From: Diphasiastrum complanatum
Taxonomy: Eukaryota; Streptophyta; Lycopodiopsida; Lycopodiales; Lycopodiaceae
Direction of reading: 5' to 3'
DNA: 64,000 bases
Assembly (NCBI GenBank): GCA_029204225.1
Contig: CM055113.1
Coordinates: 10,316,364 to 10,380,363 of the forward strand
The notes beneath the pieces are model-generated. The model ran no database searches. It saw nothing but the letters and a program-made list of their open reading frames with translations, and had not been told where the DNA came from. The position numbers were made by a program, and so were the translations under genes. Below, one piece after another: positions 1-64,000 of this stretch (position 1 is its first letter; every line of letters starts with the position of its first letter).

Positions 1-576
1 AATGTTGCATGCATATCTCTCAAATGGATCATCTCCACTAATTCACGACGCTCAAGCTTAACCTTTTCATCAGGGTTCGTTGAATTGCCTTGCCTAAAGA
101 GGTACCCACGTAAGAGTACCCCTAGCCAGGTGAAGAAGTCGATTGATCGTAGGCCTATATAGGGTCCTCATCTGGTTAGGAGCTATTGCCTATAAATTTG
201 TTGGGCCCGTAGGATGCCAACCATAATTGTTCTAGATCAATACCACATCTATGATCCTCGCTATCAATTTCTCATAGTAATGGCTCATCCAACACAGGTG
301 GTATTCAATCATCAACTCAAAGAATGCCCCTGACAATTCATTTGTGGGACCAACACACATCATTGTGTGATGTTAACCACCTCGACATTCAATACCAAGG
401 TTGACGGTCTTGACAATACACTCATTCAACCAGCAAATTTCTAATACATCTTCATTGTAGGCCTTCGTCTTTCAAACAATACTCCCTTATCAAATTACTC
501 TCGGCGGACGCACCAATGTTAGGCGTCTGGCGGGTCAAATAACATAAGCAACTTGCAAATGGCTAATCTGTACAGT
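1..576. other. No recognisable gene
   Basis: I see no gene, RNA or intact repeat in this stretch. It contains a short near-duplicate phrase (CAAACAATAGCCCATTATC near 607 resembles a stretch near 474), suggesting a diverged local duplication at the edge of the long repeat that follows. Confidence 0.4.
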
Positions 577-3560
577 TCACAACCCTATGTATAGATAATC
601 GCCTTTCAAACAATAGCCCATTATCAAATTCCTCTTGGCAAACGCAGCAATGTTAGGGCCATTTTCGGCAGGGGATTGGTCCAGCCAAAACGTCCTAAAA
701 GGGTCAAGGGGCCCCACCTCTAATGGCGGTTGAGCCCTACGTGAGCAACAGAGGATTTTCCACTTCCAACCCTGATGGCCTTCTCTATTGCCCCGTGCTC
801 CCCAACCGATGAGAGTTTTCCAGGCTCTCAGAGATACGGTTGCAAGGAGGGGTGCTGTCACTTTTGGTGCAATGATTCACTAGCTTTCTAGGGTTACGGT
901 GGTTCTGTAAAACTTCTGATCACTAATTCGCGTTAGGATCTTGCTAACATCTCTTTCCCCATTGAATTCGGCTTACAACTAGTAAAAATCTCACATGGGC
1001 TGGAAACCGATTTATTGTCTATGATGTGCTCGTGGGGTGCAAGTTATATGCACCGCTTTGTTTGCTAAGCGGCAGTATTTTCGCCGACCATCAGGTCTAG
1101 GTATTTCGCTAGACAGAACCGATGGCGGGTGTGACTCGTGTGACGCTTAACCAAGGCGGTGTTTTTCAATCGTGGATGGTAGACAACCCGCTCTGGTGTT
1201 TCACAGAGGTCGGGTCCAAATGATACGTTTCATAAATGACGAACAAACGATTCCAAGTTAACGATTTCCACAACTTATCAATCATGCCGTATGTCAACTA
1301 GTTTATAGACCGACCAACAGCCACATGCAGTTCCTATGAAAAAAAACCAGGCTCCCCTACTAGCAATGTATGATCTACTAGTAGAACATTGTTTTAACTT
1401 TAAAATAAAGAAGCGATTCCTTACTAAGTACAATTCAACTCATGAACCCATTGTCTCCTCCCCTCTTACCTAACGGAAAACAATTCCATCGTCAGTCTAG
1501 TTCAAATCATTCAAAAATAGCAATTATGGCGTAAATATTGATACCCTAGATGACGCATGGAGTAAATGGAAAACCTCAATAGGGCTTACCCTATCCGGCC
1601 AAAGTCACAACCGATTTTATCATGTCAAAACAATAGCAAGTACGGAATCTTTGGAGTGCCTAGTTCCTGAAACACTTCACACCGGCAAACTACAACTTTG
1701 GTTCTAAAATTTTTAGTACGATTCACTATAATATACAATCGACCCATAGTCTACGACAGTGTGTTCACTAGTTAAATAATTTGAGTACTGAATTCAAACA
1801 AACAAAAAATTTATTTCAAGCAAATGATTATGAGTCCATACTACCGAAAAACCAACAAATACGAGGTCAAAGATTTAGAACCGTCATACCTCAATGTCCG
1901 TGTAGGTAGCCAAATGCCGGGGATACTCTAGTCATGAATGCTTCTACTAATTTGATTTCAACATTCGCTTCTTTGGCCTCACCATTTGTAACGAGACACT
2001 GAGATAGGTACTTGCTCTTTCCAAGACCCTGGAAACAGTCCATAGAAGACCACAATCACTCTGTTCCTGGCCGCAGATAGAATTTGAAGATGATCCGACA
2101 CTGTAAGTAACCCACAGAAGCCGCAATCACTTTGTCAGGTCTGTCACAACACTGTTTGATCTAGAAAATTTGTGTAGAAGGCTGAAAATACACCCGATAA
2201 ACTGATTTTTTTTTATTGGTACAGCCCTCAGAAGGTTGCGATAGACTGGTTTTGGCCGAAGTTAGGATTTTGAAATCGCTGGTAGGCTGCTAGGTCGCTG
2301 ACTGAACTAACATTGCTCACAAAAATGTGTAGATGAGCCTGTTAGGTCCATAGACAGAGGTTGGGGGCCGCAAAACAGAGATAGAGGGCCGCAGACAAAC
2401 TGTGGGGGCTGCCAATAGGTTTGGAACAGGTCGCAGATAGAGCTCTAGTCGCTAGAAAGTCTGATACAGACTTAAAATTGTGGTAACAACCTGTAGATAG
2501 GTGGCAAATGAGTAGGTAGGTCGCAGGCAGAGTATACTGGCCGCAGGTGGAGCAAACAAGTTGCAGTAGTTGTGCAGGTCTGGTTTTTCTCTCCAAAATC
2601 TGGTTCTTTGCCTAGACAAGTCGGTGAGGTCGCAAATCAGACTGTTATTGCACTGGTAGATCTGGTTTTTGACTGACAATAGCTCATAGAAGGCGTAGGC
2701 AGAGCTGTAGGTTGCGGGCAGGTCCGAGAAGGCTCCAACCTTGATTGATACTATAATAGTAGGGCTTGCGGATCCTCTTTGTCATAGCATTAGGGTTTCC
2801 CATTCAAAATGGGCTCAAGCAATCTCTCATTGACACATGATCTTGGAACTGATTAACCCTCATTGGTTTTTTAATCATTCAATGCAAACGAAGGTGTATC
2901 AGGACTACTACCAACGAGCAATCACCTCACCAACAATGTGCTCATAGCAATGACCTCAACCAACAATCATCATTCAATTAACACATGACAAGACACTCAT
3001 ACCACTGAAAGACACAACTCCAACCAATGACCTCTTCCTTCACACACATCCTAGCAGGGATTGAAACAGAGGTAGAGATACTCACATGCATATTCAACCC
3101 AATGTGGTATGGAAAACTAACAAGCCAAACAACACACACATAATGAGTAAGCACACATGATGAGAGCTGCTTCCATCACTTACAAAGTGTAAGCATACCA
3201 ATCATCAGGCATTCAAGCAACAAGTACCCATCGTTTTACAAAGTCACTACTCTTCAAAATGTTATGAAATTTGAATAGCATCCAACCAAAACCCTTAACC
3301 ATCCTCCAAGCTTGCAATGACACCATCCTACAAACTTGAAGAATCGTTTATCGAACAATCACTCTACAAATGCTACCTAGACAAGGCAACAAACAAGCAT
3401 AAGTGTTTTGGCAAACATACATCAATCACTTCCCAATGAAGCATCCAACCACAATAAGGAGTGAATATCCTCACTCCACTCTCAATCAAGCATTATCTCA
3501 TTCACACCATTACAAAGCCTCCTTATTCAATGAGGTGTTACTAACATCATACAACTAACT
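577..3560. repeat. Long dispersed repeat, copy A
   Basis: This stretch aligns by eye, in the same order and orientation, with 39637-44200 (copy B). Shared blocks are: a GC-richer start (CTTCCAACCCTG at 767 and 39837, GGCTCTCAGAGATACGG versus GGCTTCCAGAAATATGG); a second block with TATTTCGCTAGACA and CCGCTCTGGTGTTTCACAGA (1097-1210 versus 41010-41117); a block with repeated GGCCGCAG/GGTCGCAG words (2030-2760 versus 42130-42950); and an A/C-rich tail (2820-3560 versus 43370-44200). The copies differ by large indels, including about 1 kb extra in copy B. No convincing ORF is shared, so this looks like a non-coding part of an old element, perhaps a large LTR or LARD-like derivative. Exact ends are uncertain. 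Confidence 0.6.
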
Positions 3561-3579
3561 ACGAATTGGAACTAACCTC

Positions 3580-4500
3580 AAGTGTTTCTTCACTTTTTCG
3601 AGTTTATTTCAATTTTTCAATTTGTTTCAAGTTTTTCGATTTTTTTTCGATTTCTTCGATACCTTATGGTTTTCGATACTTGGCATTTTTCAGTCCTTTG
3701 TCATTTTTTTATACTTAAGATTTTTCGATACGCGACTCGATGTTTTCCAGAATATTCCGATACTGGATCGACTCGAATAATCCGAAATTTTTCGATATCT
3801 GAATCAGATTTTTTTTATACTGTAATTTTTTTGACACTTTACGATTTTTGTATCCTATGTACATTTTTTGATACTTTGTAAGTTTTCGATCCTAGATTTT
3901 TTTGAGCCTCTGTTTTTTCGAGTCATTAATTTTTCGATCCATGAATTTTTCGATCCATGATTTTTCGAGTTCATTTTTCGAGTTTATTTTTTGCCACACA
4001 TTTGCATCCGCCAACCTCCATCCGATGCCCTCCACCTTCATTTGCATCCGACACATTTGCATCCACCAATACATTATGTTGTATCCGACCCTGCATTCTC
4101 TTTGCATTCAACAATTGGCATTCGACGAGCTTTAGAATACATTCGACTAGCTATCAGAGTTCTTCACCATTGCTCAACTTTTCATGGTTTATTTGACATA
4201 TCATTCATATCCTATCAGTTCAATCATATATGAGAAACAATCAATACAGAATCCCATATTGTTAATCTGATTCTGGTATAAGATTCAGTCAAAGACAAAC
4301 CAGTTTGAGACAATTCCATTCATGACCAAGTACATCTGAGGTTGTAATCAACAGAAGATCCGACCAGCCTCTAAATTGTTACTAGAGTTACATCCGACCA
4401 GCACGTCCGAGAGTCAACATATTTTTATATCTGACTCCTCACTCTCTCGTCACATCCGATTTTATGTCTGATGATTGACTACTTCATATTGATTGTCATA
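3580..4500. repeat. Degenerate TTTTCGA and CATCCGA simple repeats
   Basis: From about 3585 to 3990 the plus strand is built from variants of TTTTTCGA(G/T), for example TTTTCGAGTTTATTT and TTTTTCGATCCATGA. From about 4005 to 4500 it changes to variants of TTTGCATCCGAC/CATCCGA. The small ORFs here are by-products of the repeats. No gene is supported. Confidence 0.6.
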
Positions 4501-4829
4501 CATCTGATGGCCATCTTCCTATCTTACATTCGATGGTCATATACTACCAGAACAACCTGAACGTCACAACTGATGCTCTTTAGCCGAGGCTTCCATCTGA
4601 ATGTTTTGAACAATCTCTCTTCCATCGAACTCTTCAACCGAATCTTCACTAAGGAACTCAAACCGAGTCTCACCGACTGAGAGGTTTAACGTTTTCCACC
4701 ATAGGCACTATCTAGCATCCACTCTTTGATGCATGAAATTTTTGTTTGACAAGCACTCTACGTTTATCGACTTTCTGTAAATGGCAAGTCATAATTGTAG
4801 AATAGCTCAAGCATGAATTTTTTTATTTC

Positions 4830-6010
4830 TCTATCCATCTCCAGATTATTTTCTAGAGAGTTTAGGATGTCTTTGCATATCCAAGTCATAAGAGATCCAT
4901 GTCACTTCACATTTGATTCATGCATATAGTAGAGATATTGGTCTTCGAGTCAACTCAGAGACATTGTGAAAATTTGTTCCAACGTGCTTGGCCCAACTGT
5001 TCCAACTGACCGCTCCACCAAATGTTCTACCTGAGTGCCACGACCAAGTGCTCTCACATAGTGCTACCATCACGTCGACTTCAATCGAATCTCTCGATCG
5101 AGCTTCAACATCTTTCACCCTCACCCAAGGGATTCTAAGCGAAGCAAAGGGGGAAGTACAAGCATTGGAAAATTAGTCTGCTCCTTCAACCACTCCTACA
5201 TCCACACCATTCACATTCCTGTCATCCAGTTCTCTTGCCACAACATCTGTATCTACTTCCATGTCTGTTATATCATTCATATCATCTACCGACATTACTA
5301 CCAACACAACTTCCATCATCAGATTACCACCACTTTACCTTACATCTTTATGCTATTCCACCATCTCACTATTCATCTCTTTTCAAACCCTATATCGAGG
5401 CAGCTAAAAGATCATTACAGTGTCTTGCGGAGACCAACTACCACCTATATTGGTTGGTCAGCTAGAAAGAATATTTAAGAAAGCAGGTGAAGCTACAAGA
5501 AAAGATAATAAAAATACTAAAAAAAAAGGGTCAAAGAGATCCAGCTGAAAAGGTCAATACAAAAGGAAAGATCAAGAAGCAAGACAAGATCTTGGCTGAG
5601 TCTCAACAAATAATGGATCAAAGAAAAAGATGAAGACGACAGTGGACCTGCAGGACAAAGTGAGCTCCATACCAAGTAATTGGTAATCAAAGTTCGACAC
5701 TACAAAGATCTAAAGCTGCAACTGTAATATTGTCAAATCCTTCACCTTCCATCAAACTCCTCATCATGTTTCGCTACCTTCATCAACCTATCTGTTCTAA
5801 TCTGTTTCTACCACCAATTTCATAACCTCTTTGAAGACTGATAGCCCAAGGTTTGTGCAACCTACCAATTGAAGGTTTTACTATTCTCATTGAGACAAGA
5901 GTGTCGATGAGGCCAGGACTTCGACTGGAAGAAGAACTGAGGAAACACCCTAAAATAGGAGGAGGATACAAAGAATGCCAAGACAATTCATGATTATTTG
6001 GCAAGACTTA
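4830..6010 (+). repeat. Dispersed repeat R2, copy 1 (possible retroelement coding remnant)
   Basis: The first part (about 4830-5010) matches 48615-48870 in the same orientation (GAGTTTAGGAT, TCTTCGAGTCAA, AAAATTTGTTC). The second part (about 5390-5880) matches the reverse complement of about 49020-49560, including GTCTTGCGGAGACCAACTAC and CCCAAGGTTTGTGCAACCTA. In the frame around 5390-5470 and its partner the words AAKRS, ADQLPPT and LVGQ-like residues recur, so the block was probably protein-coding once. I do not recognise the family. Confidence 0.5.
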
Positions 6011-6280
6011 CGAGAAAATTGTCCGAGAAATCCAAAGAAAAGATCCAAAGGCAATTTCCAGAGGACAATATGTTCAGATGATCGAGAGCTGGTATACATA
6101 CAAGCTTATACCAGTGATTACGCCTTATCTGGACCTATTTCGTTGGGCATAAGAATGAGATTCATCACATTTGAAGCCATCAGAAAAGAGATAGGCTACG
6201 AGAAGTCTCCTGACAAAAAGATGATGCAAAAAATGTGGAACACAAATTGCAAGTATCAATCAAGCTTTGTAACGAAATGA
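5975..6280 (+). pseudogene. Unidentified open frame at the R2 edge
   Basis: An open frame of 101 codons follows the R2 block. It is lysine/arginine-rich with no motif I recognise. Directly downstream lies a short ACGAAACGAAA simple repeat (about 6270-6335), which suggests the end of a repeat unit. It may be non-coding; it is listed only because it is one of the few open stretches here. Confidence 0.15.
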
Positions 6281-6346
6281 AACGAAACGAAGTGAAACTG
6301 GACAAAACAAAGCGAAACGAAACGAAACTTGAATGAGCTCTGATAT

Positions 6347-6932
6347 TGACATTGCTGAAGCAAAATCAAATTAATCGCGAACGAAAAACAATTCGGATGG
6401 ATTTCAGATATGATTGTTGGTCATTGCCAACTATATATCATTCTTACAATCCTCCAAAATGTAGACAGACACTGTTGATCTACGTTTTAAATTAATTCAA
6501 CATTCAACAAAAATTGAACCAGTGTGCGAAATTGATAAAATGAGTTAATGAGATACACAAGCGATGGCAGACAGTAATTCATTCAAGATCAGACAAAAAT
6601 TAAAAGAGATATGTGCGTAATAGCTACAGTATCATCTATTGATCCTCTTAATTTTGAGCACTGTATGACAGACTCACACAGCGCATTGGCGTGAGAGAAG
6701 CGGTGTTCTTCCACGAGTAATGTCTCGCTTACTAGCGGACTTCCTAGATTTGTGTGGATCCTGCTTACAAAACTTGTCTCGCTCACAGACAGACTTCTAT
6801 CTGTAGTCTGTATATTTCTATCTGCTACTGTATGTATCTTATACATTCAGAATAGCACACCAGATTAGATAGACTAAAAAATCTATAACTAATCACGGAT
6901 TACAAGAGAGGTGGGTTAGGCACGTCCTAACA
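6347..6932 (-). repeat. Candidate LTR (copia type)
   Basis: Read on the minus strand this 586-bp block begins TGTTAGGACGTGCC and ends GCAATGTCA, the TG...CA ends expected of an LTR. It lies directly downstream of the minus-strand copia gag-protease remnant, so it is best read as that element's 3' LTR. A degenerate primer-binding-site-like string (GCTCTGATA on the plus strand at 6337-6345) abuts the other end, which would instead suit a 5' LTR of a second element; this ambiguity is unresolved. Confidence 0.4.
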
Positions 6933-6989
6933 CTCTTCTGCTGATGTCATTATATCAAATCAAGGTTTTTGTACTTCATGGTACTTGCA

Positions 6990-8521
6990 TGATCTTCCTG
7001 ATCCTTTGGAACATGAAGGTCGAAAAGTGTCACGAAGATTTTCGTGTTGCTTTGAGCCGTTTGACTTTCACGTCGTATGACTTTCTCCTGCTGTATCACG
7101 AAATTTTTTCTTTCACGAACTTTTTGTATTCGTGTCTCTTCGTCAGGGTGTCATTTTCTTCTTCCTTGAGTGATGAGCATATTGGTACTTGCATCCACAA
7201 TGTTGCATGCTTCGTTTGAGAACGTCACGCGCATCCCTGCATCAGCTATTTTTGCCACTGATAGCAAGTCCTATTGCAGTGTAGGCACAAACAGAACATC
7301 TTCGAGTCATCTGTCTCTGCCATTTGTGTTGAGCCACCGTGAACCAATACCATTCACTTGATGATTCGATCCATCTCCAAGAACGATAAATCTTGATGGA
7401 TTTGCATTTCGGAGATCAGACATGATCCGTCTTGATGTAACGAAGTGCGAGGTAGCTCTTGAATTAAGGATTACCTCCTGTGTGTCAGGTGTTGACACTA
7501 CACACATGTCTGCACAGATGTAGGTGGTCGAATTCCCGTGATTCGATCTTTCTTCGCCCATCGTTGAGCTCTTTGGCTCCTCGACATAGGATGAACTATT
7601 ATTGTTCTCCTGTCTGCTTTGGACTGATTTGTTTCTTGGGTTCTGACGGCAGTCCATGGCTACATGACCCTTCTTATGACAGTGGATACACTCAATTTTC
7701 GGATTAAGCCAACACGAATTGATAGTATGTCCTTCGCGTTTGCATCTCACGCATGTCTTCTTGTCTCCACTCTGCTGTTTCGACCTTCATTTGTTCTTTC
7801 ACTTGCCTTTGCTGGCTCCTTCTGCTTGCTGATCTCAATCCTGCCTTCGATCTGACTCCCTCTTAGGGTTGAATTGCTTCTTTGATTTTTTTCTTGTTGC
7901 TGTAGAGAGCTTGGTTAGAAGCATCCTTGTGATCAAGGTGCTCTCGAGCTTCGACTTCTTATCGAATCTTGACAACAGCCTTTTTGAGCGTCATTGTAGG
8001 ATCTTTTGCTAGCAGCGTTCTGGTTGTCTGGAAGGATCTTGGTAAGGCTCTCAACAGATATGGAAGCTGCTTCTCTGCTGGCACTGCATTTTCTACTCTA
8101 GAATTGTGTAGTGAAAAAAGTAGATCCTTCATCTTTCTAATAAAAGAAGTGAGGTCTTTGTCATCCCACTGTAGGTTTGTCAACTGATCTTCGAGTAGCA
8201 TGATCTGATTGCATGATTTCATCTGAAATCTTGTGAGTAAAGTATCTCACATCTCTTTTGCTTTAGAGAGTGTAGCCAGGTCAAGAGTTAGGCTATCCTC
8301 GATGGATGAAAATAACACGGCTACTGCCTTGTGATTCTTCTCCCTCCATTCGCGTAGCTCCTTGCTGCAGTTGTAGGCATCTCCTTGGTGCCATCTACCC
8401 AGGGAAATAATCCTTCTCTCTTTAGTATCAACGAGGTCTTAACCTTCCATGCTAGGAAGTTAGATCTTGATGAATCGAGGATTGTACAAATCTTGGATTG
8501 TATGTTGCTTATTGAAGCCAT
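6990..8521 (-). pseudogene. Copia retrotransposon gag-protease remnant 1
   Basis: Reading on the minus strand, 8521-8321 encodes a copia gag N-terminus (NFLAWKVKTSLILKREGLF), and 8222-7959 the central gag-polypeptide (UBN2-like) domain with LLEDQLTNLQWDD. 7750-7307 holds a CCHC zinc knuckle (CIHCHKKGHVAMDC, C-x2-C-x4-H-x4-C) followed by the aspartic protease region. The protease catalytic triplet is lost (NSRATSH where DSGATSH is usual). After it, up to about 7150, another frame keeps VLFVPTL and DLLSVAKIADAG, typical of the protease to pre-integrase joint. Integrase, reverse transcriptase and RNase H are missing. Several frameshifts and stops show it is dead. Confidence 0.85.
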
Positions 8522-8569
8522 GGCTGTGAATTGTATTCTCGCTTGTTGATGGTTTTTTGTTTGAAAGCT

Positions 8570-8722
8570 TAGCCTCCTCTTTGGGATTTTGCGAAAAAGC
8601 CGACAGTGCCCTTAAAAAGGCAACACTATCCTTTAAAAAGCCGACAGTGCTCTTAAAACAAATTAACTTCTTCAAAATAGTTGAAAGGAAGAAGTTAAAG
8701 ACAAGTGTTGCTTTTTGTCAAC
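8570..8722. repeat. CGACAGTG-motif repeat with hairpin, copy 1
   Basis: This contains GGGATTTTGCGAAAAAGCCG and two GCCGACAGTGC words. The segment 8655-8718 is nearly identical to 11938-12003; both contain a hairpin in which AACTTCTTC pairs with GAAGAAGTT about 14 bases later. Related blocks occur at 10975-11033, 11900-12245 and 19030-19335. Confidence 0.6.
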
Positions 8723-8937
8723 TAAATTATTATAATGCATATAAGAAAGTGATCTTGTATTCATGTGCCACATAATAGCATTATCATTTACATTTTCATG
8801 AGAGATACTAGCTAATGCAACTGAATTAGAGAGTATGTAAAGATTCCGACTCTAGTGCATGTAGTCAAAGTAGGAGTCTTCCTTGGATATTGTACACTGC
8901 TCAGATGAGAAAGTAACAGTTTAGCTCTCATTAGTTA

Positions 8938-9160
8938 TCTTAGAGACTGATAATAGGTTCTTTGATAGCTGAGAAACGTGAAGGACGTTGGGAACACAAA
9001 TAGATAGATTGTTGTTGAATGTGACCTTGACTGTCCTTTTGCCTTCAACTCGTATGATGCTTGAATCTCCGAGGTAGATGAATTGATCTTTGCTGTAAGC
9101 TGCATACTCGGTGAACCATTTCTTGCGAGAGGTGATGTATTGGGTAGCGTCGTTGTCCAG
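8938..9160 (-). pseudogene. Copia protease fragment (element 2)
   Basis: On the minus strand the frame starting at about 9154 reads YLDNDATQYITSRKKWFTEY and continues to VLHVSQLSKNLLSVSK, the classic copia protease to pre-integrase region. The usual catalytic DSGA is DNDA, and the Trp that normally precedes YLD is a TGA stop. It follows the zinc knuckle of the same element in the expected order. Nothing downstream (integrase, RT) is recognisable before the CGACAGTG repeat. Confidence 0.8.
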
Positions 9161-9163
9161 GTA

Positions 9164-10065
9164 TCAGCTATCATGGTCTTCGTTGTTGCTGTTGTAAGCC
9201 ATTAACAAGTGTGTATCTTGCTCCAATTCTGTCGTGTTAGAGGAGTCTGGCTGCTGCTGTTGTTGCTTCTTTGTCTCGTTGTAGATGCGGATGCGACACT
9301 CCTTGATGTCATGATTGGCTCTCTTGCAATATCTGCAGAAAAACTTCTTGCGTGATCCACCATGCTCACCTTGAGTGTGAGGCTTCTGCTGTTGCTGCTG
9401 CACTTGATTCTTGCCCTTGGAATAGACTTTCTTCTTGGTGTACAGGACCATGGATTTGTCTTTGATGGACAGGCTGCTGGTGTTTCTCCGTATTTCTTCT
9501 TGAAGAAGATGACCGATCACCTTTTGAAGAGTGAGTCGGGTTGTGTGGAAATCATCTCCACAAAGTGTTCATACGACTTTGGAAGAGAAGAAAACAAGGT
9601 CATAACAGCATCATCATGTTGAATAGCACATCCTACAGCTGATAACTGATCCATTAAAGATTTGAAGCTGTTGATGTGAAAAGTGATGGTAGTAGAATCA
9701 GACATGCTAAGAGTAAAGAACTTCCTTCTAAGATGTAATCTAGTGGTTACATCATGAGTCTCATAGAGATTTGATAACAAATCTAATGCATCCTTAGAGG
9801 TTTTGCATGTGGTAACATGGGATGTTTGGGAGTCGGCCAGATTGAGTGTGAAACATGCTAAGGCCTTCTGATCTTTGATCTTCCATGCCTTTGCTTGATC
9901 ACCATCTTCTGGTTTCAGGTCAGCACCTTCTACTATATCCCGAAGATCTCTATCGATCAACATCATCCAGAGTTTTAACTTCCAAATGTATAAGTTAGAA
10001 CCATTGAAATTGTCAATGATTCTAGCCTCGTGGGATGATGATGAAGAGTTACCAATATGAGACAT
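9164..10065 (-). pseudogene. Copia retrotransposon gag (element 2)
   Basis: A 182-codon open frame (10065-9517) starts MSHIGNSSSSSHEARI and contains the copia gag signature FNGSNLYIWKLKLWMMLID, then the UBN2-like domain (LLSNLYETHDVTTRLHLRRK, SFKSLMDQLSAVG, LFSSLPKSYEHFVEMI). A frame change near 9520 leads into 9520-9164, which is Gln-rich with a CCHC knuckle (CRYCKRANHDIKEC). It lies about 50 bp inside a tRNA-Met primer-binding site, so the start is well placed. This is the best preserved gag of the window, but the element is truncated after the protease. Confidence 0.88.
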
Positions 10066-10118
10066 GTTAACAGTAATACAAATGGAACAAACTTAATCTC
10101 TCGGTTTATTTGAGCTAC

Positions 10119-10130
10119 GCTCTGATACCA
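10119..10130 (-). promoter_or_regulatory. Retrotransposon primer-binding site (tRNA-Met type)
   Basis: The plus strand reads GCTCTGATACCA, that is TGGTATCAGAGC on the minus strand, the standard primer-binding site of plant copia elements. It sits three bases from the LTR end and just upstream of the element 2 gag, fixing the 5' LTR on its high-coordinate side. Confidence 0.85.
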
Positions 10131-10133
10131 ATA

Positions 10134-10837
10134 TGATGGGAAGAACGCAAACGGAAAAGAGAACAGGAATATTGCGGAACAGCTCTCTCGTTACAATCAG
10201 ATGCTAGATACAAAAACAGTCTAATAGAAAGCTTATGCTAAGTATTATCACAGCTTTAAGTATTCTAGTTGTCCAACATGATCTTAAAAATTAGTTCATA
10301 CTCACAAAAACGAGAGTACAGTCCACCGAAGAGATTAGAAATGGTTTGTGTGTGTGGTATTACTGGATTTCAGATTCAATATAAATTTTAGTTCTGAAAT
10401 AGATGGAAGAGCAGTATGATATCGCGAGTTCCTCAAGTGTCAAAGACAGCCATCGTCTGATCAGAAGTGAAGGAGTCGTAGATGTCCGTGTTCTGATCAG
10501 AGTGAGTAAACAAGCGCGATCAAACGTCGATAAAGTGCATTCAATCATAACAAGCATTCATCTATGTTATACACAGATAGAAAATGTGCTGTTGCTATAT
10601 TACATTGAAGCACAATAAAATAGTAATTACATCCAAAATGGTGGCATAACTGGGAGGCTCAAAATCATTCATTCCATAGACGGACCATCCTATAGAGTGT
10701 GCCTGGATGATCCATTTATACAATTCATCCATGTATTAATTACTGTAAATGTTTGTCACCTAATTAGGTAAGTCGTTGTACTTGGAAGTATTTGGCTTTT
10801 GTGACAACTATACATAGTATATACGGTCAATAAATCA
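10134..10837 (-). repeat. 5' LTR of copia element 2
   Basis: Bounded by TGAT at 10134 and ATCA at 10837, giving TG...CA ends with a 4-bp terminal inverted repeat, and separated by three bases from the primer-binding site. Length 704 bp. The half far from the internal region (10480-10839) recurs at 47361-47720 with only scattered differences, showing that the LTR family is dispersed. The small ORFs inside it are not genes. Confidence 0.7.
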
Positions 10838-10839
10838 GG

Positions 10840-12340
10840 GAATGTTGACGCGGATGAGGACGTTGCAAATTCTCTCACTTCACATTTACATGAAGTGGCT
10901 TTCTCTCAATTCGCAAATTCTGAAAAATGTCTGGAACGTTCCTCGTTGAAAATAGATGACTGTCGAGTTTTCTCTCTCTTCGGGATTTTGCGAAAAAATC
11001 GACAGTGTGCCCATAAAAAGACGACACTGTGGGGGCTGGAATACAAGGCCTAAGGGGCATTTCAATGGAGCCCAAAAGTATCAAGGAAAGAAGTACCTTA
11101 TAGGGAAGTAGCCTATGAAAATAATGATTTTACGTAATTATTGGCCCAAGCATGGCATCCTATGAGTATAAGCCCATCTTGAAGAGTCGTCAGTAGACAA
11201 GTTGCGTCAGGCCCCAATATGGCACCCTGCGTGCATAAGGCCAACTTGTGGTGCCATTAGTCACTAGGGGGCAAGAAACCAATTTTTGCAAGTCTCAAGG
11301 TTTAAACTCAGAATAAAAAAAGTATGCAAAAGTCAATGTCAAGATTCCAAAACAAGAACTTGCACCCTATATTGAGACTTGAAATGTCGTCCCATAAGTA
11401 AGTGTGGAAAGGAAACTCCACAAGCTTCTATAAAGAGAAGCCATTTTATGTAATTTTTATCCTTAATGCAAGAGAGCTAAGTGCTACTATTTTGGGTCCA
11501 CTTGTGCTAATTTTGGTGTGTGGCTAATTATAGTGTGGCTTTATGCTTATTGCTTTTGTTTCTAAGTTCTTGCTATTTTAGCCCATGTTAGCATATGAGC
11601 TTAATCATTGTGTGTTTCTAATTTAGTGGAGCTTTTTAGAAAGTTTGTGGAAGAGTGTCTGAGTGAGTAGAGAGAGAAGAGAGAGAGCGAGAGGAGAAGG
11701 TGTGAAGAGTGTGTTATGAGTTAGTGTGGTTTTGGTTTTATGATTAGTAGTATTTGGTTTTAGTTGTGTTTTCAAGGCATCTTGCTTGCAAGTAGAAATA
11801 GTGTTAACCCTTTTGTTTTGCATGCATCTTCAAGGCTCCTAGGTTCGAGCCCTATTTCCCGTGCTACAAACGACTTAGGAGGAGAAGGTGGAAGCTTCTT
11901 GACAACAGACACTATTATTTAAAAAGCCGACAATGCCCTTAAAACACGTTAACTTCTTCAAAATAGTTGAAAGGAAGAAGTTTAAGACAAGTGTCGCTTT
12001 TTGGAAAAAAGATGACACAGTCGCAAAAACCGACACTGTCACATTTTGGGGAAATGCGAAAAAGCCGACACTGTCGCAAAAACTTGAATTTGTGAACTAT
12101 GCTGAAATGTCACTTTTTGGGAAAAATTGACATTGTCGTCTCTTGGGAAAAAAATCGACATTGTCGCTTTTCGAGATTAGCCGACATTGTGTAAAAGATA
12201 GTTTATTTCTGCAGACTGTAGCGACACTTAGAGTATTTCTGCAGACTGTAGAAAAAATAATGTAAATTTGCAGACTTGTTCCAAATGCTAGTTTTTGGAA
12301 GTCCTTGAAGATGGCCAAGTCTTCAATGACAAGTAATTGA
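10840..12340. repeat. Non-coding repeat block with CGACA(C/G)TGTCG motifs
   Basis: There is no gene. Motif-rich parts at 10975-11033 and 11900-12245 carry repeated CGACACTGTC, GACAGTG and GCGAAAAAGCC words in both orientations. The middle (11040-11890) is a separate segment without these motifs. The right end (12219-12340, with TAGTTTTTGGAAGTCCTTG) matches 47738-47821. At 47 kb this block directly follows the LTR half, so the 1.38 kb here between 10840 and 12218 is extra. Confidence 0.55.
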
Positions 12341-12735
12341 ACTTAACATCTGAACTTGAAATTATGATAGGATTGGTTACCCTTTGCTGGAGATCAGCCA
12401 AAAGCCCATTGTAGACGTTCTTCAAATAATTTGGCTGTCTAGGTTGTGATTCCTGCAGGTATTAGATGAGTAGACATAGAACTAAAGTTGGTTGCACGTA
12501 AACCTAGATCAACGATCAATAAACGAATCATGAAATAGAAATAGTTATTCACCAAGGAGACAACTGTGGGCTTAATTTCCAACAGTGATGTGAGCATGCT
12601 AGTTTGAGGAGGAGATACTTTTGTATTGAAGCTGACTTAATAAAAAAGAAAAACATTGTGGGTCCCGGTCGACAGAGGGGAGAGTTTTCAAAAAGATCGA
12701 GGAGACGATCCTTTGGAAGTACGCATCTTATCAGA

Positions 12736-13680
12736 ATGGATGACCACCTTGATGAGTTACGAGCATTGACAGACGGAGAGGAGCAGGTTCAAGAATATGG
12801 CTCCCGCATACATCGAGATGGCGCCAGATCCAAGTCGAGAAAGAAAGAGCATATGCACTCCACGGTGGTGCTGCCCCAAGAAGAGATTGTGCCCCTTCTA
12901 AACCTACACCAAGAGACGAACCCATACCATAGGTGCAACAAGACCTCTTTGAAGTGAAGATGCGTCAATACTTATCAAGTGAAATGACGGCTATGCTTAG
13001 TAAGGTGAAGAGGGACAAAGAAATAGAAAGGAAAGAATGGCAAGCATCCCTGCAAGCCATGAACCACAGTCAATTCGACCTTGCTAGAGAAATGAGAGAC
13101 GAGCTAACACAACTTAAAGCCAGTTTTGAAGAGCTGGAGGCAACAAGAGAGAATGCAGGCCTTCTACGGGCCATCTGTGCTTTCACTTTAGCAGTCTTCT
13201 TCAGGCGAAACACAGACGACCCAAAGAAGACTGCTAAAGTGAAAGCACCACCTACTTTCAAAGGAGAGCATGACATTCGAATTGTGGAAAACTGGTTGTT
13301 TCACATAGACCATTACTTCTGTTTGATGAACACTCCTGAAGAAGAAAGAGCGGACTTGGCATTAGCATATTTTGAAGGCTACACCACAAACTGGTACCGG
13401 GTGGCAGGGATGCAGTTTCAAACATGGGATATGTTCAAAACTGTGTTACGAGAGGAGTTCATACCTAAGGATTCACACTTGAGATTGAGGGCAAAATAAT
13501 CAGGACTCAAGCAGAAAGGTTCATTGCAAGAGTACCTAAATAAATTCAGACAGAGTATATGGATTATTGAAGATATGTCCGAGGCTGACAAGACACACTA
13601 TCTCTTGTCTGGAATGCAGTCTTGGACTTGACGAGCAATAGACAACTACATGTCCAATGACTTTAACTCAATCAGACGAA
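12736..13680 (+). pseudogene. Gypsy retrotransposon gag (element 1)
   Basis: A start at 12736 (MDDHLDELRALTDGEEQ) gives a charged N-terminus. After a frame change near 12930 the frame to 13499 contains a coiled region and the Retrotrans_gag core: PPTFKGEHDIRIVENWLFHI, then YFEGYTTNWYRV and FIPKDSHLRLRAK. A TAA follows, but the same frame continues with LKQKGSLQEYLNKFRQS, the usual gag continuation, up to another stop. It is decayed by at least one frameshift and two stops. A 25-bp perfect hairpin lies inside the frame at 13177-13248. Confidence 0.85.
13177..13248. repeat. Perfect 25-bp inverted repeat within gag
   Basis: The left arm 13177-13201 and right arm 13224-13248 are exact reverse complements (GTGCTTTCACTTTAGCAGTC... 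against ...GACTGCTAAAGTGAAAGCAC) with a 22-base loop. The gag frame stays open across it, so AFTLAVFF and KKTAKVKA are encoded by the two arms. The right arm precedes the conserved PPTFKG, so the left arm is likely the secondary copy. Confidence 0.9.
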
Positions 13681-13684
13681 TGAA

Positions 13685-14680
13685 ATGGTTTGTGATTATG
13701 AGACCACATTGGCACCAACTGCTCCCTCAACCTTAACAAGAATATTTAGTGGATCCAGACCGAGTCTGAGCTTTGTTTCAAGAGGACACTCAACTTTAAA
13801 TGGCAACCAAGCCTCGAGTAGCATGAACAGATTTCCAGCAAAAGCAGGCTTTGGCAACCAAAGCAGCAGTGGAGGGAACACTTTTCAGAGAAGGAACAAC
13901 ATTGGTCCTTCAGCTAGTCACAACGATAGCTCACCAATGGTGGGCAGTTCCATGCATTGCTTTAACTGTCAACAACAAGGTCACTCTTGGAGGTCATGTC
14001 CCAAGCCATTGAACAAAAAAATCATGGCGGCGACAGAGGTACTTGATAAGATGGAAAGAGAGGCGTTTGATCAAGAAGATGGTGAACATGATGACGAAGA
14101 AGACCCAGAAATGGATTTGATGGAATTTGACTTGATTGCCTTAAAACAAATAGGGGTAGTTGTGGCTTATTGTGAACATATCATGGTGACTCCTGCAAGA
14201 GGATCAAAGTTATTGTACCTGAAAGGCAGTATCCAAGACAAGATTATTCACTTCATGATAGACCTGGGAGCATCACATAACTACTTGTCAGAAAGCCTGG
14301 CGGGGGAATTGGGCATTCAATGTGAAGAAAATGTGACTCCTATTTTTGTGGAGACCGCAAAAGGTACAATGACAACCTGTAGATAGGCAACCAACTTGCC
14401 AATCTCGCTGGGCACCTGGAAAAATCGATAAACGTTCACAATCTTGAAGATGGATGCTTTCGATGCTATCTTGGGACTAAGCTGGTTTAACGAACATGTG
14501 GTGGCCTTCTTGGCAAAAGGGATTAACCTTGTGTTATTATATAATGCCAGAAGACCTTGCATCGTCAGAGCTATGCCAAAGGAGCAATTAGAAAGGAACG
14601 ACACAACTGAACCTGAGCCAGCCATCCCTCCCAATCTCATTCACCTCTTCAACGAAGGACAGCCAACAGAGACAAACTAG
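13685..14680 (+). pseudogene. Gypsy zinc knuckle and aspartic protease remnant (element 1)
   Basis: The frame to 14386 contains the CCHC knuckle CFNCQQQGHSWRSC, an acidic linker and the protease motif FMIDLGASHNYLSE, where active-site DSGAS has become DLGAS. A stop and frame change follow, then 14444-14680 resumes with DAFDAILGLSWFNEH, the conserved second half of gypsy proteases (ILGMDWL type). Reverse transcriptase, RNase H and integrase should follow but are absent. Only about 480 bp separates this from the element's polypurine tract, so most of pol was deleted. Confidence 0.85.
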
Positions 14681-14689
14681 ATGACACGG

Positions 14690-15151
14690 GATCAAATGGG
14701 GCCAACATTGCCTACAACTTCTACATCAAAGATGGATCCAAGTGCTGATGCAGAGCTCAAGGAGCTCAACCTAGGCGGCCAAATGAAAAATCTAAAGTCC
14801 TAGGGGACTCATTCAGATGTGTGACAAAACGACATATCTTAGGCTAAAGGGAGCCGCAGGTACCTTTTCCTTCCATGTTAATAAACAGACCGCCTATTTA
14901 TAGAAGGGTTGAGCCTTAGTCTACTATCTAAATACAACAGCTTTACACAAGTTTTACGTAAGTGAACTAGATCCGCACTTTTCCTGTGCTCAGTGCAAAC
15001 ACAATGTTTTATTTTTTTTATAGTTGGTCTTCTTTGGCCGGTGAATCAAGTCTGTGCCCTTGTATTTGTGAATAAAGTTTGGCCGGTGAATTTAGCACGT
15101 GCCATGAGTCTTAGGTTCTAGTTTGGTCCTGATGAGGACATCAGCTTTCTC
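14690..15151. other. Residual internal region of gypsy element 1
   Basis: No domain is recognisable. It includes a direct repeat of TTGGCCGGTGAAT (about 15036 and 15081), each copy followed within 12 bases by GTGCC. It links the protease remnant to the polypurine tract and marks the pol deletion. Confidence 0.4.
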
Positions 15152-15165
15152 AAATGAGGAGAGGA
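15152..15165 (+). promoter_or_regulatory. Polypurine tract of gypsy element 1
   Basis: The purine-rich AAATGAGGAGAGGA immediately precedes TGTTGTAAAG, matching the usual polypurine tract plus 3' LTR start. It follows words (ACATCAGCTTTCTC) common just upstream of gypsy 3' LTRs. It is on the same strand and in the right order after gag-protease. Confidence 0.7.
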
Positions 15166-15840
15166 TGTTGTAAAGTTGACTCTTCCAGTGTGCCCTATAA
15201 GACTCTAAGGGGTGACGCTCCTGAAGGTCCCAGAGCAAGTTAGAAAGTCAAGGACTGAGCCTCCGACCTGTGGTGAGCCAGTCAAGTAGTCACAAGTCAT
15301 GGAGCTCGAGTCATGGCCTAGTTAGGAACCAAGTTGATTCTGCCGCCATGTTCGGGAGCCAGACTGATTCTGCCAAACTTGCCAGACTTAATCAGCAAAG
15401 TAAAAACTAAGTCTAGAAAAGCGTGCTTTACCAGAAAGCACCATATTCTCGGACAGAGGGGACACACCGAGTCACACCAGAATTATAGGGGGAGTCCGAC
15501 AGACAAAAACTTAGACTCAGCTCCCTCTACCAGCGCGAGCCAAGCACTATGCCCAGCACATGTTGGTGTCCCCGAGACCAGTTAGTCTATGTATGAATGT
15601 AACCTCTTCCAAATTTAATAAAGTTGATCCTCGGGGATGATGACCATTTCAGTTTCACCTCTAGGACTGGTCCAAGTGGAAGGACCCTTACTACAACCTT
15701 TTTGCGTCGCCGACGCCTAAGGGTCCACGTCACCGACGTGTGGCTTGTCGCTATGCCATTTGGTCAGTTTGGCGACCACTATGTCTTGGGTTTTACATTT
15801 TCTAAGTTGGCTTTTACGTAAGTGCATGATGGATGAATGT
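15166..15840 (+). repeat. 3' LTR of gypsy element 1 (end uncertain)
   Basis: It starts TGTTGTAAAG right after the polypurine tract and contains an AATAAA-type signal (TTTAATAAAGTTG, near 15617). No second LTR copy is present in the window, so the end cannot be fixed; CTTACTACA near 15690 is one candidate terminus. The small ORFs at 15334 and 15624 are not supported as genes. Confidence 0.45.
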
Positions 15841-15849
15841 TAGACTTAA

Positions 15850-16330
15850 GAGCGTGTTGGGGAAACCGCTCAAGTCCCAACGCCCTTTGAGGCGCTGGCG
15901 CAACAGTACCCCTCCCAAACTCAAGATTAAGGTCTATTGACTATTCAAACTCTTCATAAATGAACTAAAAAGATTATGGCTACCCTCCACACGTGGGAAC
16001 ATGCTCCACACATGTGAGATTTTACTATGTACATGATATTGCAAAAGATCAAGCTAGATTTTGCCAATTTGTCACAATTTTGACTCGTCAAAATGAAACG
16101 GATTATAAAATTTCTGAAAATCCGTCAAATGTCTCGTCGCAATCCTCGCGATAAGTTATTTTGGCCGAATATCCTGTATAGCTGTAGGGCACCAAATTGT
16201 GACAATCTCGTGTATTTTATGCTAAGAAAAAATGTCCTTCGACAGTGTTTTATAGTTACAAAATTTGTGTAAAAGTGCATACTACAGACTATGACCAAAA
16301 ACTTGTGTATTCTGTTTGAAAACTAGTAAG
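15850..16330 (-). repeat. LTR-like region next to copia element 3
   Basis: About 80 bp (15995-16075, around AGATCAAGCTAGATTTTG) match 60625-60715 in an LTR-like region beside another copia primer-binding site. The position downstream of the minus-strand RNase H remnant fits a 3' LTR. Ends are unclear. Confidence 0.4.
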
Positions 16331-16379
16331 GTAATAGGAATACATTATTCAATGAATTTTACTAATTTGTAATATCTTA

Positions 16380-17010
16380 CACTCTCTTAAAGTGGTCTTG
16401 AAAACTTTGAATTTTTAAACTAAGCCTTTTTGATATATTTAATCTAAAATAATTCATAGCGTTTAAAGCCTTATTAGATATATTTACAGTCATATTTCGT
16501 GTTTTGTAGAAAATAAGACAGACTTCTTTATCTAAGACTTTTTCTTTAACATAATGATATTTCAACTCAACATGCTTACTATTAGAATGAAACCTAGGAT
16601 TTAATGAGAGAGCTATTGCACTTTGGTTGTCACAAAATAAGTGAGTTGGACTATTCTAATTAGGTCAATCCAATGTTAGATAGCAAGAGTATTAACCAAA
16701 TTGCTTCCTTAGTTGACTGCATGCATGCAATGTATTGCGGAAGACAATGCTATTCAAATCTGTTTTTTATTGTTCCACGGAACAAGATCATTATTAGACA
16801 TGCGAACATAACTTGACGTGGATTTCTTATATCCACATCACTTACCCAATCATCATTAGTGAAGCCCTACAAAACAGACTGTGTTTCTATATTTGTATTT
16901 CCATAGCAAATGCATAGATCTTTTGTTGCTTGTAGATATCTCACTTTTCTAACCAGTGCCTTCCAATGTATGAGTCCAAGATTGAATATATATTGGTGCT
17001 CAAAGCACTA
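16380..17010 (-). pseudogene. Copia RT end / RNase H remnant (element 3)
   Basis: On the minus strand, in several frames, one can read a degenerate YLQATKDLCICYG near 16940 and FTNDDWVSDVDI with WVSD/DWAGD similarity near 16850. Further on are ACMQSTKEAIWL (ADATKEALWL type) near 16720, LCDNQSAIALSLNPRFHSNS near 16620, and KHVELKYHYVKEKVLDKEV and LNAMNYFRLN near 16560-16420. This is the conserved C-terminal copia RNase H in the correct order. Frameshifts and stops are frequent. The upstream pol and gag are not adjacent. Confidence 0.82.
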
Positions 17011-17244
17011 ATGGAATGTGCAATGCCAGATCTTGTACAAATCTTTGCATATAATAAAGAACCAATTATAGAATGGAAATTTATTCATTTTCTTCATCGG
17101 TCTATGGGCACTACTCCTTTGACAGTTTTAGTCTACCATTGGAGAGCTTGTCTGTTTGAAATTAAACAAAATCATGCTTTGCTAATGATCTTGAGTTTAG
17201 AACATTCAAATAGCTCAAGTTTGATGCTTATTAGTTGAAATAAC

Positions 17245-17745
17245 TTAAATCATACAGTTTTATGGCTTTCACTATTATGTCAAAATGAATGTATGTTTCT
17301 CTGTTCTTATGTAATCTGATTACGTTCTCTTAGAGTTTTGTTCGATCTATCAAACACTTTCACATAGCTATATTATCTCTGTTTATGTTTTCTAGTTGCG
17401 ATCAATGACCAAACAGTTGTCTTGAACCAATTCAAGTCAGTTAGTCAATTGATCATAGAGTATTGTTGAAGCACTACTAATTAGCGGAAGTGTATCAAAC
17501 AAAGATGGTCAGTGATTCAGAATTAGTTTCGAGTAAGCGGTTGCATCCACTTGTCTTGTGTTTGATATTCATCCAATTTGTACAAGTGACTTACTGAATC
17601 AATTATACAATTTTATTGCTTTCACTATTATGTCAAAGTGAATGTATGTATCATTTCTCTGTTCTACTATAATCTGATTACGTTCTCTTAGTCCTGTTTG
17701 ATCTATCAAACACTTTCACAGATTTTCTCTGTTTATGTTTGTCTA
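17245..17745. repeat. Local direct duplication (about 150 bp, 345-bp spacing)
   Basis: 17245-17395 and 17590-17740 share ATGGCTTTCACTATTATGTC/TTGCTTTCACTATTATGTC, TAATCTGATTACGTTCTCTT, GATCTATCAAACACTTTCAC and TCTCTGTTTATGTTT in the same order. They could be two diverged LTR fragments or a tandem duplication. No gene lies within. Confidence 0.75.
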
Positions 17746-18480
17746 CGAAATCAATCTCATTGATTATGATGGTTTCAAAGTTAGAATCAATTAGAATCGA
17801 ACGTGATGAATGTCACGATAATATTGTTCGAATTTAGTAAGATCAAGTCGTTAGCTCCATAACAAGTGGTAACATGATCTGTTAATCTTCGACAAATATT
17901 TGTCGACCCTTCGATAGCCCTCTATAATTGTCGTTGTCGACCCACCTATTGGCAATTTCCGTGTATTTCTACAGATTGTGCAATAATAAGAGTAAAAATG
18001 CATAATCTAGATAAATGAATGGATATAGATCCCTACTTATAGACAAAACTAGGGTTAGGATTTTTGGTTCACCCAAAAACCATGTGCCATAAGAACTTGA
18101 CTATTTAAAAAGTTATAAAGCAAATTGCATTTTTAACTACTTTGGGTCCTTTCTTATTTTTGGCCCATTGGAGCATAGATATATGTCTACATCTCGCGCC
18201 ATTGGCTTACGAGTACAATGCACCTTCTAAGGGTGTCTGACATTATTTACAAATAGATCCAAGTCATTATGCCGACTCGGCCATGCTTTTGTTCTCGTCG
18301 TTGTAAGATATTGGTGTTCCCCGTAAATCTGGTTTCTGGAACTCCTTCCTGGTTACTTGTTGACGCTCCTTAATGTAGTTTGGCGGCTCGATTCCTTCAC
18401 TTGATATCCATTGGGCTCTTTTTGCATCCCGTTAGAAGAATCTTCACCAAAATCTTTTAATATATGCAAGTTTTGCATGG
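17746..18480. other. No recognisable gene
   Basis: AT-rich DNA with no supported ORF or RNA. A GTCGACC word recurs (17903, 17937). It is probably decayed repeat sequence. Confidence 0.35.
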
Positions 18481-18499
18481 CATTGAAGGTGTTGGATTA

Positions 18500-18690
18500 T
18501 TATCCTTATAATACAATTTGTTTTGCTGCATGCATGTGGTTTGATCTAAAAGGAATTCTAGCCTTCCTTTCAAAGATGCAGCTATGACAGACAAGGAGAT
18601 CGACCTTACCAGAAGGATAGTCGAGATCAAGAACCATGGACTGTCTGTCGGGTAGCGCAATAGCAATCTCTAAAATGACTCTAAGAAGTG
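18500..18690 (-). pseudogene. Copia pre-integrase / integrase zinc-region fragment
   Basis: On the minus strand a short frame contains DYPSGKVDLLVCHSCIFERK followed by ARIPFRSNHMHAAKQ. This matches the region where copia proteins have a C-x2-C motif, the GKQHRLPFP-like stretch and the start of the integrase core. It is the distal half of the HHCC zinc finger. It is abutted by a fragment of the GA-microsatellite repeat shared with 58465-58634. Confidence 0.65.
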
Positions 18691-18724
18691 AGCTAGAATG
18701 CTCAGAAGTGTTCAAGCTCGCAGG

Positions 18725-18806
<82 letters not shown>

Positions 18807-18832
18807 AACTATTCAAATGCTTGATCGTAAGA
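18650..18832. repeat. GA microsatellite with copia-derived flanks, copy 1
   Basis: A 77-bp (GA)n tract at 18728-18804 is flanked by GCGCAATAGCAATCTCTAAA and GTTCAAGCTCGCAGGCTT on the left and CTAACTATTCAAATGCTT on the right. The same flanks surround the (GA)n tract at 58546-58613, so the microsatellite is carried as part of a dispersed element and did not arise independently. Confidence 0.9.
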
Positions 18833-19029
18833 TGATTGATTGTATGAATATGAACATCTATATATACTAAGAAATTAGGTCATCAATTGTGATTGTCAGT
18901 TGGTTGGTGTCCGCTGGCATCCATCCGGTTCCTTGTCATTGATTGTTGATAAGCGGTGGAAATTGGTTGTAAATAGTCTGTCTGCATAAATGAACCAAAC
19001 TGTCACTTCTGCAGAAATGAACTAAAACA

Positions 19030-19335
19030 GCCACAGGCAACACTGTCGCAAAAAGGCGACAGTGTTGGGATTTCGCGAAAAACCCGACAATGCCTTAAAA
19101 TTTCTTTTAAGATTGCCCCACACTTTGCCAGAGTCATATCCTTAACATTTGAGACACTTTGGAAAAAGCGAAAAATGTGACTCTGCATATTTACTCGCAA
19201 ATCCCGACAGGCGACAGTGTCACTAAAATGCGAAAAATGCGACACTGATTTTACACGAGATTCCTGACAGGTGAAAAATGCGAAGTGAGAGAAAATGAAA
19301 ATGCGACACTGTAGTCAAACTCGTTGTATTTCTGC
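19030..19335. repeat. CGACAGTGTC palindrome-rich block
   Basis: This carries at least seven words of the type GCGACAGTGT, GCGACACTG or CCGACAATG in both orientations, with interspersed GCGAAAAA/TTTTTCGC words. It is related to the blocks at 8570-8722 and 10975-12245. The two antisense ORFs here are accidental. Confidence 0.6.
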
Positions 19336-19539
19336 AGACTATGTAAAACCATTTGTAAATTTGCAGACTGTAAAAGAACACGGGAAAATTTGCAGAACTG
19401 GATAAACAATGGATGAGGATTAAAAATAGTCGATTAGTAAAAAGGAAAATAATCCAACAGCAGCCCAAGAGCACAACCAACGTCAGCCCAAAGGCGAGAA
19501 CACGATCGACGGCCAACCGCTTCTCCTCGTTCTCTAGTA

Positions 19540-20480
19540 AATTCGAAATTACTACAGTTCATTCGTGAAACCGGACAGAATGCACATGAGCATTATGGTA
19601 TAGAAGTTCTTTTCCATAGCAAGGAGGCGAAAAAAGACCACACCGTTGTCCTAGTCGATCTATTGAGAGGAGATGTTGGAATACCCTTAGGCACCCTACT
19701 CAAAACGCATCTGAGTCTCTAAAAAAGATTGAAAACTTATATAGATGGACCAGGTAGTGAAAAACCTAAAGCACACCCTACTAATCTAGAGCCAGATGTA
19801 GAAATAGAGGAATTACAGCAGTCCATCAAGTAGGGGTAGGATGGGAGAAAGATGTCAAGCACGTAACCATCCCTATCACGCATAGGGGGTTTCCACAGGA
19901 ATCGGCCATAGTTGACGGAAGATCAGGAGTGAATATCATTTCCTCCAAGCTATATCACGAATGGGGGCTTACTTGTATGGTAAATGCTCATTTTACGATC
20001 TGACTAGCTGACCACTGTAGTGTGAAACTATTAGGCATAGCCAACGAAGTGCATACCAAAGTAGCCGGAATCCGTTTCGTGCTAGATTTTGTAGTCTTGG
20101 ACTTGTCTGATTCTCCCCAATCTTATAGTGTCCTACTAGGTAGACTGTGGCTAAGAACATTGCAAGTGCTTCATGACTAGGGACAAAACCGTATCGTTTT
20201 GCAGAATCGTGATTTTGTAGTTAAGATCGATCTTGATACTTGGATCACAAAACCGACCGACCAAAGAGCCATGGTTTCAAACTGTGCAACTACGATCCAT
20301 TCTGACGAGGAGTCAAACAATGGACATCATTGGAGGAGAATTGTTATACGTGATGATTCACAAACGAATGTAGTAAATTGGACCGAAGCCCTAGCTACGG
20401 TGGATTGTTTTCAATTTGATATCACATTTGCTAAAGCAATCGCCAAAGCAAAGGTTGACCGTAGATCCATTTTCCAATGA
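19540..20480 (+). pseudogene. Gypsy protease-region remnant (element 2)
   Basis: A frame near 19910 reads AIVDGRSGVNIISSKLYHEW, matching the variant gypsy protease active site (DGGSGVNIM type). The same frame continues with VKLLGIANEVHTKVAGIRF, FVVLDL and YSVLLGRLWLR, the ILGRPWL-like end of the protease. Two stops interrupt it. Downstream, 20199-20480 stays open with LDTWITKPTDQRA but has no motif I can name. The stretch 19540-19800 is coding-like but unidentified. Confidence 0.75.
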
Positions 20481-21080
20481 AAACGATATCCCGATCAAGC
20501 GATTAGTTGAACCGACAAAAAAATCTAGTGAAGGCCATCAAGACTCCATTTCATTTTTTATGATGAGCCTAGAAGCTATACCCTAAGAGCCACTGCAAGG
20601 AGTCTGCAATGAGAAGAAAATAGAAGTTCTTCAGTTGTTCACCCTGGAGGAAGTATGAGAATACGAGAAGGAAGATTTCCTCCATTATGTAGATCCTGAT
20701 TATTTCAAGTCCGTGCCAAAATTCCAAAGTACTAGATCCAAAAGCCTCTAGCAAACGTAGATCTCATCGAAACAACAGAACCCCACAAGGCAATGTTATA
20801 GTAGGCCGAATGAATAGGGTAACCGACAGATCCATGACTAGCATCCCGATATCCATTAACGATCTCTTGCGAGAATGTATAGATTGGGATCTAGCTGAGG
20901 ACAAAGCTCTTTATAAGCTTGAACTCTCGTTATGGGACAATAGCATAAAGATGGTGAAAGATCCGACAACTAATCCACGATCAAAGTCACCAACGCATGC
21001 CAAGGGAAAAGGGCCGATTACTTCGGATCTCTCATCTAGAGGCTCTTCGAAAGAAAAAACTCTTATCACCTTTGCCTAAG
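20481..21080 (+). pseudogene. Unidentified internal region of gypsy element 2
   Basis: A frame at 20810-21079 (NRVTDRSMTSIPISINDLLR) is open and hydrophilic. It lies between the protease and RT remnants of the same strand, so it is probably the protease-RT linker, but the core RT motifs (YxDD) cannot be seen and must be deleted. Confidence 0.35.
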
Positions 21081-21084
21081 CTAG

Positions 21085-21290
21085 GAACTGCACGTGAAGT
21101 ATACATCTTCATGGGGCATTGCAACTATTATTGGAGATTTGTCCTGAATTTTGCTAAGCTAACCCGTTTGATCTACCAAATGACATCCAACTGGAATGGA
21201 CAGCTGAAGCCACTGAGGCTTTTCACAAACTCAAGAAGGCCTTAGTTACTACACCAATCCTTTGACCTCCTATCTGGACCAGCAGGCAAT
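21085..21290 (+). pseudogene. Gypsy reverse transcriptase / RNase H joint (element 2)
   Basis: It reads REVYIFMGHCNYYWRFVLNF then AKLTRLIYQMT, the signature LRSFLGLCNYYRRFI.NFSKIA of the gypsy RT connection. After a frame change comes LEWTAEATEAFHKLKKALVT followed by TPIL, the start of RNase H (F.W...C..AF..LK..L...PIL). It stops at the inserted LTR at 21299. Confidence 0.88.
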
Positions 21291-21298
21291 TGATTAGT

Positions 21299-21775
21299 TG
21301 TTTTAGAGAATGTTATTGCGCCACTCTTATCAGCATTGCGCTTAATTCAGACTTTCATTTTAGCCGCTCAGAGATAGCATAGAGTATGTGGCTTCGATCT
21401 GCAACTTATTGTACTCATTTTCTTCTGTTACGTTTTCATACTGAATCAATACTATCCTTCATTGCGTTCAGCTTTCATCTCAGAATGTATGCGTTTCTGT
21501 ATTTCTTCGCGACTAATTCGCGAACAATTCAAGACTAATTATTTGTCTGATAATTTTTTATGCTTAATTGTTTGGCTACATAATCACTGTAGTATTGGCG
21601 ATTTCAAAGTTAGTTACTATAAGTTCAAACGTGATTTCTATTACTATTCTTTGTTTAAATTTGATAGGCATAGTCATGCATTGGAAAGATGAAGATAGTT
21701 TATTCCGACATGCACGAAAAGTTTTTTTTCTAGACACGAATTTCTTTTCGAACTAGACCTATCTTCTACACACCA
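21299..21775 (+). repeat. Solo LTR, family X, copy 1
   Basis: A 477-bp block with ends TGTTTTAGAG and ...ACACACCA is the reverse complement of 58023-58495 over its whole length. Shared words include CTGAATCAATACTATCCTTC and ATTGCGTTCAG. It sits inside gypsy element 2, between the RT/RNase H and integrase remnants. The five bases on each side (TTAGT, CTTTT) do not match, so there is no obvious target-site duplication. The ORFs at 21462-21756 are inside the LTR and are not genes. Confidence 0.75.
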
Positions 21776-21789
21776 CTTTTCGACATGGC

Positions 21790-22000
21790 ACGATCGAGAT
21801 ATCAAGACCAAGAATCTCATCAAGGGAGAATTGGCCTTGTTATACAACGCCAATGGTCATAAAGACAAGCTTAAGTTTTAGGGAGAAGGACCGTACAAGC
21901 GTCACTACTACCCTGACGATGTTGAGCTCAAGGATGTGCTAGAAGCGCCATCCTCGTCGTCTTCTTCCACTCATGATGAGCCATCCACACCCCGTTAGCT
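21790..22000 (+). pseudogene. Gypsy integrase C-terminal remnant (element 2)
   Basis: The frame contains WHDRDIKTKNLIKGELALLY then NANGHKDKLKF, a stop, and GEGPYKRHYYPDDVELKD. This fits the conserved C-terminal part of gypsy integrases (GDLVLLYD...KL...GPY.V), followed by a Ser-rich tail. The integrase core that should precede it is absent, apparently lost around the LTR X insertion. Confidence 0.75.
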
Positions 22001-22470
22001 AGCCTAGGTAGGAGTAGCTAGTCGATTTCGGTTTAGTTTACTTAAGTAGATAGCATATGTTGGTTAGACGTTAATGATAGCTTAGATGTAGATTGTTTAG
22101 GAAAATTACATTGTTAGTAGATTAGATAGTTAGGTAGATTAGTTAGATGAATAGGTTAGCCAACAGCTAGATCAGGCACGTAGTTAGGTTCAAAGTTAGG
22201 TAAAATAGGCTTGCTTTTAGATTGACCCAATTAGACTATGTTGTTGTCCCTTTAGCATAGTTTTATTGTAGTTTTAGGATAAATAGGAAGATAGGCAGAT
22301 CTAGTTAGGTAGGGTAGAGAAAGTTTTGACAGAATCTTGTACGTCGAAAATCCCACAAATGTCCTCGTCCATGTACAAATCCCATGTAAAAATCCCAACC
22401 TATCTCTTTTTTCCTTGTAAAAATATCCTAGAAATATCCTAAACAATATGAAAAGAGTACTATTGCTATT
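22001..22470. repeat. TTAG/GTTAG-rich tract, likely gypsy 3' untranslated region
   Basis: The plus strand is dominated by variants of TTAGGTAG, TTAGTTAG and AGATTAGAT up to about 22330. It follows the integrase end, so it probably belongs to the 3' part of gypsy element 2. No coding sequence. Confidence 0.45.
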
Positions 22471-22730
22471 TTTAGCAGTCTCTGCCCTGCCATTATTGTC
22501 CTATGTTGCAAATGAATGCATGGTCAAGTCTGTCCAGAAGAATTCTTGCCCAAACGCAAGTTAGGTTCAATTTTTGACAAAACTGTCATTTTTAGTAAAC
22601 AACGAGAGATTTTGATTAGAAAATCTCGTAAATCTAGCAGTCGATCGGACGGATTGTGCACAGAGTAAACGGTGATAAATTGGCATTGATAGGACCAACT
22701 TCTAAACATAACAGTGGGCGAGTTAGGGAA

Positions 22731-22743
22731 ACCCTTATATATG
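22731..22743 (+). promoter_or_regulatory. TATA box of a probable LTR promoter
   Basis: ACCCTTATATATGGGC lies upstream of a GACTCGCC-repeat leader and an ATG-initiated coding remnant. Context suggests an LTR promoter of a gypsy-like element, though LTR ends were not found. Confidence 0.4.
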
Positions 22744-22779
22744 GGCGCAAGTCAAAAGACATATTGTTACTTTTATGAT

Positions 22780-23012
22780 TCGCCTCCTGACTTGCCGTTG
22801 ACTTGCACTCTTCCTGACTTGCCGACTTGCTGACTCGCGCTCTCAATTTTCTTCGTGATTTCAACCTAGTTATGACTCGCCAGCAGATCCACGCCTCCAC
22901 ACAACAATTTTCTACCATTCTTCTTGACTCGTTGAACTTCCTGGCTCGCCAAACTTCTTGACTTGCCGACCCCTTTGACTCGCCAGCCCTATCATGACTC
23001 GCCATCAGAGCC
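22780..23012 (+). repeat. GACTYGCC minisatellite
   Basis: About ten copies of TGACTTGCC/TGACTCGCC (or close variants TGGCTCGCC, TGACTCGTT, TGACTCGCG) occur at irregular 10 to 35-bp spacing. They lie between the TATA box and the ATG at 23055, that is, in what would be the leader of a transcript. Confidence 0.75.
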
Positions 23013-23054
23013 TCTCATTTTCTCCTGTGTACCCCGTACCTCCAAAACCAACCT

Positions 23055-23950
23055 CATGGCACCGACACATCATTTTTCAGACGTCGCTGCTCCTTCTGGA
23101 CAAAGAGCCCTCACCAAGAGTGCAACTCCACCATCAAATCCTAGTCGATCCGCTAGCCCAACCACGTCATCCCACACCACTCTTTCTCTCCATTCGCGTC
23201 CCAACAGACCGGATCTTCGTCCCCATCCACGTCAACTTCGCCTAGGTGAGAGGAGGGAGAAACTTCTCCCCGATCTACCCATCGAACCCCTGCCCGTGGC
23301 TCTAGTGTGCCCTCGCAGTTTACCATCCTTCCAGTACTCACAAAACAAGAGATGGCCACTCTTTGCAATGATGCGGTTCTCACGAGGGCAGATATAGCCA
23401 ACATGGAAGTACCACTCTTCCAGGACCAGTCCCTAGTACGATAGGCCTTTTCCACCTTCGATGCCGACCATTTTAACGTTACCTATAAAGGGCAGGACCA
23501 TATAGTCACCCTCGATCCCCAGCTAATTTCATTGGCTCTTAGCCTTCCGCACATCCCCTGACCTACCATTCTCTCGAGGCCTCATCAAATTTGATGTGTC
23601 TACTTTTTTCCTTTAGGATCAAGGTGTAGTTAAGACCAAAACCAATGATGGATACCTGATTATGCGGATCAGGAATCCAAATCTCCATGACGCAATGAAA
23701 TTCATGTCTGCCACCATCATTGTGAGCTCCCACCGCCCTCTACGTGTGTCCAAACAAGTTATGGTCATGTTGACCATGATGGAGGGACCGAACACGATCT
23801 ACGATTGGGCCTCACTTCTCGCTAAGGAGTTGCTGGCTACTTCAATCCATAATGTGCAACACATTATGGTCATGTTTCGTCCGCATGGTTGCTGAAATCC
23901 ACCGAAAGATCTACGATGCCGAAGATGCAAAGGGCCAACAATCAGAAAGG
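23055..23950 (+). pseudogene. Unidentified decayed open frame, probably element gag
   Basis: It starts with MAPTHHFSDVAAPSG and a Pro/Ser-rich segment. Frame changes near 23300 give ADIANMEVPLFQDQSLV and FNVTYKGQDHIVTLDPQLIS. Near 23640 the frame reads TNDGYLIMRIRNPNLHDAMK, MEGPNTIYDWASLLAKELLA and MVAEIHRKIYDAEDAKG. It is coding-like over 900 bp with several stops and frameshifts. A disordered N-terminus, a helical core and its place after a leader suggest gag of a gypsy-like element, but I cannot name the family. Confidence 0.4.
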
Positions 23951-26640
23951 GCTCCATGAAGCATGTCTCGCCACCTTGTATCATTTTCAAAACAAAAAAC
24001 AAAAGCAAAGCAAAGAAAAGAAAAGAAGTCCAAAAAAAAACTCACTTTTATTTTTCTTGCTTTTCACTATTATTTTTATTTTATCTTTCTTCTAAATTTT
24101 CTTTTATCTATATGTACAAACACTTTCCTTGTTCCCCCCCCCCCTACAATAAGTGGGAGCTCGTGGTACTGATCATCCCTTTGATCCCACATGTGTGAAG
24201 GTGCTTTGTCATATGATGATTCATCATGCAAAAACTGACACTTGGACAAAACCTTCTATTTTGAGCACTTTTGGTCCATTTTCCTTCTATATGGAGATCT
24301 ACTTGAAAATCTTCTAGAAGTCAAAATTAGTCTAATAACCAACTAAAATTATAGTATGATTATATTCGCTTGCAGGAGCCACAGACGATTGTTGGCAATT
24401 CAAGCATGAATCAATGATCACCATGAGAAGTAGGGCGAGTTTGGACCCAATATATAGAGCCAAAAGCATCCTGGGCACATAGCCATGCATAGCCCTAAGT
24501 TCCCTGTACATAGATTCACCTAGAATAGAGTCCTAAGCATGGACCACCTATTCATAGAATTGCTATTGATAACTCTACACATGCATACACTGTCTCATAC
24601 CTTGTCTAAATTCCATTTAGGAGACTAAAGTTAAAGAAATAATAAAATAATTATAATTATAGTTTGAAATTATCCACAACTCTGACAGATAATTCATAAG
24701 CTTTCAAATACAAATATCCTTAGAATTCAAATGCTAAGATATGAAAATTCATTCAATTAGAATCTCTAGGAAAATCATTAAGATATAGAATGATTAAAAC
24801 TCAACTCTGAGTATCCCAGCTACTCTTTTGAGTTAAATGCTCATGTTTCTAGCACCAAATACAAGAAAATAGCATTTATTCATCTTAATAGATTTGTCTG
24901 TCTCCTAAGATAACTGGAGATCCAATTGTACTCAAGCATCTACAAACCATAAACTGTAGCAGAATAACATCCACTAGATAAATTAAATTCTCCACAAAAA
25001 AAATACTTATCTTGTGAGAATATCTGTGAGATCCATAGGTTCCCAAATAAAATACTGGAGTAGAGAGATTCAAAACACTGATCTAAATTCTTACTCAAAT
25101 AATAGGTCAAGAATTAATCATCACACTTAAGAATCATTACCATTCCTTATAATCCTCTGACAATAATTAAGTATCTATTTATGATTCATCAACCATAAAT
25201 ATTTAGATTCATATGATTCGTCAATCATAATTTTCTGAAATCCAAACCATACTTAATCATTTACAGGATATTGGAGTATATGTCTAACATAACTCAGGAA
25301 AAGTAAGAGTTATTCCAAAATCTTTCCATTAAGAAAATACTGGACTTAGGAATACTTTCAAAATATGATTCTTTAATTAAAGTGCAAGATTCAAGTTCTA
25401 TAAACAACTGGTAATTAAAGACTGAGCGCATATCAAAATGACAATTATCTTCAACTACAAAAACTTTAGATTACAATCCAGAATCACATCTAGATACCCA
25501 AAGTCTTGCTAAAAATCAATTCAATTATTATTCTTGGATTCATTACACTTTGATATCCAATTGAGCGCTCTAGGATACAATCACAAATGAGTTGAGTCTA
25601 TTCCTTAACTAAGGAATACTCTATCCCAAGAACTGTATATCCAATGCACATAATTTTAATTGATGAACCCAAACGATTCACTAATCATGCGTCTTACAAG
25701 CAATATAATTCTAAAACCATCAGTTCCTGGTAAATCCACGTCACACTGATCGTTTTACCAATTAACTTCATTTTGGAGTAATCAACTACTCAAGTTAATT
25801 GCCAGTGATTCAGAAATCTCAAATGTCTAGGTGAAGAATTCAATTATACTAGTATGACACCACATTTAGATCCTTACCCAAATCATTTATAAGTTAATCC
25901 ATAAATCTTCCATACAAAGATTTGTCAACTCTGCAAGTATCTGTCAATACAATACTTGATCATATGCTTATGTTCGCCAACTAGGTTAACTGCACCAGAT
26001 AACCTTAGTAACTAGGATTACACAGTAGATTCAAACAAGATTAATCGTGCACATATGAGAATAATCTCACTATGACCCAGTACATAAACACATTCTTATC
26101 TCGCATTTCCTCCAGAACCCCTCATGAGTAAATAACATGTCCGGGAAATCTTTGAGACGAATTCAATCTCAACAGTTTTCCAATCCTACATACCTCTAAT
26201 TACATAATTCCTTCCTCTCAATCAACCCCTCTATGATCCTAGTACTCAAACTAAGATTAGGTTGATCCAATAAAGAACTCTCAGACTTAAATCCTGATTA
26301 AATTTGCTCCTATTCTAATCAAAATGGAATTAGTAACCTTTGACCTTTTACTGTGCTACTTATAGATAATGATTCAAATATCAAACATGTTCTAGTTCCA
26401 TATTGTCCACACAATCCCTAGAGAATATTCAAAAAGTTCCAATAAGGTATCTTACTCTGAATCTATCCGAAATTCCTTTCAAATCCAATCTCATTTCTAT
26501 ACCTTAGCTCTAACTATTCTGTCCACCACTATGTCATCGCCGTGTATCAGGAAAACAAAAAAAATGGGAAGAACATCGCTGCTCTTTTCTTCTTCTATAG
26601 ACATTTGTTGAAGTATTATCTAAAATCCGAAAAACCAAAG
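23951..26640. other. AT-rich intergenic region, no gene seen
   Basis: After an A-rich then T-rich stretch (23980-24120) and a run of C (24136-24146), about 2.5 kb is AT-rich with only short ORFs and no recognisable domain, RNA or clear repeat boundary. Words such as GATTCATCAACCATAA and GATTCGTCAATCATAA (25182, 25215) repeat locally. Confidence 0.5.
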
Positions 26641-26922
26641 ACCAGCCGCTTGAGTGAAGGGGCGAGGAAGATCTTCCTTGGGCAGCAATGTGGCGCTTGA
26701 TCAAAACTCAAAGATATAGCATTTGGGGATCCATTGAAGCCCCGAGTTGGAGGGCTGTTGATTGATCACAACCAAGAAGTGTGCCAAGATGAGAGACAAA
26801 AAAATCTTTGTTGTGAATGCGAGGGAGGAGTCTACAGCCAGCCATGCTCCCTGCCTAAAAGAGAAGCGCAAGGGATATAACAAAGCTTAGATTTTTTTTT
26901 TTCTCTTCTATGAGATAGTAGG

Positions 26923-27321
26923 ATGGCTGTTAGGAGGGGCGATGCCCCTTCTTCGTCAAATAGGATAACCAAGAGAAGGTCTGGTACATTCAAATACATA
27001 GAAGTTGGCTATGAAGAAGCAAGCAAGAAGCCCACATATATTGCCATGGGAGTGCTTAGTTCCATCGTTTCAAAAAATCCTGATTGCAACCTATCTGATT
27101 CAGCAATAGCAGCAGCAGAGAATTCAGGATGCCCTAAGAGACATCTTACACACCATTGCATGAAGGAACTTGACCTGACTATGTTTTCCTTCTACTGCTG
27201 CTGTGATCAGAGGCTTTTACAACAACATCCATTAGAGAAACTTAGAGCCCAACGAGGGCCTTTGAAAAAGATGTTTTTTTTTTTCTTATTTTTGTTGCCA
27301 TGTGGACCAATTGAACCTTGA
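26923..27321 (+). pseudogene. Unidentified 132-codon open frame
   Basis: An open frame starting MAVRRGDAPSSSNRITKRRS has a basic N-terminus, a middle with GYEEASKKPTYIAMGVLSSI and a Cys-rich part (FYCCCDQR). A phenylalanine run from a T homopolymer and an early stop follow. I recognise no family. Codon texture up to about residue 100 is coding-like. It lies just left of the H3-containing locus, but no link is shown. Confidence 0.25.
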
Positions 27322-27329
27322 AATTGGGG

Positions 27330-27346
27330 TTCTACGTAACGTAGAA
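27330..27346. repeat. 17-bp palindrome
   Basis: TTCTACGTAACGTAGAA has two 8-bp arms around a central A. It lies between the 26.9-kb ORF and the coding-like sequence at 27.6 kb, in AT-rich DNA. Confidence 0.7.
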
Positions 27347-27577
27347 TTTTCCAAATATAAATAAAATAAAAACTTTTAAAATATATTGTTGTTTTGTCGG
27401 GCAGCATGTGGAAATGCTATTGGTTGATGAGGCCTGCCCTTCCGACTCATCACTGCTTGAAGAGATCCAAAAATATTGAAAATGAATATGACAGATGGTT
27501 GAGATGAGAAAATCGATGTACCATTAATGTATATGCATTGTCAAATCATGGTTAACAGGGTTAATCAGAGTTAATTC

Positions 27578-28330
27578 ATGGCGCCAAATAGATCAGTGTT
27601 TCAAATTTACGCCAATACATTTTTTCAAATTCATGCAATCGACTATGTGTTTCTATTCAACGAGAAAGATGATAATGGATTATGGGTGCCAAGAAAATAT
27701 TCAAAAAAACTCGTGGGTTTTGATGCATGCATCATCAAAAGGAGCATTTCGAAAAAGCAAAAGGTCAAAACTATCATTTCGATCTTACTGGAAGGCCAGA
27801 ATTTTGGATTTCAGAACATCATCAGGAGAAAAATCTATTTCTGTAATTCTAGTCCAACATGTATATATGCATTCTTAGATAAATGTGCAAAGATTCAACT
27901 GTCAGAATCACAAAAAAAAACAATTGTGAGTATTGATATTTTTTATACTTAGATTTTTGTCATTCATAAATATCTAATAGTAAATTTGCCAATCTGATCA
28001 ATTTTCTCTTGCAGATTTATATCCATCCAACATAAATGAATGAGAGCCCAGTGGATCTTTAGCAGACGTGTTAGATGTTATTCAAACTGATATTGGACAG
28101 CTGCAATATCGAGGTAGAACTGCAAAAGGTCTAGTTGATAGTGGAATTCTTTTTTATGAATCAATGTACATTCCTGATACAAAAGAAAATTTTGGACAAA
28201 TAGTCTCAATTCCATTACCTAATTTTGAAAGTGATGAATGGATTGCACCAGATGCTACAGTTTCAAAATCATTTCATTGCAAGATATATAATGATGTAAA
28301 AAATTTATTAAAAATGAGCACGGGATAAAA
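27578..28330 (+). pseudogene. Unidentified two-exon coding remnant left of the H3 locus
   Basis: Exon 1 (27578-27925) starts MAPNRSVFQIYANTFFQIHA and contains DYVFLFNEKDDNGLWVPRKY and Lys-rich helices. A consensus 89-bp intron follows (GTGAGT at 27926, TTTTCTCTTGCAG ending 28014). Beyond a stop, the frame from about 28040 gives LADVLDVIQTDIGQLQYRGR, then TAKGLVDSGILFYESMYIPD and a soluble segment to 28328. I do not recognise the protein and see no retroelement motif. Stops in exon 2 mean it is probably dead. It is convergent with the H3 remnant. Confidence 0.4.
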
Positions 28331-28683
28331 AACAGTCAGATTGAGTTGGTTTATTTTCTTGAATATATTTGTGGATTTCTTTTCAAGTGTCAATGTCCAC
28401 AAAACACCAACGATGTTTGTATGCAAAAATTTATCAAATAGTTTATAATCTGAACTTATGGATGAAGTCTGGGACAAAAGATCAGATGGAGAAATAGAAT
28501 TCATAATTAAAATGTCTTCCATGTGCTTCTGTTATCAAATTGAAAAACAAATGTTGAGCTTATGCTTCCATTATCAAAGATGGAAAAAAATAAAGGTTAA
28601 TGGGTCTTCCTAGCTAGTAATTCCCCGGCTCTCATGCTTGGCTCTCAGCTTCTTCTGCTCTCCTCCTTCTGAGACCTCCTCGG

Positions 28684-29415
28684 TCATGGGTGAGAGATAA
28701 CTTGTGTCTTCAGCTTGGCTCGGCATTTGAGGATTCTCTGGGATCCGCTAACAGTAATCAATACTTTTGGTGAAGAAACTTGCCGAGGAGCAAGACGAAT
28801 AACAGGAAGAGGAAGGGGTGATGATTCTCGATCTGAATCAGATTCTGCAGCATCTGACTCAGAGCTCAGGACGATCTGGGGTCTCTTGGCAGAGATAACT
28901 CTAGAAGGAAGGGAAGCAACTGGCCTTCAAGATCCAACTTTCTGAGGGACAGGCTGCTTCCTTTTCCTCCTAGAGATAGTTGGCAAGTTGGCTCTATCCA
29001 GAGGCAGGTCTCTGGAGGTGCTGGCGTTATCAACATGCAGACCGGAAAAACGGTCTCGAAGTCTTCTGAGAATGACAAAATCTTTTGGCATGATGGTGAC
29101 ACGCTTACCATGCACTGCCAAAAGACAAGTATCCTCAAAAAATTGGGACAAAAAATCCTCTACAACACCCTATAAGGCCTGCATGGCTGTCATGGCAAAA
29201 CGAACATTTAGCCCAAGTGACAGAGTGACATTCTTGACAGATCGACTGAAAGGAGCTCTAGGGATCAACAGTTCAGTTGATCTCTGGAGTTTTCTAATCT
29301 CCCTCAGTCATATCTGCTTCCTACCACGTATTCGGTCAATACCAGGGGGAACACAGACATGAGAAGGCTGTACAATGGTTATGGCATAGGCAGTGGATTT
29401 GGTCCTGGCCATCAT
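28684..29415 (-). pseudogene. Divergent histone H3 with long C-terminal extension
   Basis: From ATGATG at 29415-29410 the minus frame gives (M)MARTKSTA, close to the H3 N-terminus ARTKQTA with Lys4 kept. A short tail lacking the ARKS motifs follows, then a histone fold: LREIRKLQRSTELLI (residues 36-50), PFSRSVKN, RFAMTAMQAL, and [19 protein letters not shown] (93-111), the H3 hallmark, ending [10 protein letters not shown]. About half of the fold residues equal canonical H3. Loop 1 has canonical length, unlike most CENH3. The same frame runs on for about 120 residues with SRRKRKQ and the acidic serine patch SSESDAAESDSDRESS, to TGA at 28686-28684. Nonsense codons at 35 (TGA), 81 (TAG) and 162 (TGA) interrupt it; there is no indel. 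The product would be a nucleosomal H3 variant. Confidence 0.88.
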
Positions 29416-29716
29416 TCTCCAAAAAAAAAAAATTAAAAAAAAAGTTTGAACAAAAGAGCAGAGAATGAAACAAAAAAAATTTGCGATCAGAGAGCGCTTG
29501 AGATCGATACCAGAATTGAATATCAGTTTCGAACACAAGATATACACAGAATATTTTCATAAAGGAGATGTGCGCTCGAAAGCGATATTGGAATAACAAC
29601 GGTATCGGTCTCGAGCGCACTGTGAGAAGGTAGACGATTAAGCGATGAAAGGACGTGCTTGAGAGCGATATTGGGAGCAAAAATCGAAAATTCTATGAAA
29701 AAAACTGAAATTTTTT

Positions 29717-29724
29717 TATATATA
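29717..29724 (-). promoter_or_regulatory. TATA box facing the H3 gene
   Basis: The plus strand TTATATATA is a TATA box (TATATATAA) on the minus strand. It lies between the CACGTG cluster and the H3 start, about 300 bp upstream of the H3 ATG. Just before that ATG the minus strand is T-rich and ends in AG, so a 5' untranslated intron is possible. Confidence 0.6.
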
Positions 29725-29735
29725 CGAAATTCTCG

Positions 29736-29972
29736 CACGTGTGAGAAAACGACCGATGACACGTGTTGTCATCTAACTGATCCACGTGGAATGTTCTTAT
29801 TGACAATGATGACTCAATTATGAGGCCACGTGGATTGGCCATGTGCATGAATCACCTTTCGACGCATGTCATTCTCGCACGTGACAGATGTAAGATCAAT
29901 CATTGTCTATACAATGGATTCTTTTGAACCAATCATACATCAACACGTGTCATTTTGTAACTCCTCCACGTG
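29736..29972. promoter_or_regulatory. Cluster of seven CACGTG (G-box) sites, bidirectional promoter core
   Basis: CACGTG occurs at 29736, 29762, 29783, 29827, 29878, 29944 and 29967. G-boxes are known binding sites of plant bZIP and bHLH factors. The cluster lies exactly between two outward-facing TATA boxes (29717-29724 minus, 29985-29993 plus), so it probably served both genes. At equal base frequencies about 0.06 such hexamers would be expected in this length. Confidence 0.8.
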
Positions 29973-29984
29973 CGAATTTTTTTT

Positions 29985-29993
29985 TATAAATAG
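29985..29993 (+). promoter_or_regulatory. TATA box facing the rightward gene
   Basis: TATAAATAG follows a run of T, 13 bp beyond the last CACGTG. It would start transcription near 30020, upstream of the ATG at 30306. Confidence 0.65.
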
Positions 29994-30305
29994 ATCAATT
30001 TTGGCTCGGATTTTCACGCAAATTTTTGATTTCTTGGCCGAAAATCGATTCCAAGCGCGTCCTTTGCACTGATTACCCTCCGTTGGCTTACTTGCGCCTG
30101 GAACCGATACTGCCTTGTCTGGTATCGCATTCAAGCGCGTCTTACATCTCATTTTTTTTTTCTGCTCTTTGTTCACGCGCTGGGGTCTGATACCGTAATT
30201 TTTAATAACTCTTTCGAGTGCACATTACCTTGAGGTTCTTGTCAAACCTGCAGTTTGCGCATGAGAGCGATATTTGAAATTTTACATCTGTAGTTTTGTT
30301 TTAAA

Positions 30306-31864
30306 ATGTCTACTTTTGATTCTAGTCTGCTCTTTTTTTTCCATGAATTTGGTATTAGTGATAATTTGGAGTATTTCAAATCTTCTTTTTCTCCTTTTCT
30401 TTTTTTTCTTCCTTCTATTACTGAGGGTCCTGGTGTGGAGGCATTTTCTGAGATTTATCTCAGATTTAAATCTCTACTCAGTACTCCGTTATTTAGATAT
30501 CAGAATAAGGACATGATTCATTATCGGGACTTGGTGGCACTCGACAAGCATAGCTATAAAGCTAAGCTTGACAAAATGTTCACTAAGTTACATAATGATT
30601 TCAAGTCTGTAGATGAGTGCCCAATTCACAATAAAAAATGTAGATTTGTTGATTTTCAATCTGCATTTGTTTTTTTTCCTTTTGTTAAATATTTTTGACA
30701 ATTTGAAAACTGGCCCTTCTACTTCTGAAGTTCTTCTTTCAGTGGTACAAAGTCTGAATAGTCAAAAATTGTAGATATAGATACCTTTTTTTTATTGATA
30801 CGAGCGTTAATTTAGATGATGTTCAGATTTTGATCTTGGTCGAAATAGGACATCGTTTATAGGCCCTAGAACACCCACTGCCCTTTCTCCTTCTGATAAA
30901 TCTTTGACTACTTTGCCTACTTATAATGTTGATAATTTTTTTTTTTTTTGACAATATCGGATATATCGGATCTTTTTTATTTCACTGAAGCTGAGACTAT
31001 TTGCATTTTGAGCAAAGAGCTTGATGAATTTTTTGATATAATTGATTTTGATGCTGATGATCTTCTCCTTGGTGTTGACGATTTTCCTCCTGATAAGTTT
31101 TATTTAGAGAAAGATTGCTTGAAAATGGCTGTGGAGGAAATGCGCAACAAAGAAGATGATCTACCTTCTGAGGAGGAGTTTCTCAGAATCCAAAGTCAAC
31201 TTGGTTTTCCACAGCCAACTGTCTATTCACCAACAATATTGACATCGAAAGGTGGACATAATATTGATGGAGAGATAGTAATCAGGGAAGACAAAGCTGA
31301 ATCCGTAAGTTTTTGTATCTTATTTTGTACTAGTAGATTCATTGTGTCAGATTATATACTGGAGCTTACTTTTTTTTTTTTTTTTCATTTTAGAAAACAA
31401 TTTTCCTTGATGATTTCGCAATTCGTCGAGGATAGAGATCTTTTGCTGGAGAATTTTCAAGAGATCATGCACTGGGTCACTATCTGAAGTTCTTCAAGAA
31501 TAATGAGATAAGTGTTGCCCATTCAAAGTTTCATCAACATGGTGAGACTGTGATTATGGCAATCAAGACACTGTTTCATTTTTTTGGAAGACAGAATTTT
31601 AATAAGGTGCATAAAATAATTTTTGTAATGAAAAGTATTGCGATTAAAATTTTAGAATATGGACTAGTGAATTCCATGCTCAGATCATCTCATTTTGTAT
31701 TGTATGCTGCTTACGTTGATCTGAGTAAGTATGAAAACTATGAGCTGTTGGATCCATGCGAAAGAAGAAAATTGTTGCATGATTCTAAGTTAACTTTCAT
31801 TAGAGAAAGTATCAGAAGCAGAGTAGATACTGCTGAATTGTACTTTGTAAATGTTTTCATTTAA
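30306..31864 (+). pseudogene. Unidentified acidic-protein gene divergent from H3
   Basis: The first open frame (30306-30698) starts MSTFDSSLLFFFHEFGISDN and contains HNDFKSVDECPIHNKKC. After frame changes near 30700 and 30940 come GPRTPTALSPSDKSLTTLP and a strongly acidic part (ELDEFFDIIDFDADDLLLGV, EEMRNKEDDLPSEEEF). A good 89-bp intron follows (GTAAGT at 31305, T-rich tract, CATTTTAG ending 31393). The next exon gives KTIFLDDFAIRRG, a stop, then EFSRDHALGHYLKFFKNNEI and MAIKTLFHFFGRQNFNK. The rest to 31864 is coding-like in another frame. No family is recognised. It shares the bidirectional promoter with the H3 gene, so the two were probably co-expressed. Decayed. Confidence 0.45.
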
Positions 31865-31869
31865 TATAC

Positions 31870-33230
31870 AAAATTTTATTGTGTGTCTATTGCCTATTGG
31901 CTTGTATAAATTCGCATGCTTTTTGAAATTTGTTATAATCCGTCGATTTTGTATTATGACGAATTTGGATTCTTCTGTAAAAGCATTGGAAAAGTTGTAG
32001 TATACAGTTGTTTTTTGTGCTAGTCCCGCCATATTGTGTACTTTTATGAAATACCGCTCTTGCTTGCCAATGAGATTTTTCCATTTCTTGTGATGACCAT
32101 ATGCTAAGACTTCCACTATTTCTTGCAAAAATGTCGAATGATCCGTAATATGTGCTGCATGTCATAAAAACATAATCTAAATCAGTACCAAAAGTATCTA
32201 ATTTAATTGCACATATTTGTCTATAGTAGTGTAACATTGAAATCTTACCATATAATGTGTTATATGATCAACACCCCATACACTTCGAACTGCAACACAA
32301 ATTCACTGGTTGTTTTCTGTATCATTTGTACATCAGTATTTGAAAATTTATTTTTTCTCAAGTATTTCACCATGTTGTCTAATTTTTTTGAAACTTCTAC
32401 TTTGTGTATACGAGTAGAACCTTCTTCTTCGAAATCTTGAGTTGCTACAATAATTTCTTTCCAAAGCATTGGAGGATCCAAAGCTCGAAGATTTTTATCA
32501 AATTATTTTGGCAACCAATCCAAGATTCAATAGTATTCACAGCAGTATAATAAGCAAATCAATAGAAAGTTGAAATGAATAAACAATAAAACTAGTGATT
32601 ATAGATGAATAAAAAAGTTCAAGCAATATTTAATACCAAATTAGCTATAACTTACTTGAATGCATGTATTTGTCTTTTTCTATGACCTCCTCTGGATGAT
32701 AGATCACATATATCCTTGGTTACTAGTCTTTTTCTTTTGTTGCTTCGAACCTTTCTGTTGACAAGAGACAAATATGAGATCATATCCTTAACAAGAGACA
32801 AATATGAGATCTTGAGCATCTCATTTTCATCCAAACAAGTTTTCAACTTTGTAGATCACTCCTTTGATATTTAACTTGATTTATCTTCCAAATAATGTAT
32901 TCTTTGCATTGAATGTGCATTCCCATAGAGCATCAAATTCTCACAGTAACCCAAAAGGCCATTTTTGCCATGACACATATACATTATTAACTGACTCACC
33001 GAATGAAATTCTGAATGTTGCAATAAACATGGATCAATACTTGATGACCATAAATCTACATGCTTTAGTTTTTCCTCTCTGTATCGGACCATATCAGAAG
33101 TTGTCAATTTGAGTTGCTTTGAATTTTTTGTCCTGAGCGGAGCATATTCTGTGACAGATCTAGATGAAGATGATAAAGCTTTTTCATCAGTACAATAGTA
33201 TAGTAACAAACAACACAATGACAATAACAA
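31870..33230 (-). pseudogene. Unidentified multi-exon coding remnant, minus strand
   Basis: Coding-like pieces follow each other on the minus strand. 33120-32871 carries TSDMVRYREEKLKHVDLWSS and SQLIMYMCHGKNGLLGYCEN. 32846-32652 carries Lys/Arg-rich SNKRKRLVTKD. 32481-32260 carries DNMVKYLRKNKFSNTDVQMI and VLQFEVYGV. 32128-31890 carries EIVEVLAYGHHKKWKNLIGK and YFIKVHNMAGLAQ. Stops and AT-rich gaps separate them, as expected of exons or decay. I recognise no domain. It converges on the rightward gene above and could be a third gene of the same locus. A 21-bp duplication at 32761/32792 repeats the residues ISYLSLV. Confidence 0.35.
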
Positions 33231-33235
33231 AGCTC

Positions 33236-33325
33236 GAGATGGCGCTAAATACTTGTTCGACCATGTTGGAGATAGAGATGGCGCTAAAAACTTGTTTGAC
33301 CCTGGAGATAGAGACGTGTAGACTT
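33236..33325. repeat. Tandem duplication of about 47 bp
   Basis: GAGATGGCGCTAAATACTTG and GAGATGGCGCTAAAAACTTG, each followed by TT(C/T)GACC and GGAGATAGAG, are repeated head to tail. On the minus strand this encodes a repeated KQVFSAIS/EQVFSAIS. Confidence 0.8.
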
Positions 33326-33475
33326 TGTTTCAGAGATGTCACTCCTAATTCAAATTTTTGAGTGTTCCCAAATTTTGTGAGGGAATATTTCATCATTTTG
33401 AAAATTATATTTTAACTATGCTTAAGCACCAGTGAAGTTTGTTGGAGAGAGGGAGATGAACGAGTTGAGAAAAGG

Positions 33476-33960
33476 TGTTGTATGTTAGAAACGAAAAATA
33501 AGCTCAAAGAGGTAAGACGAACACGAACGAGAAACGAACTCAAACAGAAAATATTCGTGCGCAACGGAATGAGCTATACGACTCTCTCTGTAAGCATGAC
33601 TACGCCTATCAGAACGAAAAAATGGTAGTGATGGGAATCATAGTCGTTCTTGATTACGTAGCCAAACTTTAATAAATGAATGAAGTTCTAGAAGAATGGT
33701 TTGTCGCGAATAGCAAGACAAACTATTTGTTGCGAATGATTCGCGAAGAGCTAGACAGTGCTCAACTGATAATTAGTCGCGAATGATTGGCGAAAGACAA
33801 GACTAAATGTTAGTCGTCTATTACCAAAAAGAATAACTAGAAAGATCAGACAGAATGAATGATAAGCATAATAATATTAACATAGATCTGAACGCAGAAC
33901 AAAGAACTGTATCAGATTAAGTATATTATGTATACATGTCAATAATGCGGTGGAACACAA
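33476..33960. repeat. LTR family X, copy 3 (diverged)
   Basis: It starts TGTTGTATGTTAG and shares GCATGACTACGCCTATCA, GTAGTGATGG/ATAGTGATAG, CTACGTAGCCAAAC and CGAA..GAATGAATGATA-type words in order with 58023-58400. It is in the same orientation as that copy and inverted relative to 21299-21775. The right end is indistinct. Confidence 0.55.
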
Positions 33961-34740
33961 GACAATAATGGACAAAACCGCGTGCCCTACGAAGCTTATA
34001 CAATCTGTAAAGGAATAAAACCTTATTGCCGACAATCAAGAATCAATGCGCAAGGCATCTACTTCGTCTCATTCATCAACTCATCAACTCATTCACTCAT
34101 TAACCTGAATACACAAATGGTATCCAGTATATATACATTATATTACAGGTGTGCAGATGTGGAAAGTACAGAGTGGATGTGCTGTTTGTAAGAGATTGTG
34201 GGTGGCTGTAGTCGTTGTCCAATCTGTTAGCGCAGCTGCATGGGGTGAGCGTGAAAAGGGTCGACGTCAGCAGTGCTGAAGTGATCGTTGGTGATGATAA
34301 TGCAAAAAGTGCGTCACTCTTACGAGTAGCCTTAGGATTAGATTTATAGGGTGCCTTTGCTTTTAGGGCACCTTTGGCATTCTGTAAGATAGTGTCCCCT
34401 TTTCGCCTGTCACATAACGTGTGTAAAAACACAGTGTCGCGATTCTTTAGTCTTTCTTCGTCTGTGCGAATTTGCATGTAAATATGCAGATTGCGCGACA
34501 ACGTTAGTAAATATGCAGCATGAGTGGAGGCAGATTAGAATGGGATTTAAGGAGAGTAGAGGGAATAAATCCAACAAAGTTTGATGTGACTAAACTAAGG
34601 TGCATTCATTTACATGAAAAGTAGTGTGGGCAGATGTGTAGAGAAGTTAGAAAATGATATTATAACTACTTTATAGTTATTTTTCTCTATCCTACATGGC
34701 ATTTCTTATAGGGCCCTCTTTGGGACCATATTTTTTCTAA
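33961..34740. other. Non-coding, possibly LTR-derived
   Basis: It contains TATATATAC at 34129-34137 and ACAGTGTCGCGATT near 34430, related to the CGACA motif blocks. A short inverted repeat around 34352-34371 pairs GGGTGCC with GGCACC. No gene is supported. Confidence 0.35.
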
Positions 34741-35073
34741 TGAGCAGAATCATCAACCAGGAGGAGCATGATGAGCAGTGGTCGCCTACACTTTGTTCAT
34801 CACGCACTTGCCTCCTACTATTCTCTCTCTGCTCGATCCATATTCACTAAACCAAGTTCAATCACTATCATATATGTTCTAAACCTGAACTCCAATCACA
34901 TTCAAGTTTCATCTCCTCCTCGCCTGTCCTTCTCGAGCCATGTCTTCTTTGCTCCAATAGAAATGGTGGCGTCATGGAATCGGTAATAGGGAGGGCAACG
35001 AGGTTGGAAAGAGTGTGATTAGCATTCGAATGATGGGTAGAGGACCGCACACCTTTCGTGGTGGTGTTACAAA

Positions 35074-35385
35074 GTGGCAATAGAAGCGGATGCAAGAGAA
35101 GAAGTAGAAGATTTGCGAGAAGGCATGGCTAGCTCGGGAGAAGATGATACAAGATGTAGGGCGGAGATGATGGCAGCAACACCCATGCTTGAAATGCCCT
35201 GGGAAAGGCATTCTAGGGCACCCACGGTATTGCCAGTCAATTTTGATCTAAAAATCAAAGCTATTTCTGACAGATTTCAGAAGGATGGAGCCTTGGATCT
35301 TTGGATTGATGAGGATGGGCCTGAGCAATTTAGTACTCGGAAAAATCTCCCCCAGGGGCCACACCCCCTTGGATTCAGGTTGTAG
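35074..35385 (+). pseudogene. Unidentified 103-codon frame
   Basis: The frame starts MAIEADAREEVEDLREGMAS. It continues into NFDLKIKAISDRFQKDGALD, LWIDEDGPEQFSTRKNLPQ and HPLGFRL, and stays open upstream of the Met. The second half has the amino-acid texture of a folded domain, possibly an exon of a host or element gene. I do not recognise it. No splice signals are convincing. Confidence 0.25.
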
Positions 35386-35689
35386 AGAACAAAAGCTAAG
35401 TTAATTAATGGCAATGTTCTTACAAAAGAAGAAAATTCTTCTATGATTCAGGACACAAGGAAATCCAATACTTCGACGCAAACTGAGAGATGAAAAAGAA
35501 GTGCTTCTAAATCAGGCAACCAATCCTAGGTCGGAAGAACATTCAAAATATAAATGGAAGACGGTAGACTGGCATGGCCAGAAAGACACTTCACTCTTTG
35601 CCTTTGAGTGAAAAGATCAGAAATCATAGAGATGGAATATCTGAAAATTCCAAGCGTTGAGATATACATATACACACACACTAGTAAAG

Positions 35690-35761
35690 AGTGTCCATCT
35701 TTGACAGGCAATGGCAGACGTGCGTTGATGGCGAACGTGCGTGCATGCGTGCCCTAATGGA

Positions 35762-35802
<41 letters not shown>

Positions 35803-35954
35803 ATGTGGTGTGTGTGTGCCATGTGTGTGTTTATGGAGGGTGTGTGTGTGTGTGTATGCGTGTGTTTACGGAGTGTGTGTGAGTTTAGAGAGTGTGTGGG
35901 TTGTGGATTAGGATTAGGTTGTAGCTTTAGGCTTTAAGCTTAGGCTAGGGGTGT

Positions 35955-35988
<34 letters not shown>

Positions 35989-36062
35989 CTGTGTGTGTTT
36001 GTGGGTGTGCGCACTATGTTGTGTGTATGTGTATTTGTGTGCATGTTGTGTTTGTGTGCGAC
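35690..36062. repeat. GT microsatellites with TTAGGCTTTA words
   Basis: (GT)n runs at 35764-35802, 35838-35856 and 35949-35998, interrupted by GTTTATGGAGGGTG-type words. GATTAGGATTAGG and TTTAGGCTTTAAGC at 35906-35943 resemble the minisatellite at 49.9-50.2 kb. ORFs rich in Val-Cys or Thr-His are artefacts. Confidence 0.85.
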
Positions 36063-36123
36063 CGACGATCTTGGTGACTTCCGATGATTTGGATGGCGGC
36101 TGATGGTTTTGGAGGAAGTTCTA

Positions 36124-37545
36124 AACACCTCTTGTTCGAAGTTTTGACCATTTTTTACTGAATCCGACCAATTTTTGGCTCAACGGGCAAACTGCGTTTA
36201 GGGTTTCTAGTTCAAACGCACGTCTCGCTGCAAGTACTGAACTATTTGGAGTCCGGTTTAGTCATGTGGGTTTGTCTTGGTGTGCAGCACAGGACGGAAC
36301 AAATGGTCTGAAAAACGGACTCCATTCGGCAACATTGGACCAATTCTCGAGAATGTTGAAAAGTAATCCATTTAGTGGCATTCCCCCGACAGAAAGGGTG
36401 TTTCCAAACAAATGGCATCAAAATTGAGCTGCAAATAGTCCAGTGGGTTCGTGTCGAGCCCACGAATCTATGGACACCTCCCGTCCAAAGTTTTGATCGT
36501 CTTTTACTGAATCCGACCATTCATGGCTCGATGGGCCTAGAATCCTAGGACTGTGTTTAAGATTTCTGATTTGGACGCATGTTGCACTATGAGTACTGAA
36601 CCGTTTGGAGCCCAATTTAGTCTCGTGGGTTCGTCTTGGTGTGCAGCACAAGATGTAACATACCGTCTAAAAAATGGACTCCGTTCGACGACACTGGACC
36701 AGTTCTTGGGGATGTTGGAAAGTAATCCATTTAGTGGCATTCCCCTCGACAAAAAGGGCGTTTTTGGACAAACGGCATCGGAATTGAGCTGCAAATGGTC
36801 TTGTGGGTTCGTATCAAGCCCACAAACCTGTGGACACCTCCCGTCCAAAGTTCTGACCATTTTTTACTGAACCCGACCAATTCCTGACTCGATGGGCCTA
36901 GAATTCCAAGACTATGTTTAGGGTTTCTAGTTTGGACGCACGTTGCCCTGTGAGTACTGAACCGTTTGGAGCCCGATTTAGTCCCATGGGTTCGTCTTGG
37001 CGTGCAGCACAGGTTGGAACAGACAGTCTACAAAATGGACTCTGTTTGACGACACTGGACCAGTTCTTGGAGATGTTGGAAAGTAGTCCATTTAGTGGCA
37101 ATCCCCCCGACAAAGAGAGTGTTTCTAAACAAATGACGTTGGAATTCAGCTACAAATGATTCTGTGGGTTCGTGTTGAGCCCACAAACCTATGAACACCT
37201 CTCGTCCGAGGTTTTGAATATCTTTGACTGAATCCGATCAATTCCTGGCTCGACGGGCCTGGAATCCCAGAACAATGTTTAGGGTTTCCGGTTCATACGC
37301 ACGTTTCACTGTAAGTACTAAACCGTTTGGAGTCCAGTTTAGTGTTGTCGGTGCGTATCAGCGTGCAACATAGGACGGAACAGACGGTCTGAAAAACGGA
37401 CTTCATTCTGACGACACTGAACCAATTCTCGGAGATGTTGAAAAGTAGTCCATTTAGTGGCATCCCCCCGACAGAAAGGGCGTTTCCGAACAAACGACGT
37501 TGGAATTGAGCTGCAAATGATCCCATGGGTTCGTGTTGAGTAGTA
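36124..37545. repeat. Satellite, period about 360 bp, about four units
   Basis: The anchor GGACACCTCCCGTCCAAAG recurs (with changes) at about 36124, 36471, 36831 and 37191. The anchor TTTGGAGCCC..TTTAGT recurs at 36247, 36605, 36966 and 37327. Unit length is 349 to 361 bp. Units differ by point changes and many ORFs on both strands cross them, none conserved enough to call coding. A fifth partial unit lies apart at 38805-38895. Confidence 0.92.
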
Positions 37546-37850
37546 GAATAAGTTTTGGTCTTTTGTTTCATCGTGATGGCAACTTATTAATTCTCCAGTC
37601 CAATGCAACCCAATGTTGTCGTCCACCTTTCATCTTGCTCTTGTTACTCCTGATGCTACTACTGGCGGAGGGAAAGAGGCAAGGCTAGCTTGAAGAGATA
37701 GAATCATGGAGACTTAGTTGATTTACCCGCATACCAAGTACCTCGAATTAGTTTTGTAGGAAATGTAGGCAGGCAGGCATGGATGAAGCAGACAGACAAT
37801 AATTAAAGCAAGAAAGTTGAAGAAGAATAAGTAATGGAAAATTGGTAGAA
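37546..37850. other. No recognisable gene
   Basis: A short unique-looking stretch between the satellite and the coding-like minus-strand segment. Nothing identifiable. Confidence 0.3.
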
Positions 37851-37899
37851 CATTTAGCAGAGTTTCATTATCCGAGTTTTGTAGGGATCATCAATGTAA

Positions 37900-38400
37900 T
37901 TGGAAAGGAATGTGATCTATTAGGTCAAAAATCACTGGCGCTGCAGTGGCGTCATCTTCCCTCTTCAGACCCCATCCAACAGCATGATCGGCAAGCATGG
38001 ACTTCACATTCGAGATGACATCCTCATTGAAGCGAATGCTCTGAAATGACGGGTTGCTCATACGTTGGATCCATTTCTCTTTGGACTCAATTCGCTCTAC
38101 TCTCTAAAGGCCTTTGTAGGCAATCAGATTTTCGATCTTGGCTCCTATATTCCTCTTGGCTCCGATATCCCCCTCGTATTCCAAACGTTGTTTGTTGTCT
38201 CTGGGCATGAAGTTCTCCAGGGCATCAAAAGGGATCCAAAAGTAGTTGAATGCTACTTTCAGCCCTGAAACTAGACTGGGCCATGCCAAATCTAAATCCA
38301 CCACTGACGGGTTGAGGTTATACGATACCCAATGTTTTGCCTGCTATGCAACATGATCCAGCCAACATGACAAATGATCTTCAGGCTCGTGTGGTCTTTG
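37900..38400 (-). pseudogene. Unidentified coding-like segment, minus strand
   Basis: In one minus frame with only two stops one reads NPSVVDLDLAWPSLVSGLKV, AFNYFWIPFDALENFMPRDN, RVERIESKEKWIQRMSNPSF and MLADHAVGWGLKREDDATAA. The density of Trp, Phe and charged residues suggests real former coding sequence. It directly follows the Raf-like fragment in the same frame, but homology to kinases is not visible here. The family is unknown. Confidence 0.35.
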
Positions 38401-38409
38401 CTCTTCAAG

Positions 38410-38715
38410 AAGGGCGATTCAAATGGTTGTTTTCGAATTGTTAGAGCCCACACTACTATCCATGACAGACATTGACACCGACTCACATCCATTTGTAGTA
38501 TTATTTTGAAGACTGGTCGTGTTGTCAAAAGACATATTTGAACCAGCCGCCAGTCTTTCATAGTAATCATCAGTAAAGCCATAGAAATTTCCATTCAACG
38601 CATCCATACTTGCATGCCCTACATACGCTAAACAACAGCACCAACAAACTCCCCTGCTCCTCCTTCTCTGAATTCCTAGAGTTTCAAAATCCAAACCAGT
38701 ATAAACGCATGCCAT
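38410..38715 (-). pseudogene. Fragment like the N-terminal region of a plant Raf-like kinase
   Basis: The 98-codon minus frame contains YYERLAAGSNMSFDN and ESVSMSVMDSSVGSNNS. As I recall plant Raf-like MAPKKK proteins, MSFDN and SMSVMDSSVGS(N/C)(N/D)S are conserved low-complexity landmarks upstream of the kinase domain. No kinase domain follows. The frame ends in a stop at 38419, then continues with unidentified sequence. This is probably a captured or decayed gene piece; assignment rests on two short motifs. Confidence 0.35.
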
Positions 38716-38804
38716 GCTATGCCACTCACTGATGCAAGCCCATGAAGAGTGAAGTGGCTGCCTCTCGTGATGAAAAGGAGGAGGGTGAGGGAGAGACGAT
38801 TGCT

Positions 38805-38908
38805 GTGAGTACTGAACTGTTTCGAGCCTAGTTTAGTCCTGTGGGTTCATCTCGGCATGTTGGACAGGATGGAATAGACCGTCTAAAAAACAGACTCCTT
38901 CTTGCGAT

Positions 38909-38977
<69 letters not shown>

Positions 38978-39003
38978 GAGAGAGAGCGAGACCGAGAGAG
39001 AGA
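38805..39003. repeat. Partial 360-bp satellite unit fused to a GA microsatellite
   Basis: 38805-38900 (GTGAGTACTGAACTGTTT, then GACCGTCTAAAAAACAGACT) matches part of the satellite at 36590-36690. Where the satellite continues with TTCGACGACACTGG, this copy runs into (GA)n at 38911-38972, followed by interrupted GA to 39003. Confidence 0.8.
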
Positions 39004-39174
39004 CACATATACATGACCATGGACAATTCATGTGCTGCATCTTCCTTCGCAGTATTACAGTTTGAATCATTGCTCCTGTACGAATCAAATGCACCTAATT
39101 TTGCTGAAGATGGAGGCTTATAGCAGAAGTTCTAAGAGAAAACGTAGCTCGCTATTTAGCGATCCTGTTTTCTT

Positions 39175-39560
39175 AGAAAGAGCATTTCTAGTCAAAATGA
39201 TGATTGTTTACAACTCAACTTTGAAAAAGAGTTTGTCGGACCCCTCAACAGGATTTTGACCTGCTTTACGTAAGATTTCAACCATTTTCAAGCAGAAGCA
39301 CTTTGTTTCAACATTCTAGGTCGCTACTTAAGGGTTTTCGTAGTTTTTTGAGAAAGAGCATTTTCATTGAAAATCATGATTGTTTCTAGCTCGAGTTTCA
39401 ACAAAAAAAATCCAACTTGCTTCAAGTGAACTTTTGGCCATTTTAAGGCCATTTTCAAGTAGCAATACTTTCTCCTAGCATTCTAGGTTGTTTTTTTAGC
39501 GGTTTTAGAAAAAATGTTTCTCAATGAAAGGTGTTTTGGGAAACAACCATTTCCTAAGGC
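39175..39560. repeat. Diverged tandem repeat of about 176 bp
   Basis: AGAAAGAGCATTT starts units at 39175 and 39351. Both units contain ATGATTGTTT, CATTTTCAAG and CATTCTAGGT in order. A partial third unit begins near 39508. Non-coding. Confidence 0.75.
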
Positions 39561-39636
39561 GCATTTTCTAGGTTCAAGGAAATGGGATATGTTGGGGATA
39601 TAGGGGGGTGCGGCGGCAGGTTGTCAGTCTGAAAAT

Positions 39637-42600
39637 TCACGGGTGAAAGCCAATGCCCCGCCCAAGCTTGGGGCTAATTATTATTTCCGTACGAAACGGG
39701 GTAGTTGCGAGCCGAAGCCCAGGAAACCAAAGATTATGTAAGTGTAAGGGGTGGATGGCTTTGGCAGTTGTTAGGGGTTTTTCGAACGAGGGGTTGGTTT
39801 CGTCAGAAAGCCCTAAAAGGGTAAGGGATAGCCGCTTCCAACCCTGGTGGCTCGCTCGATCACTTCGTGCTCTTCCAGCCAATGGAAGTTTCCAGGCTTC
39901 CAGAAATATGGTAGAAAGAGGGTAAGTTCAGCTTCAGTAAGCTTGGTCTTGGCACAATACTACGGTCATCCTCTCACACTACTATCAAGACTGATTCTCC
40001 TAGAACAGTACTAAAACTATGACATCCCGCGTCCTTGCAAGATCCACTATTGGTAAGATGCAGGGCTTTGGCGCTCTAAGGATATCATCCAACCGCTCTA
40101 TCCCGAGCACAGATATAATTCTTTGGCGGTGGTGTATCTTCAACCCTAGCAAAATAGTAATGATTAGATGTGAAGTACCGATGTATGGCATGTTAGGTCC
40201 TAGAGGGAGATTGGGACGCATCCCTGCCATTATGGTGTTCGGACCATACACGAATTTCAAGGAACCTAATTATTGAAAATATTTTGGACCTTTAGAAATA
40301 TGACTACCTAGAGGTTTTGGTGGTATCTTAGACCTGCCAGACCTGATTTCTTCTTTCAAACCTCTAAATTGTTCTCATCTCTAACGTTGAACTTGTGGCG
40401 ATGCAATCACATAGGTCTACTGTGTACCTAGGATCTTCTCCTAAGTCATATTCCTAATCTTGATTGGTACTACTGGTTGATCTAGGTGACCGTATCGCTG
40501 GTTCTCTAAGTAGAAGGGGGTGGGCTATATCTGCGTACTTGACAGAGGTGGCTTTTGTCAGATGCCAAAATCTATCTTCTGTGAGTACGTATGCTTCAAA
40601 GTAACTGTACTCCCCACAATGTTGTGTTCTACGTAGAGTGTCTCCAGGGCATAGATATTGGTAGAATTCTGGGGTGAAAAAAAAGTAGCATGGAGGTCCT
40701 CTCTGCCTTAGCTGACAGATGTCACTACGCGCGGGTTGGAACTGACCCTCTTCCCCCATCATACGGGGTCCAACTCATTGTTGTTGTTATCTCACTTCTA
40801 GACCCCTACTTTGGTCTTTGAGATTAGGTCATGTGTCCGCTAAAGTTCTAGAACTATTAAGGGTACATCCATTGAAATTGTTGAATTTTTATTGGACACC
40901 CTAGACACTGTTCTTTTAAGGGGGGTAGGTCAAGTGAAATGTGGTGAGTACATTACGGGTACCATTCTGTTCACTGGACGGTAGCGTTTCCCAGATTTTT
41001 GGTCCAGGTGTTTCGCTAGACAATACCAGAAGTGGCGTGCCTACTTTGTGACTTAACCATGGCAGCGTATTTCAGCTGTTTCCGGCATACTACCCGCTCT
41101 GGTGTTTCACAGAGGTTGGGCCCAGTTAAGACTCTCTATAAGTGACAAAAACGGAAAAAAAGCTTCCAAACTTGACGATTTCGTAGAGCAGTTTAACTAA
41201 CAGTTCCATACTATAAAGTGTACGTTTCCAAACCTTGGTACTTCAACTAGTTGGATCGCATTTATTAATTCAGCTATGAGTCTCGTGGATGATATTGATA
41301 ACCAAAATTTTGTAATACAAACACTTGCATTTCTACAATATGAAAAAGAACCCCTACGTAAAGCAGCCAGTCATTGACGAGGTAGACGGTAGTCACATAC
41401 ATTGGTTAGGTTCACACATTCCGAATAACCCAAGCTCTTATGTATTTTGGCAAAAACCGATTAACATTAAACAGTACACTATTTTCAAATACCAAACTTT
41501 AACCACATAAATTCTATGGGCTAATGTCCTTTCATACAGTCAACAATTCTTTAGGCATTGTAAGATTGCAAATATTCCAAAAACCCTCTTGTCATGGTTA
41601 TCCTGCTTTCGAATCCTATGCATACACCCTATCACCCCCTAGTATGATTAGCGCGAGATGGAACGCCCCATTCACCACAAACCATTCTAATTAATCATCT
41701 GAACACATGCATACCATTAAAAACAACTACCATTAACCGAAATTACGTCGTGCTGACCTCATAGTTAGGACAACCGATGCCATTAGCTTTCAATAAACTT
41801 ACTTCTCTAGAACACAAGAAAAATTCGTATTTAATACGTAAATTGCAATTCCTCACCACAAAAAGCTTAGAAACATCAATTCATGAAATCGAGATAGATA
41901 ATTCAAGTAAGAATCACCTCAATCTGCAGTTAGGTAGCTTAGGTAGCGGGTTGTCGGTGCAACTCGTCATGAATGCCCTAGAATCTTGGTCACATTGCCC
42001 TTGCTGTCTGCCACTAGGTTTATCTTGCATTCATCGATTGGCGTTATGTTACTTTGTAGACGAATTATTGCTCCTATGGCAAAACCCAATTGATGATAAC
42101 AGAAATGTGAGTGCTTTAGAACCCACAGAGGTTCGGTGCCTCGGAAAGCAGCGATCTAGCAACACAGGATGACCGCAGACGCCTCTCTCATTGACAAAGA
42201 TGGACGTGCGAGACAGCGGACAACGAGCTTCACAATGTCACAAAACACGATCTTTCTGTCAGCGATGGACAGTCAGGGTAGCGGTGGGAGGCGGCAACCC
42301 ACTACTCTGGCCAACACACAGGCTGTTAGGATGATTTTCCTTTTGAAAACAGCCCTTTGTAGGCGACAATCATTCTGGTTTTGGCCGCAGGTAGGATTTG
42401 GACTTAACAGGTTGACTAGTAGATCGCTGGCAGGTTTGCTAACATACTATTTGATCTGTTCAACAGACTGGGAAGGGCGCCCGTAGACAGGTTGTCAGGT
42501 CTTTTTTTTTAACCATAGACAGCGATCGTAGGGAGCAAACAGGTTTTTGAAGTCGCTGGCACGTTTTCTAGACTATTTACAGGTCTGTCACAGCATGATG

Positions 42601-44200
42601 TGACCCAAAAACTTTGCAAATGGCCGCAACCAGGCCTGGCAAGCTGCATGACCGCTGGCAGACTGATTTTTGTGGTAGGCTGCAGCTGGAGCAGATCCAA
42701 ACAGAGGTAAGAAGGTCGTAATTAGACTGTAGAGGCCGCAAACAGGCCTGTAGACAGGTTGTGGCAGGTCACAGACAACTCAAGCAGGTCGCACAGGGCT
42801 CAAATCTCTGATTTTTGGCCGCAGGTGGAGCAGTAGAGGCCAAACAAGCTGCAACCAATTGGTGCAGGGCCGTAGGCAAGTTCAGCGAGCTGTTCCAAGC
42901 TCTCCACAGGTGCAGTGAGGATACAGGGCCGCAGGCAGCAGATTAGGGCATGAACATGGCTTCAGCGAGGGCCTGTAGGTCTGCAACAATTTCAGTATGG
43001 TATTCACAGATGGGCAGGTCACATACAGGTCTGATTTGTGCTGCAGACGGTGATTTGGAGATGTAATTGATCTGTTCGCAAACGGAGAGATGCCGGCCCA
43101 GTGAGGGTATTGCAGCTAGGCAGGTGCCTTTCAAATGATGAACGTCCTTGTCAATGAAGCCATAGTTTCCCACCACATTGAGCCCGATTCTTTGTATCCT
43201 TCTCACTGTTTATTGGTATGCGATTATCTAGACTGCGGATACACTTTCTGAACACCCAAAGGTATCCAAGTATTCCAAGAATACAAGATAATCCACAGAC
43301 ATTACTACAACCATTCAAACACAACCCAATCACTGCTTACGAAACAAGCGTCCAACACACATTCAAGACATTCCACCCAACACTTTACTCATGAATTTTC
43401 CAAAACCCTAACGTACACTCCGTTCAATGCAATCTTACGAGATGAACGTCCTACTAACACTCAACCGCGGTAACTAACTATTTCACAAAGCAACCATCCC
43501 ATAATCGAATCATGCCAACAACCATAAGGGCAAGTCAAGCATAAGGGCAAGTCAAGCATACATAAGGATTCCTAACAAGCCATCAATCACTTAACAAGCA
43601 TGCCATTACAACCTTGTTTAAACAATCAATAGTGAGACCATAATGACACAAGGAGACTAACAACATCAATATAATCTTCTCAGACAACAACTGATATGGG
43701 AATGGCCTCACTTCAAACACCCAATCCAGTCCACATTGGAGCTCTCAAAAACTCCTTAATAAGCATACAAGACTTCACCCTCAAGCATTCTTTCATGAAC
43801 ATCAACTAACAAGGAGTCATTCACATTCAAATGGGATCAATCCTCAAGACATTAACATTCAAACATCCTCAAACAAGTAAGCATTCAATAACTAACATTC
43901 ACAACAACATGGAATTTAACCAACAAAGCCTACATAACTCTCAAAAAACTTATCAACTCCAAATATGACAACCCCAATGCATTCCAACTCAAATGACTTT
44001 CTAACTAACTCTCAACAAATGTAATGAAACTCTCAATGAACATGGCATTCAACTATCACATCAAAACTATTACATCAAACTCATCAACTCCAACTATACC
44101 AATTTACAACTATCAACTCCAACTCATTATCATTATCCAACTATATCTTAACACAAAGAGTGGCCTCCTTTTATAGTAAATTCCAAGTGTCCCCCTTCAA
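39637..44200. repeat. Long dispersed repeat, copy B
   Basis: Counterpart of 577-3560 with the same block order. Its extra segment (about 39930-40950) includes coding-like sequence listed separately. The blocks 41010-41200, 41930-42000, 42130-42950 and 43370-44200 align with copy A. The GGCCGCAG-rich part is visible at 42380-42940. The right end past 44200 is not matched in copy A. Confidence 0.6.
40000..40780 (-). pseudogene. Unidentified coding-like segment inside repeat copy B
   Basis: The minus frame 40762-40454 reads TPEFYQYLCPGDTLRRTQHC, GEYSYFEAYVLTEDRFWHLT and KYADIAHPLLLREPA. A second minus frame, 40260-40000, reads KFVYGPNTIMAGMRPNLPLG and GTSHLIITILLGLKIHHRQR. Both are rich in folded-protein residues and lie in the segment missing from copy A. 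No family recognised. Confidence 0.3.
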
Positions 44201-45180
44201 AATGAGGCTTTGCCAATTTTCATGCCTTCACAGCCTTCTTTTCTATTTGTCCAATCCCCATTGGAAAGTACATCAAGTGGCCGTCTTTGAGGGTGTAGGA
44301 GTTGGTGGCATTTAAGGCCCCTTTCCAAAACTAGCCAAGATGCCACTTTTGTCAACAGCTAGAGGAGGTATCTACCAAACTTTTCTAGCCTCTAAGGTCT
44401 TCTTGCATTTATTATCCAAAAGGTGGTTGAAGACTCTTGTCAACCTCTCTCTCTCTCTCTTGTTAGGTGTCCTCTATTTCCCTCGATCCTCCATTTCCTT
44501 GGCCTTTGATTTAATTTTTCCTTGTAGTATGCACGGCTCGGCTTTTGGCTTTTGGTTTCTCGGGATTACCGACTGATTTGCGTACTTTGCCCAATTTTGC
44601 TCATTAGGATTTCTGCAAGTTTTAAGTATTGCCCACAATTCACAGCTTTTTGTCCGATAAATATTTTTCTTTGATGGCTCTTTGACTGGGGTTGACTTTT
44701 CCGGCATTCATGACTAGGGCTCCCACGACAACACGGTTTCTGTGAAAATGCACTAGGCAACCATATATTAGTAAAACCAACTCTGTACATGGTAGAATTT
44801 TAGCACGACTATGCCGGCTATTTTTACAACTGGCCAAAAAGCCGTAAAACTTTATCACTAGGCCATTTCTAAGGCCGCAAACTTTTCTCTAGCCTCATTT
44901 AGGACGGGCTGGGACCCCAATTCTAGGTGGACCGGCATTTTTGGCTAGTCTATACCAGAAATTGACCACAAAATATTTTTGACGGTTTTTTTGAAAGTCA
45001 GTTTCTTACTTTTAAACTGTGTCTAGCCACTTTAGGGCGGGCTGGAACCCAATTCTAAGACAAATTTGTGCCAATTTTTCTCTAATGATCGGGTTTTACA
45101 TGCCGATTTTTTCAGGTATTGCGAACTTAAGCTTCAATATTAACCCGATTTTCCATGTGAAAATATCAGCTAACAGCAGT
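44201..45180. repeat. Non-coding with a diverged 130-bp duplication
   Basis: TTTAGGACGGGCTGGGACCC (44899) and TTTAGGGCGGGCTGGAACCC (45032), both followed by AATTCTA, mark a local duplication of about 133 bp. No gene. Confidence 0.6.
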
Positions 45181-45208
45181 TCCTCTGAACCAGAGACATG
45201 TTTCTCCA

Positions 45209-45720
<512 letters not shown>

Positions 45721-46140
45721 GCTCTCATACATGTATACACATATACATACACATACATATATACATATATACATACACACACATATACACACATCCATTT
45801 GTATGTGTGTGTGTGTGTGTGTGCCCGTCGTTGATTGGATTTGGGTGACAACTTATGATCGAGACATGTGGATGATGCTCAGAGCGGGTGATTGATGATT
45901 GAAGACGGACATAATTAGATGGGGTCAAAATTTTGACAGCCAGTCATGTTTTGGATGGTTTCGACATGAAGCTTCGAGACCTTGACATGTGTGCGGCTGT
46001 GTGCGGCTGGTGTGCATGTTTATGTGTGCATGTGTATGTGTGTGTATGTGTGTGCGTATGTATGTGTGTATGTGTTTGCAAATGTATGTTTATGTTTGTG
46101 TGCATGCATATGTGTTTGTGTTTATGTGTGTGCATTACCT
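45721..46140. repeat. CA/TA and GT microsatellites
   Basis: CATACACATATACATACACA-type repeats at 45727-45797, (GT)n at 45802-45823, and interrupted TGTGTGTATGTGTG at 45990-46133. Confidence 0.9.
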
Positions 46141-46640
46141 ATGTCAAAATCTTGGATAAAGAATAGATTCCTACAAAATTTTAAAATATATCATACACAA
46201 AAAAATCCAAATGTACTCTTGTATACATTATGAAATTCAATTGTACTCTAAATAAAATTTGCAAATATTTCATGAAAGTCAATCTATGAAAACTTGATAA
46301 ATCCAAAAGAGTATGCATTTCAATAGGACGTAGAGTCTAAATGTTACAAAATTTCATCAGTAAATTCATGCATAAGGTGAATTTGCTCCACATATTATCC
46401 ATCATTTGTGTTAAATTGTTAAGTCTCACAAATGAGACACTACTTACATGTTTTCTAATATTACACATAAACTCTTCCACATCTATTACTAAGCGTCTAT
46501 TTCGTGGAAGAAATTGTCCATCGAGCTGTTGTAAGTACAAAAAGTATGTAAATTGATCAATGACCCTTACGACAATATACACAAAGCATGATTCAAATGC
46601 AATCACAAATACATGAGCCATCCACAAACTCATTCAAGAG
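46141..46640. other. AT-rich, no identified gene
   Basis: A minus-strand frame of 98 codons (46633-46337, with FLYLQQLDGQFLPRNRRLVI) is open, but I recognise no domain. Confidence 0.3.
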
Positions 46641-46719
46641 CTGAGAACATGATAGAGCCGAGTCTTCATGGGCACGAGCCCATTTGAATGGAGATTTTGC
46701 CACTCACGGACCTCATCTT

Positions 46720-47390
46720 GAGAAAAGAACCCCAAAACTGGATCACCAAAGTTTGACGGTAGTTCGGACTCCCAAAGATTCTTGCCAATTTTTGAGAATG
46801 CATGCGATGTGTATGGCGAAACATCTCCTGACACTATGGTCCAACTGTTTTCCATGACCATGATCGCTAAAGCACGTGACTGGTTTTTTGACCTCAATCA
46901 TGAAGATAAATTGGATTGGTCTAATCTAAAAGAGTCCTTTATCAAACGTTTTAAACCATTTTATTTGATAGAGAGTCCTTTTGTCAAATTAAGTAATATC
47001 AAGATGGCAAAAGACGAATGCGTACGAGACTATATCAAGCGATTCAAGCGCCTCAAAAGTCAAGTACATGAACAGCTCACCGAACAGATGCTCATCATCT
47101 GGTTTTTAGTCGGACTTTCGAGATGGATCAGATGCAAGCTTAAATCAAATGACGAATATACAAGCCTAAAATTAGCTATGTCTGATGCCATTCGAGAGGA
47201 AGATGAAGGATCAGATGTTGACAAATCCAGGGAAAGAAAAGCACCTTGTGCCCTTGTCCATGAGTCGAAGCCAATCGAGGATACCCGAGATCAACTTTGG
47301 AAATCTCAGTTGGAGTTGTTTAATAAGCAACATCAACTACAAATGGAGAACCTCACCAATAGACGTCCGTGTTCTGATCAGAGTGAGTAA
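46720..47390 (+). pseudogene. Gypsy gag (element 3), truncated by an LTR junction
   Basis: Upstream of the Met, ENACDVYGETSPDTMVQLFS and MTMIAKARDWFFDLNHEDKL match the Retrotrans_gag core. LKESFIKRFKPFYLIESPF, VRDYIKRFKRLKSQVHEQLT and IIWFLVGLSRWIRCK complete it. The frame is open for 202 codons from 46782 and the domain looks complete. The zinc knuckle and protease are missing. The ORF runs straight into the copia LTR half at 47361 and its last ten codons are LTR-derived. Confidence 0.85.
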
Positions 47391-47821
47391 ACAAGCGCGA
47401 TCAAACAACAATAAAGTGCATTCAATCATAACAAACATTCATCTACGTTATACACAGATAGAAAACGTGCTACTGCTATATTACACTGAAGCACAATAAA
47501 ATAGTAATTACAACCAAAATGGCGGCGTAACTGGGAGGCTCAAAATCATACGTCTCATGGATGGAGCATCCTGTAGAGTGTGTCTAGATGATCCATTTAT
47601 ACAATTCATCCATGTATTAATTATAGTGAATGTTTGTCACCTAATTAGGTAAGCCGTTGTGCTTGGAAGTATTTGGCTTTTGTGACAACTATACATAGTA
47701 TATACGGTCAATAAATCAGGAAATATTTTTGCAAACTGTTGTGACACTTAGTATATTTCTGTTGAATTGTTTTAAATGCTAGTTCTTGGAAGTCCTTGAA
47801 GATGGCCAAGTCTTCAATGAC
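47361..47821. repeat. Half of the copia element 2 LTR plus adjoining repeat, copy 2
   Basis: 47361-47720 matches 10480-10839, ending at the same AATAAATCAGG terminus. 47738-47821 matches 12219-12340 (GACACTTAG, TTGGAAGTCCTTGAAGATGG). Here the two parts are adjacent, whereas at 10 kb 1.38 kb lies between them. Confidence 0.85.
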
Positions 47822-47829
47822 TTCAATTG

Positions 47830-48610
47830 TCAGAAAACACAGTTTCAAAGACTGCCCAAAACAATCAAACAAGATCCTACCTACCCGACATGTCAGTTAT
47901 GAATCACGATAGGATCCTCATGACAACAGCACACGAGCACCATAGTAACCAATAGTTAAACCTGCTGCTCAATCGAGAAGTTCCTTGAGAACTTCCACAT
48001 TACCACAACATTTATCAGAATCGAACATAGGCGTTATATGAAATGAGTTATTGCAAGACATAGGGGAAACCGATATTTCATCATTTGCTACTATTCCCAA
48101 ACAAGAGCACCCTCCCCAGAGAATTGACATTTTATCTCCACTTTTGCAACCTGAAATCTATATGTCTTTCCATTTTTTGGCAAGATTTCCATCCACTGGA
48201 TATAACAAACCAAATTTGAGAATATGAAATCTAAAAGCTATTCATTTTATGAATCTCATGATCCAAAGAATACTACTGGGAATAGTATCCTCTTCTCCCA
48301 TGCATTTTAAGCCATATCTTACAATATCTACTATCAATGATGGTAGATTTAGTGTAACCAACCCTGCCTTGTTTTTGACAAGGGCATATCAGAGTTTTTC
48401 TCATTACTCTATAAGACCAATGAGATATTGCAATTGTCAAGGTGAATTATCAATGTTGATGAATGAAAGTTTTATTCGACAAGTGCCATACAGTTTTCAC
48501 TCTTTGTATTGTTTGTTTTTTTTTCTTGTTCCTCTTCATCCCTTTTGCGTGATTAATTTTTACATGAGAAATAGCTACTACACGAGAGTCTTTCGTAAAT
48601 TATCTCAAGA
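47830..48610. other. No identified gene
   Basis: The frame at 48249-48728 is open for 159 codons but lacks any motif I know, and its end lies in repeat R2. Probably decayed repeat sequence. Confidence 0.3.
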
Positions 48611-49760
48611 ACACATTTTCATTCATCTATCCATCTTCAGATCACCTTGTACAGAGTTTAGGATCTTTGAGCATACTGCAACTTTCAAAAATCCATCTCA
48701 TTTTAGAGTTGATTCTTGTCTTTCATAGATATATTCATCTTCGAGTCAATTACGGCAAGATCGAAACAAATTTAGTTAAAATTTGTTCAAGCTTTAGTCC
48801 AATCGCATGTTCAACGTATTTCAACTACGTGTTTCAAATGTCGATCCAACCTTGAGCATGCAAGTTACAGATAACAACATCCCCACCAACCGATTTTTTT
48901 TTTTGGGGGGGGGAGAGAGTGGATTTGCAGGCATCCATTATTGGAGCATGGGTGTTCTCTCAGTTACTCTCTCAGTCGAAATTCCAGTCTTGTCGATGCT
49001 CTTTCCTTAATGTAAAAAGGAGAATCTTTGATTGATAGGTTGCACAAACCTTGGGTTATCAGTCTTCAAGAGATTGGACTTATCAACAAAATTGGTGGTA
49101 GGAACAGATTTAGACAGATGGGTTGGATAGGGACTTGGTGGAAGGATGAAGGAACTGATAGTTCTACCATTGCAGCTTTGGACCCTTGCAATGTCGAGCT
49201 TTGACCGCTACTTGTTCACTTTGTCCTGCAGGCTCACTGTTGTCTTTATCTTTTCTGTAGCTCCTTCTTTTGATCCATTACTTTTGGATCTCTTTGGGCT
49301 TCATAGGAGGGGATTCAACTATCATGGCTCCAGAGAGTTTCTTTTGATCAAGATTGATCTGACTCAATTGTTGCTTAAGTTTTGTCCTGTCCTCCTCAGC
49401 TTCTTGGATCTTTCTCTTTATTTCTTCTGGCTGCTTCGCCTGCTTCCTTAGATTTTTTTTTCTGGTTGACCAACCAATGTAGGTGGTAGTTGGTCTCCGC
49501 AAGACATTTGCAATGATCTCTTAGCTGCTTTGGTAAGATTATCCAGGTTTGAGAAAACTAGGAATTTCTTAGGTGAACAATGGAATGATGGCAAACAAAC
49601 AGATGGAAGAAAGAGTGGTGTTGGTGACATCGGTAGATGGTGTGGACGATAGGTGTGAGAGTAGATGCAGATGTTGTGGCAAGAGGGCTAGTTGAAGAAG
49701 GAGACTAGTTTTCCAATACTTGTGCTTTTCTTTTCTGAAGAATCTTCGTCGTGACTGGGG
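48611..49760. repeat. Dispersed repeat R2, copy 2 (rearranged)
   Basis: 48615-48870 is in direct orientation to 4840-5010, but about 49020-49760 is the reverse complement of about 5170-5880. Between them is T11-G9 at 48894-48913 and a unique stretch. In the minus frame 49502-49278, EEIKRKIQEAEEDRTKLKQQ forms a coiled coil, suggesting former coding sequence. This copy lacks the ATG-to-stop integrity expected of a gene. Confidence 0.6.
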
Positions 49761-49864
49761 TACTTCTTCTGATTGAGTCTCTTTGGATTGCCTATTTAAA
49801 TTCTTAGCCGTGTCTTTTTCGTCTTTGGTTTCGTGACCTTGGTTGTCGATTTGTTCATGTTGTT

Positions 49865-50215
49865 GCCGACGTGTTTGTGTGTGTGTATTAGGCTTTAGAC
49901 ATAAATCATTAGGGTTAGGCTTTAGGCATTAGACATTGGGATTTGGGCTTTAGGCCTTAGGCATTAGGTGCTAGGCTGTAACTTTAGGTTTTAGGCCTAG
50001 GCTGTGTGTGTGTGTGTGTGTGTGTCTGTGTGTTAGGCTTTAGACATTAGGCATTAGGCATTAGTCTTTAGACATTATGCTTTAGGGTTAGGCTTTAGGC
50101 ATGTGTTTGTGTGTGTGTGTTAGGCTTTGGACATAAATAATTAGGGTTAGGCTTTAGGCATTATACATTGGGCTTTGGGCTTTAGGCCTTAGGCCTTAGG
50201 CGCTAGGGAACCAAG
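49865..50215. repeat. Telomere-like TTAGGC/TTTAGGC minisatellite with GT runs
   Basis: Built from TTAGGCTTTAGACATTAGGC variants. Two longer units, about 49885-49975 and 50121-50212, share TTAGGCTTTAGACATAAATC (with small changes), ATTAGGGTTAGGCTTTAGGC and GGGCTTTAGGCCTTAGG. (GT)n runs separate them. Plant telomeres are usually TTTAGGG; this is a degenerate relative or a coincidence of simple sequence. Confidence 0.75.
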
Positions 50216-51200
50216 GCCTTAGAAATTGTGTAATATGAGCAGTTTCAGTGTGGACAGTCACGTAATTTTATCACCAGATCAGAAGCGCATGATGAAGATA
50301 ATTGTTTCTTTAAGATGGCTAGAGGCGACAATGTCGAGAAAGAGGTTGAATGCCTTTGCAATATCCTTGCTTCAAGCCCTACCACTAATTTGAGTCACCT
50401 TTAGGTCAATCATGATGCAAGCTAATACAAACATGTAGATTTATCACGGAACCTCCTCATAGATCGAATGGAGCAACAATAGTTTTGTGCAGTCGTTCGC
50501 GTTTCATTCTAAAGAGCAGCCTCAGTTGTTCAAAAGTAGGCCCTATTCTCAACTGTTCAGAAGCAAGCTTTTTTCTTGACGACATTCAAGATTCAAAACA
50601 CCTTTTATATGCACGAAAAAATTCGTTTCCAATCCCAAATTTTACTATAGATTCATGCTTGTCAAATGAACTCAGATCACCGTTTCAACCTGATTTCTAA
50701 TATGAATGTACAATCGGAGATGGAAGGGATAGCTTTATCCTTATGTGAGAGATATTATTTGCATAAGGCAGCGACAGCCCATGTCCTTTCTTAAATCCAA
50801 GGCAAAGGCCTGCAACAGTGAACAATAAGTAGTACATGTCTTTTGTTTGAAGCTATCCAACATTATTGCATGATGTGTGTTGGATGTGTTGATTGGATGT
50901 ACCCGTGACAAATCTAAGACTGTGAAAGCAGCAATCACCAAGCCACGATGCCTCCTATGCAAGCCAACGCCATCCCCCTTCAATGGCAGCCAATTTGATG
51001 TGATAGTCTGCTCTTCGAATATTCTGAGATAGGTGGATTCTGGCTGATGAAGGCCTTTTGCAAGGTGAAGGTAATGTGATCAGTTGTTGCACTTTGTTTT
51101 TGCTGAAGGCACAATGGGAATGTTGTTTGGAAGAAGAGGATGCCAAGTGGATTCTGACAACAAAAGCGTCATAAGGCAACTCTGACTTCATCCTAAAGTG
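50216..51200. other. No recognisable gene
   Basis: Only short frames on both strands, no domain. Composition is ordinary. Confidence 0.35.
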
Positions 51201-51312
51201 CATTAGTGATAATTGAGAGTTTCTTGATGTTAGCAAAGGCATTCCATCGAGCAGTTGTGTACATTGTAGAGCCTTACAACAAAGGAGTCGATGGCATAGG
51301 AGAAAAAGACGG

Positions 51313-51315
<3 letters not shown>

Positions 51316-51406
<91 letters not shown>
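51316..51406. repeat. (GA)n microsatellite
   Basis: 91 bp of GA. The flanks differ from those at 18.7 and 58.5 kb, so this one is not obviously carried by the same element. Confidence 0.97.
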
Positions 51407-51409
<3 letters not shown>

Positions 51410-51489
51410 CAAATTTTGACTCAGGCTGTTAAGAGTGGGAAACATGGGTTGAAAAATAGTTGAATTTGAATGTGGAGTGGGCCCCTTAG

Positions 51490-51604
51490 ATGCATACATG
51501 GGGATGAGGGCCATGCATCCTCTTTCCCTGGATTTTTAGTAAAAAAAAGTATACGCATGGGTGAGGGGAGGAGGATGCATGGGGCCCTCACCCATGCATA
51601 CAAA
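51490..51604. repeat. Imperfect inverted repeat (hairpin)
   Basis: The left arm 51490-51531 (GATGCATACATGGGGATGAG, GGCCATGCATCCTC) and right arm 51562-51604 (GAGGATGCATGGGGCCCTCA, CCCATGCATAC) are near reverse complements with a loop of about 30 bases. In addition GCATGGGTGAGGG and CCCTCACCCATGC within 51554-51600 pair perfectly. It could be a foldback or MITE remnant. Confidence 0.7.
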
Positions 51605-52280
51605 AGTGTATGTAAGTTTATATATATATATAGATTCATTAATCAATTGAGTGATTGATTGATGATATTAGAGTTGTAGGCACAATTCCAACTTTTATGT
51701 CCACATGTGTAGTTGATATTTGGTTTGGTCTAGGTTGTAAAGTAGCCCTTAACTTGAAATAGGTCATACTAGTCTCCATTTGGTTAAAGCATTGTCTCTA
51801 ACTTAGTTGGATAATTAACTACTACAATAGTTAGTTTAGTTATTTAATTATAATAAGTAACCAACTATTAGTAACTAATATAATCAACTAACTAACTATC
51901 AATAACTAATATAATTGACTAGCTACTAGTAGCTATTTAGTTAGCATACTAATATTAGTTAGGTAGTCAGTATTAGTATTACCTGGTTAATACTAGTAGT
52001 TTAGTATATCTAATACTTGGTATTTAGTCAAATATTAGTATTTAGCATGTAGCATATTTAGTATATCATAGTTTTTAGTACTACAATACAAAATATATTG
52101 GATTGGTACATTTTCAATTTAATATATTTAAGTGTATTTAGTATATGTAGTATACCACATTAGATACTATACTATAGTATGTAATTGAGTACAATGTAAT
52201 TTATTATGTTATAGTATACTATGCAATATAGTATCTAGTACACTATAATTTATCACAAATACACTACTTAAAAATAAAAA
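51605..52280. repeat. TAGTTA/TAGTAT low-complexity region
   Basis: From about 51780 to 52270 the sequence is nearly all variants of TTAGTTA, ACTAACTA, TAGTATT and their complements, over 75 percent A+T by eye, with no ORF. Confidence 0.75.
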
Positions 52281-52538
52281 AATAGACAAAAAAATCGTTT
52301 CGAGCCGAAAACCCAAAACCGTTTCAAAACAATTTTGAAATGTAACACTCCAAAACGATGTCATTCTTCTACTATAAAAACATAGTCTTACATTAATTCA
52401 AAATGTATCAAAAAAAAACAAAGGTTTTCCTAGGTAAAATTGATACACTAATGTTTTATAGCAAGGGGAAAGACTTCCTAGTTAAAAGGGCCGTAGAAGG
52501 GGTTCAAATTCATTCTATTATAACTTAGTCTACCAAAA

Positions 52539-53250
52539 ATGGTGTCAAAATATGAAATTTCACATTTTTCATATATAGGAATTGAACAAAAGTTTCTTGT
52601 ATTCAGTATTAATGGGCCACATGCACCCTACACGGAACTTGCCTTCCAATTAGTGCATCTAGAACTAGCTAGGAGTTATCAAACAAATCCATCCTTGGTG
52701 CATAATTGTGTGTTCCATGTTGGTTTCCTTTGGAGGTGTATTGACTCGATCAAATGGGTGATGGTTATCTCTTTTTTGGATAGCCACCACCTTTCACGAG
52801 ATCATGTGGAAGTAGATGCTGCTGAAAGGGGGGGGGGGGGGGGGGGGCCTCGCACAGTGGTCGTTTGGCTCCGGTGCATCCTCAGCCACATGCTTTTTTT
52901 CTTTAATTGATTGCCCGGATGCCACTTGTCCTGGCAACCAAGAAATTATCCCATAAGCATTTCTATGAGATAATTGGTTGGGAGTATATAGGCAAACATG
53001 CCTATTATCTCACATGTGTGGGTGCTTGCTCGGGCGTGAGGGTGCCTGGCGTGGCTCCCGCCTCCCACACCCATCCCCTGCGCCCATTGGCGCCATCCTG
53101 CCTGCCCGGGCGCTGCTCCGTGCTCACTCGCCGTGCCCCCAATTTTTGACAGCCCACCAGGGCACCGGGACCACGTGGGGGCTAAGCCACTGAGCCGGGG
53201 CCAAACATCAAACACTTGCGTCCTCCTCGTGACTTGAAGCGGCACAAAAG
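52539..53250. other. G homopolymer and GC-rich island, no gene
   Basis: A run of about 20 G (near 52829-52848) is followed by a GC-rich stretch at about 53030-53215 (GCGCCCATTGGCGCCATCC, CTGCCTGCCCGGGCGCTGC) in otherwise AT-rich DNA. The ORFs on both strands lack recognisable domains. Confidence 0.5.
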
Positions 53251-53377
53251 GGGGAGGGGGCAGGGGTATGATGCAATGGCTTTTTTATAATGCCTTTTCA
53301 AATCTAATAACTGGGATTTTGACATTAGTGACACACAATGATTAATTGCTGCAAATTGCAGTATATAATATACTTTA

Positions 53378-53443
53378 CTGCAAGCACAAGCACAAGCACA
53401 AGCACAAACACGAACACGAACACACACACAAACACAAACACGG
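53378..53443. repeat. ACAAGC/ACGAAC microsatellite
   Basis: AAGCACAAGCACAAGCACAA passing into ACACGAACACGAACACAC and CACAAACACAAACACGG. Non-coding, about 180 bp downstream of the end of the oxidase gene. Confidence 0.9.
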
Positions 53444-53539
53444 GCTTTTTAAATTTAAGACAAAAGGCTGGGAGTGGGTGACATGTGTGAATATGTTAAA
53501 GACATGGTTGCAATCAAAATCGAAAAGAATATGACAGGC

Positions 53540-53545
53540 TTTATT
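53540..53545 (-). terminator. Polyadenylation signal of the oxidase gene
   Basis: AATAAA on the minus strand (TTTATT on plus), about 77 bases after the TGA stop of the oxidase reading frame. Canonical hexamer, right strand and spacing. Confidence 0.6.
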
Positions 53546-53621
53546 GATATCATTGCTTGACGTTCTACATTAAATTTTGTTACTGGCATGGCATGTATTT
53601 GGTAGGTAAGAGCTTGGATCG

Positions 53622-55241
53622 TCAGCTGGAAATCTGCACCCATACTGCAGGACTTGGAATTCCCTGGTTAACGATAAAGAGCATGTAGTAAGCAGACGGA
53701 GCTACAACATTGTTAGGCGGGGCTGTGGCTGTAACTTGATATAAGCCATTCCCTGCAGAGCTCACCTGTTGAGACACTGAGAGCTTAAGGAGCCGTAAAC
53801 CTTGTGAAAATGAGTGAGTGGTGTAGGGAGAGCTAATCAGGTTCACCTCTACGTTGCCTTGTGGTTCGTTTGGAATGGAGAAGCTGATAGTGAATACGGA
53901 ATTGTAAGTAATTGGAGACGTGGAAGAGCCTAAAACATTAGGGCGGAGGTTGGAGTTTGCGGAGCTGAGATAGTCAGGAGAGAAGGCTTCGACCCGTAAT
54001 TCTGTTGGAAAATCGCCACTGAACGTGTAGAACTGGTGAGTGTTACTGCCAGCCACGAGCACACGAGCATCTGGAAGTAAATTGGCGGTGGAGTGGTATA
54101 CTCTAGGAATTGTAGTGGCTGTCAATGTGCTGAATCTCTGTCCGGCAGCTGCTGTCGACAGATACAAGACAGGACTCAGAGTTGGATTCTTCGCATTTCC
54201 CCAACCAGAGCAACCATTCTGGGCTCCGTTGATGATTAGAACATCTCCATTGGGGAGAAGCACCATGTCTCCCATGGTGCGTGCTGTTGGCATTGTCTCC
54301 ATCGCCCACGTTGCACTGGTATCAGTTGCAGTTATACGTCCACAGGTCTGCGATGCCAGTGGAAAAGTTGAAGGATTTTGGAAGGCGCCGAATTGTGCAC
54401 CTCCACAGACGACAATTTCAGCTGTTGAGAACCCATCACTAGCCATCAGTGGCAGCATCACTGAAGATCCAGCTGAAGGGTAGTTCCTGGGCTCACCAGG
54501 AATCGCTGGATAAGTTCTCACGACCGTGTTGGTCAAGTAGTTGTACAGGATAGAATCTCTGTTGGCGAATATAAAGAGGTTTCCATCAGGAATGAGGTGA
54601 ACAAAGGGGTAGTAGTTGTCATTTTGAGCATCATTAGTTTGCTGCAAAAATGGTAGATTCGTAGTTCCTTGGCCATTTGCAGGAATAAACTCCGTGGTGA
54701 AAACATCTCGTCCGCCAACAATTATCTGTCTGCTACCGTCGGGTAGGATCTGATTAGAAGCATACCAGCGACCCTGTTGCAGGCCTTGATCTGTGGCTTC
54801 AACCCAGTCACAGGTGCCATCACTTGGGCAAGGCGTAAAATACCTGACTTTCCTATTGCCATCGAAGTCGCCTCCTGTTTGCACAAGCATGCCGTTCGCA
54901 AAGAACTGGCCGGATGAGCACCAGGTGTCTGTTGCAATATAGAGAGGCCTAATGCTATTGGATCCTGGGGTGAAGAGGACAGAGTGGGCCGTGCAGTCAT
55001 GAGTACTAGTGAGATCTGAGGGGTCATCACGGCATCGTCCGTTGGGAAGGTTGATCTGAGAAGGTCCAATGTCAGTTCTATCCAGAAAGATCACAGTTCC
55101 ATAGTGTGTAACAGCAGTGTGCATTGAAGCTATGCCAGCGTTCGTAACGAGCAGCTCCCAGCTACCCTGACCATGAACAAGTCCAATGAAGCTAGAGGCC
55201 CATACCACAAATGAGATCCCGAAGTACTTCATCTGAAACAT
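53622..55241 (-). CDS. Glyoxal oxidase-like copper radical oxidase, intact, intronless
   Basis: A single open frame of 539 codons. Residues 1-24 (MFQMKYFGISFVVWASSFIG...) form a secretion signal ending before QGSW; Met4 is an alternative start that keeps it. The remainder has the glyoxal oxidase N-terminal beta-propeller followed by a C-terminal galactose-oxidase-like immunoglobulin-type domain. By comparison with galactose and fungal glyoxal oxidases the copper/radical residues are present: Cys108 (TDTWCSSGQFF), Tyr160 (QGRWYASNQILPDG), Tyr382-His383 (IPRVYHSTANLLPD) and His476 (SPYTTHSF). It should oxidise aldehydes or primary alcohols to carbonyl products plus hydrogen peroxide, in the cell wall or apoplast; the substrate cannot be told. 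Length is typical of plant members. TATA and AATAAA flank it. It is the only intact gene seen here. Confidence 0.93.
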   Translation of the reverse strand: MFQMKYFGISFVVWASSFIGLVHGQGSWELLVTNAGIASMHTAVTHYGTVIFLDRTDIGPSQINLPNGRCRDDPSDLTSTHDCTAHSVLFTPGSNSIRPLYIATDTWCSSGQFFANGMLVQTGGDFDGNRKVRYFTPCPSDGTCDWVEATDQGLQQGRWYASNQILPDGSRQIIVGGRDVFTTEFIPANGQGTTNLPFLQQTNDAQNDNYYPFVHLIPDGNLFIFANRDSILYNYLTNTVVRTYPAIPGEPRNYPSAGSSVMLPLMASDGFSTAEIVVCGGAQFGAFQNPSTFPLASQTCGRITATDTSATWAMETMPTARTMGDMVLLPNGDVLIINGAQNGCSGWGNAKNPTLSPVLYLSTAAAGQRFSTLTATTIPRVYHSTANLLPDARVLVAGSNTHQFYTFSGDFPTELRVEAFSPDYLSSANSNLRPNVLGSSTSPITYNSVFTISFSIPNEPQGNVEVNLISSPYTTHSFSQGLRLLKLSVSQQVSSAGNGLYQVTATAPPNNVVAPSAYYMLFIVNQGIPSPAVWVQISS

Positions 55242-55338
55242 GATCAGCTATTAGTAGATGAGTTTATGGGGATCAGCATTTGGACGACTAACCAGAAAGT
55301 GAAGAGGAAAAGCATGCGTATCCAGACTTACTATGCAG

Positions 55339-55347
55339 GATATATAA
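55339..55347 (-). promoter_or_regulatory. TATA box of the oxidase gene
   Basis: CTTATATATCC on the minus strand, about 100 bp upstream of the ATG at 55241. It would give a 5' untranslated leader of about 70 bases without an obvious intron. Confidence 0.55.
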
Positions 55348-55419
55348 GAAATGTCCATCCGTCCGGTACGAGTTTAGACTTTAAACTACTCGTCTGGACT
55401 CTGGAGATCAATATTGGCG

Positions 55420-57830
55420 GAGGCGGATGCGTGCACGACAACCAAGGTGCTAAGCAGTCAAATTATAGAAAAGATGGGTCCAGACAATAATCTATTTAAA
55501 TCTGCAAGCGTCAGAGAACTTAATCATAAGAAGCATCGTAAGGACTACTTTAAGCTAATAAGCGACTTGTCTCGATCCAGCCAGCATCCATGCAGCATCT
55601 CTCGGATCAGCGAATTGGTAAGCAGTACGCTCAGCTGTGATTAATCCCGATATTTGATGTTGAATTTGAGAATAAAGTTAAAATCTCGTTCATCTGAGAT
55701 TCTGAAAGATGATCACCTTTCATAGTTAGGATTTATTGTGCAGTTGGTGAGATATGCCGGTAGATGTACATGATGTGCTTGCATCACCTCACTCTCCAGC
55801 TCATCGATAATAGCAAGAAAATTGCAACCATACCTGAAAAATGCTAGGACTTCTATGCCACACGTTTCTCTATGTCACAAAAAGATAACTTCTAAGCTCT
55901 ATGCCAGGACGGGGGCATCTTATCACGCTCAATTTTGACTGCGGGATACCCAAATTCAACGGGCCAACGACGGAGTCCAGGCTTGAGTATAGTGTTTGGT
56001 CTCTTTTCTTCTCCTTCTCACTCTGGCCTTCACATCCTTTTCTTCATCCTTCAAGTTATGAGCAGCATAGCTGGCAACGGCTAGCAAATTCTAGTCAATA
56101 CCCAATAACGTTACACCAAATGGAACCTTGGAACCTACTCATGCAGCTATCTAAAAAAAAATTATTCTCTCAACTCACATTATTGCTATTTTTCATGTAA
56201 AACCTAAAAAAACTTTAAAAAAACCCTAAACGAACCCTAAAAGATTAAAAACATCGACTCTCTCTTTTTTTATGCATGCATCTCCTTCTCTCTCTTGCCC
56301 TTTTATACCTTTCCCTCTTTCTAGAAAATTCTCTTTCTATGAATTTCTAAAGTCACATGTTCTCTCTCTAGAAATTTCTAAAGTCACATGTCATTTTAAA
56401 TGCCCTTCAAATAAACTTTAGGGCAAACGTGGCCCAATCAAAAGGCAAGAAACTCGTTTTCTCCATCACTGCTGACATTCTCAAGTTTAATTCCCTTACT
56501 TTATTAAGTGATATTATTTCATCATTGCACATGTTATAAGCACATTAATGTAGGAAAAAATCACTTCATAAACACTTTCTTGCAACTCTTACCCTCAAAA
56601 CTAGAGAGAGAGAGAGATTACTCCTCACACATGTGACCCATCATAAAAAAGCTATGGTTTCTCTCTAGAGATGGAATCTCTCTTTTAACAAAATGTCATG
56701 GTAAAAGGACACCTTGGTAAAAAATAATACTCAAGATATACAATGTCTGCATAAGGAAGTTGCATCGGTAGGATGCATACGAGATGGTATCTGATCGTAT
56801 GCATAACCCTCCTATGGCTCCACATTAAGTTCGGCTATGTCCCCTATGTATCCACCCATTGCACATACCATGAACATATTCCAAATCCTCCATATTTTGG
56901 AGATACGGTGTGGGCAATTGATGATAATGCCCCATGACCTGCAAAGTATGACGTGCATGATATAATTGTCCCATGACATATTTTGAAAATGAGCATTAAT
57001 GTTATATATAAGATGACTTCTCAAGGTCTTTCAACTTGAGGCTTGTGCATAGAGTTTGCATACATTTCATATCCATCCACCTCGGCATGCATATTCCCAA
57101 CCTCATCATATAACTTACAAGGTATAAAAGTATGATAGTATTATAATAGGACAACCCCATTATTGTTTTAATTGCAAGCACACAAACCTTGGGCCCTAGG
57201 TATGGCATAATATTACAAACATCATTGAATGCCTGTGTACATTTTCAACTCTAGAAATTGACTTGGAACCTTGTACAATGTTCCTTTCACATAAAAACTT
57301 CAACTCAAGTTGCTATCCACTTCATTTCACACAAAAATTGAACTATTAAATGATGATTCCCTCTTTTAGTTTCCATAATCATCACTCATAGTGAATCTTT
57401 ACTAAATTTGATGGCAAATTTTCATTCACATTTATCAAATTTTAGGATGGTTTCATCTATGTTTGTAGCAATGTGGAATGGAGAACTATATTTTGTTTTG
57501 GTAGGAGTTGCTAGCAAATTCTTTCTCTTACTTCATTAAACTCAAAAGTTAAGAAGTGAAATATCCTTTACCAAAACAAATTTTTCTTTGATGTAGAATT
57601 AACCTTCACAAAAAAACAGAATTTTTGTTCTATTTTCACTAATCCAAGGTTCAAATAGACTAAAAATCAGCTGACTATTCTATTCTCAGCTTAGAAAGCT
57701 TTTCAAAAAAAAGCCCACCAATGTCTAGAAACAAGAATTGGTGCTCCTTCTACCTCACAATCACAAAAACTTGATAGCATATTTTTATGCAACAAATAAT
57801 ATAGGTTTAGAGTTACCATTCACACTTTGG
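55420..57830. other. Intergenic, no gene seen
   Basis: AT-rich DNA upstream of the oxidase gene. It contains a duplicated phrase (CTCTAGAAATTTCTAAAGTC near 56375, TCTATGAATTTCTAAAGTC near 56334) and short GA runs. Short ORFs have no domain. Confidence 0.45.
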
Positions 57831-57834
57831 AGAG

Positions 57835-57846
57835 GCTCTGATACCA
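57835..57846 (-). promoter_or_regulatory. Primer-binding-site-like sequence
   Basis: GCTCTGATACCA on the plus strand is a full tRNA-Met type primer-binding site on the minus strand. The adjacent bases (CTTTAATAACT) lack the TG expected of an LTR end, so the parent LTR is damaged or the site is residual. Confidence 0.45.
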
Positions 57847-58022
57847 CTTTAATAACTAGGAAGAGCAGCCCACCAAGCCTTTGAGTAGTCCACCAATGTC
57901 TCCAAAAGCCTCCAATGTGCCTCTCCTCTAATGCTCCTAAGATCCTTCCAAAAGTAGACGAACAAGATGGCCTCAAGAATTTACCACCCAACCATAGCTA
58001 GATCCAAGTTTCTGTCAGAAAG

Positions 58023-58495
58023 TGATGTACAGAAGATAGGTCTAGCTCAAAAAAAAATGAATGAAAATAATTCGTGTGTCTAGAAAGAAAACTTTTCGTG
58101 CATGGCGGAATAAACTATCTTCATCTTTCCAATGCATGACTACGCCTATCAATTTCAAACAAGACAATAGTGATAGAAATCATGTTTGAACTTATAGTGA
58201 CTAACTTTGAAATCGCCAGTACTACAGTGACTACGTAGCCAAACAATTAAGCATCGAAAATTATCACACAAATAATTAATCGTGAAGAAATACAAAAATG
58301 CATACATTCTGAGACGAAAAACTGAACGCAATGAAGGATAGTATTGATTCAGTATGAAAACATAACAGAAGTAAATGAGTACAATAAGTTGTAGATCGAA
58401 GTCGCGTACTCTATGCTATCTCTGAGCGGTTAAAATGAAAGTCTGAATTAAGCGCAATGCTGATAAGCAGTGGCGCAATAGCAATCTCTAAAACA
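58023..58495. repeat. LTR family X, copy 2
   Basis: A 473-bp block with ends TGATGTACAG and TCTAAAACA; the reverse complement of the solo LTR at 21299-21775. It lies at the 3' side of the minus-strand copia remnant (58621-59259), separated by the GA tract, so it could be that element's 3' LTR. Confidence 0.7.
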
Positions 58496-58542
58496 ACTCT
58501 AAGAAGTGAGCTAGAATGCTCAGGAGTGTTCAAGCTCGCAGG

Positions 58543-58617
<75 letters not shown>

Positions 58618-58634
58618 TAACTATTCAAATGCTT
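58496..58634. repeat. GA microsatellite with copia-derived flanks, copy 2
   Basis: (GA)n at 58546-58613 with the same flanks as the tract at 18728-18804 (AAGAAGTGAGCTAGAATGCT, GTTCAAGCTCGCAGGCTT, CTAACTATTCAAATGCTT). Here it lies between LTR X and the copia coding remnant. Confidence 0.9.
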
Positions 58635-59259
58635 TTGATAATTCTGATTTAGGAGAATCTGATAGGTCGGCTACATGGGGACTGCCCTTTCCTTTGAGGT
58701 CTTGAAACTGATCTTCGATGGATATGACATCCCACCTAGTGAATATCTTCGACTCGATGAGATTGAACAGCTTGTAGGCTTGATCTGAGGTAGTGTATCT
58801 GATAAAAACACACTTGATACTCTGGAAGTCGAGCTTCTTCCTAAGATCACGAGGAATCTGTTCCTGGCCGAGTGCAAGGATCTTATCACTCCTGTCAATA
58901 ATTCTGCATTGATCAGATTCGAATTCTACCTTATGACCTAAATTTGTAATTCTACTTATTGATAGCAGATTTGTAGAGAGTTTAGTTACATGTAAGACTT
59001 TTGATAGTAATTTGAATTGATCATGCTGGAATCTCAATCTTACAGTACCTTCACCTTCAATAGTGTGAGATGCTAGTCTTGCCTTCTTCTTGTATCTAAC
59101 CAATTCTTGTCCTCCAAGAGGCTCATCCTCTTCTTCTAGGAAAATATCAAAGAGGTCTTGGAGCATTATGAGTGACTCCATCCTCACTTTCCATATTGAG
59201 TAGTTTGTAGAATTTAATCTCTCAATAGATCCAAGAAGGAATCCACCAATGGTTCTCAT
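58621..59259 (-). pseudogene. Internally deleted copia gag-protease-integrase, one open frame
   Basis: The 212-codon frame is a mosaic in the normal copia order. Residues 1-62 are a gag N-terminus (IERLNSTNYSIWKVRMESLI). From residue 63 it is the protease end to pre-integrase (ASHTIEGEGTVRLRF, KVLHVTKLSTNLLSISRI, KVEFESDQCRIID). From about 136 it is the integrase C-terminal part (RKKLDFQSIKCVFIRYTTSD, AYKLFNLIESKIFTRWDVIS). Gag core, zinc knuckle, the protease active site and the whole integrase core are missing, yet the frame stays open through both joints. RT and RNase H are absent. Probably a deletion derivative, not an enzyme. Confidence 0.85.
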
Positions 59260-60017
59260 ATCTCTAATGAGTTGTACTAATGATGTAATTGTTGGCCCTC
59301 ACTACGCTCTTTTCCAAAATTTGCCTCACTAGCAACTCACTTGATGCTCACAAAGACACAAGTGGCAAGATTCCCTTGATCTTGATTCACGAGAACTTTT
59401 TAAGAAGGATTCTACAAAACAATGCTCAAGAAAATTGGTTTTGATTTGAACCTAGAAACTCACAAAGGTTTCACTTGTCTTTATTACCTCAAATATGACT
59501 TCTAGCCCTCTATTTGGACTTCTAGCCACAGTTCTTACACTCCCTCACAAAGATGAAATGAAGATTAGATGAGAATCTATCAAAGGCTTATCAAATCAAG
59601 TCAATTTTATCTATTTTTGGACAAGAAATGGCTCAAAACTTGTACTTTCCTCTTGATGGTTCTCCAAGACCTATAAAACACATTTAAAGGGATTTAAATC
59701 AGCCTCAATTAATTAGATTTAATGACAGAAAGTCAAATCCAATCAATGGCATACTAACATTGATGCTTTCTCATAGATCTAGCATCCAAAAACTCATCAA
59801 GATCTATTCCTATAAATTTTTATGGATCTTAGCAGAAATGGAAATTATTTTTGGGTGCAGACATGTGAACAATACGGAATTAGGCCTTGATCAACTTTAA
59901 TCCACAAATTTTCGTCCGATCATCTGATTTCTACTTGGCCCTCCAATACTAGCTTTTTATCTCAAAAACTTGCTATTTTGGAATTGTACACAAGATAATG
60001 ATTAACTCTTGTACCTC
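59260..60017 (-). other. Leader between copia gag and primer-binding site
   Basis: About 760 bp without ORFs, lying between the gag start and the primer-binding site on the minus strand. It is longer than the leaders of most copia elements, which may mean that gag and the LTR at 60030 come from different elements. Confidence 0.4.
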
Positions 60018-60029
60018 GCTCTAATACCA
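60018..60029 (-). promoter_or_regulatory. Primer-binding site, tRNA-Met type (one mismatch)
   Basis: GCTCTAATACCA on the plus strand is TGGTATTAGAGC on the minus strand. It directly abuts the LTR end TTCAACA, exactly the arrangement in plant copia elements. Confidence 0.8.
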
Positions 60030-60720
60030 TGTTGAAATTATAGTACTTTGGACCTTGAATGAGTGCATTTAATGTCTCACAAGAGTGATTGATTGATTGA
60101 TCATAAAAACAATGCAAACTAGACACTAGATTTTGAGATCTAGATCAACAAATTAACATCTATCAATCAAGAGCAACCTTTAATCATTAATCAAACACAA
60201 AGTACAGCTTAAACACGTGTGGATCAGTACATAGTATGGCCTTTAGACTGAAAACAAAGTATAAATGACTTTGGTCTTGCTTGGATTTAAAAAACAACAA
60301 GTACATAGAGTAGAAACTCAAGTCTTGCCAATGAGCTCTCAAAAATAGTCTAACTGCTTACTATGGGAGGATGGAATACATAGAAAAATCTCTTCCTTTG
60401 TGAAGTTAGGTGAATTTCCAGCATGTAATAAGTAAGTTCTTGGCTTTCTTGCCCTAATTTGCCAACCTAGCCTCATTCCTAGAGTCATGCCAAGTAGGTG
60501 GCTAGTAGGTCAATTTCCTCCACAAATCTAGAATTTAGGTCCTATAAACTAGGAATCACTACCAAATTGACTTGACCTACTATTTAGACTTGATCTAACC
60601 TACACTAGGATAGGTTTTCCACGTGGCTCCATGGCCTGACACGTGTGGGACCCACTTTTATGTACATTTTACATGATTTTTGATCAAGCTAGATTTGTCA
60701 ATTTTTGGCAATTCTTCACA
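60030..60720 (-). repeat. 5' LTR of a copia element (far end uncertain)
   Basis: The near end is TGTTGAAATTATAG on plus, that is ...CTATAATTTCAACA on minus, next to the primer-binding site. Around 60625-60715 it shares ACACGTG, TTTTATGTACA and GATCAAGCTAGATTTG with the LTR-like region at 15995-16075. The far terminus could not be located because no second full copy is in the window. Confidence 0.6.
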
Positions 60721-62780
60721 AGATGGAGATATATGAGGCTTGAAGCTAGGGTGCGGTGGTATGGGACGTCCTAGCTTGGGAGAGACCTTAGCCTGCCTGG
60801 GGGTGGTCTCTAGCTCTAGTGCATGGGGGTGAGATTGCAATATCTCTATGGATGGGTGGTTTCAGAGTGCCATCACATGATTGTGTCCTTACGTTGGTTG
60901 GCTTTGACGTTGGGGGTTCTCTACATTTGGTAATAAAGCCACTGATCATCATGTAAAGGTGCAATGAATCTAAATATATTTTGGTTGGCTAAAACATCCG
61001 ATATCTTTCATGGTGGATTCACTATAAAAAAATTTGCTTTTCGTTCCATTGAATTCTGACATCATTTGGCTAATTAGTGTAGTAGTATTAGAAACTAGAT
61101 AGTGCACTAAAAATTTGATGATTTTTTGGTTTTTAGCAGCCGATTAATATTGCATAATTTTTATAAATTGTTGTAAGTTGCTAACAATCGATTTTGATGC
61201 CCAGAACCATCAGAAATGTTTGCTTTTTTACCACTCTAGAGAATAGTCCAATTTGATTATTTTTGAGCACTTTGGGAAGCCCAAAAAAAAATTATTGGCA
61301 GGCCCGTGACTGTACGGTAGAATTGTGCCTCTATATTTGTGCAGATAGCTAGCACTTGTTTTTCAAAAGGAGAAGCTAAGTTTTGGTAAAGACTCTTATG
61401 CAAAGAACATAAGTACAAAAGGAGCTTGTACGTTTAATAAAACCATCAGCTATTTCTCAACTGATGGAAAGAGGTCAATTATCCACTACGGCATTGTCAG
61501 AAACATAGATTTTGGAATAATTTTGACTTTTCAATAGTGACAAAGAAGTCGAAGAGTTCGATGACCATTTCTATGGCTTGTCCATACAAAACCCCACAAC
61601 AACTTATAAAGAATTTTATTGAGATATTTTCACACTCAATGGGCTAGGTTTTAGATCTATTTAGTGGTTGTGACATCACTAGTGCATGTGATTTCACCAG
61701 ACCAAAGACCATATATCGCGGCCAGTACAATCAGCCAGAGAGCATGAATTGTATTTAACTTTACCAATGAGCAAAATAGTCATTGACTCTCTTCAAAAGT
61801 GGGGGAGTAAAACAATAGCTGTTGTTGTAGCAGTAACTGATAGATTAAGCCAAACTTGAAGGTGTGGCCAATAGCAGAGGAGTACCAGACATAATCAGGC
61901 CAGGAGAAGCAGAGTTCGCAAACAGGGACATCGAAGAAGAAGCAAGAGAAGTGTACAAGGAGTGATGGGCCAACGAAGGAGGAGTGAGGAGAAGGTCGAG
62001 GTAAGTGGTGAAGAAGAAGGAGATAAAGAGGGTCCCATTTTTTAAATTTTATAAAAAAAAAATTCCTTGAAAAAGGGTTACAATTGCTAACATTCTTTGA
62101 TGACATGCGTGGAAGATTTTTGATTGCATAGCCTTGAAATGTACTAGTTCTCACCATTTGAGGTTTACCAAAAAGTATGACGGTTTATTTGGGACTATTT
62201 TTATCATAGGTCGACATGCATAGGGCTTGACTAGTTTACTATTTATTGTTTGCATTGCTAACAAGCCGACATACCATAGACGCAGATAAGGCTGTTGCTG
62301 GGTGAGGTTAAAAGTTTTTGTATAGATATACGGCAATGGTTGTACTCAAGTGCTACAAGGTTCCATGACTATGGTTAAGAATGGAATCATTAAGAGCAAA
62401 ACCCATTATTTGTGTGTTATTCATCAATTAAGAGTGTGTGACTGTTTTATATGATAACATCATATCATTGTCGGCCCTCTTGAAATATAGAGGCAGCTTT
62501 ATACTCGACGAGGGTGAAACACCCCTCTCGAGCTGGAAATGAATAGCACAAACTGGATATGAATCCTTGGACTCAACCTCTCTAAGTTGAATAGAGTAGG
62601 ATAGAACTCCCCTACAATGTGCCTGTGGTAATGAGAATATTCTTCAAGGTTTCTTCAACCATGATAACAGTGATACTAATGTAAAAGGAGTCTTTAAGAA
62701 GTTTGGATGTGAGAGTATTATAGTAACACTTTGACGATAGGACACATCTATACAACCAAAATCAACATCAAAATAGTATT
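60721..62780. other. No recognisable gene
   Basis: About 2 kb with only short ORFs. The minus frame 62157-61780 is Phe/Leu/Pro-rich with no domain. No RNA gene or clear repeat boundary was found. Confidence 0.4.
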
Positions 62781-62789
62781 CCAAGTTGA

Positions 62790-63260
62790 TTGAAAATGCC
62801 TCAAATTCCTTAACGATCGACCTTTTTAATCATGTAGAACCATAGACCCTAATGTCCACAATGTTTGGTACGCACACCTTTCCTCTACAAAATAGTGAAC
62901 CATTCCTAATGGAATAATCATCAAGTATATTTTCTTCACGAGACTTCTTGGAATCCTACTTTCCAAGATTATCTCTCAAAGTAGAGCTTCCTGCCATGAC
63001 CTCTTGCCATTTACGACCAAAAAACTCATCAGTCAGACAGAGGTCTTGTAGAGAAAGATACAACTTGGATTGGAACTCAGCAAAGCATAATTAATTAACC
63101 TCTCCAATCTGGCTCAAAGCATCAGCAACACAATTCGACACACCTCGACGGTACTCAATCTGTAGATCTCCTTGCTCTATCGGATGTTAAGATTATTTGC
63201 GCTCTTTAACTCTTGCTTCAATCTATGGATCCCTTGGGCATGCCTTTCTCGTTCTTTGAA
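62790..63260 (-). pseudogene. Gypsy RNase H end and integrase zinc-region remnant (element 4)
   Basis: On the minus strand near 63175 one reads GDLQIEYRRGVSNCVADALS, then QIGEV, matching the end of gypsy RNase H (YRPGKENVVADALSR). Later in that strand come LQDLCLTDEFFGRKW and, near 62910, NGSLFCRGKVCVPN, which fits the start of the integrase zinc-binding region (dGvLyy.gRlcVP). Upstream, near 63300, EPQKFGEALVVLVFKEREGH is coding-like. Stops and frame changes show decay. Neither flanking RT nor the integrase core is recognised. Confidence 0.7.
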
Positions 63261-64000
63261 AACTAAGACGACTAGAGCTTCACCAAATTTTTGAGGCTCT
63301 TGATTGACAGATAATGCGTCTCCCATGATGGTTATTTCTTGATGAACAAAATTCCTTGTATGGTTTCAGAAATTGGTTATGGTGTCAAGGAATGTGGTGG
63401 TAGGTTTAGGCTGTGTTAGCAATTAATATGTACATTTGCAATAATTTCTATCCGTACAAATTTGTTGTGCTTGTATACATCGATGATGTTTATGTCCATG
63501 AATGGACTCCTGATTTCATAGTGAGATCTACAACCCTCTTCATATTCACAATATACATTTATTTTTTGGATCGATTTTTGTTTATAAAGAAACATTAAGT
63601 ATGAGAAGTCGTCTTCACTATTCCATTCCCAAAGTTGTTTGGAGTCAACTGTACAATCTAAGATGATAGTGTCCCATATGAAGTTATATACACTGGAATT
63701 TATAATCTTTGGGAGTGATTGGAGTAACTTTATCTCCCAAATTCTGAATTCCAAACTTCGTTTGGCCATGTGCTGAGTACAAATGTCCTGCAAAAGGAAG
63801 AAAAAAAATTGGTATTATACTCTGTACAATGTACGGTTCTGTCTACACATAGTATGGTTTTAATATTTTCAATGTGTATGCGAGTTTTGAACAAGTCTCC
63901 TCCTATTTCAGCCAACTTAGATGTGTTGTTATCATACAACTTCTTTATCACATATGGCCCAGTCTAATGCATGCCAAATTTTTGAGGCATTAGCTCATGC
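63261..64000. other. Coding-like but unidentified end of window
   Basis: Two minus-strand frames (63951-63730 with EIGGDLFKTRIHIENIKTIL; 63793-63416 with MDINIIDVYKHNKFVRIEII) are open, without recognised motifs. They may be the upstream part of gypsy element 4 or something else. The region continues past the window edge. Confidence 0.2.

Follow-up and report, generated by a model that had tools for sequence, protein, structure and literature searches.

The window (the whole 64-kb stretch of Diphasiastrum complanatum DNA that was analysed, C22:10316364-10380363) contains one copy of a repeated element that carries a gene for a divergent histone H3 with a long C-terminal extension, referred to here as the H3 fusion. 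Read in the direction of this gene, the element holds five parts in order: gene C; gene B, which points the other way; a mirrored promoter; the H3 fusion; and gene D, which like gene B lies on the other strand. The features in the window are as follows.

27230..34742, minus strand: whole element copy, H3-oriented, retaining both termini but with an internal deletion and an interruption (7513 bp)
27230..27250, minus strand: H3-oriented right end, ...GGGCTCTAAGTTTCTCTAATG, terminal inverted repeat (TIR) partner of the left end (copy comparison)
27560..28605, plus strand: exon-like pieces of gene D, intron-like signals at 27927-28014; 27636-28605 common to other copies
28684..29415, minus strand: broken H3-fusion gene, the ORF of the first-pass annotation, with short tail, H3 fold and beginning of the C-terminal extension
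29416..30305, no strand: mirrored divergent promoter, H3 one way and gene B the other, with inverted arms, CACGTG, TATA-like sites and CpG
29561..29810, minus strand: H3-side promoter/leader arm, the stretch with significant similarity (BLASTN)
29899..30154, plus strand: gene B-side promoter/leader arm, the stretch with significant similarity (BLASTN)
30306..31864, plus strand: broken gene B, an orphan, probably spliced, start codon inferred (relative P0033)
31793..33444, minus strand: remains of multi-exon gene C, a candidate transposase, ~1.4 kb missing compared with L023
33445..34576, no strand: extra ~1.1 kb inside the window copy, missing there in L023, L027, L031, L035, L037 and L040
34711..34742, minus strand: H3-oriented left end (CATTAG...), two differences from the 32-mer of other copies (copy comparison)

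Elsewhere in the window, a 541-residue glyoxal oxidase ORF, intact-looking in one frame (53625-55247, minus), is the clearest host gene, and fragments of copia gag, gag/protease and copia-like pol lie at 9520-10092 (minus), 13667-14383 (plus) and 58624-59298 (minus). A tandem array (361-bp unit, 3.7 copies, 81% matches) occupies 36196-37540, just outside the element. Two pairs of dispersed repeats, one inverted and 85% identical (21296-21785 and 58013-58498), the other 94% identical (18652-18822 and 58470-58634), are unrelated to the H3 element, and no long repeats surround the H3 gene within the window. Neither Rfam, at gathering scores, nor a tRNA search found anything in the window.

The first-pass annotation had read a minus-frame histone H3 at this locus, and this identification was confirmed. 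The frame from 29415 contains the MMARTKSTA start, the H3 alphaN/alpha1 segment LREIRKLQRSTELLI, KRVTIMPKD, and a basic followed by an acidic-serine stretch, all as it had described. The Pfam Histone profile scored 83.6 bits against a cut-off of 26.4 (E 1.8e-23) and 82.9 bits in the open copy L023, which places the histone fold well above threshold, and the best H3 chain match was plant H3.1 8kcb_F (E 1.7e-20, over residues 34-121). The Pfam profile CENP-T_C also scored just above its cut-off for the window H3. In a predicted model of the read-through protein, helices were placed at residues 29-44 (alphaN), 52-65 (alpha1), 74-103 (alpha2) and 109-123 (alpha3), and no structure was predicted beyond alpha3 at residue 123. 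Nearly all of the 50 best solved-structure matches of this model were nucleosomal H3.

The frame had further been taken as open, with an extension of about 120 residues. The extension is genuine, as the genome comparison below indicates, but its true length is greater and the frame is broken in this copy. In-frame stops occur at 29310-29308, 29172-29170 and 28929-28927 ahead of the terminal TGA at 28686-28684, and the second of them splits the alpha2 helix between conserved residues, which rules out an intron as the explanation. Nucleotide homology with other copies stops at ~28754 (inside residue 220) and resumes at 28605; therefore the last ~22 codons of the window ORF are sequence beyond the deletion and not original. 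Compared with L023, ~1.9 kb is missing from the window copy, the deletion beginning inside the extension. With three internal stops and a deletion in the H3 frame, the window copy of the H3 fusion is a dead pseudogene. Among the six frames of the window extension DNA (122 codons, 29052-28687), the H3 frame fits the coding profile best, by a margin of 10.0 with the glyoxal oxidase profile (reached by 3 of 326 tiles) and of 8.0 with the H3 core profile (reached by 19 of 326).

When the window's own genome (1,744,706,496 bases, 5176 contigs) was searched in six frames, 8539 first-look candidates emerged, from which the 150 places most similar to the window were scored, a biased set that leaves most candidates unscored. 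All 150, self included, match the H3-fusion query with E at most 1.7e-98. The 149 non-self places are 71-81% identical to the window H3 fusion and their matches extend to residue 214-241 of 243 (214-243 with self), so most of the extension is common to the family, and the concern that it might be absent from homologues is removed. The extension had also been considered as a unique orphan, an idea dropped after these matches at 150 of 150 scored places, and the neighbouring ORFs were no longer regarded as ordinary host genes once copy comparison showed them to be part of the repeat. In the protein database, the extension alone (residues 121-243) had no match at E 10 (74 candidates), and the whole H3 query gave 32 matches covering 33-44% of its length, i.e. 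the core. As for a viral origin, three scans of viral contigs contained no relative of H3, B or C.

Within the match, 27 of the 150 rows are free of stops, and some of these are segmental duplicates. Twenty 10-kb stretches (L021-L040) were read at length, the choice partly favouring copies without stops. The H3-fusion frame runs to its first stop over 369, 369, 372 and 375 residues in L021, L022, L023 and L033, and in the other 16 it stops between 14 and 335 residues. When 48 of the 150 places were read for the H3 ORF, 20 had no stop in residues 1-120 and four were open in one frame to residue 360, two of these four (L003 and L004) being near-identical. The 48 copies together hold 49 stops in residues 1-220, 44 of which are C-to-T and/or G-to-A changes from the commonest sense codon; this spectrum is the pattern of methylated-cytosine decay. 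The listed copies of the element are spread over many contigs. Copies or ends at L007/L008, C9:55.14-55.29 Mb and C4:42.3-42.9 Mb lie in apparent segmental duplications or local clusters.

Comparison of copies gave sharp element ends. The termini are CATTAGAGAAA...TTTCTCTAATG, with the left end reading CATTAGAGAAAATATGGGCCC... and the right end ...GGGCTCTAAGTTTCTCTAATG, and they form a TIR of 11 bp perfect and ~46 bp imperfect (33/46 in L040). End-to-end lengths are 8896 bp in L027, 8521 bp in L040, ~9920 bp in L023 and 7513 bp in the window, where the extra ~1.1 kb at 33445-34576, absent from six other copies, represents an insertion. The left-end 32-mer occurs genome-wide 573 times forward and 573 times reverse at no more than two mismatches, and its reversed control 0 times; because equal forward and reverse counts are odd, we take 573 left ends as a safe floor. 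No target-site duplication was visible at any of the four insertions with both ends seen (window, L027, L040 and L023), the L023 flanks sharing one base (A). Both L027 and L040 are inserted inside coding sequence judged by eye to be copia-like, and their joined flanks give an uninterrupted copia-like frame with neither gap nor repeat, so insertion at these two sites seems neither to duplicate nor to remove bases. The termini CATTAG...CTAATG are of the 5'-CA..TG-3' type. LTR retrotransposon features were not found, the terminal repeats being inverted, not direct, and the pieces searched containing no reverse transcriptase domain. Taken as a family with this structure, the high-copy DNA element is close to certain. 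The bolder option of the first-pass annotation, an H3 gene on an uncharacterised mobile element, is thus borne out, with intact multi-copy homologues sharing both the extension and the neighbours; its mobile-or-variant reading was right about a mobile family but had overlooked the pseudogene state, the real extension length, the element ends and the mirrored promoter.

The sole protein-database relative of gene B is P0033, a D. complanatum hypothetical protein (61% over 69%, E 1.8e-102). Since the match runs on through an intron-like stretch, P0033 seems to be a gene model from another element copy; its predicted fold was uninformative (mean pLDDT 34). No family was found for gene D. A Multicystatin match to joined B/D exons (E 2e-4) was set aside because it spans an artificial join. 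The exons of gene C contain, in order, LKLDESE, GDLKTL, CLYC, HILRH and GMEKSH, a DDE-like motif chain. GDLKTL is present in six of seven copies and CLYC is intact in four of seven, and HILRH and GMEKSH are present in the five copies, of ten matched, whose alignment covers them. The H(3)H and E motifs depend on an exon frame that was inferred and that codon statistics do not tell apart from the overlapping one. Searched in exon pieces, gene C matched nothing in NCBIfam or PDB, and nothing in Pfam above cut-off. From its motif chain, gene C is probably the transposase of the element.

According to PMC12730594, CMCT transposons (EnSpm/CACTA, Mirage, Chapaev, Transib, Plavaka, ESTA and Lanisha) and RAG1 carry C(2)C and H(3-4)H motifs that lie between the second D and the last E. 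The clubmoss element shares the CA...TG termini, and the gene C chain D...GDLKTL...C(2)C...H(3)H...E, as read in the inferred frame, resembles this published layout. CMCT transposons produce 2-5 bp target duplications, whereas none was seen at four of four copies of the clubmoss element, and gene C has no detectable sequence match among them, its last-exon motif frame being an inferred one. The element works like a CMCT transposon but is not filed there, because the duplication differs and no profile or structure matches, though motif order and ends fit. Spy transposons likewise cut and paste without target-site duplications, according to the accessible portion of PMC4482050, and insert within AAATTT; this motif is missing at all four insertion junctions of the clubmoss element, in which no related domain was found.

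The mirrored promoter between the H3 fusion and gene B consists of two inverted arms that are 62% identical over 262 nt (BLASTN, E 6e-16). Over the whole ~410-nt arm slices, 218 of 387 aligned bases are identical (56%), the similarity fading toward the start codons, and the local score is 62, whereas 500 resamples gave no more than 31 and 610 window tiles no more than 26. Of the 15 CACGTG sites in the window, seven fall in the promoter (at most two per 250 bp in 100 shuffles), and each arm has one TATA-like site. CpG observed/expected is 1.47 in the promoter vs 0.58 for the window, and of 632 tiles the top two in this ratio both overlap the promoter; values of at least 1.0 also occur in 16 of 613 tiles outside, up to 1.30. 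In all eight copies examined, out of 20, the promoter ratio is 1.18-1.58 vs 0.30-0.42 in the H3 ORF. This CpG richness could reflect the composition of the promoter's motifs. Of the 20 stretches, 15 have both arms and 18 have one or more. Extra promoter arms lie upstream of H3 in L025, L026, L030 and L036, a pattern that would fit duplication of the promoter module itself. Both leaders contain a degenerate motif resembling TATCGNTTTCAAGCGC (29494, 29572, 30123 and 30206, within 29480-30290), which matches only three other places in the window with no more than four substitutions; it may be a binding site.

Coding constraint was assessed by comparing third-position variation with the mean of the first and second positions over 1000 bootstraps of codons, a test that ignores copy relatedness and has no wrong-frame control. 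In the H3 core, variation was 0.105/0.071/0.125 at positions 1/2/3, with 22 of 1000 bootstraps against. Third positions also vary more in extension residues 221-372 (5/1000 against), at the N-terminus (0/1000) and C-terminus (26/1000) of gene B, and in gene C exons 1, 2, 3 and 3b, where 38, 39, 4 and 7 of 1000 bootstraps were against. Three regions lack a codon-position signal: extension residues 121-220 (575/1000 against), the central part of gene B (117) and the tail (328). A presumed later H3 exon varied least at third positions (0.163/0.149/0.101) so the test gives no support for its coding in that frame. Counted by codon position, shared variants were 21, 12 and 23 in the core and 26, 26 and 26 in residues 121-220. 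The NG86 dN/dS of the core was 0.38 in frame vs 0.38-0.81 in five other readings of the same DNA and is not decisive, since these wrong-frame controls are also below 1.

In canonical H3.1 and H3.3 the core hardly varies and the tail bears K9, K14, K27 and K36. The element H3 differs in each respect: core identity to canonical H3 is 41-45 of 85 in the seven copies compared, the tail is ~33 residues long with position 31 as its only usual lysine besides Lys4, and at position 9, 45 of 48 copies have Ala and one has Lys. Lys4 is kept in 43 of 48 copies and ARTKS of the tail in most. The equivalents of the H3 contact residues H113, K115 and K122 are kept in all 48 copies and that of D123 in 42. CENH3 has a longer loop 1 than H3, whereas loop 1 of the element H3 is of canonical H3 length in the alignments, with no CENH3-type insertion. 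The first-pass description of the protein as having a canonical loop 1, and as neither ordinary H3 nor typical CENH3, agrees with these comparisons.

Several explanations were considered for an H3 gene kept on a transposon. The nearest precedent is found in fungal hAT elements, so H3-carrying DNA transposons are already known. The H3-like (H3L) hAT transposons of Pyrenophora tritici-repentis (PMC3538342) and the H3-carrying hAT of Pseudocercospora fijiensis (PMC6710886) are TIR DNA transposons multiplying an H3-like gene to many copies, as in the clubmoss element, and the hAT-borne H3 copies of P. fijiensis are reported to be all inactivated except the original gene. By analogy with these precedents, a host H3 gene may have been picked up long ago and amplified by the transposon without use. 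The scarcity of open copies (20 of 48 stop-free in residues 1-120, four open to residue 360) and the absence of codon-position signal in residues 121-220 fit such a passenger, yet the core is only about half identical to canonical H3 while several key residues are invariant over 48 copies, the core and far extension show codon-position constraint, Lys9 has become Ala in 45 of 48 copies, and the H3 fusion has a dedicated promoter arm. We consider unused capture unlikely. The clubmoss element further differs from the fungal ones in its plant host, the lack of visible target duplication, the approximately half-identical H3, the long extension and the mirrored divergent promoter, and ten exon pieces searched contained no hAT transposase domain (only Histone and CENP-T_C were above the Pfam cut-off).

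It is improbable that the H3 fusion serves as a DNA-binding or tethering subunit of a transposition complex, using its histone fold for dimerisation and not for nucleosomes. Parts of B, C and the H3 fusion all show codon-position constraint, and the extension combines a basic stretch with a constrained far part, as such a subunit might; the retention of ARTKS in most copies and of the H3-specific contacts argues against it. Descent from a centromeric H3, with the protein helping the element to target or mimic centromeric chromatin, appears similarly improbable. In FastTree, the element H3 groups with P0012 (0.856), near plant CENH3 and nematode sequences, LLIPRAPF at the alpha1 start is common to P0009, P0012, P0020, P0021, P0024 and P0026, several of which we judge to be CENP-A-like, none being so named, and the CENP-T_C score points the same way. 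However, in the tree of the core built with IQ-TREE, using hand-entered CENH3 sequences from outside the lycophytes, the position of the element H3 is weakly supported and long-branched, and long-branch attraction is therefore likely. The loop-1 insertion is also missing, and the listed copies lie on many contigs.

We favour, at about even odds (roughly 0.5), the explanation that the locus is a decayed copy of a high-copy TIR DNA transposon with a divergent H3 fusion that is likely a silencing-resistant histone at the element's own promoter. The anti-silencing role by itself is somewhat less than an even bet, being read from the sequence. The gene C transposase would cut and paste the element, and the mirrored promoter would drive gene B and the H3 fusion at the same time. 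The fusion protein would then pair with H4 and enter nucleosomes on or near the element. Plant transposons are silenced by a loop of K9me and CHG methylation, and because the H3 fusion presumably cannot be K9-methylated, it may break this loop. Nucleosomes containing it would shield the element's promoters, and the C-terminal extension may direct or stabilise it.

Several known systems resemble parts of this proposal. VANDAL elements are plant transposons whose VANC protein is thought to counter methylation; they share with the clubmoss element an own protein proposed to act against silencing, but VANC is not a histone. Fungal transposons with TET/JBP dioxygenases, in the section of PMC12730594 available, carry a DNA-methylation gene thought to aid escape from silencing, a different mechanism from that of a histone. 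The H3 of the dinoflagellate A. monilatum has 167 residues, an extended C-terminus and Met in place of Lys9 (PMC4751559, in part); it is expressed, its extension is short and the same portion of the paper does not report it within a transposon, in contrast to the long, transposon-borne clubmoss fusion. No report of such an H3-fusion plant element was found in the parts of the open-licence literature covered.

At its widest, and only tentatively, the family might be a new lycophyte transposon superfamily that inserts without target duplication, in which K9-unmethylatable nucleosomes would keep the mirrored promoters free of methylation and active while the rest of each copy is silenced by the host. 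The family offers a TIR element without visible target duplication together with a candidate DDE transposase outside known profiles. It also supplies many naturally occurring H3 variants that have nearly all lost Lys9 and mostly keep Lys4 and the core contacts. As a rule, only hosts provide histones; if the proposal is true, a plant transposon keeping and reshaping its own H3 over hundreds of copies would provide a direct test of anti-silencing through nucleosome supply.
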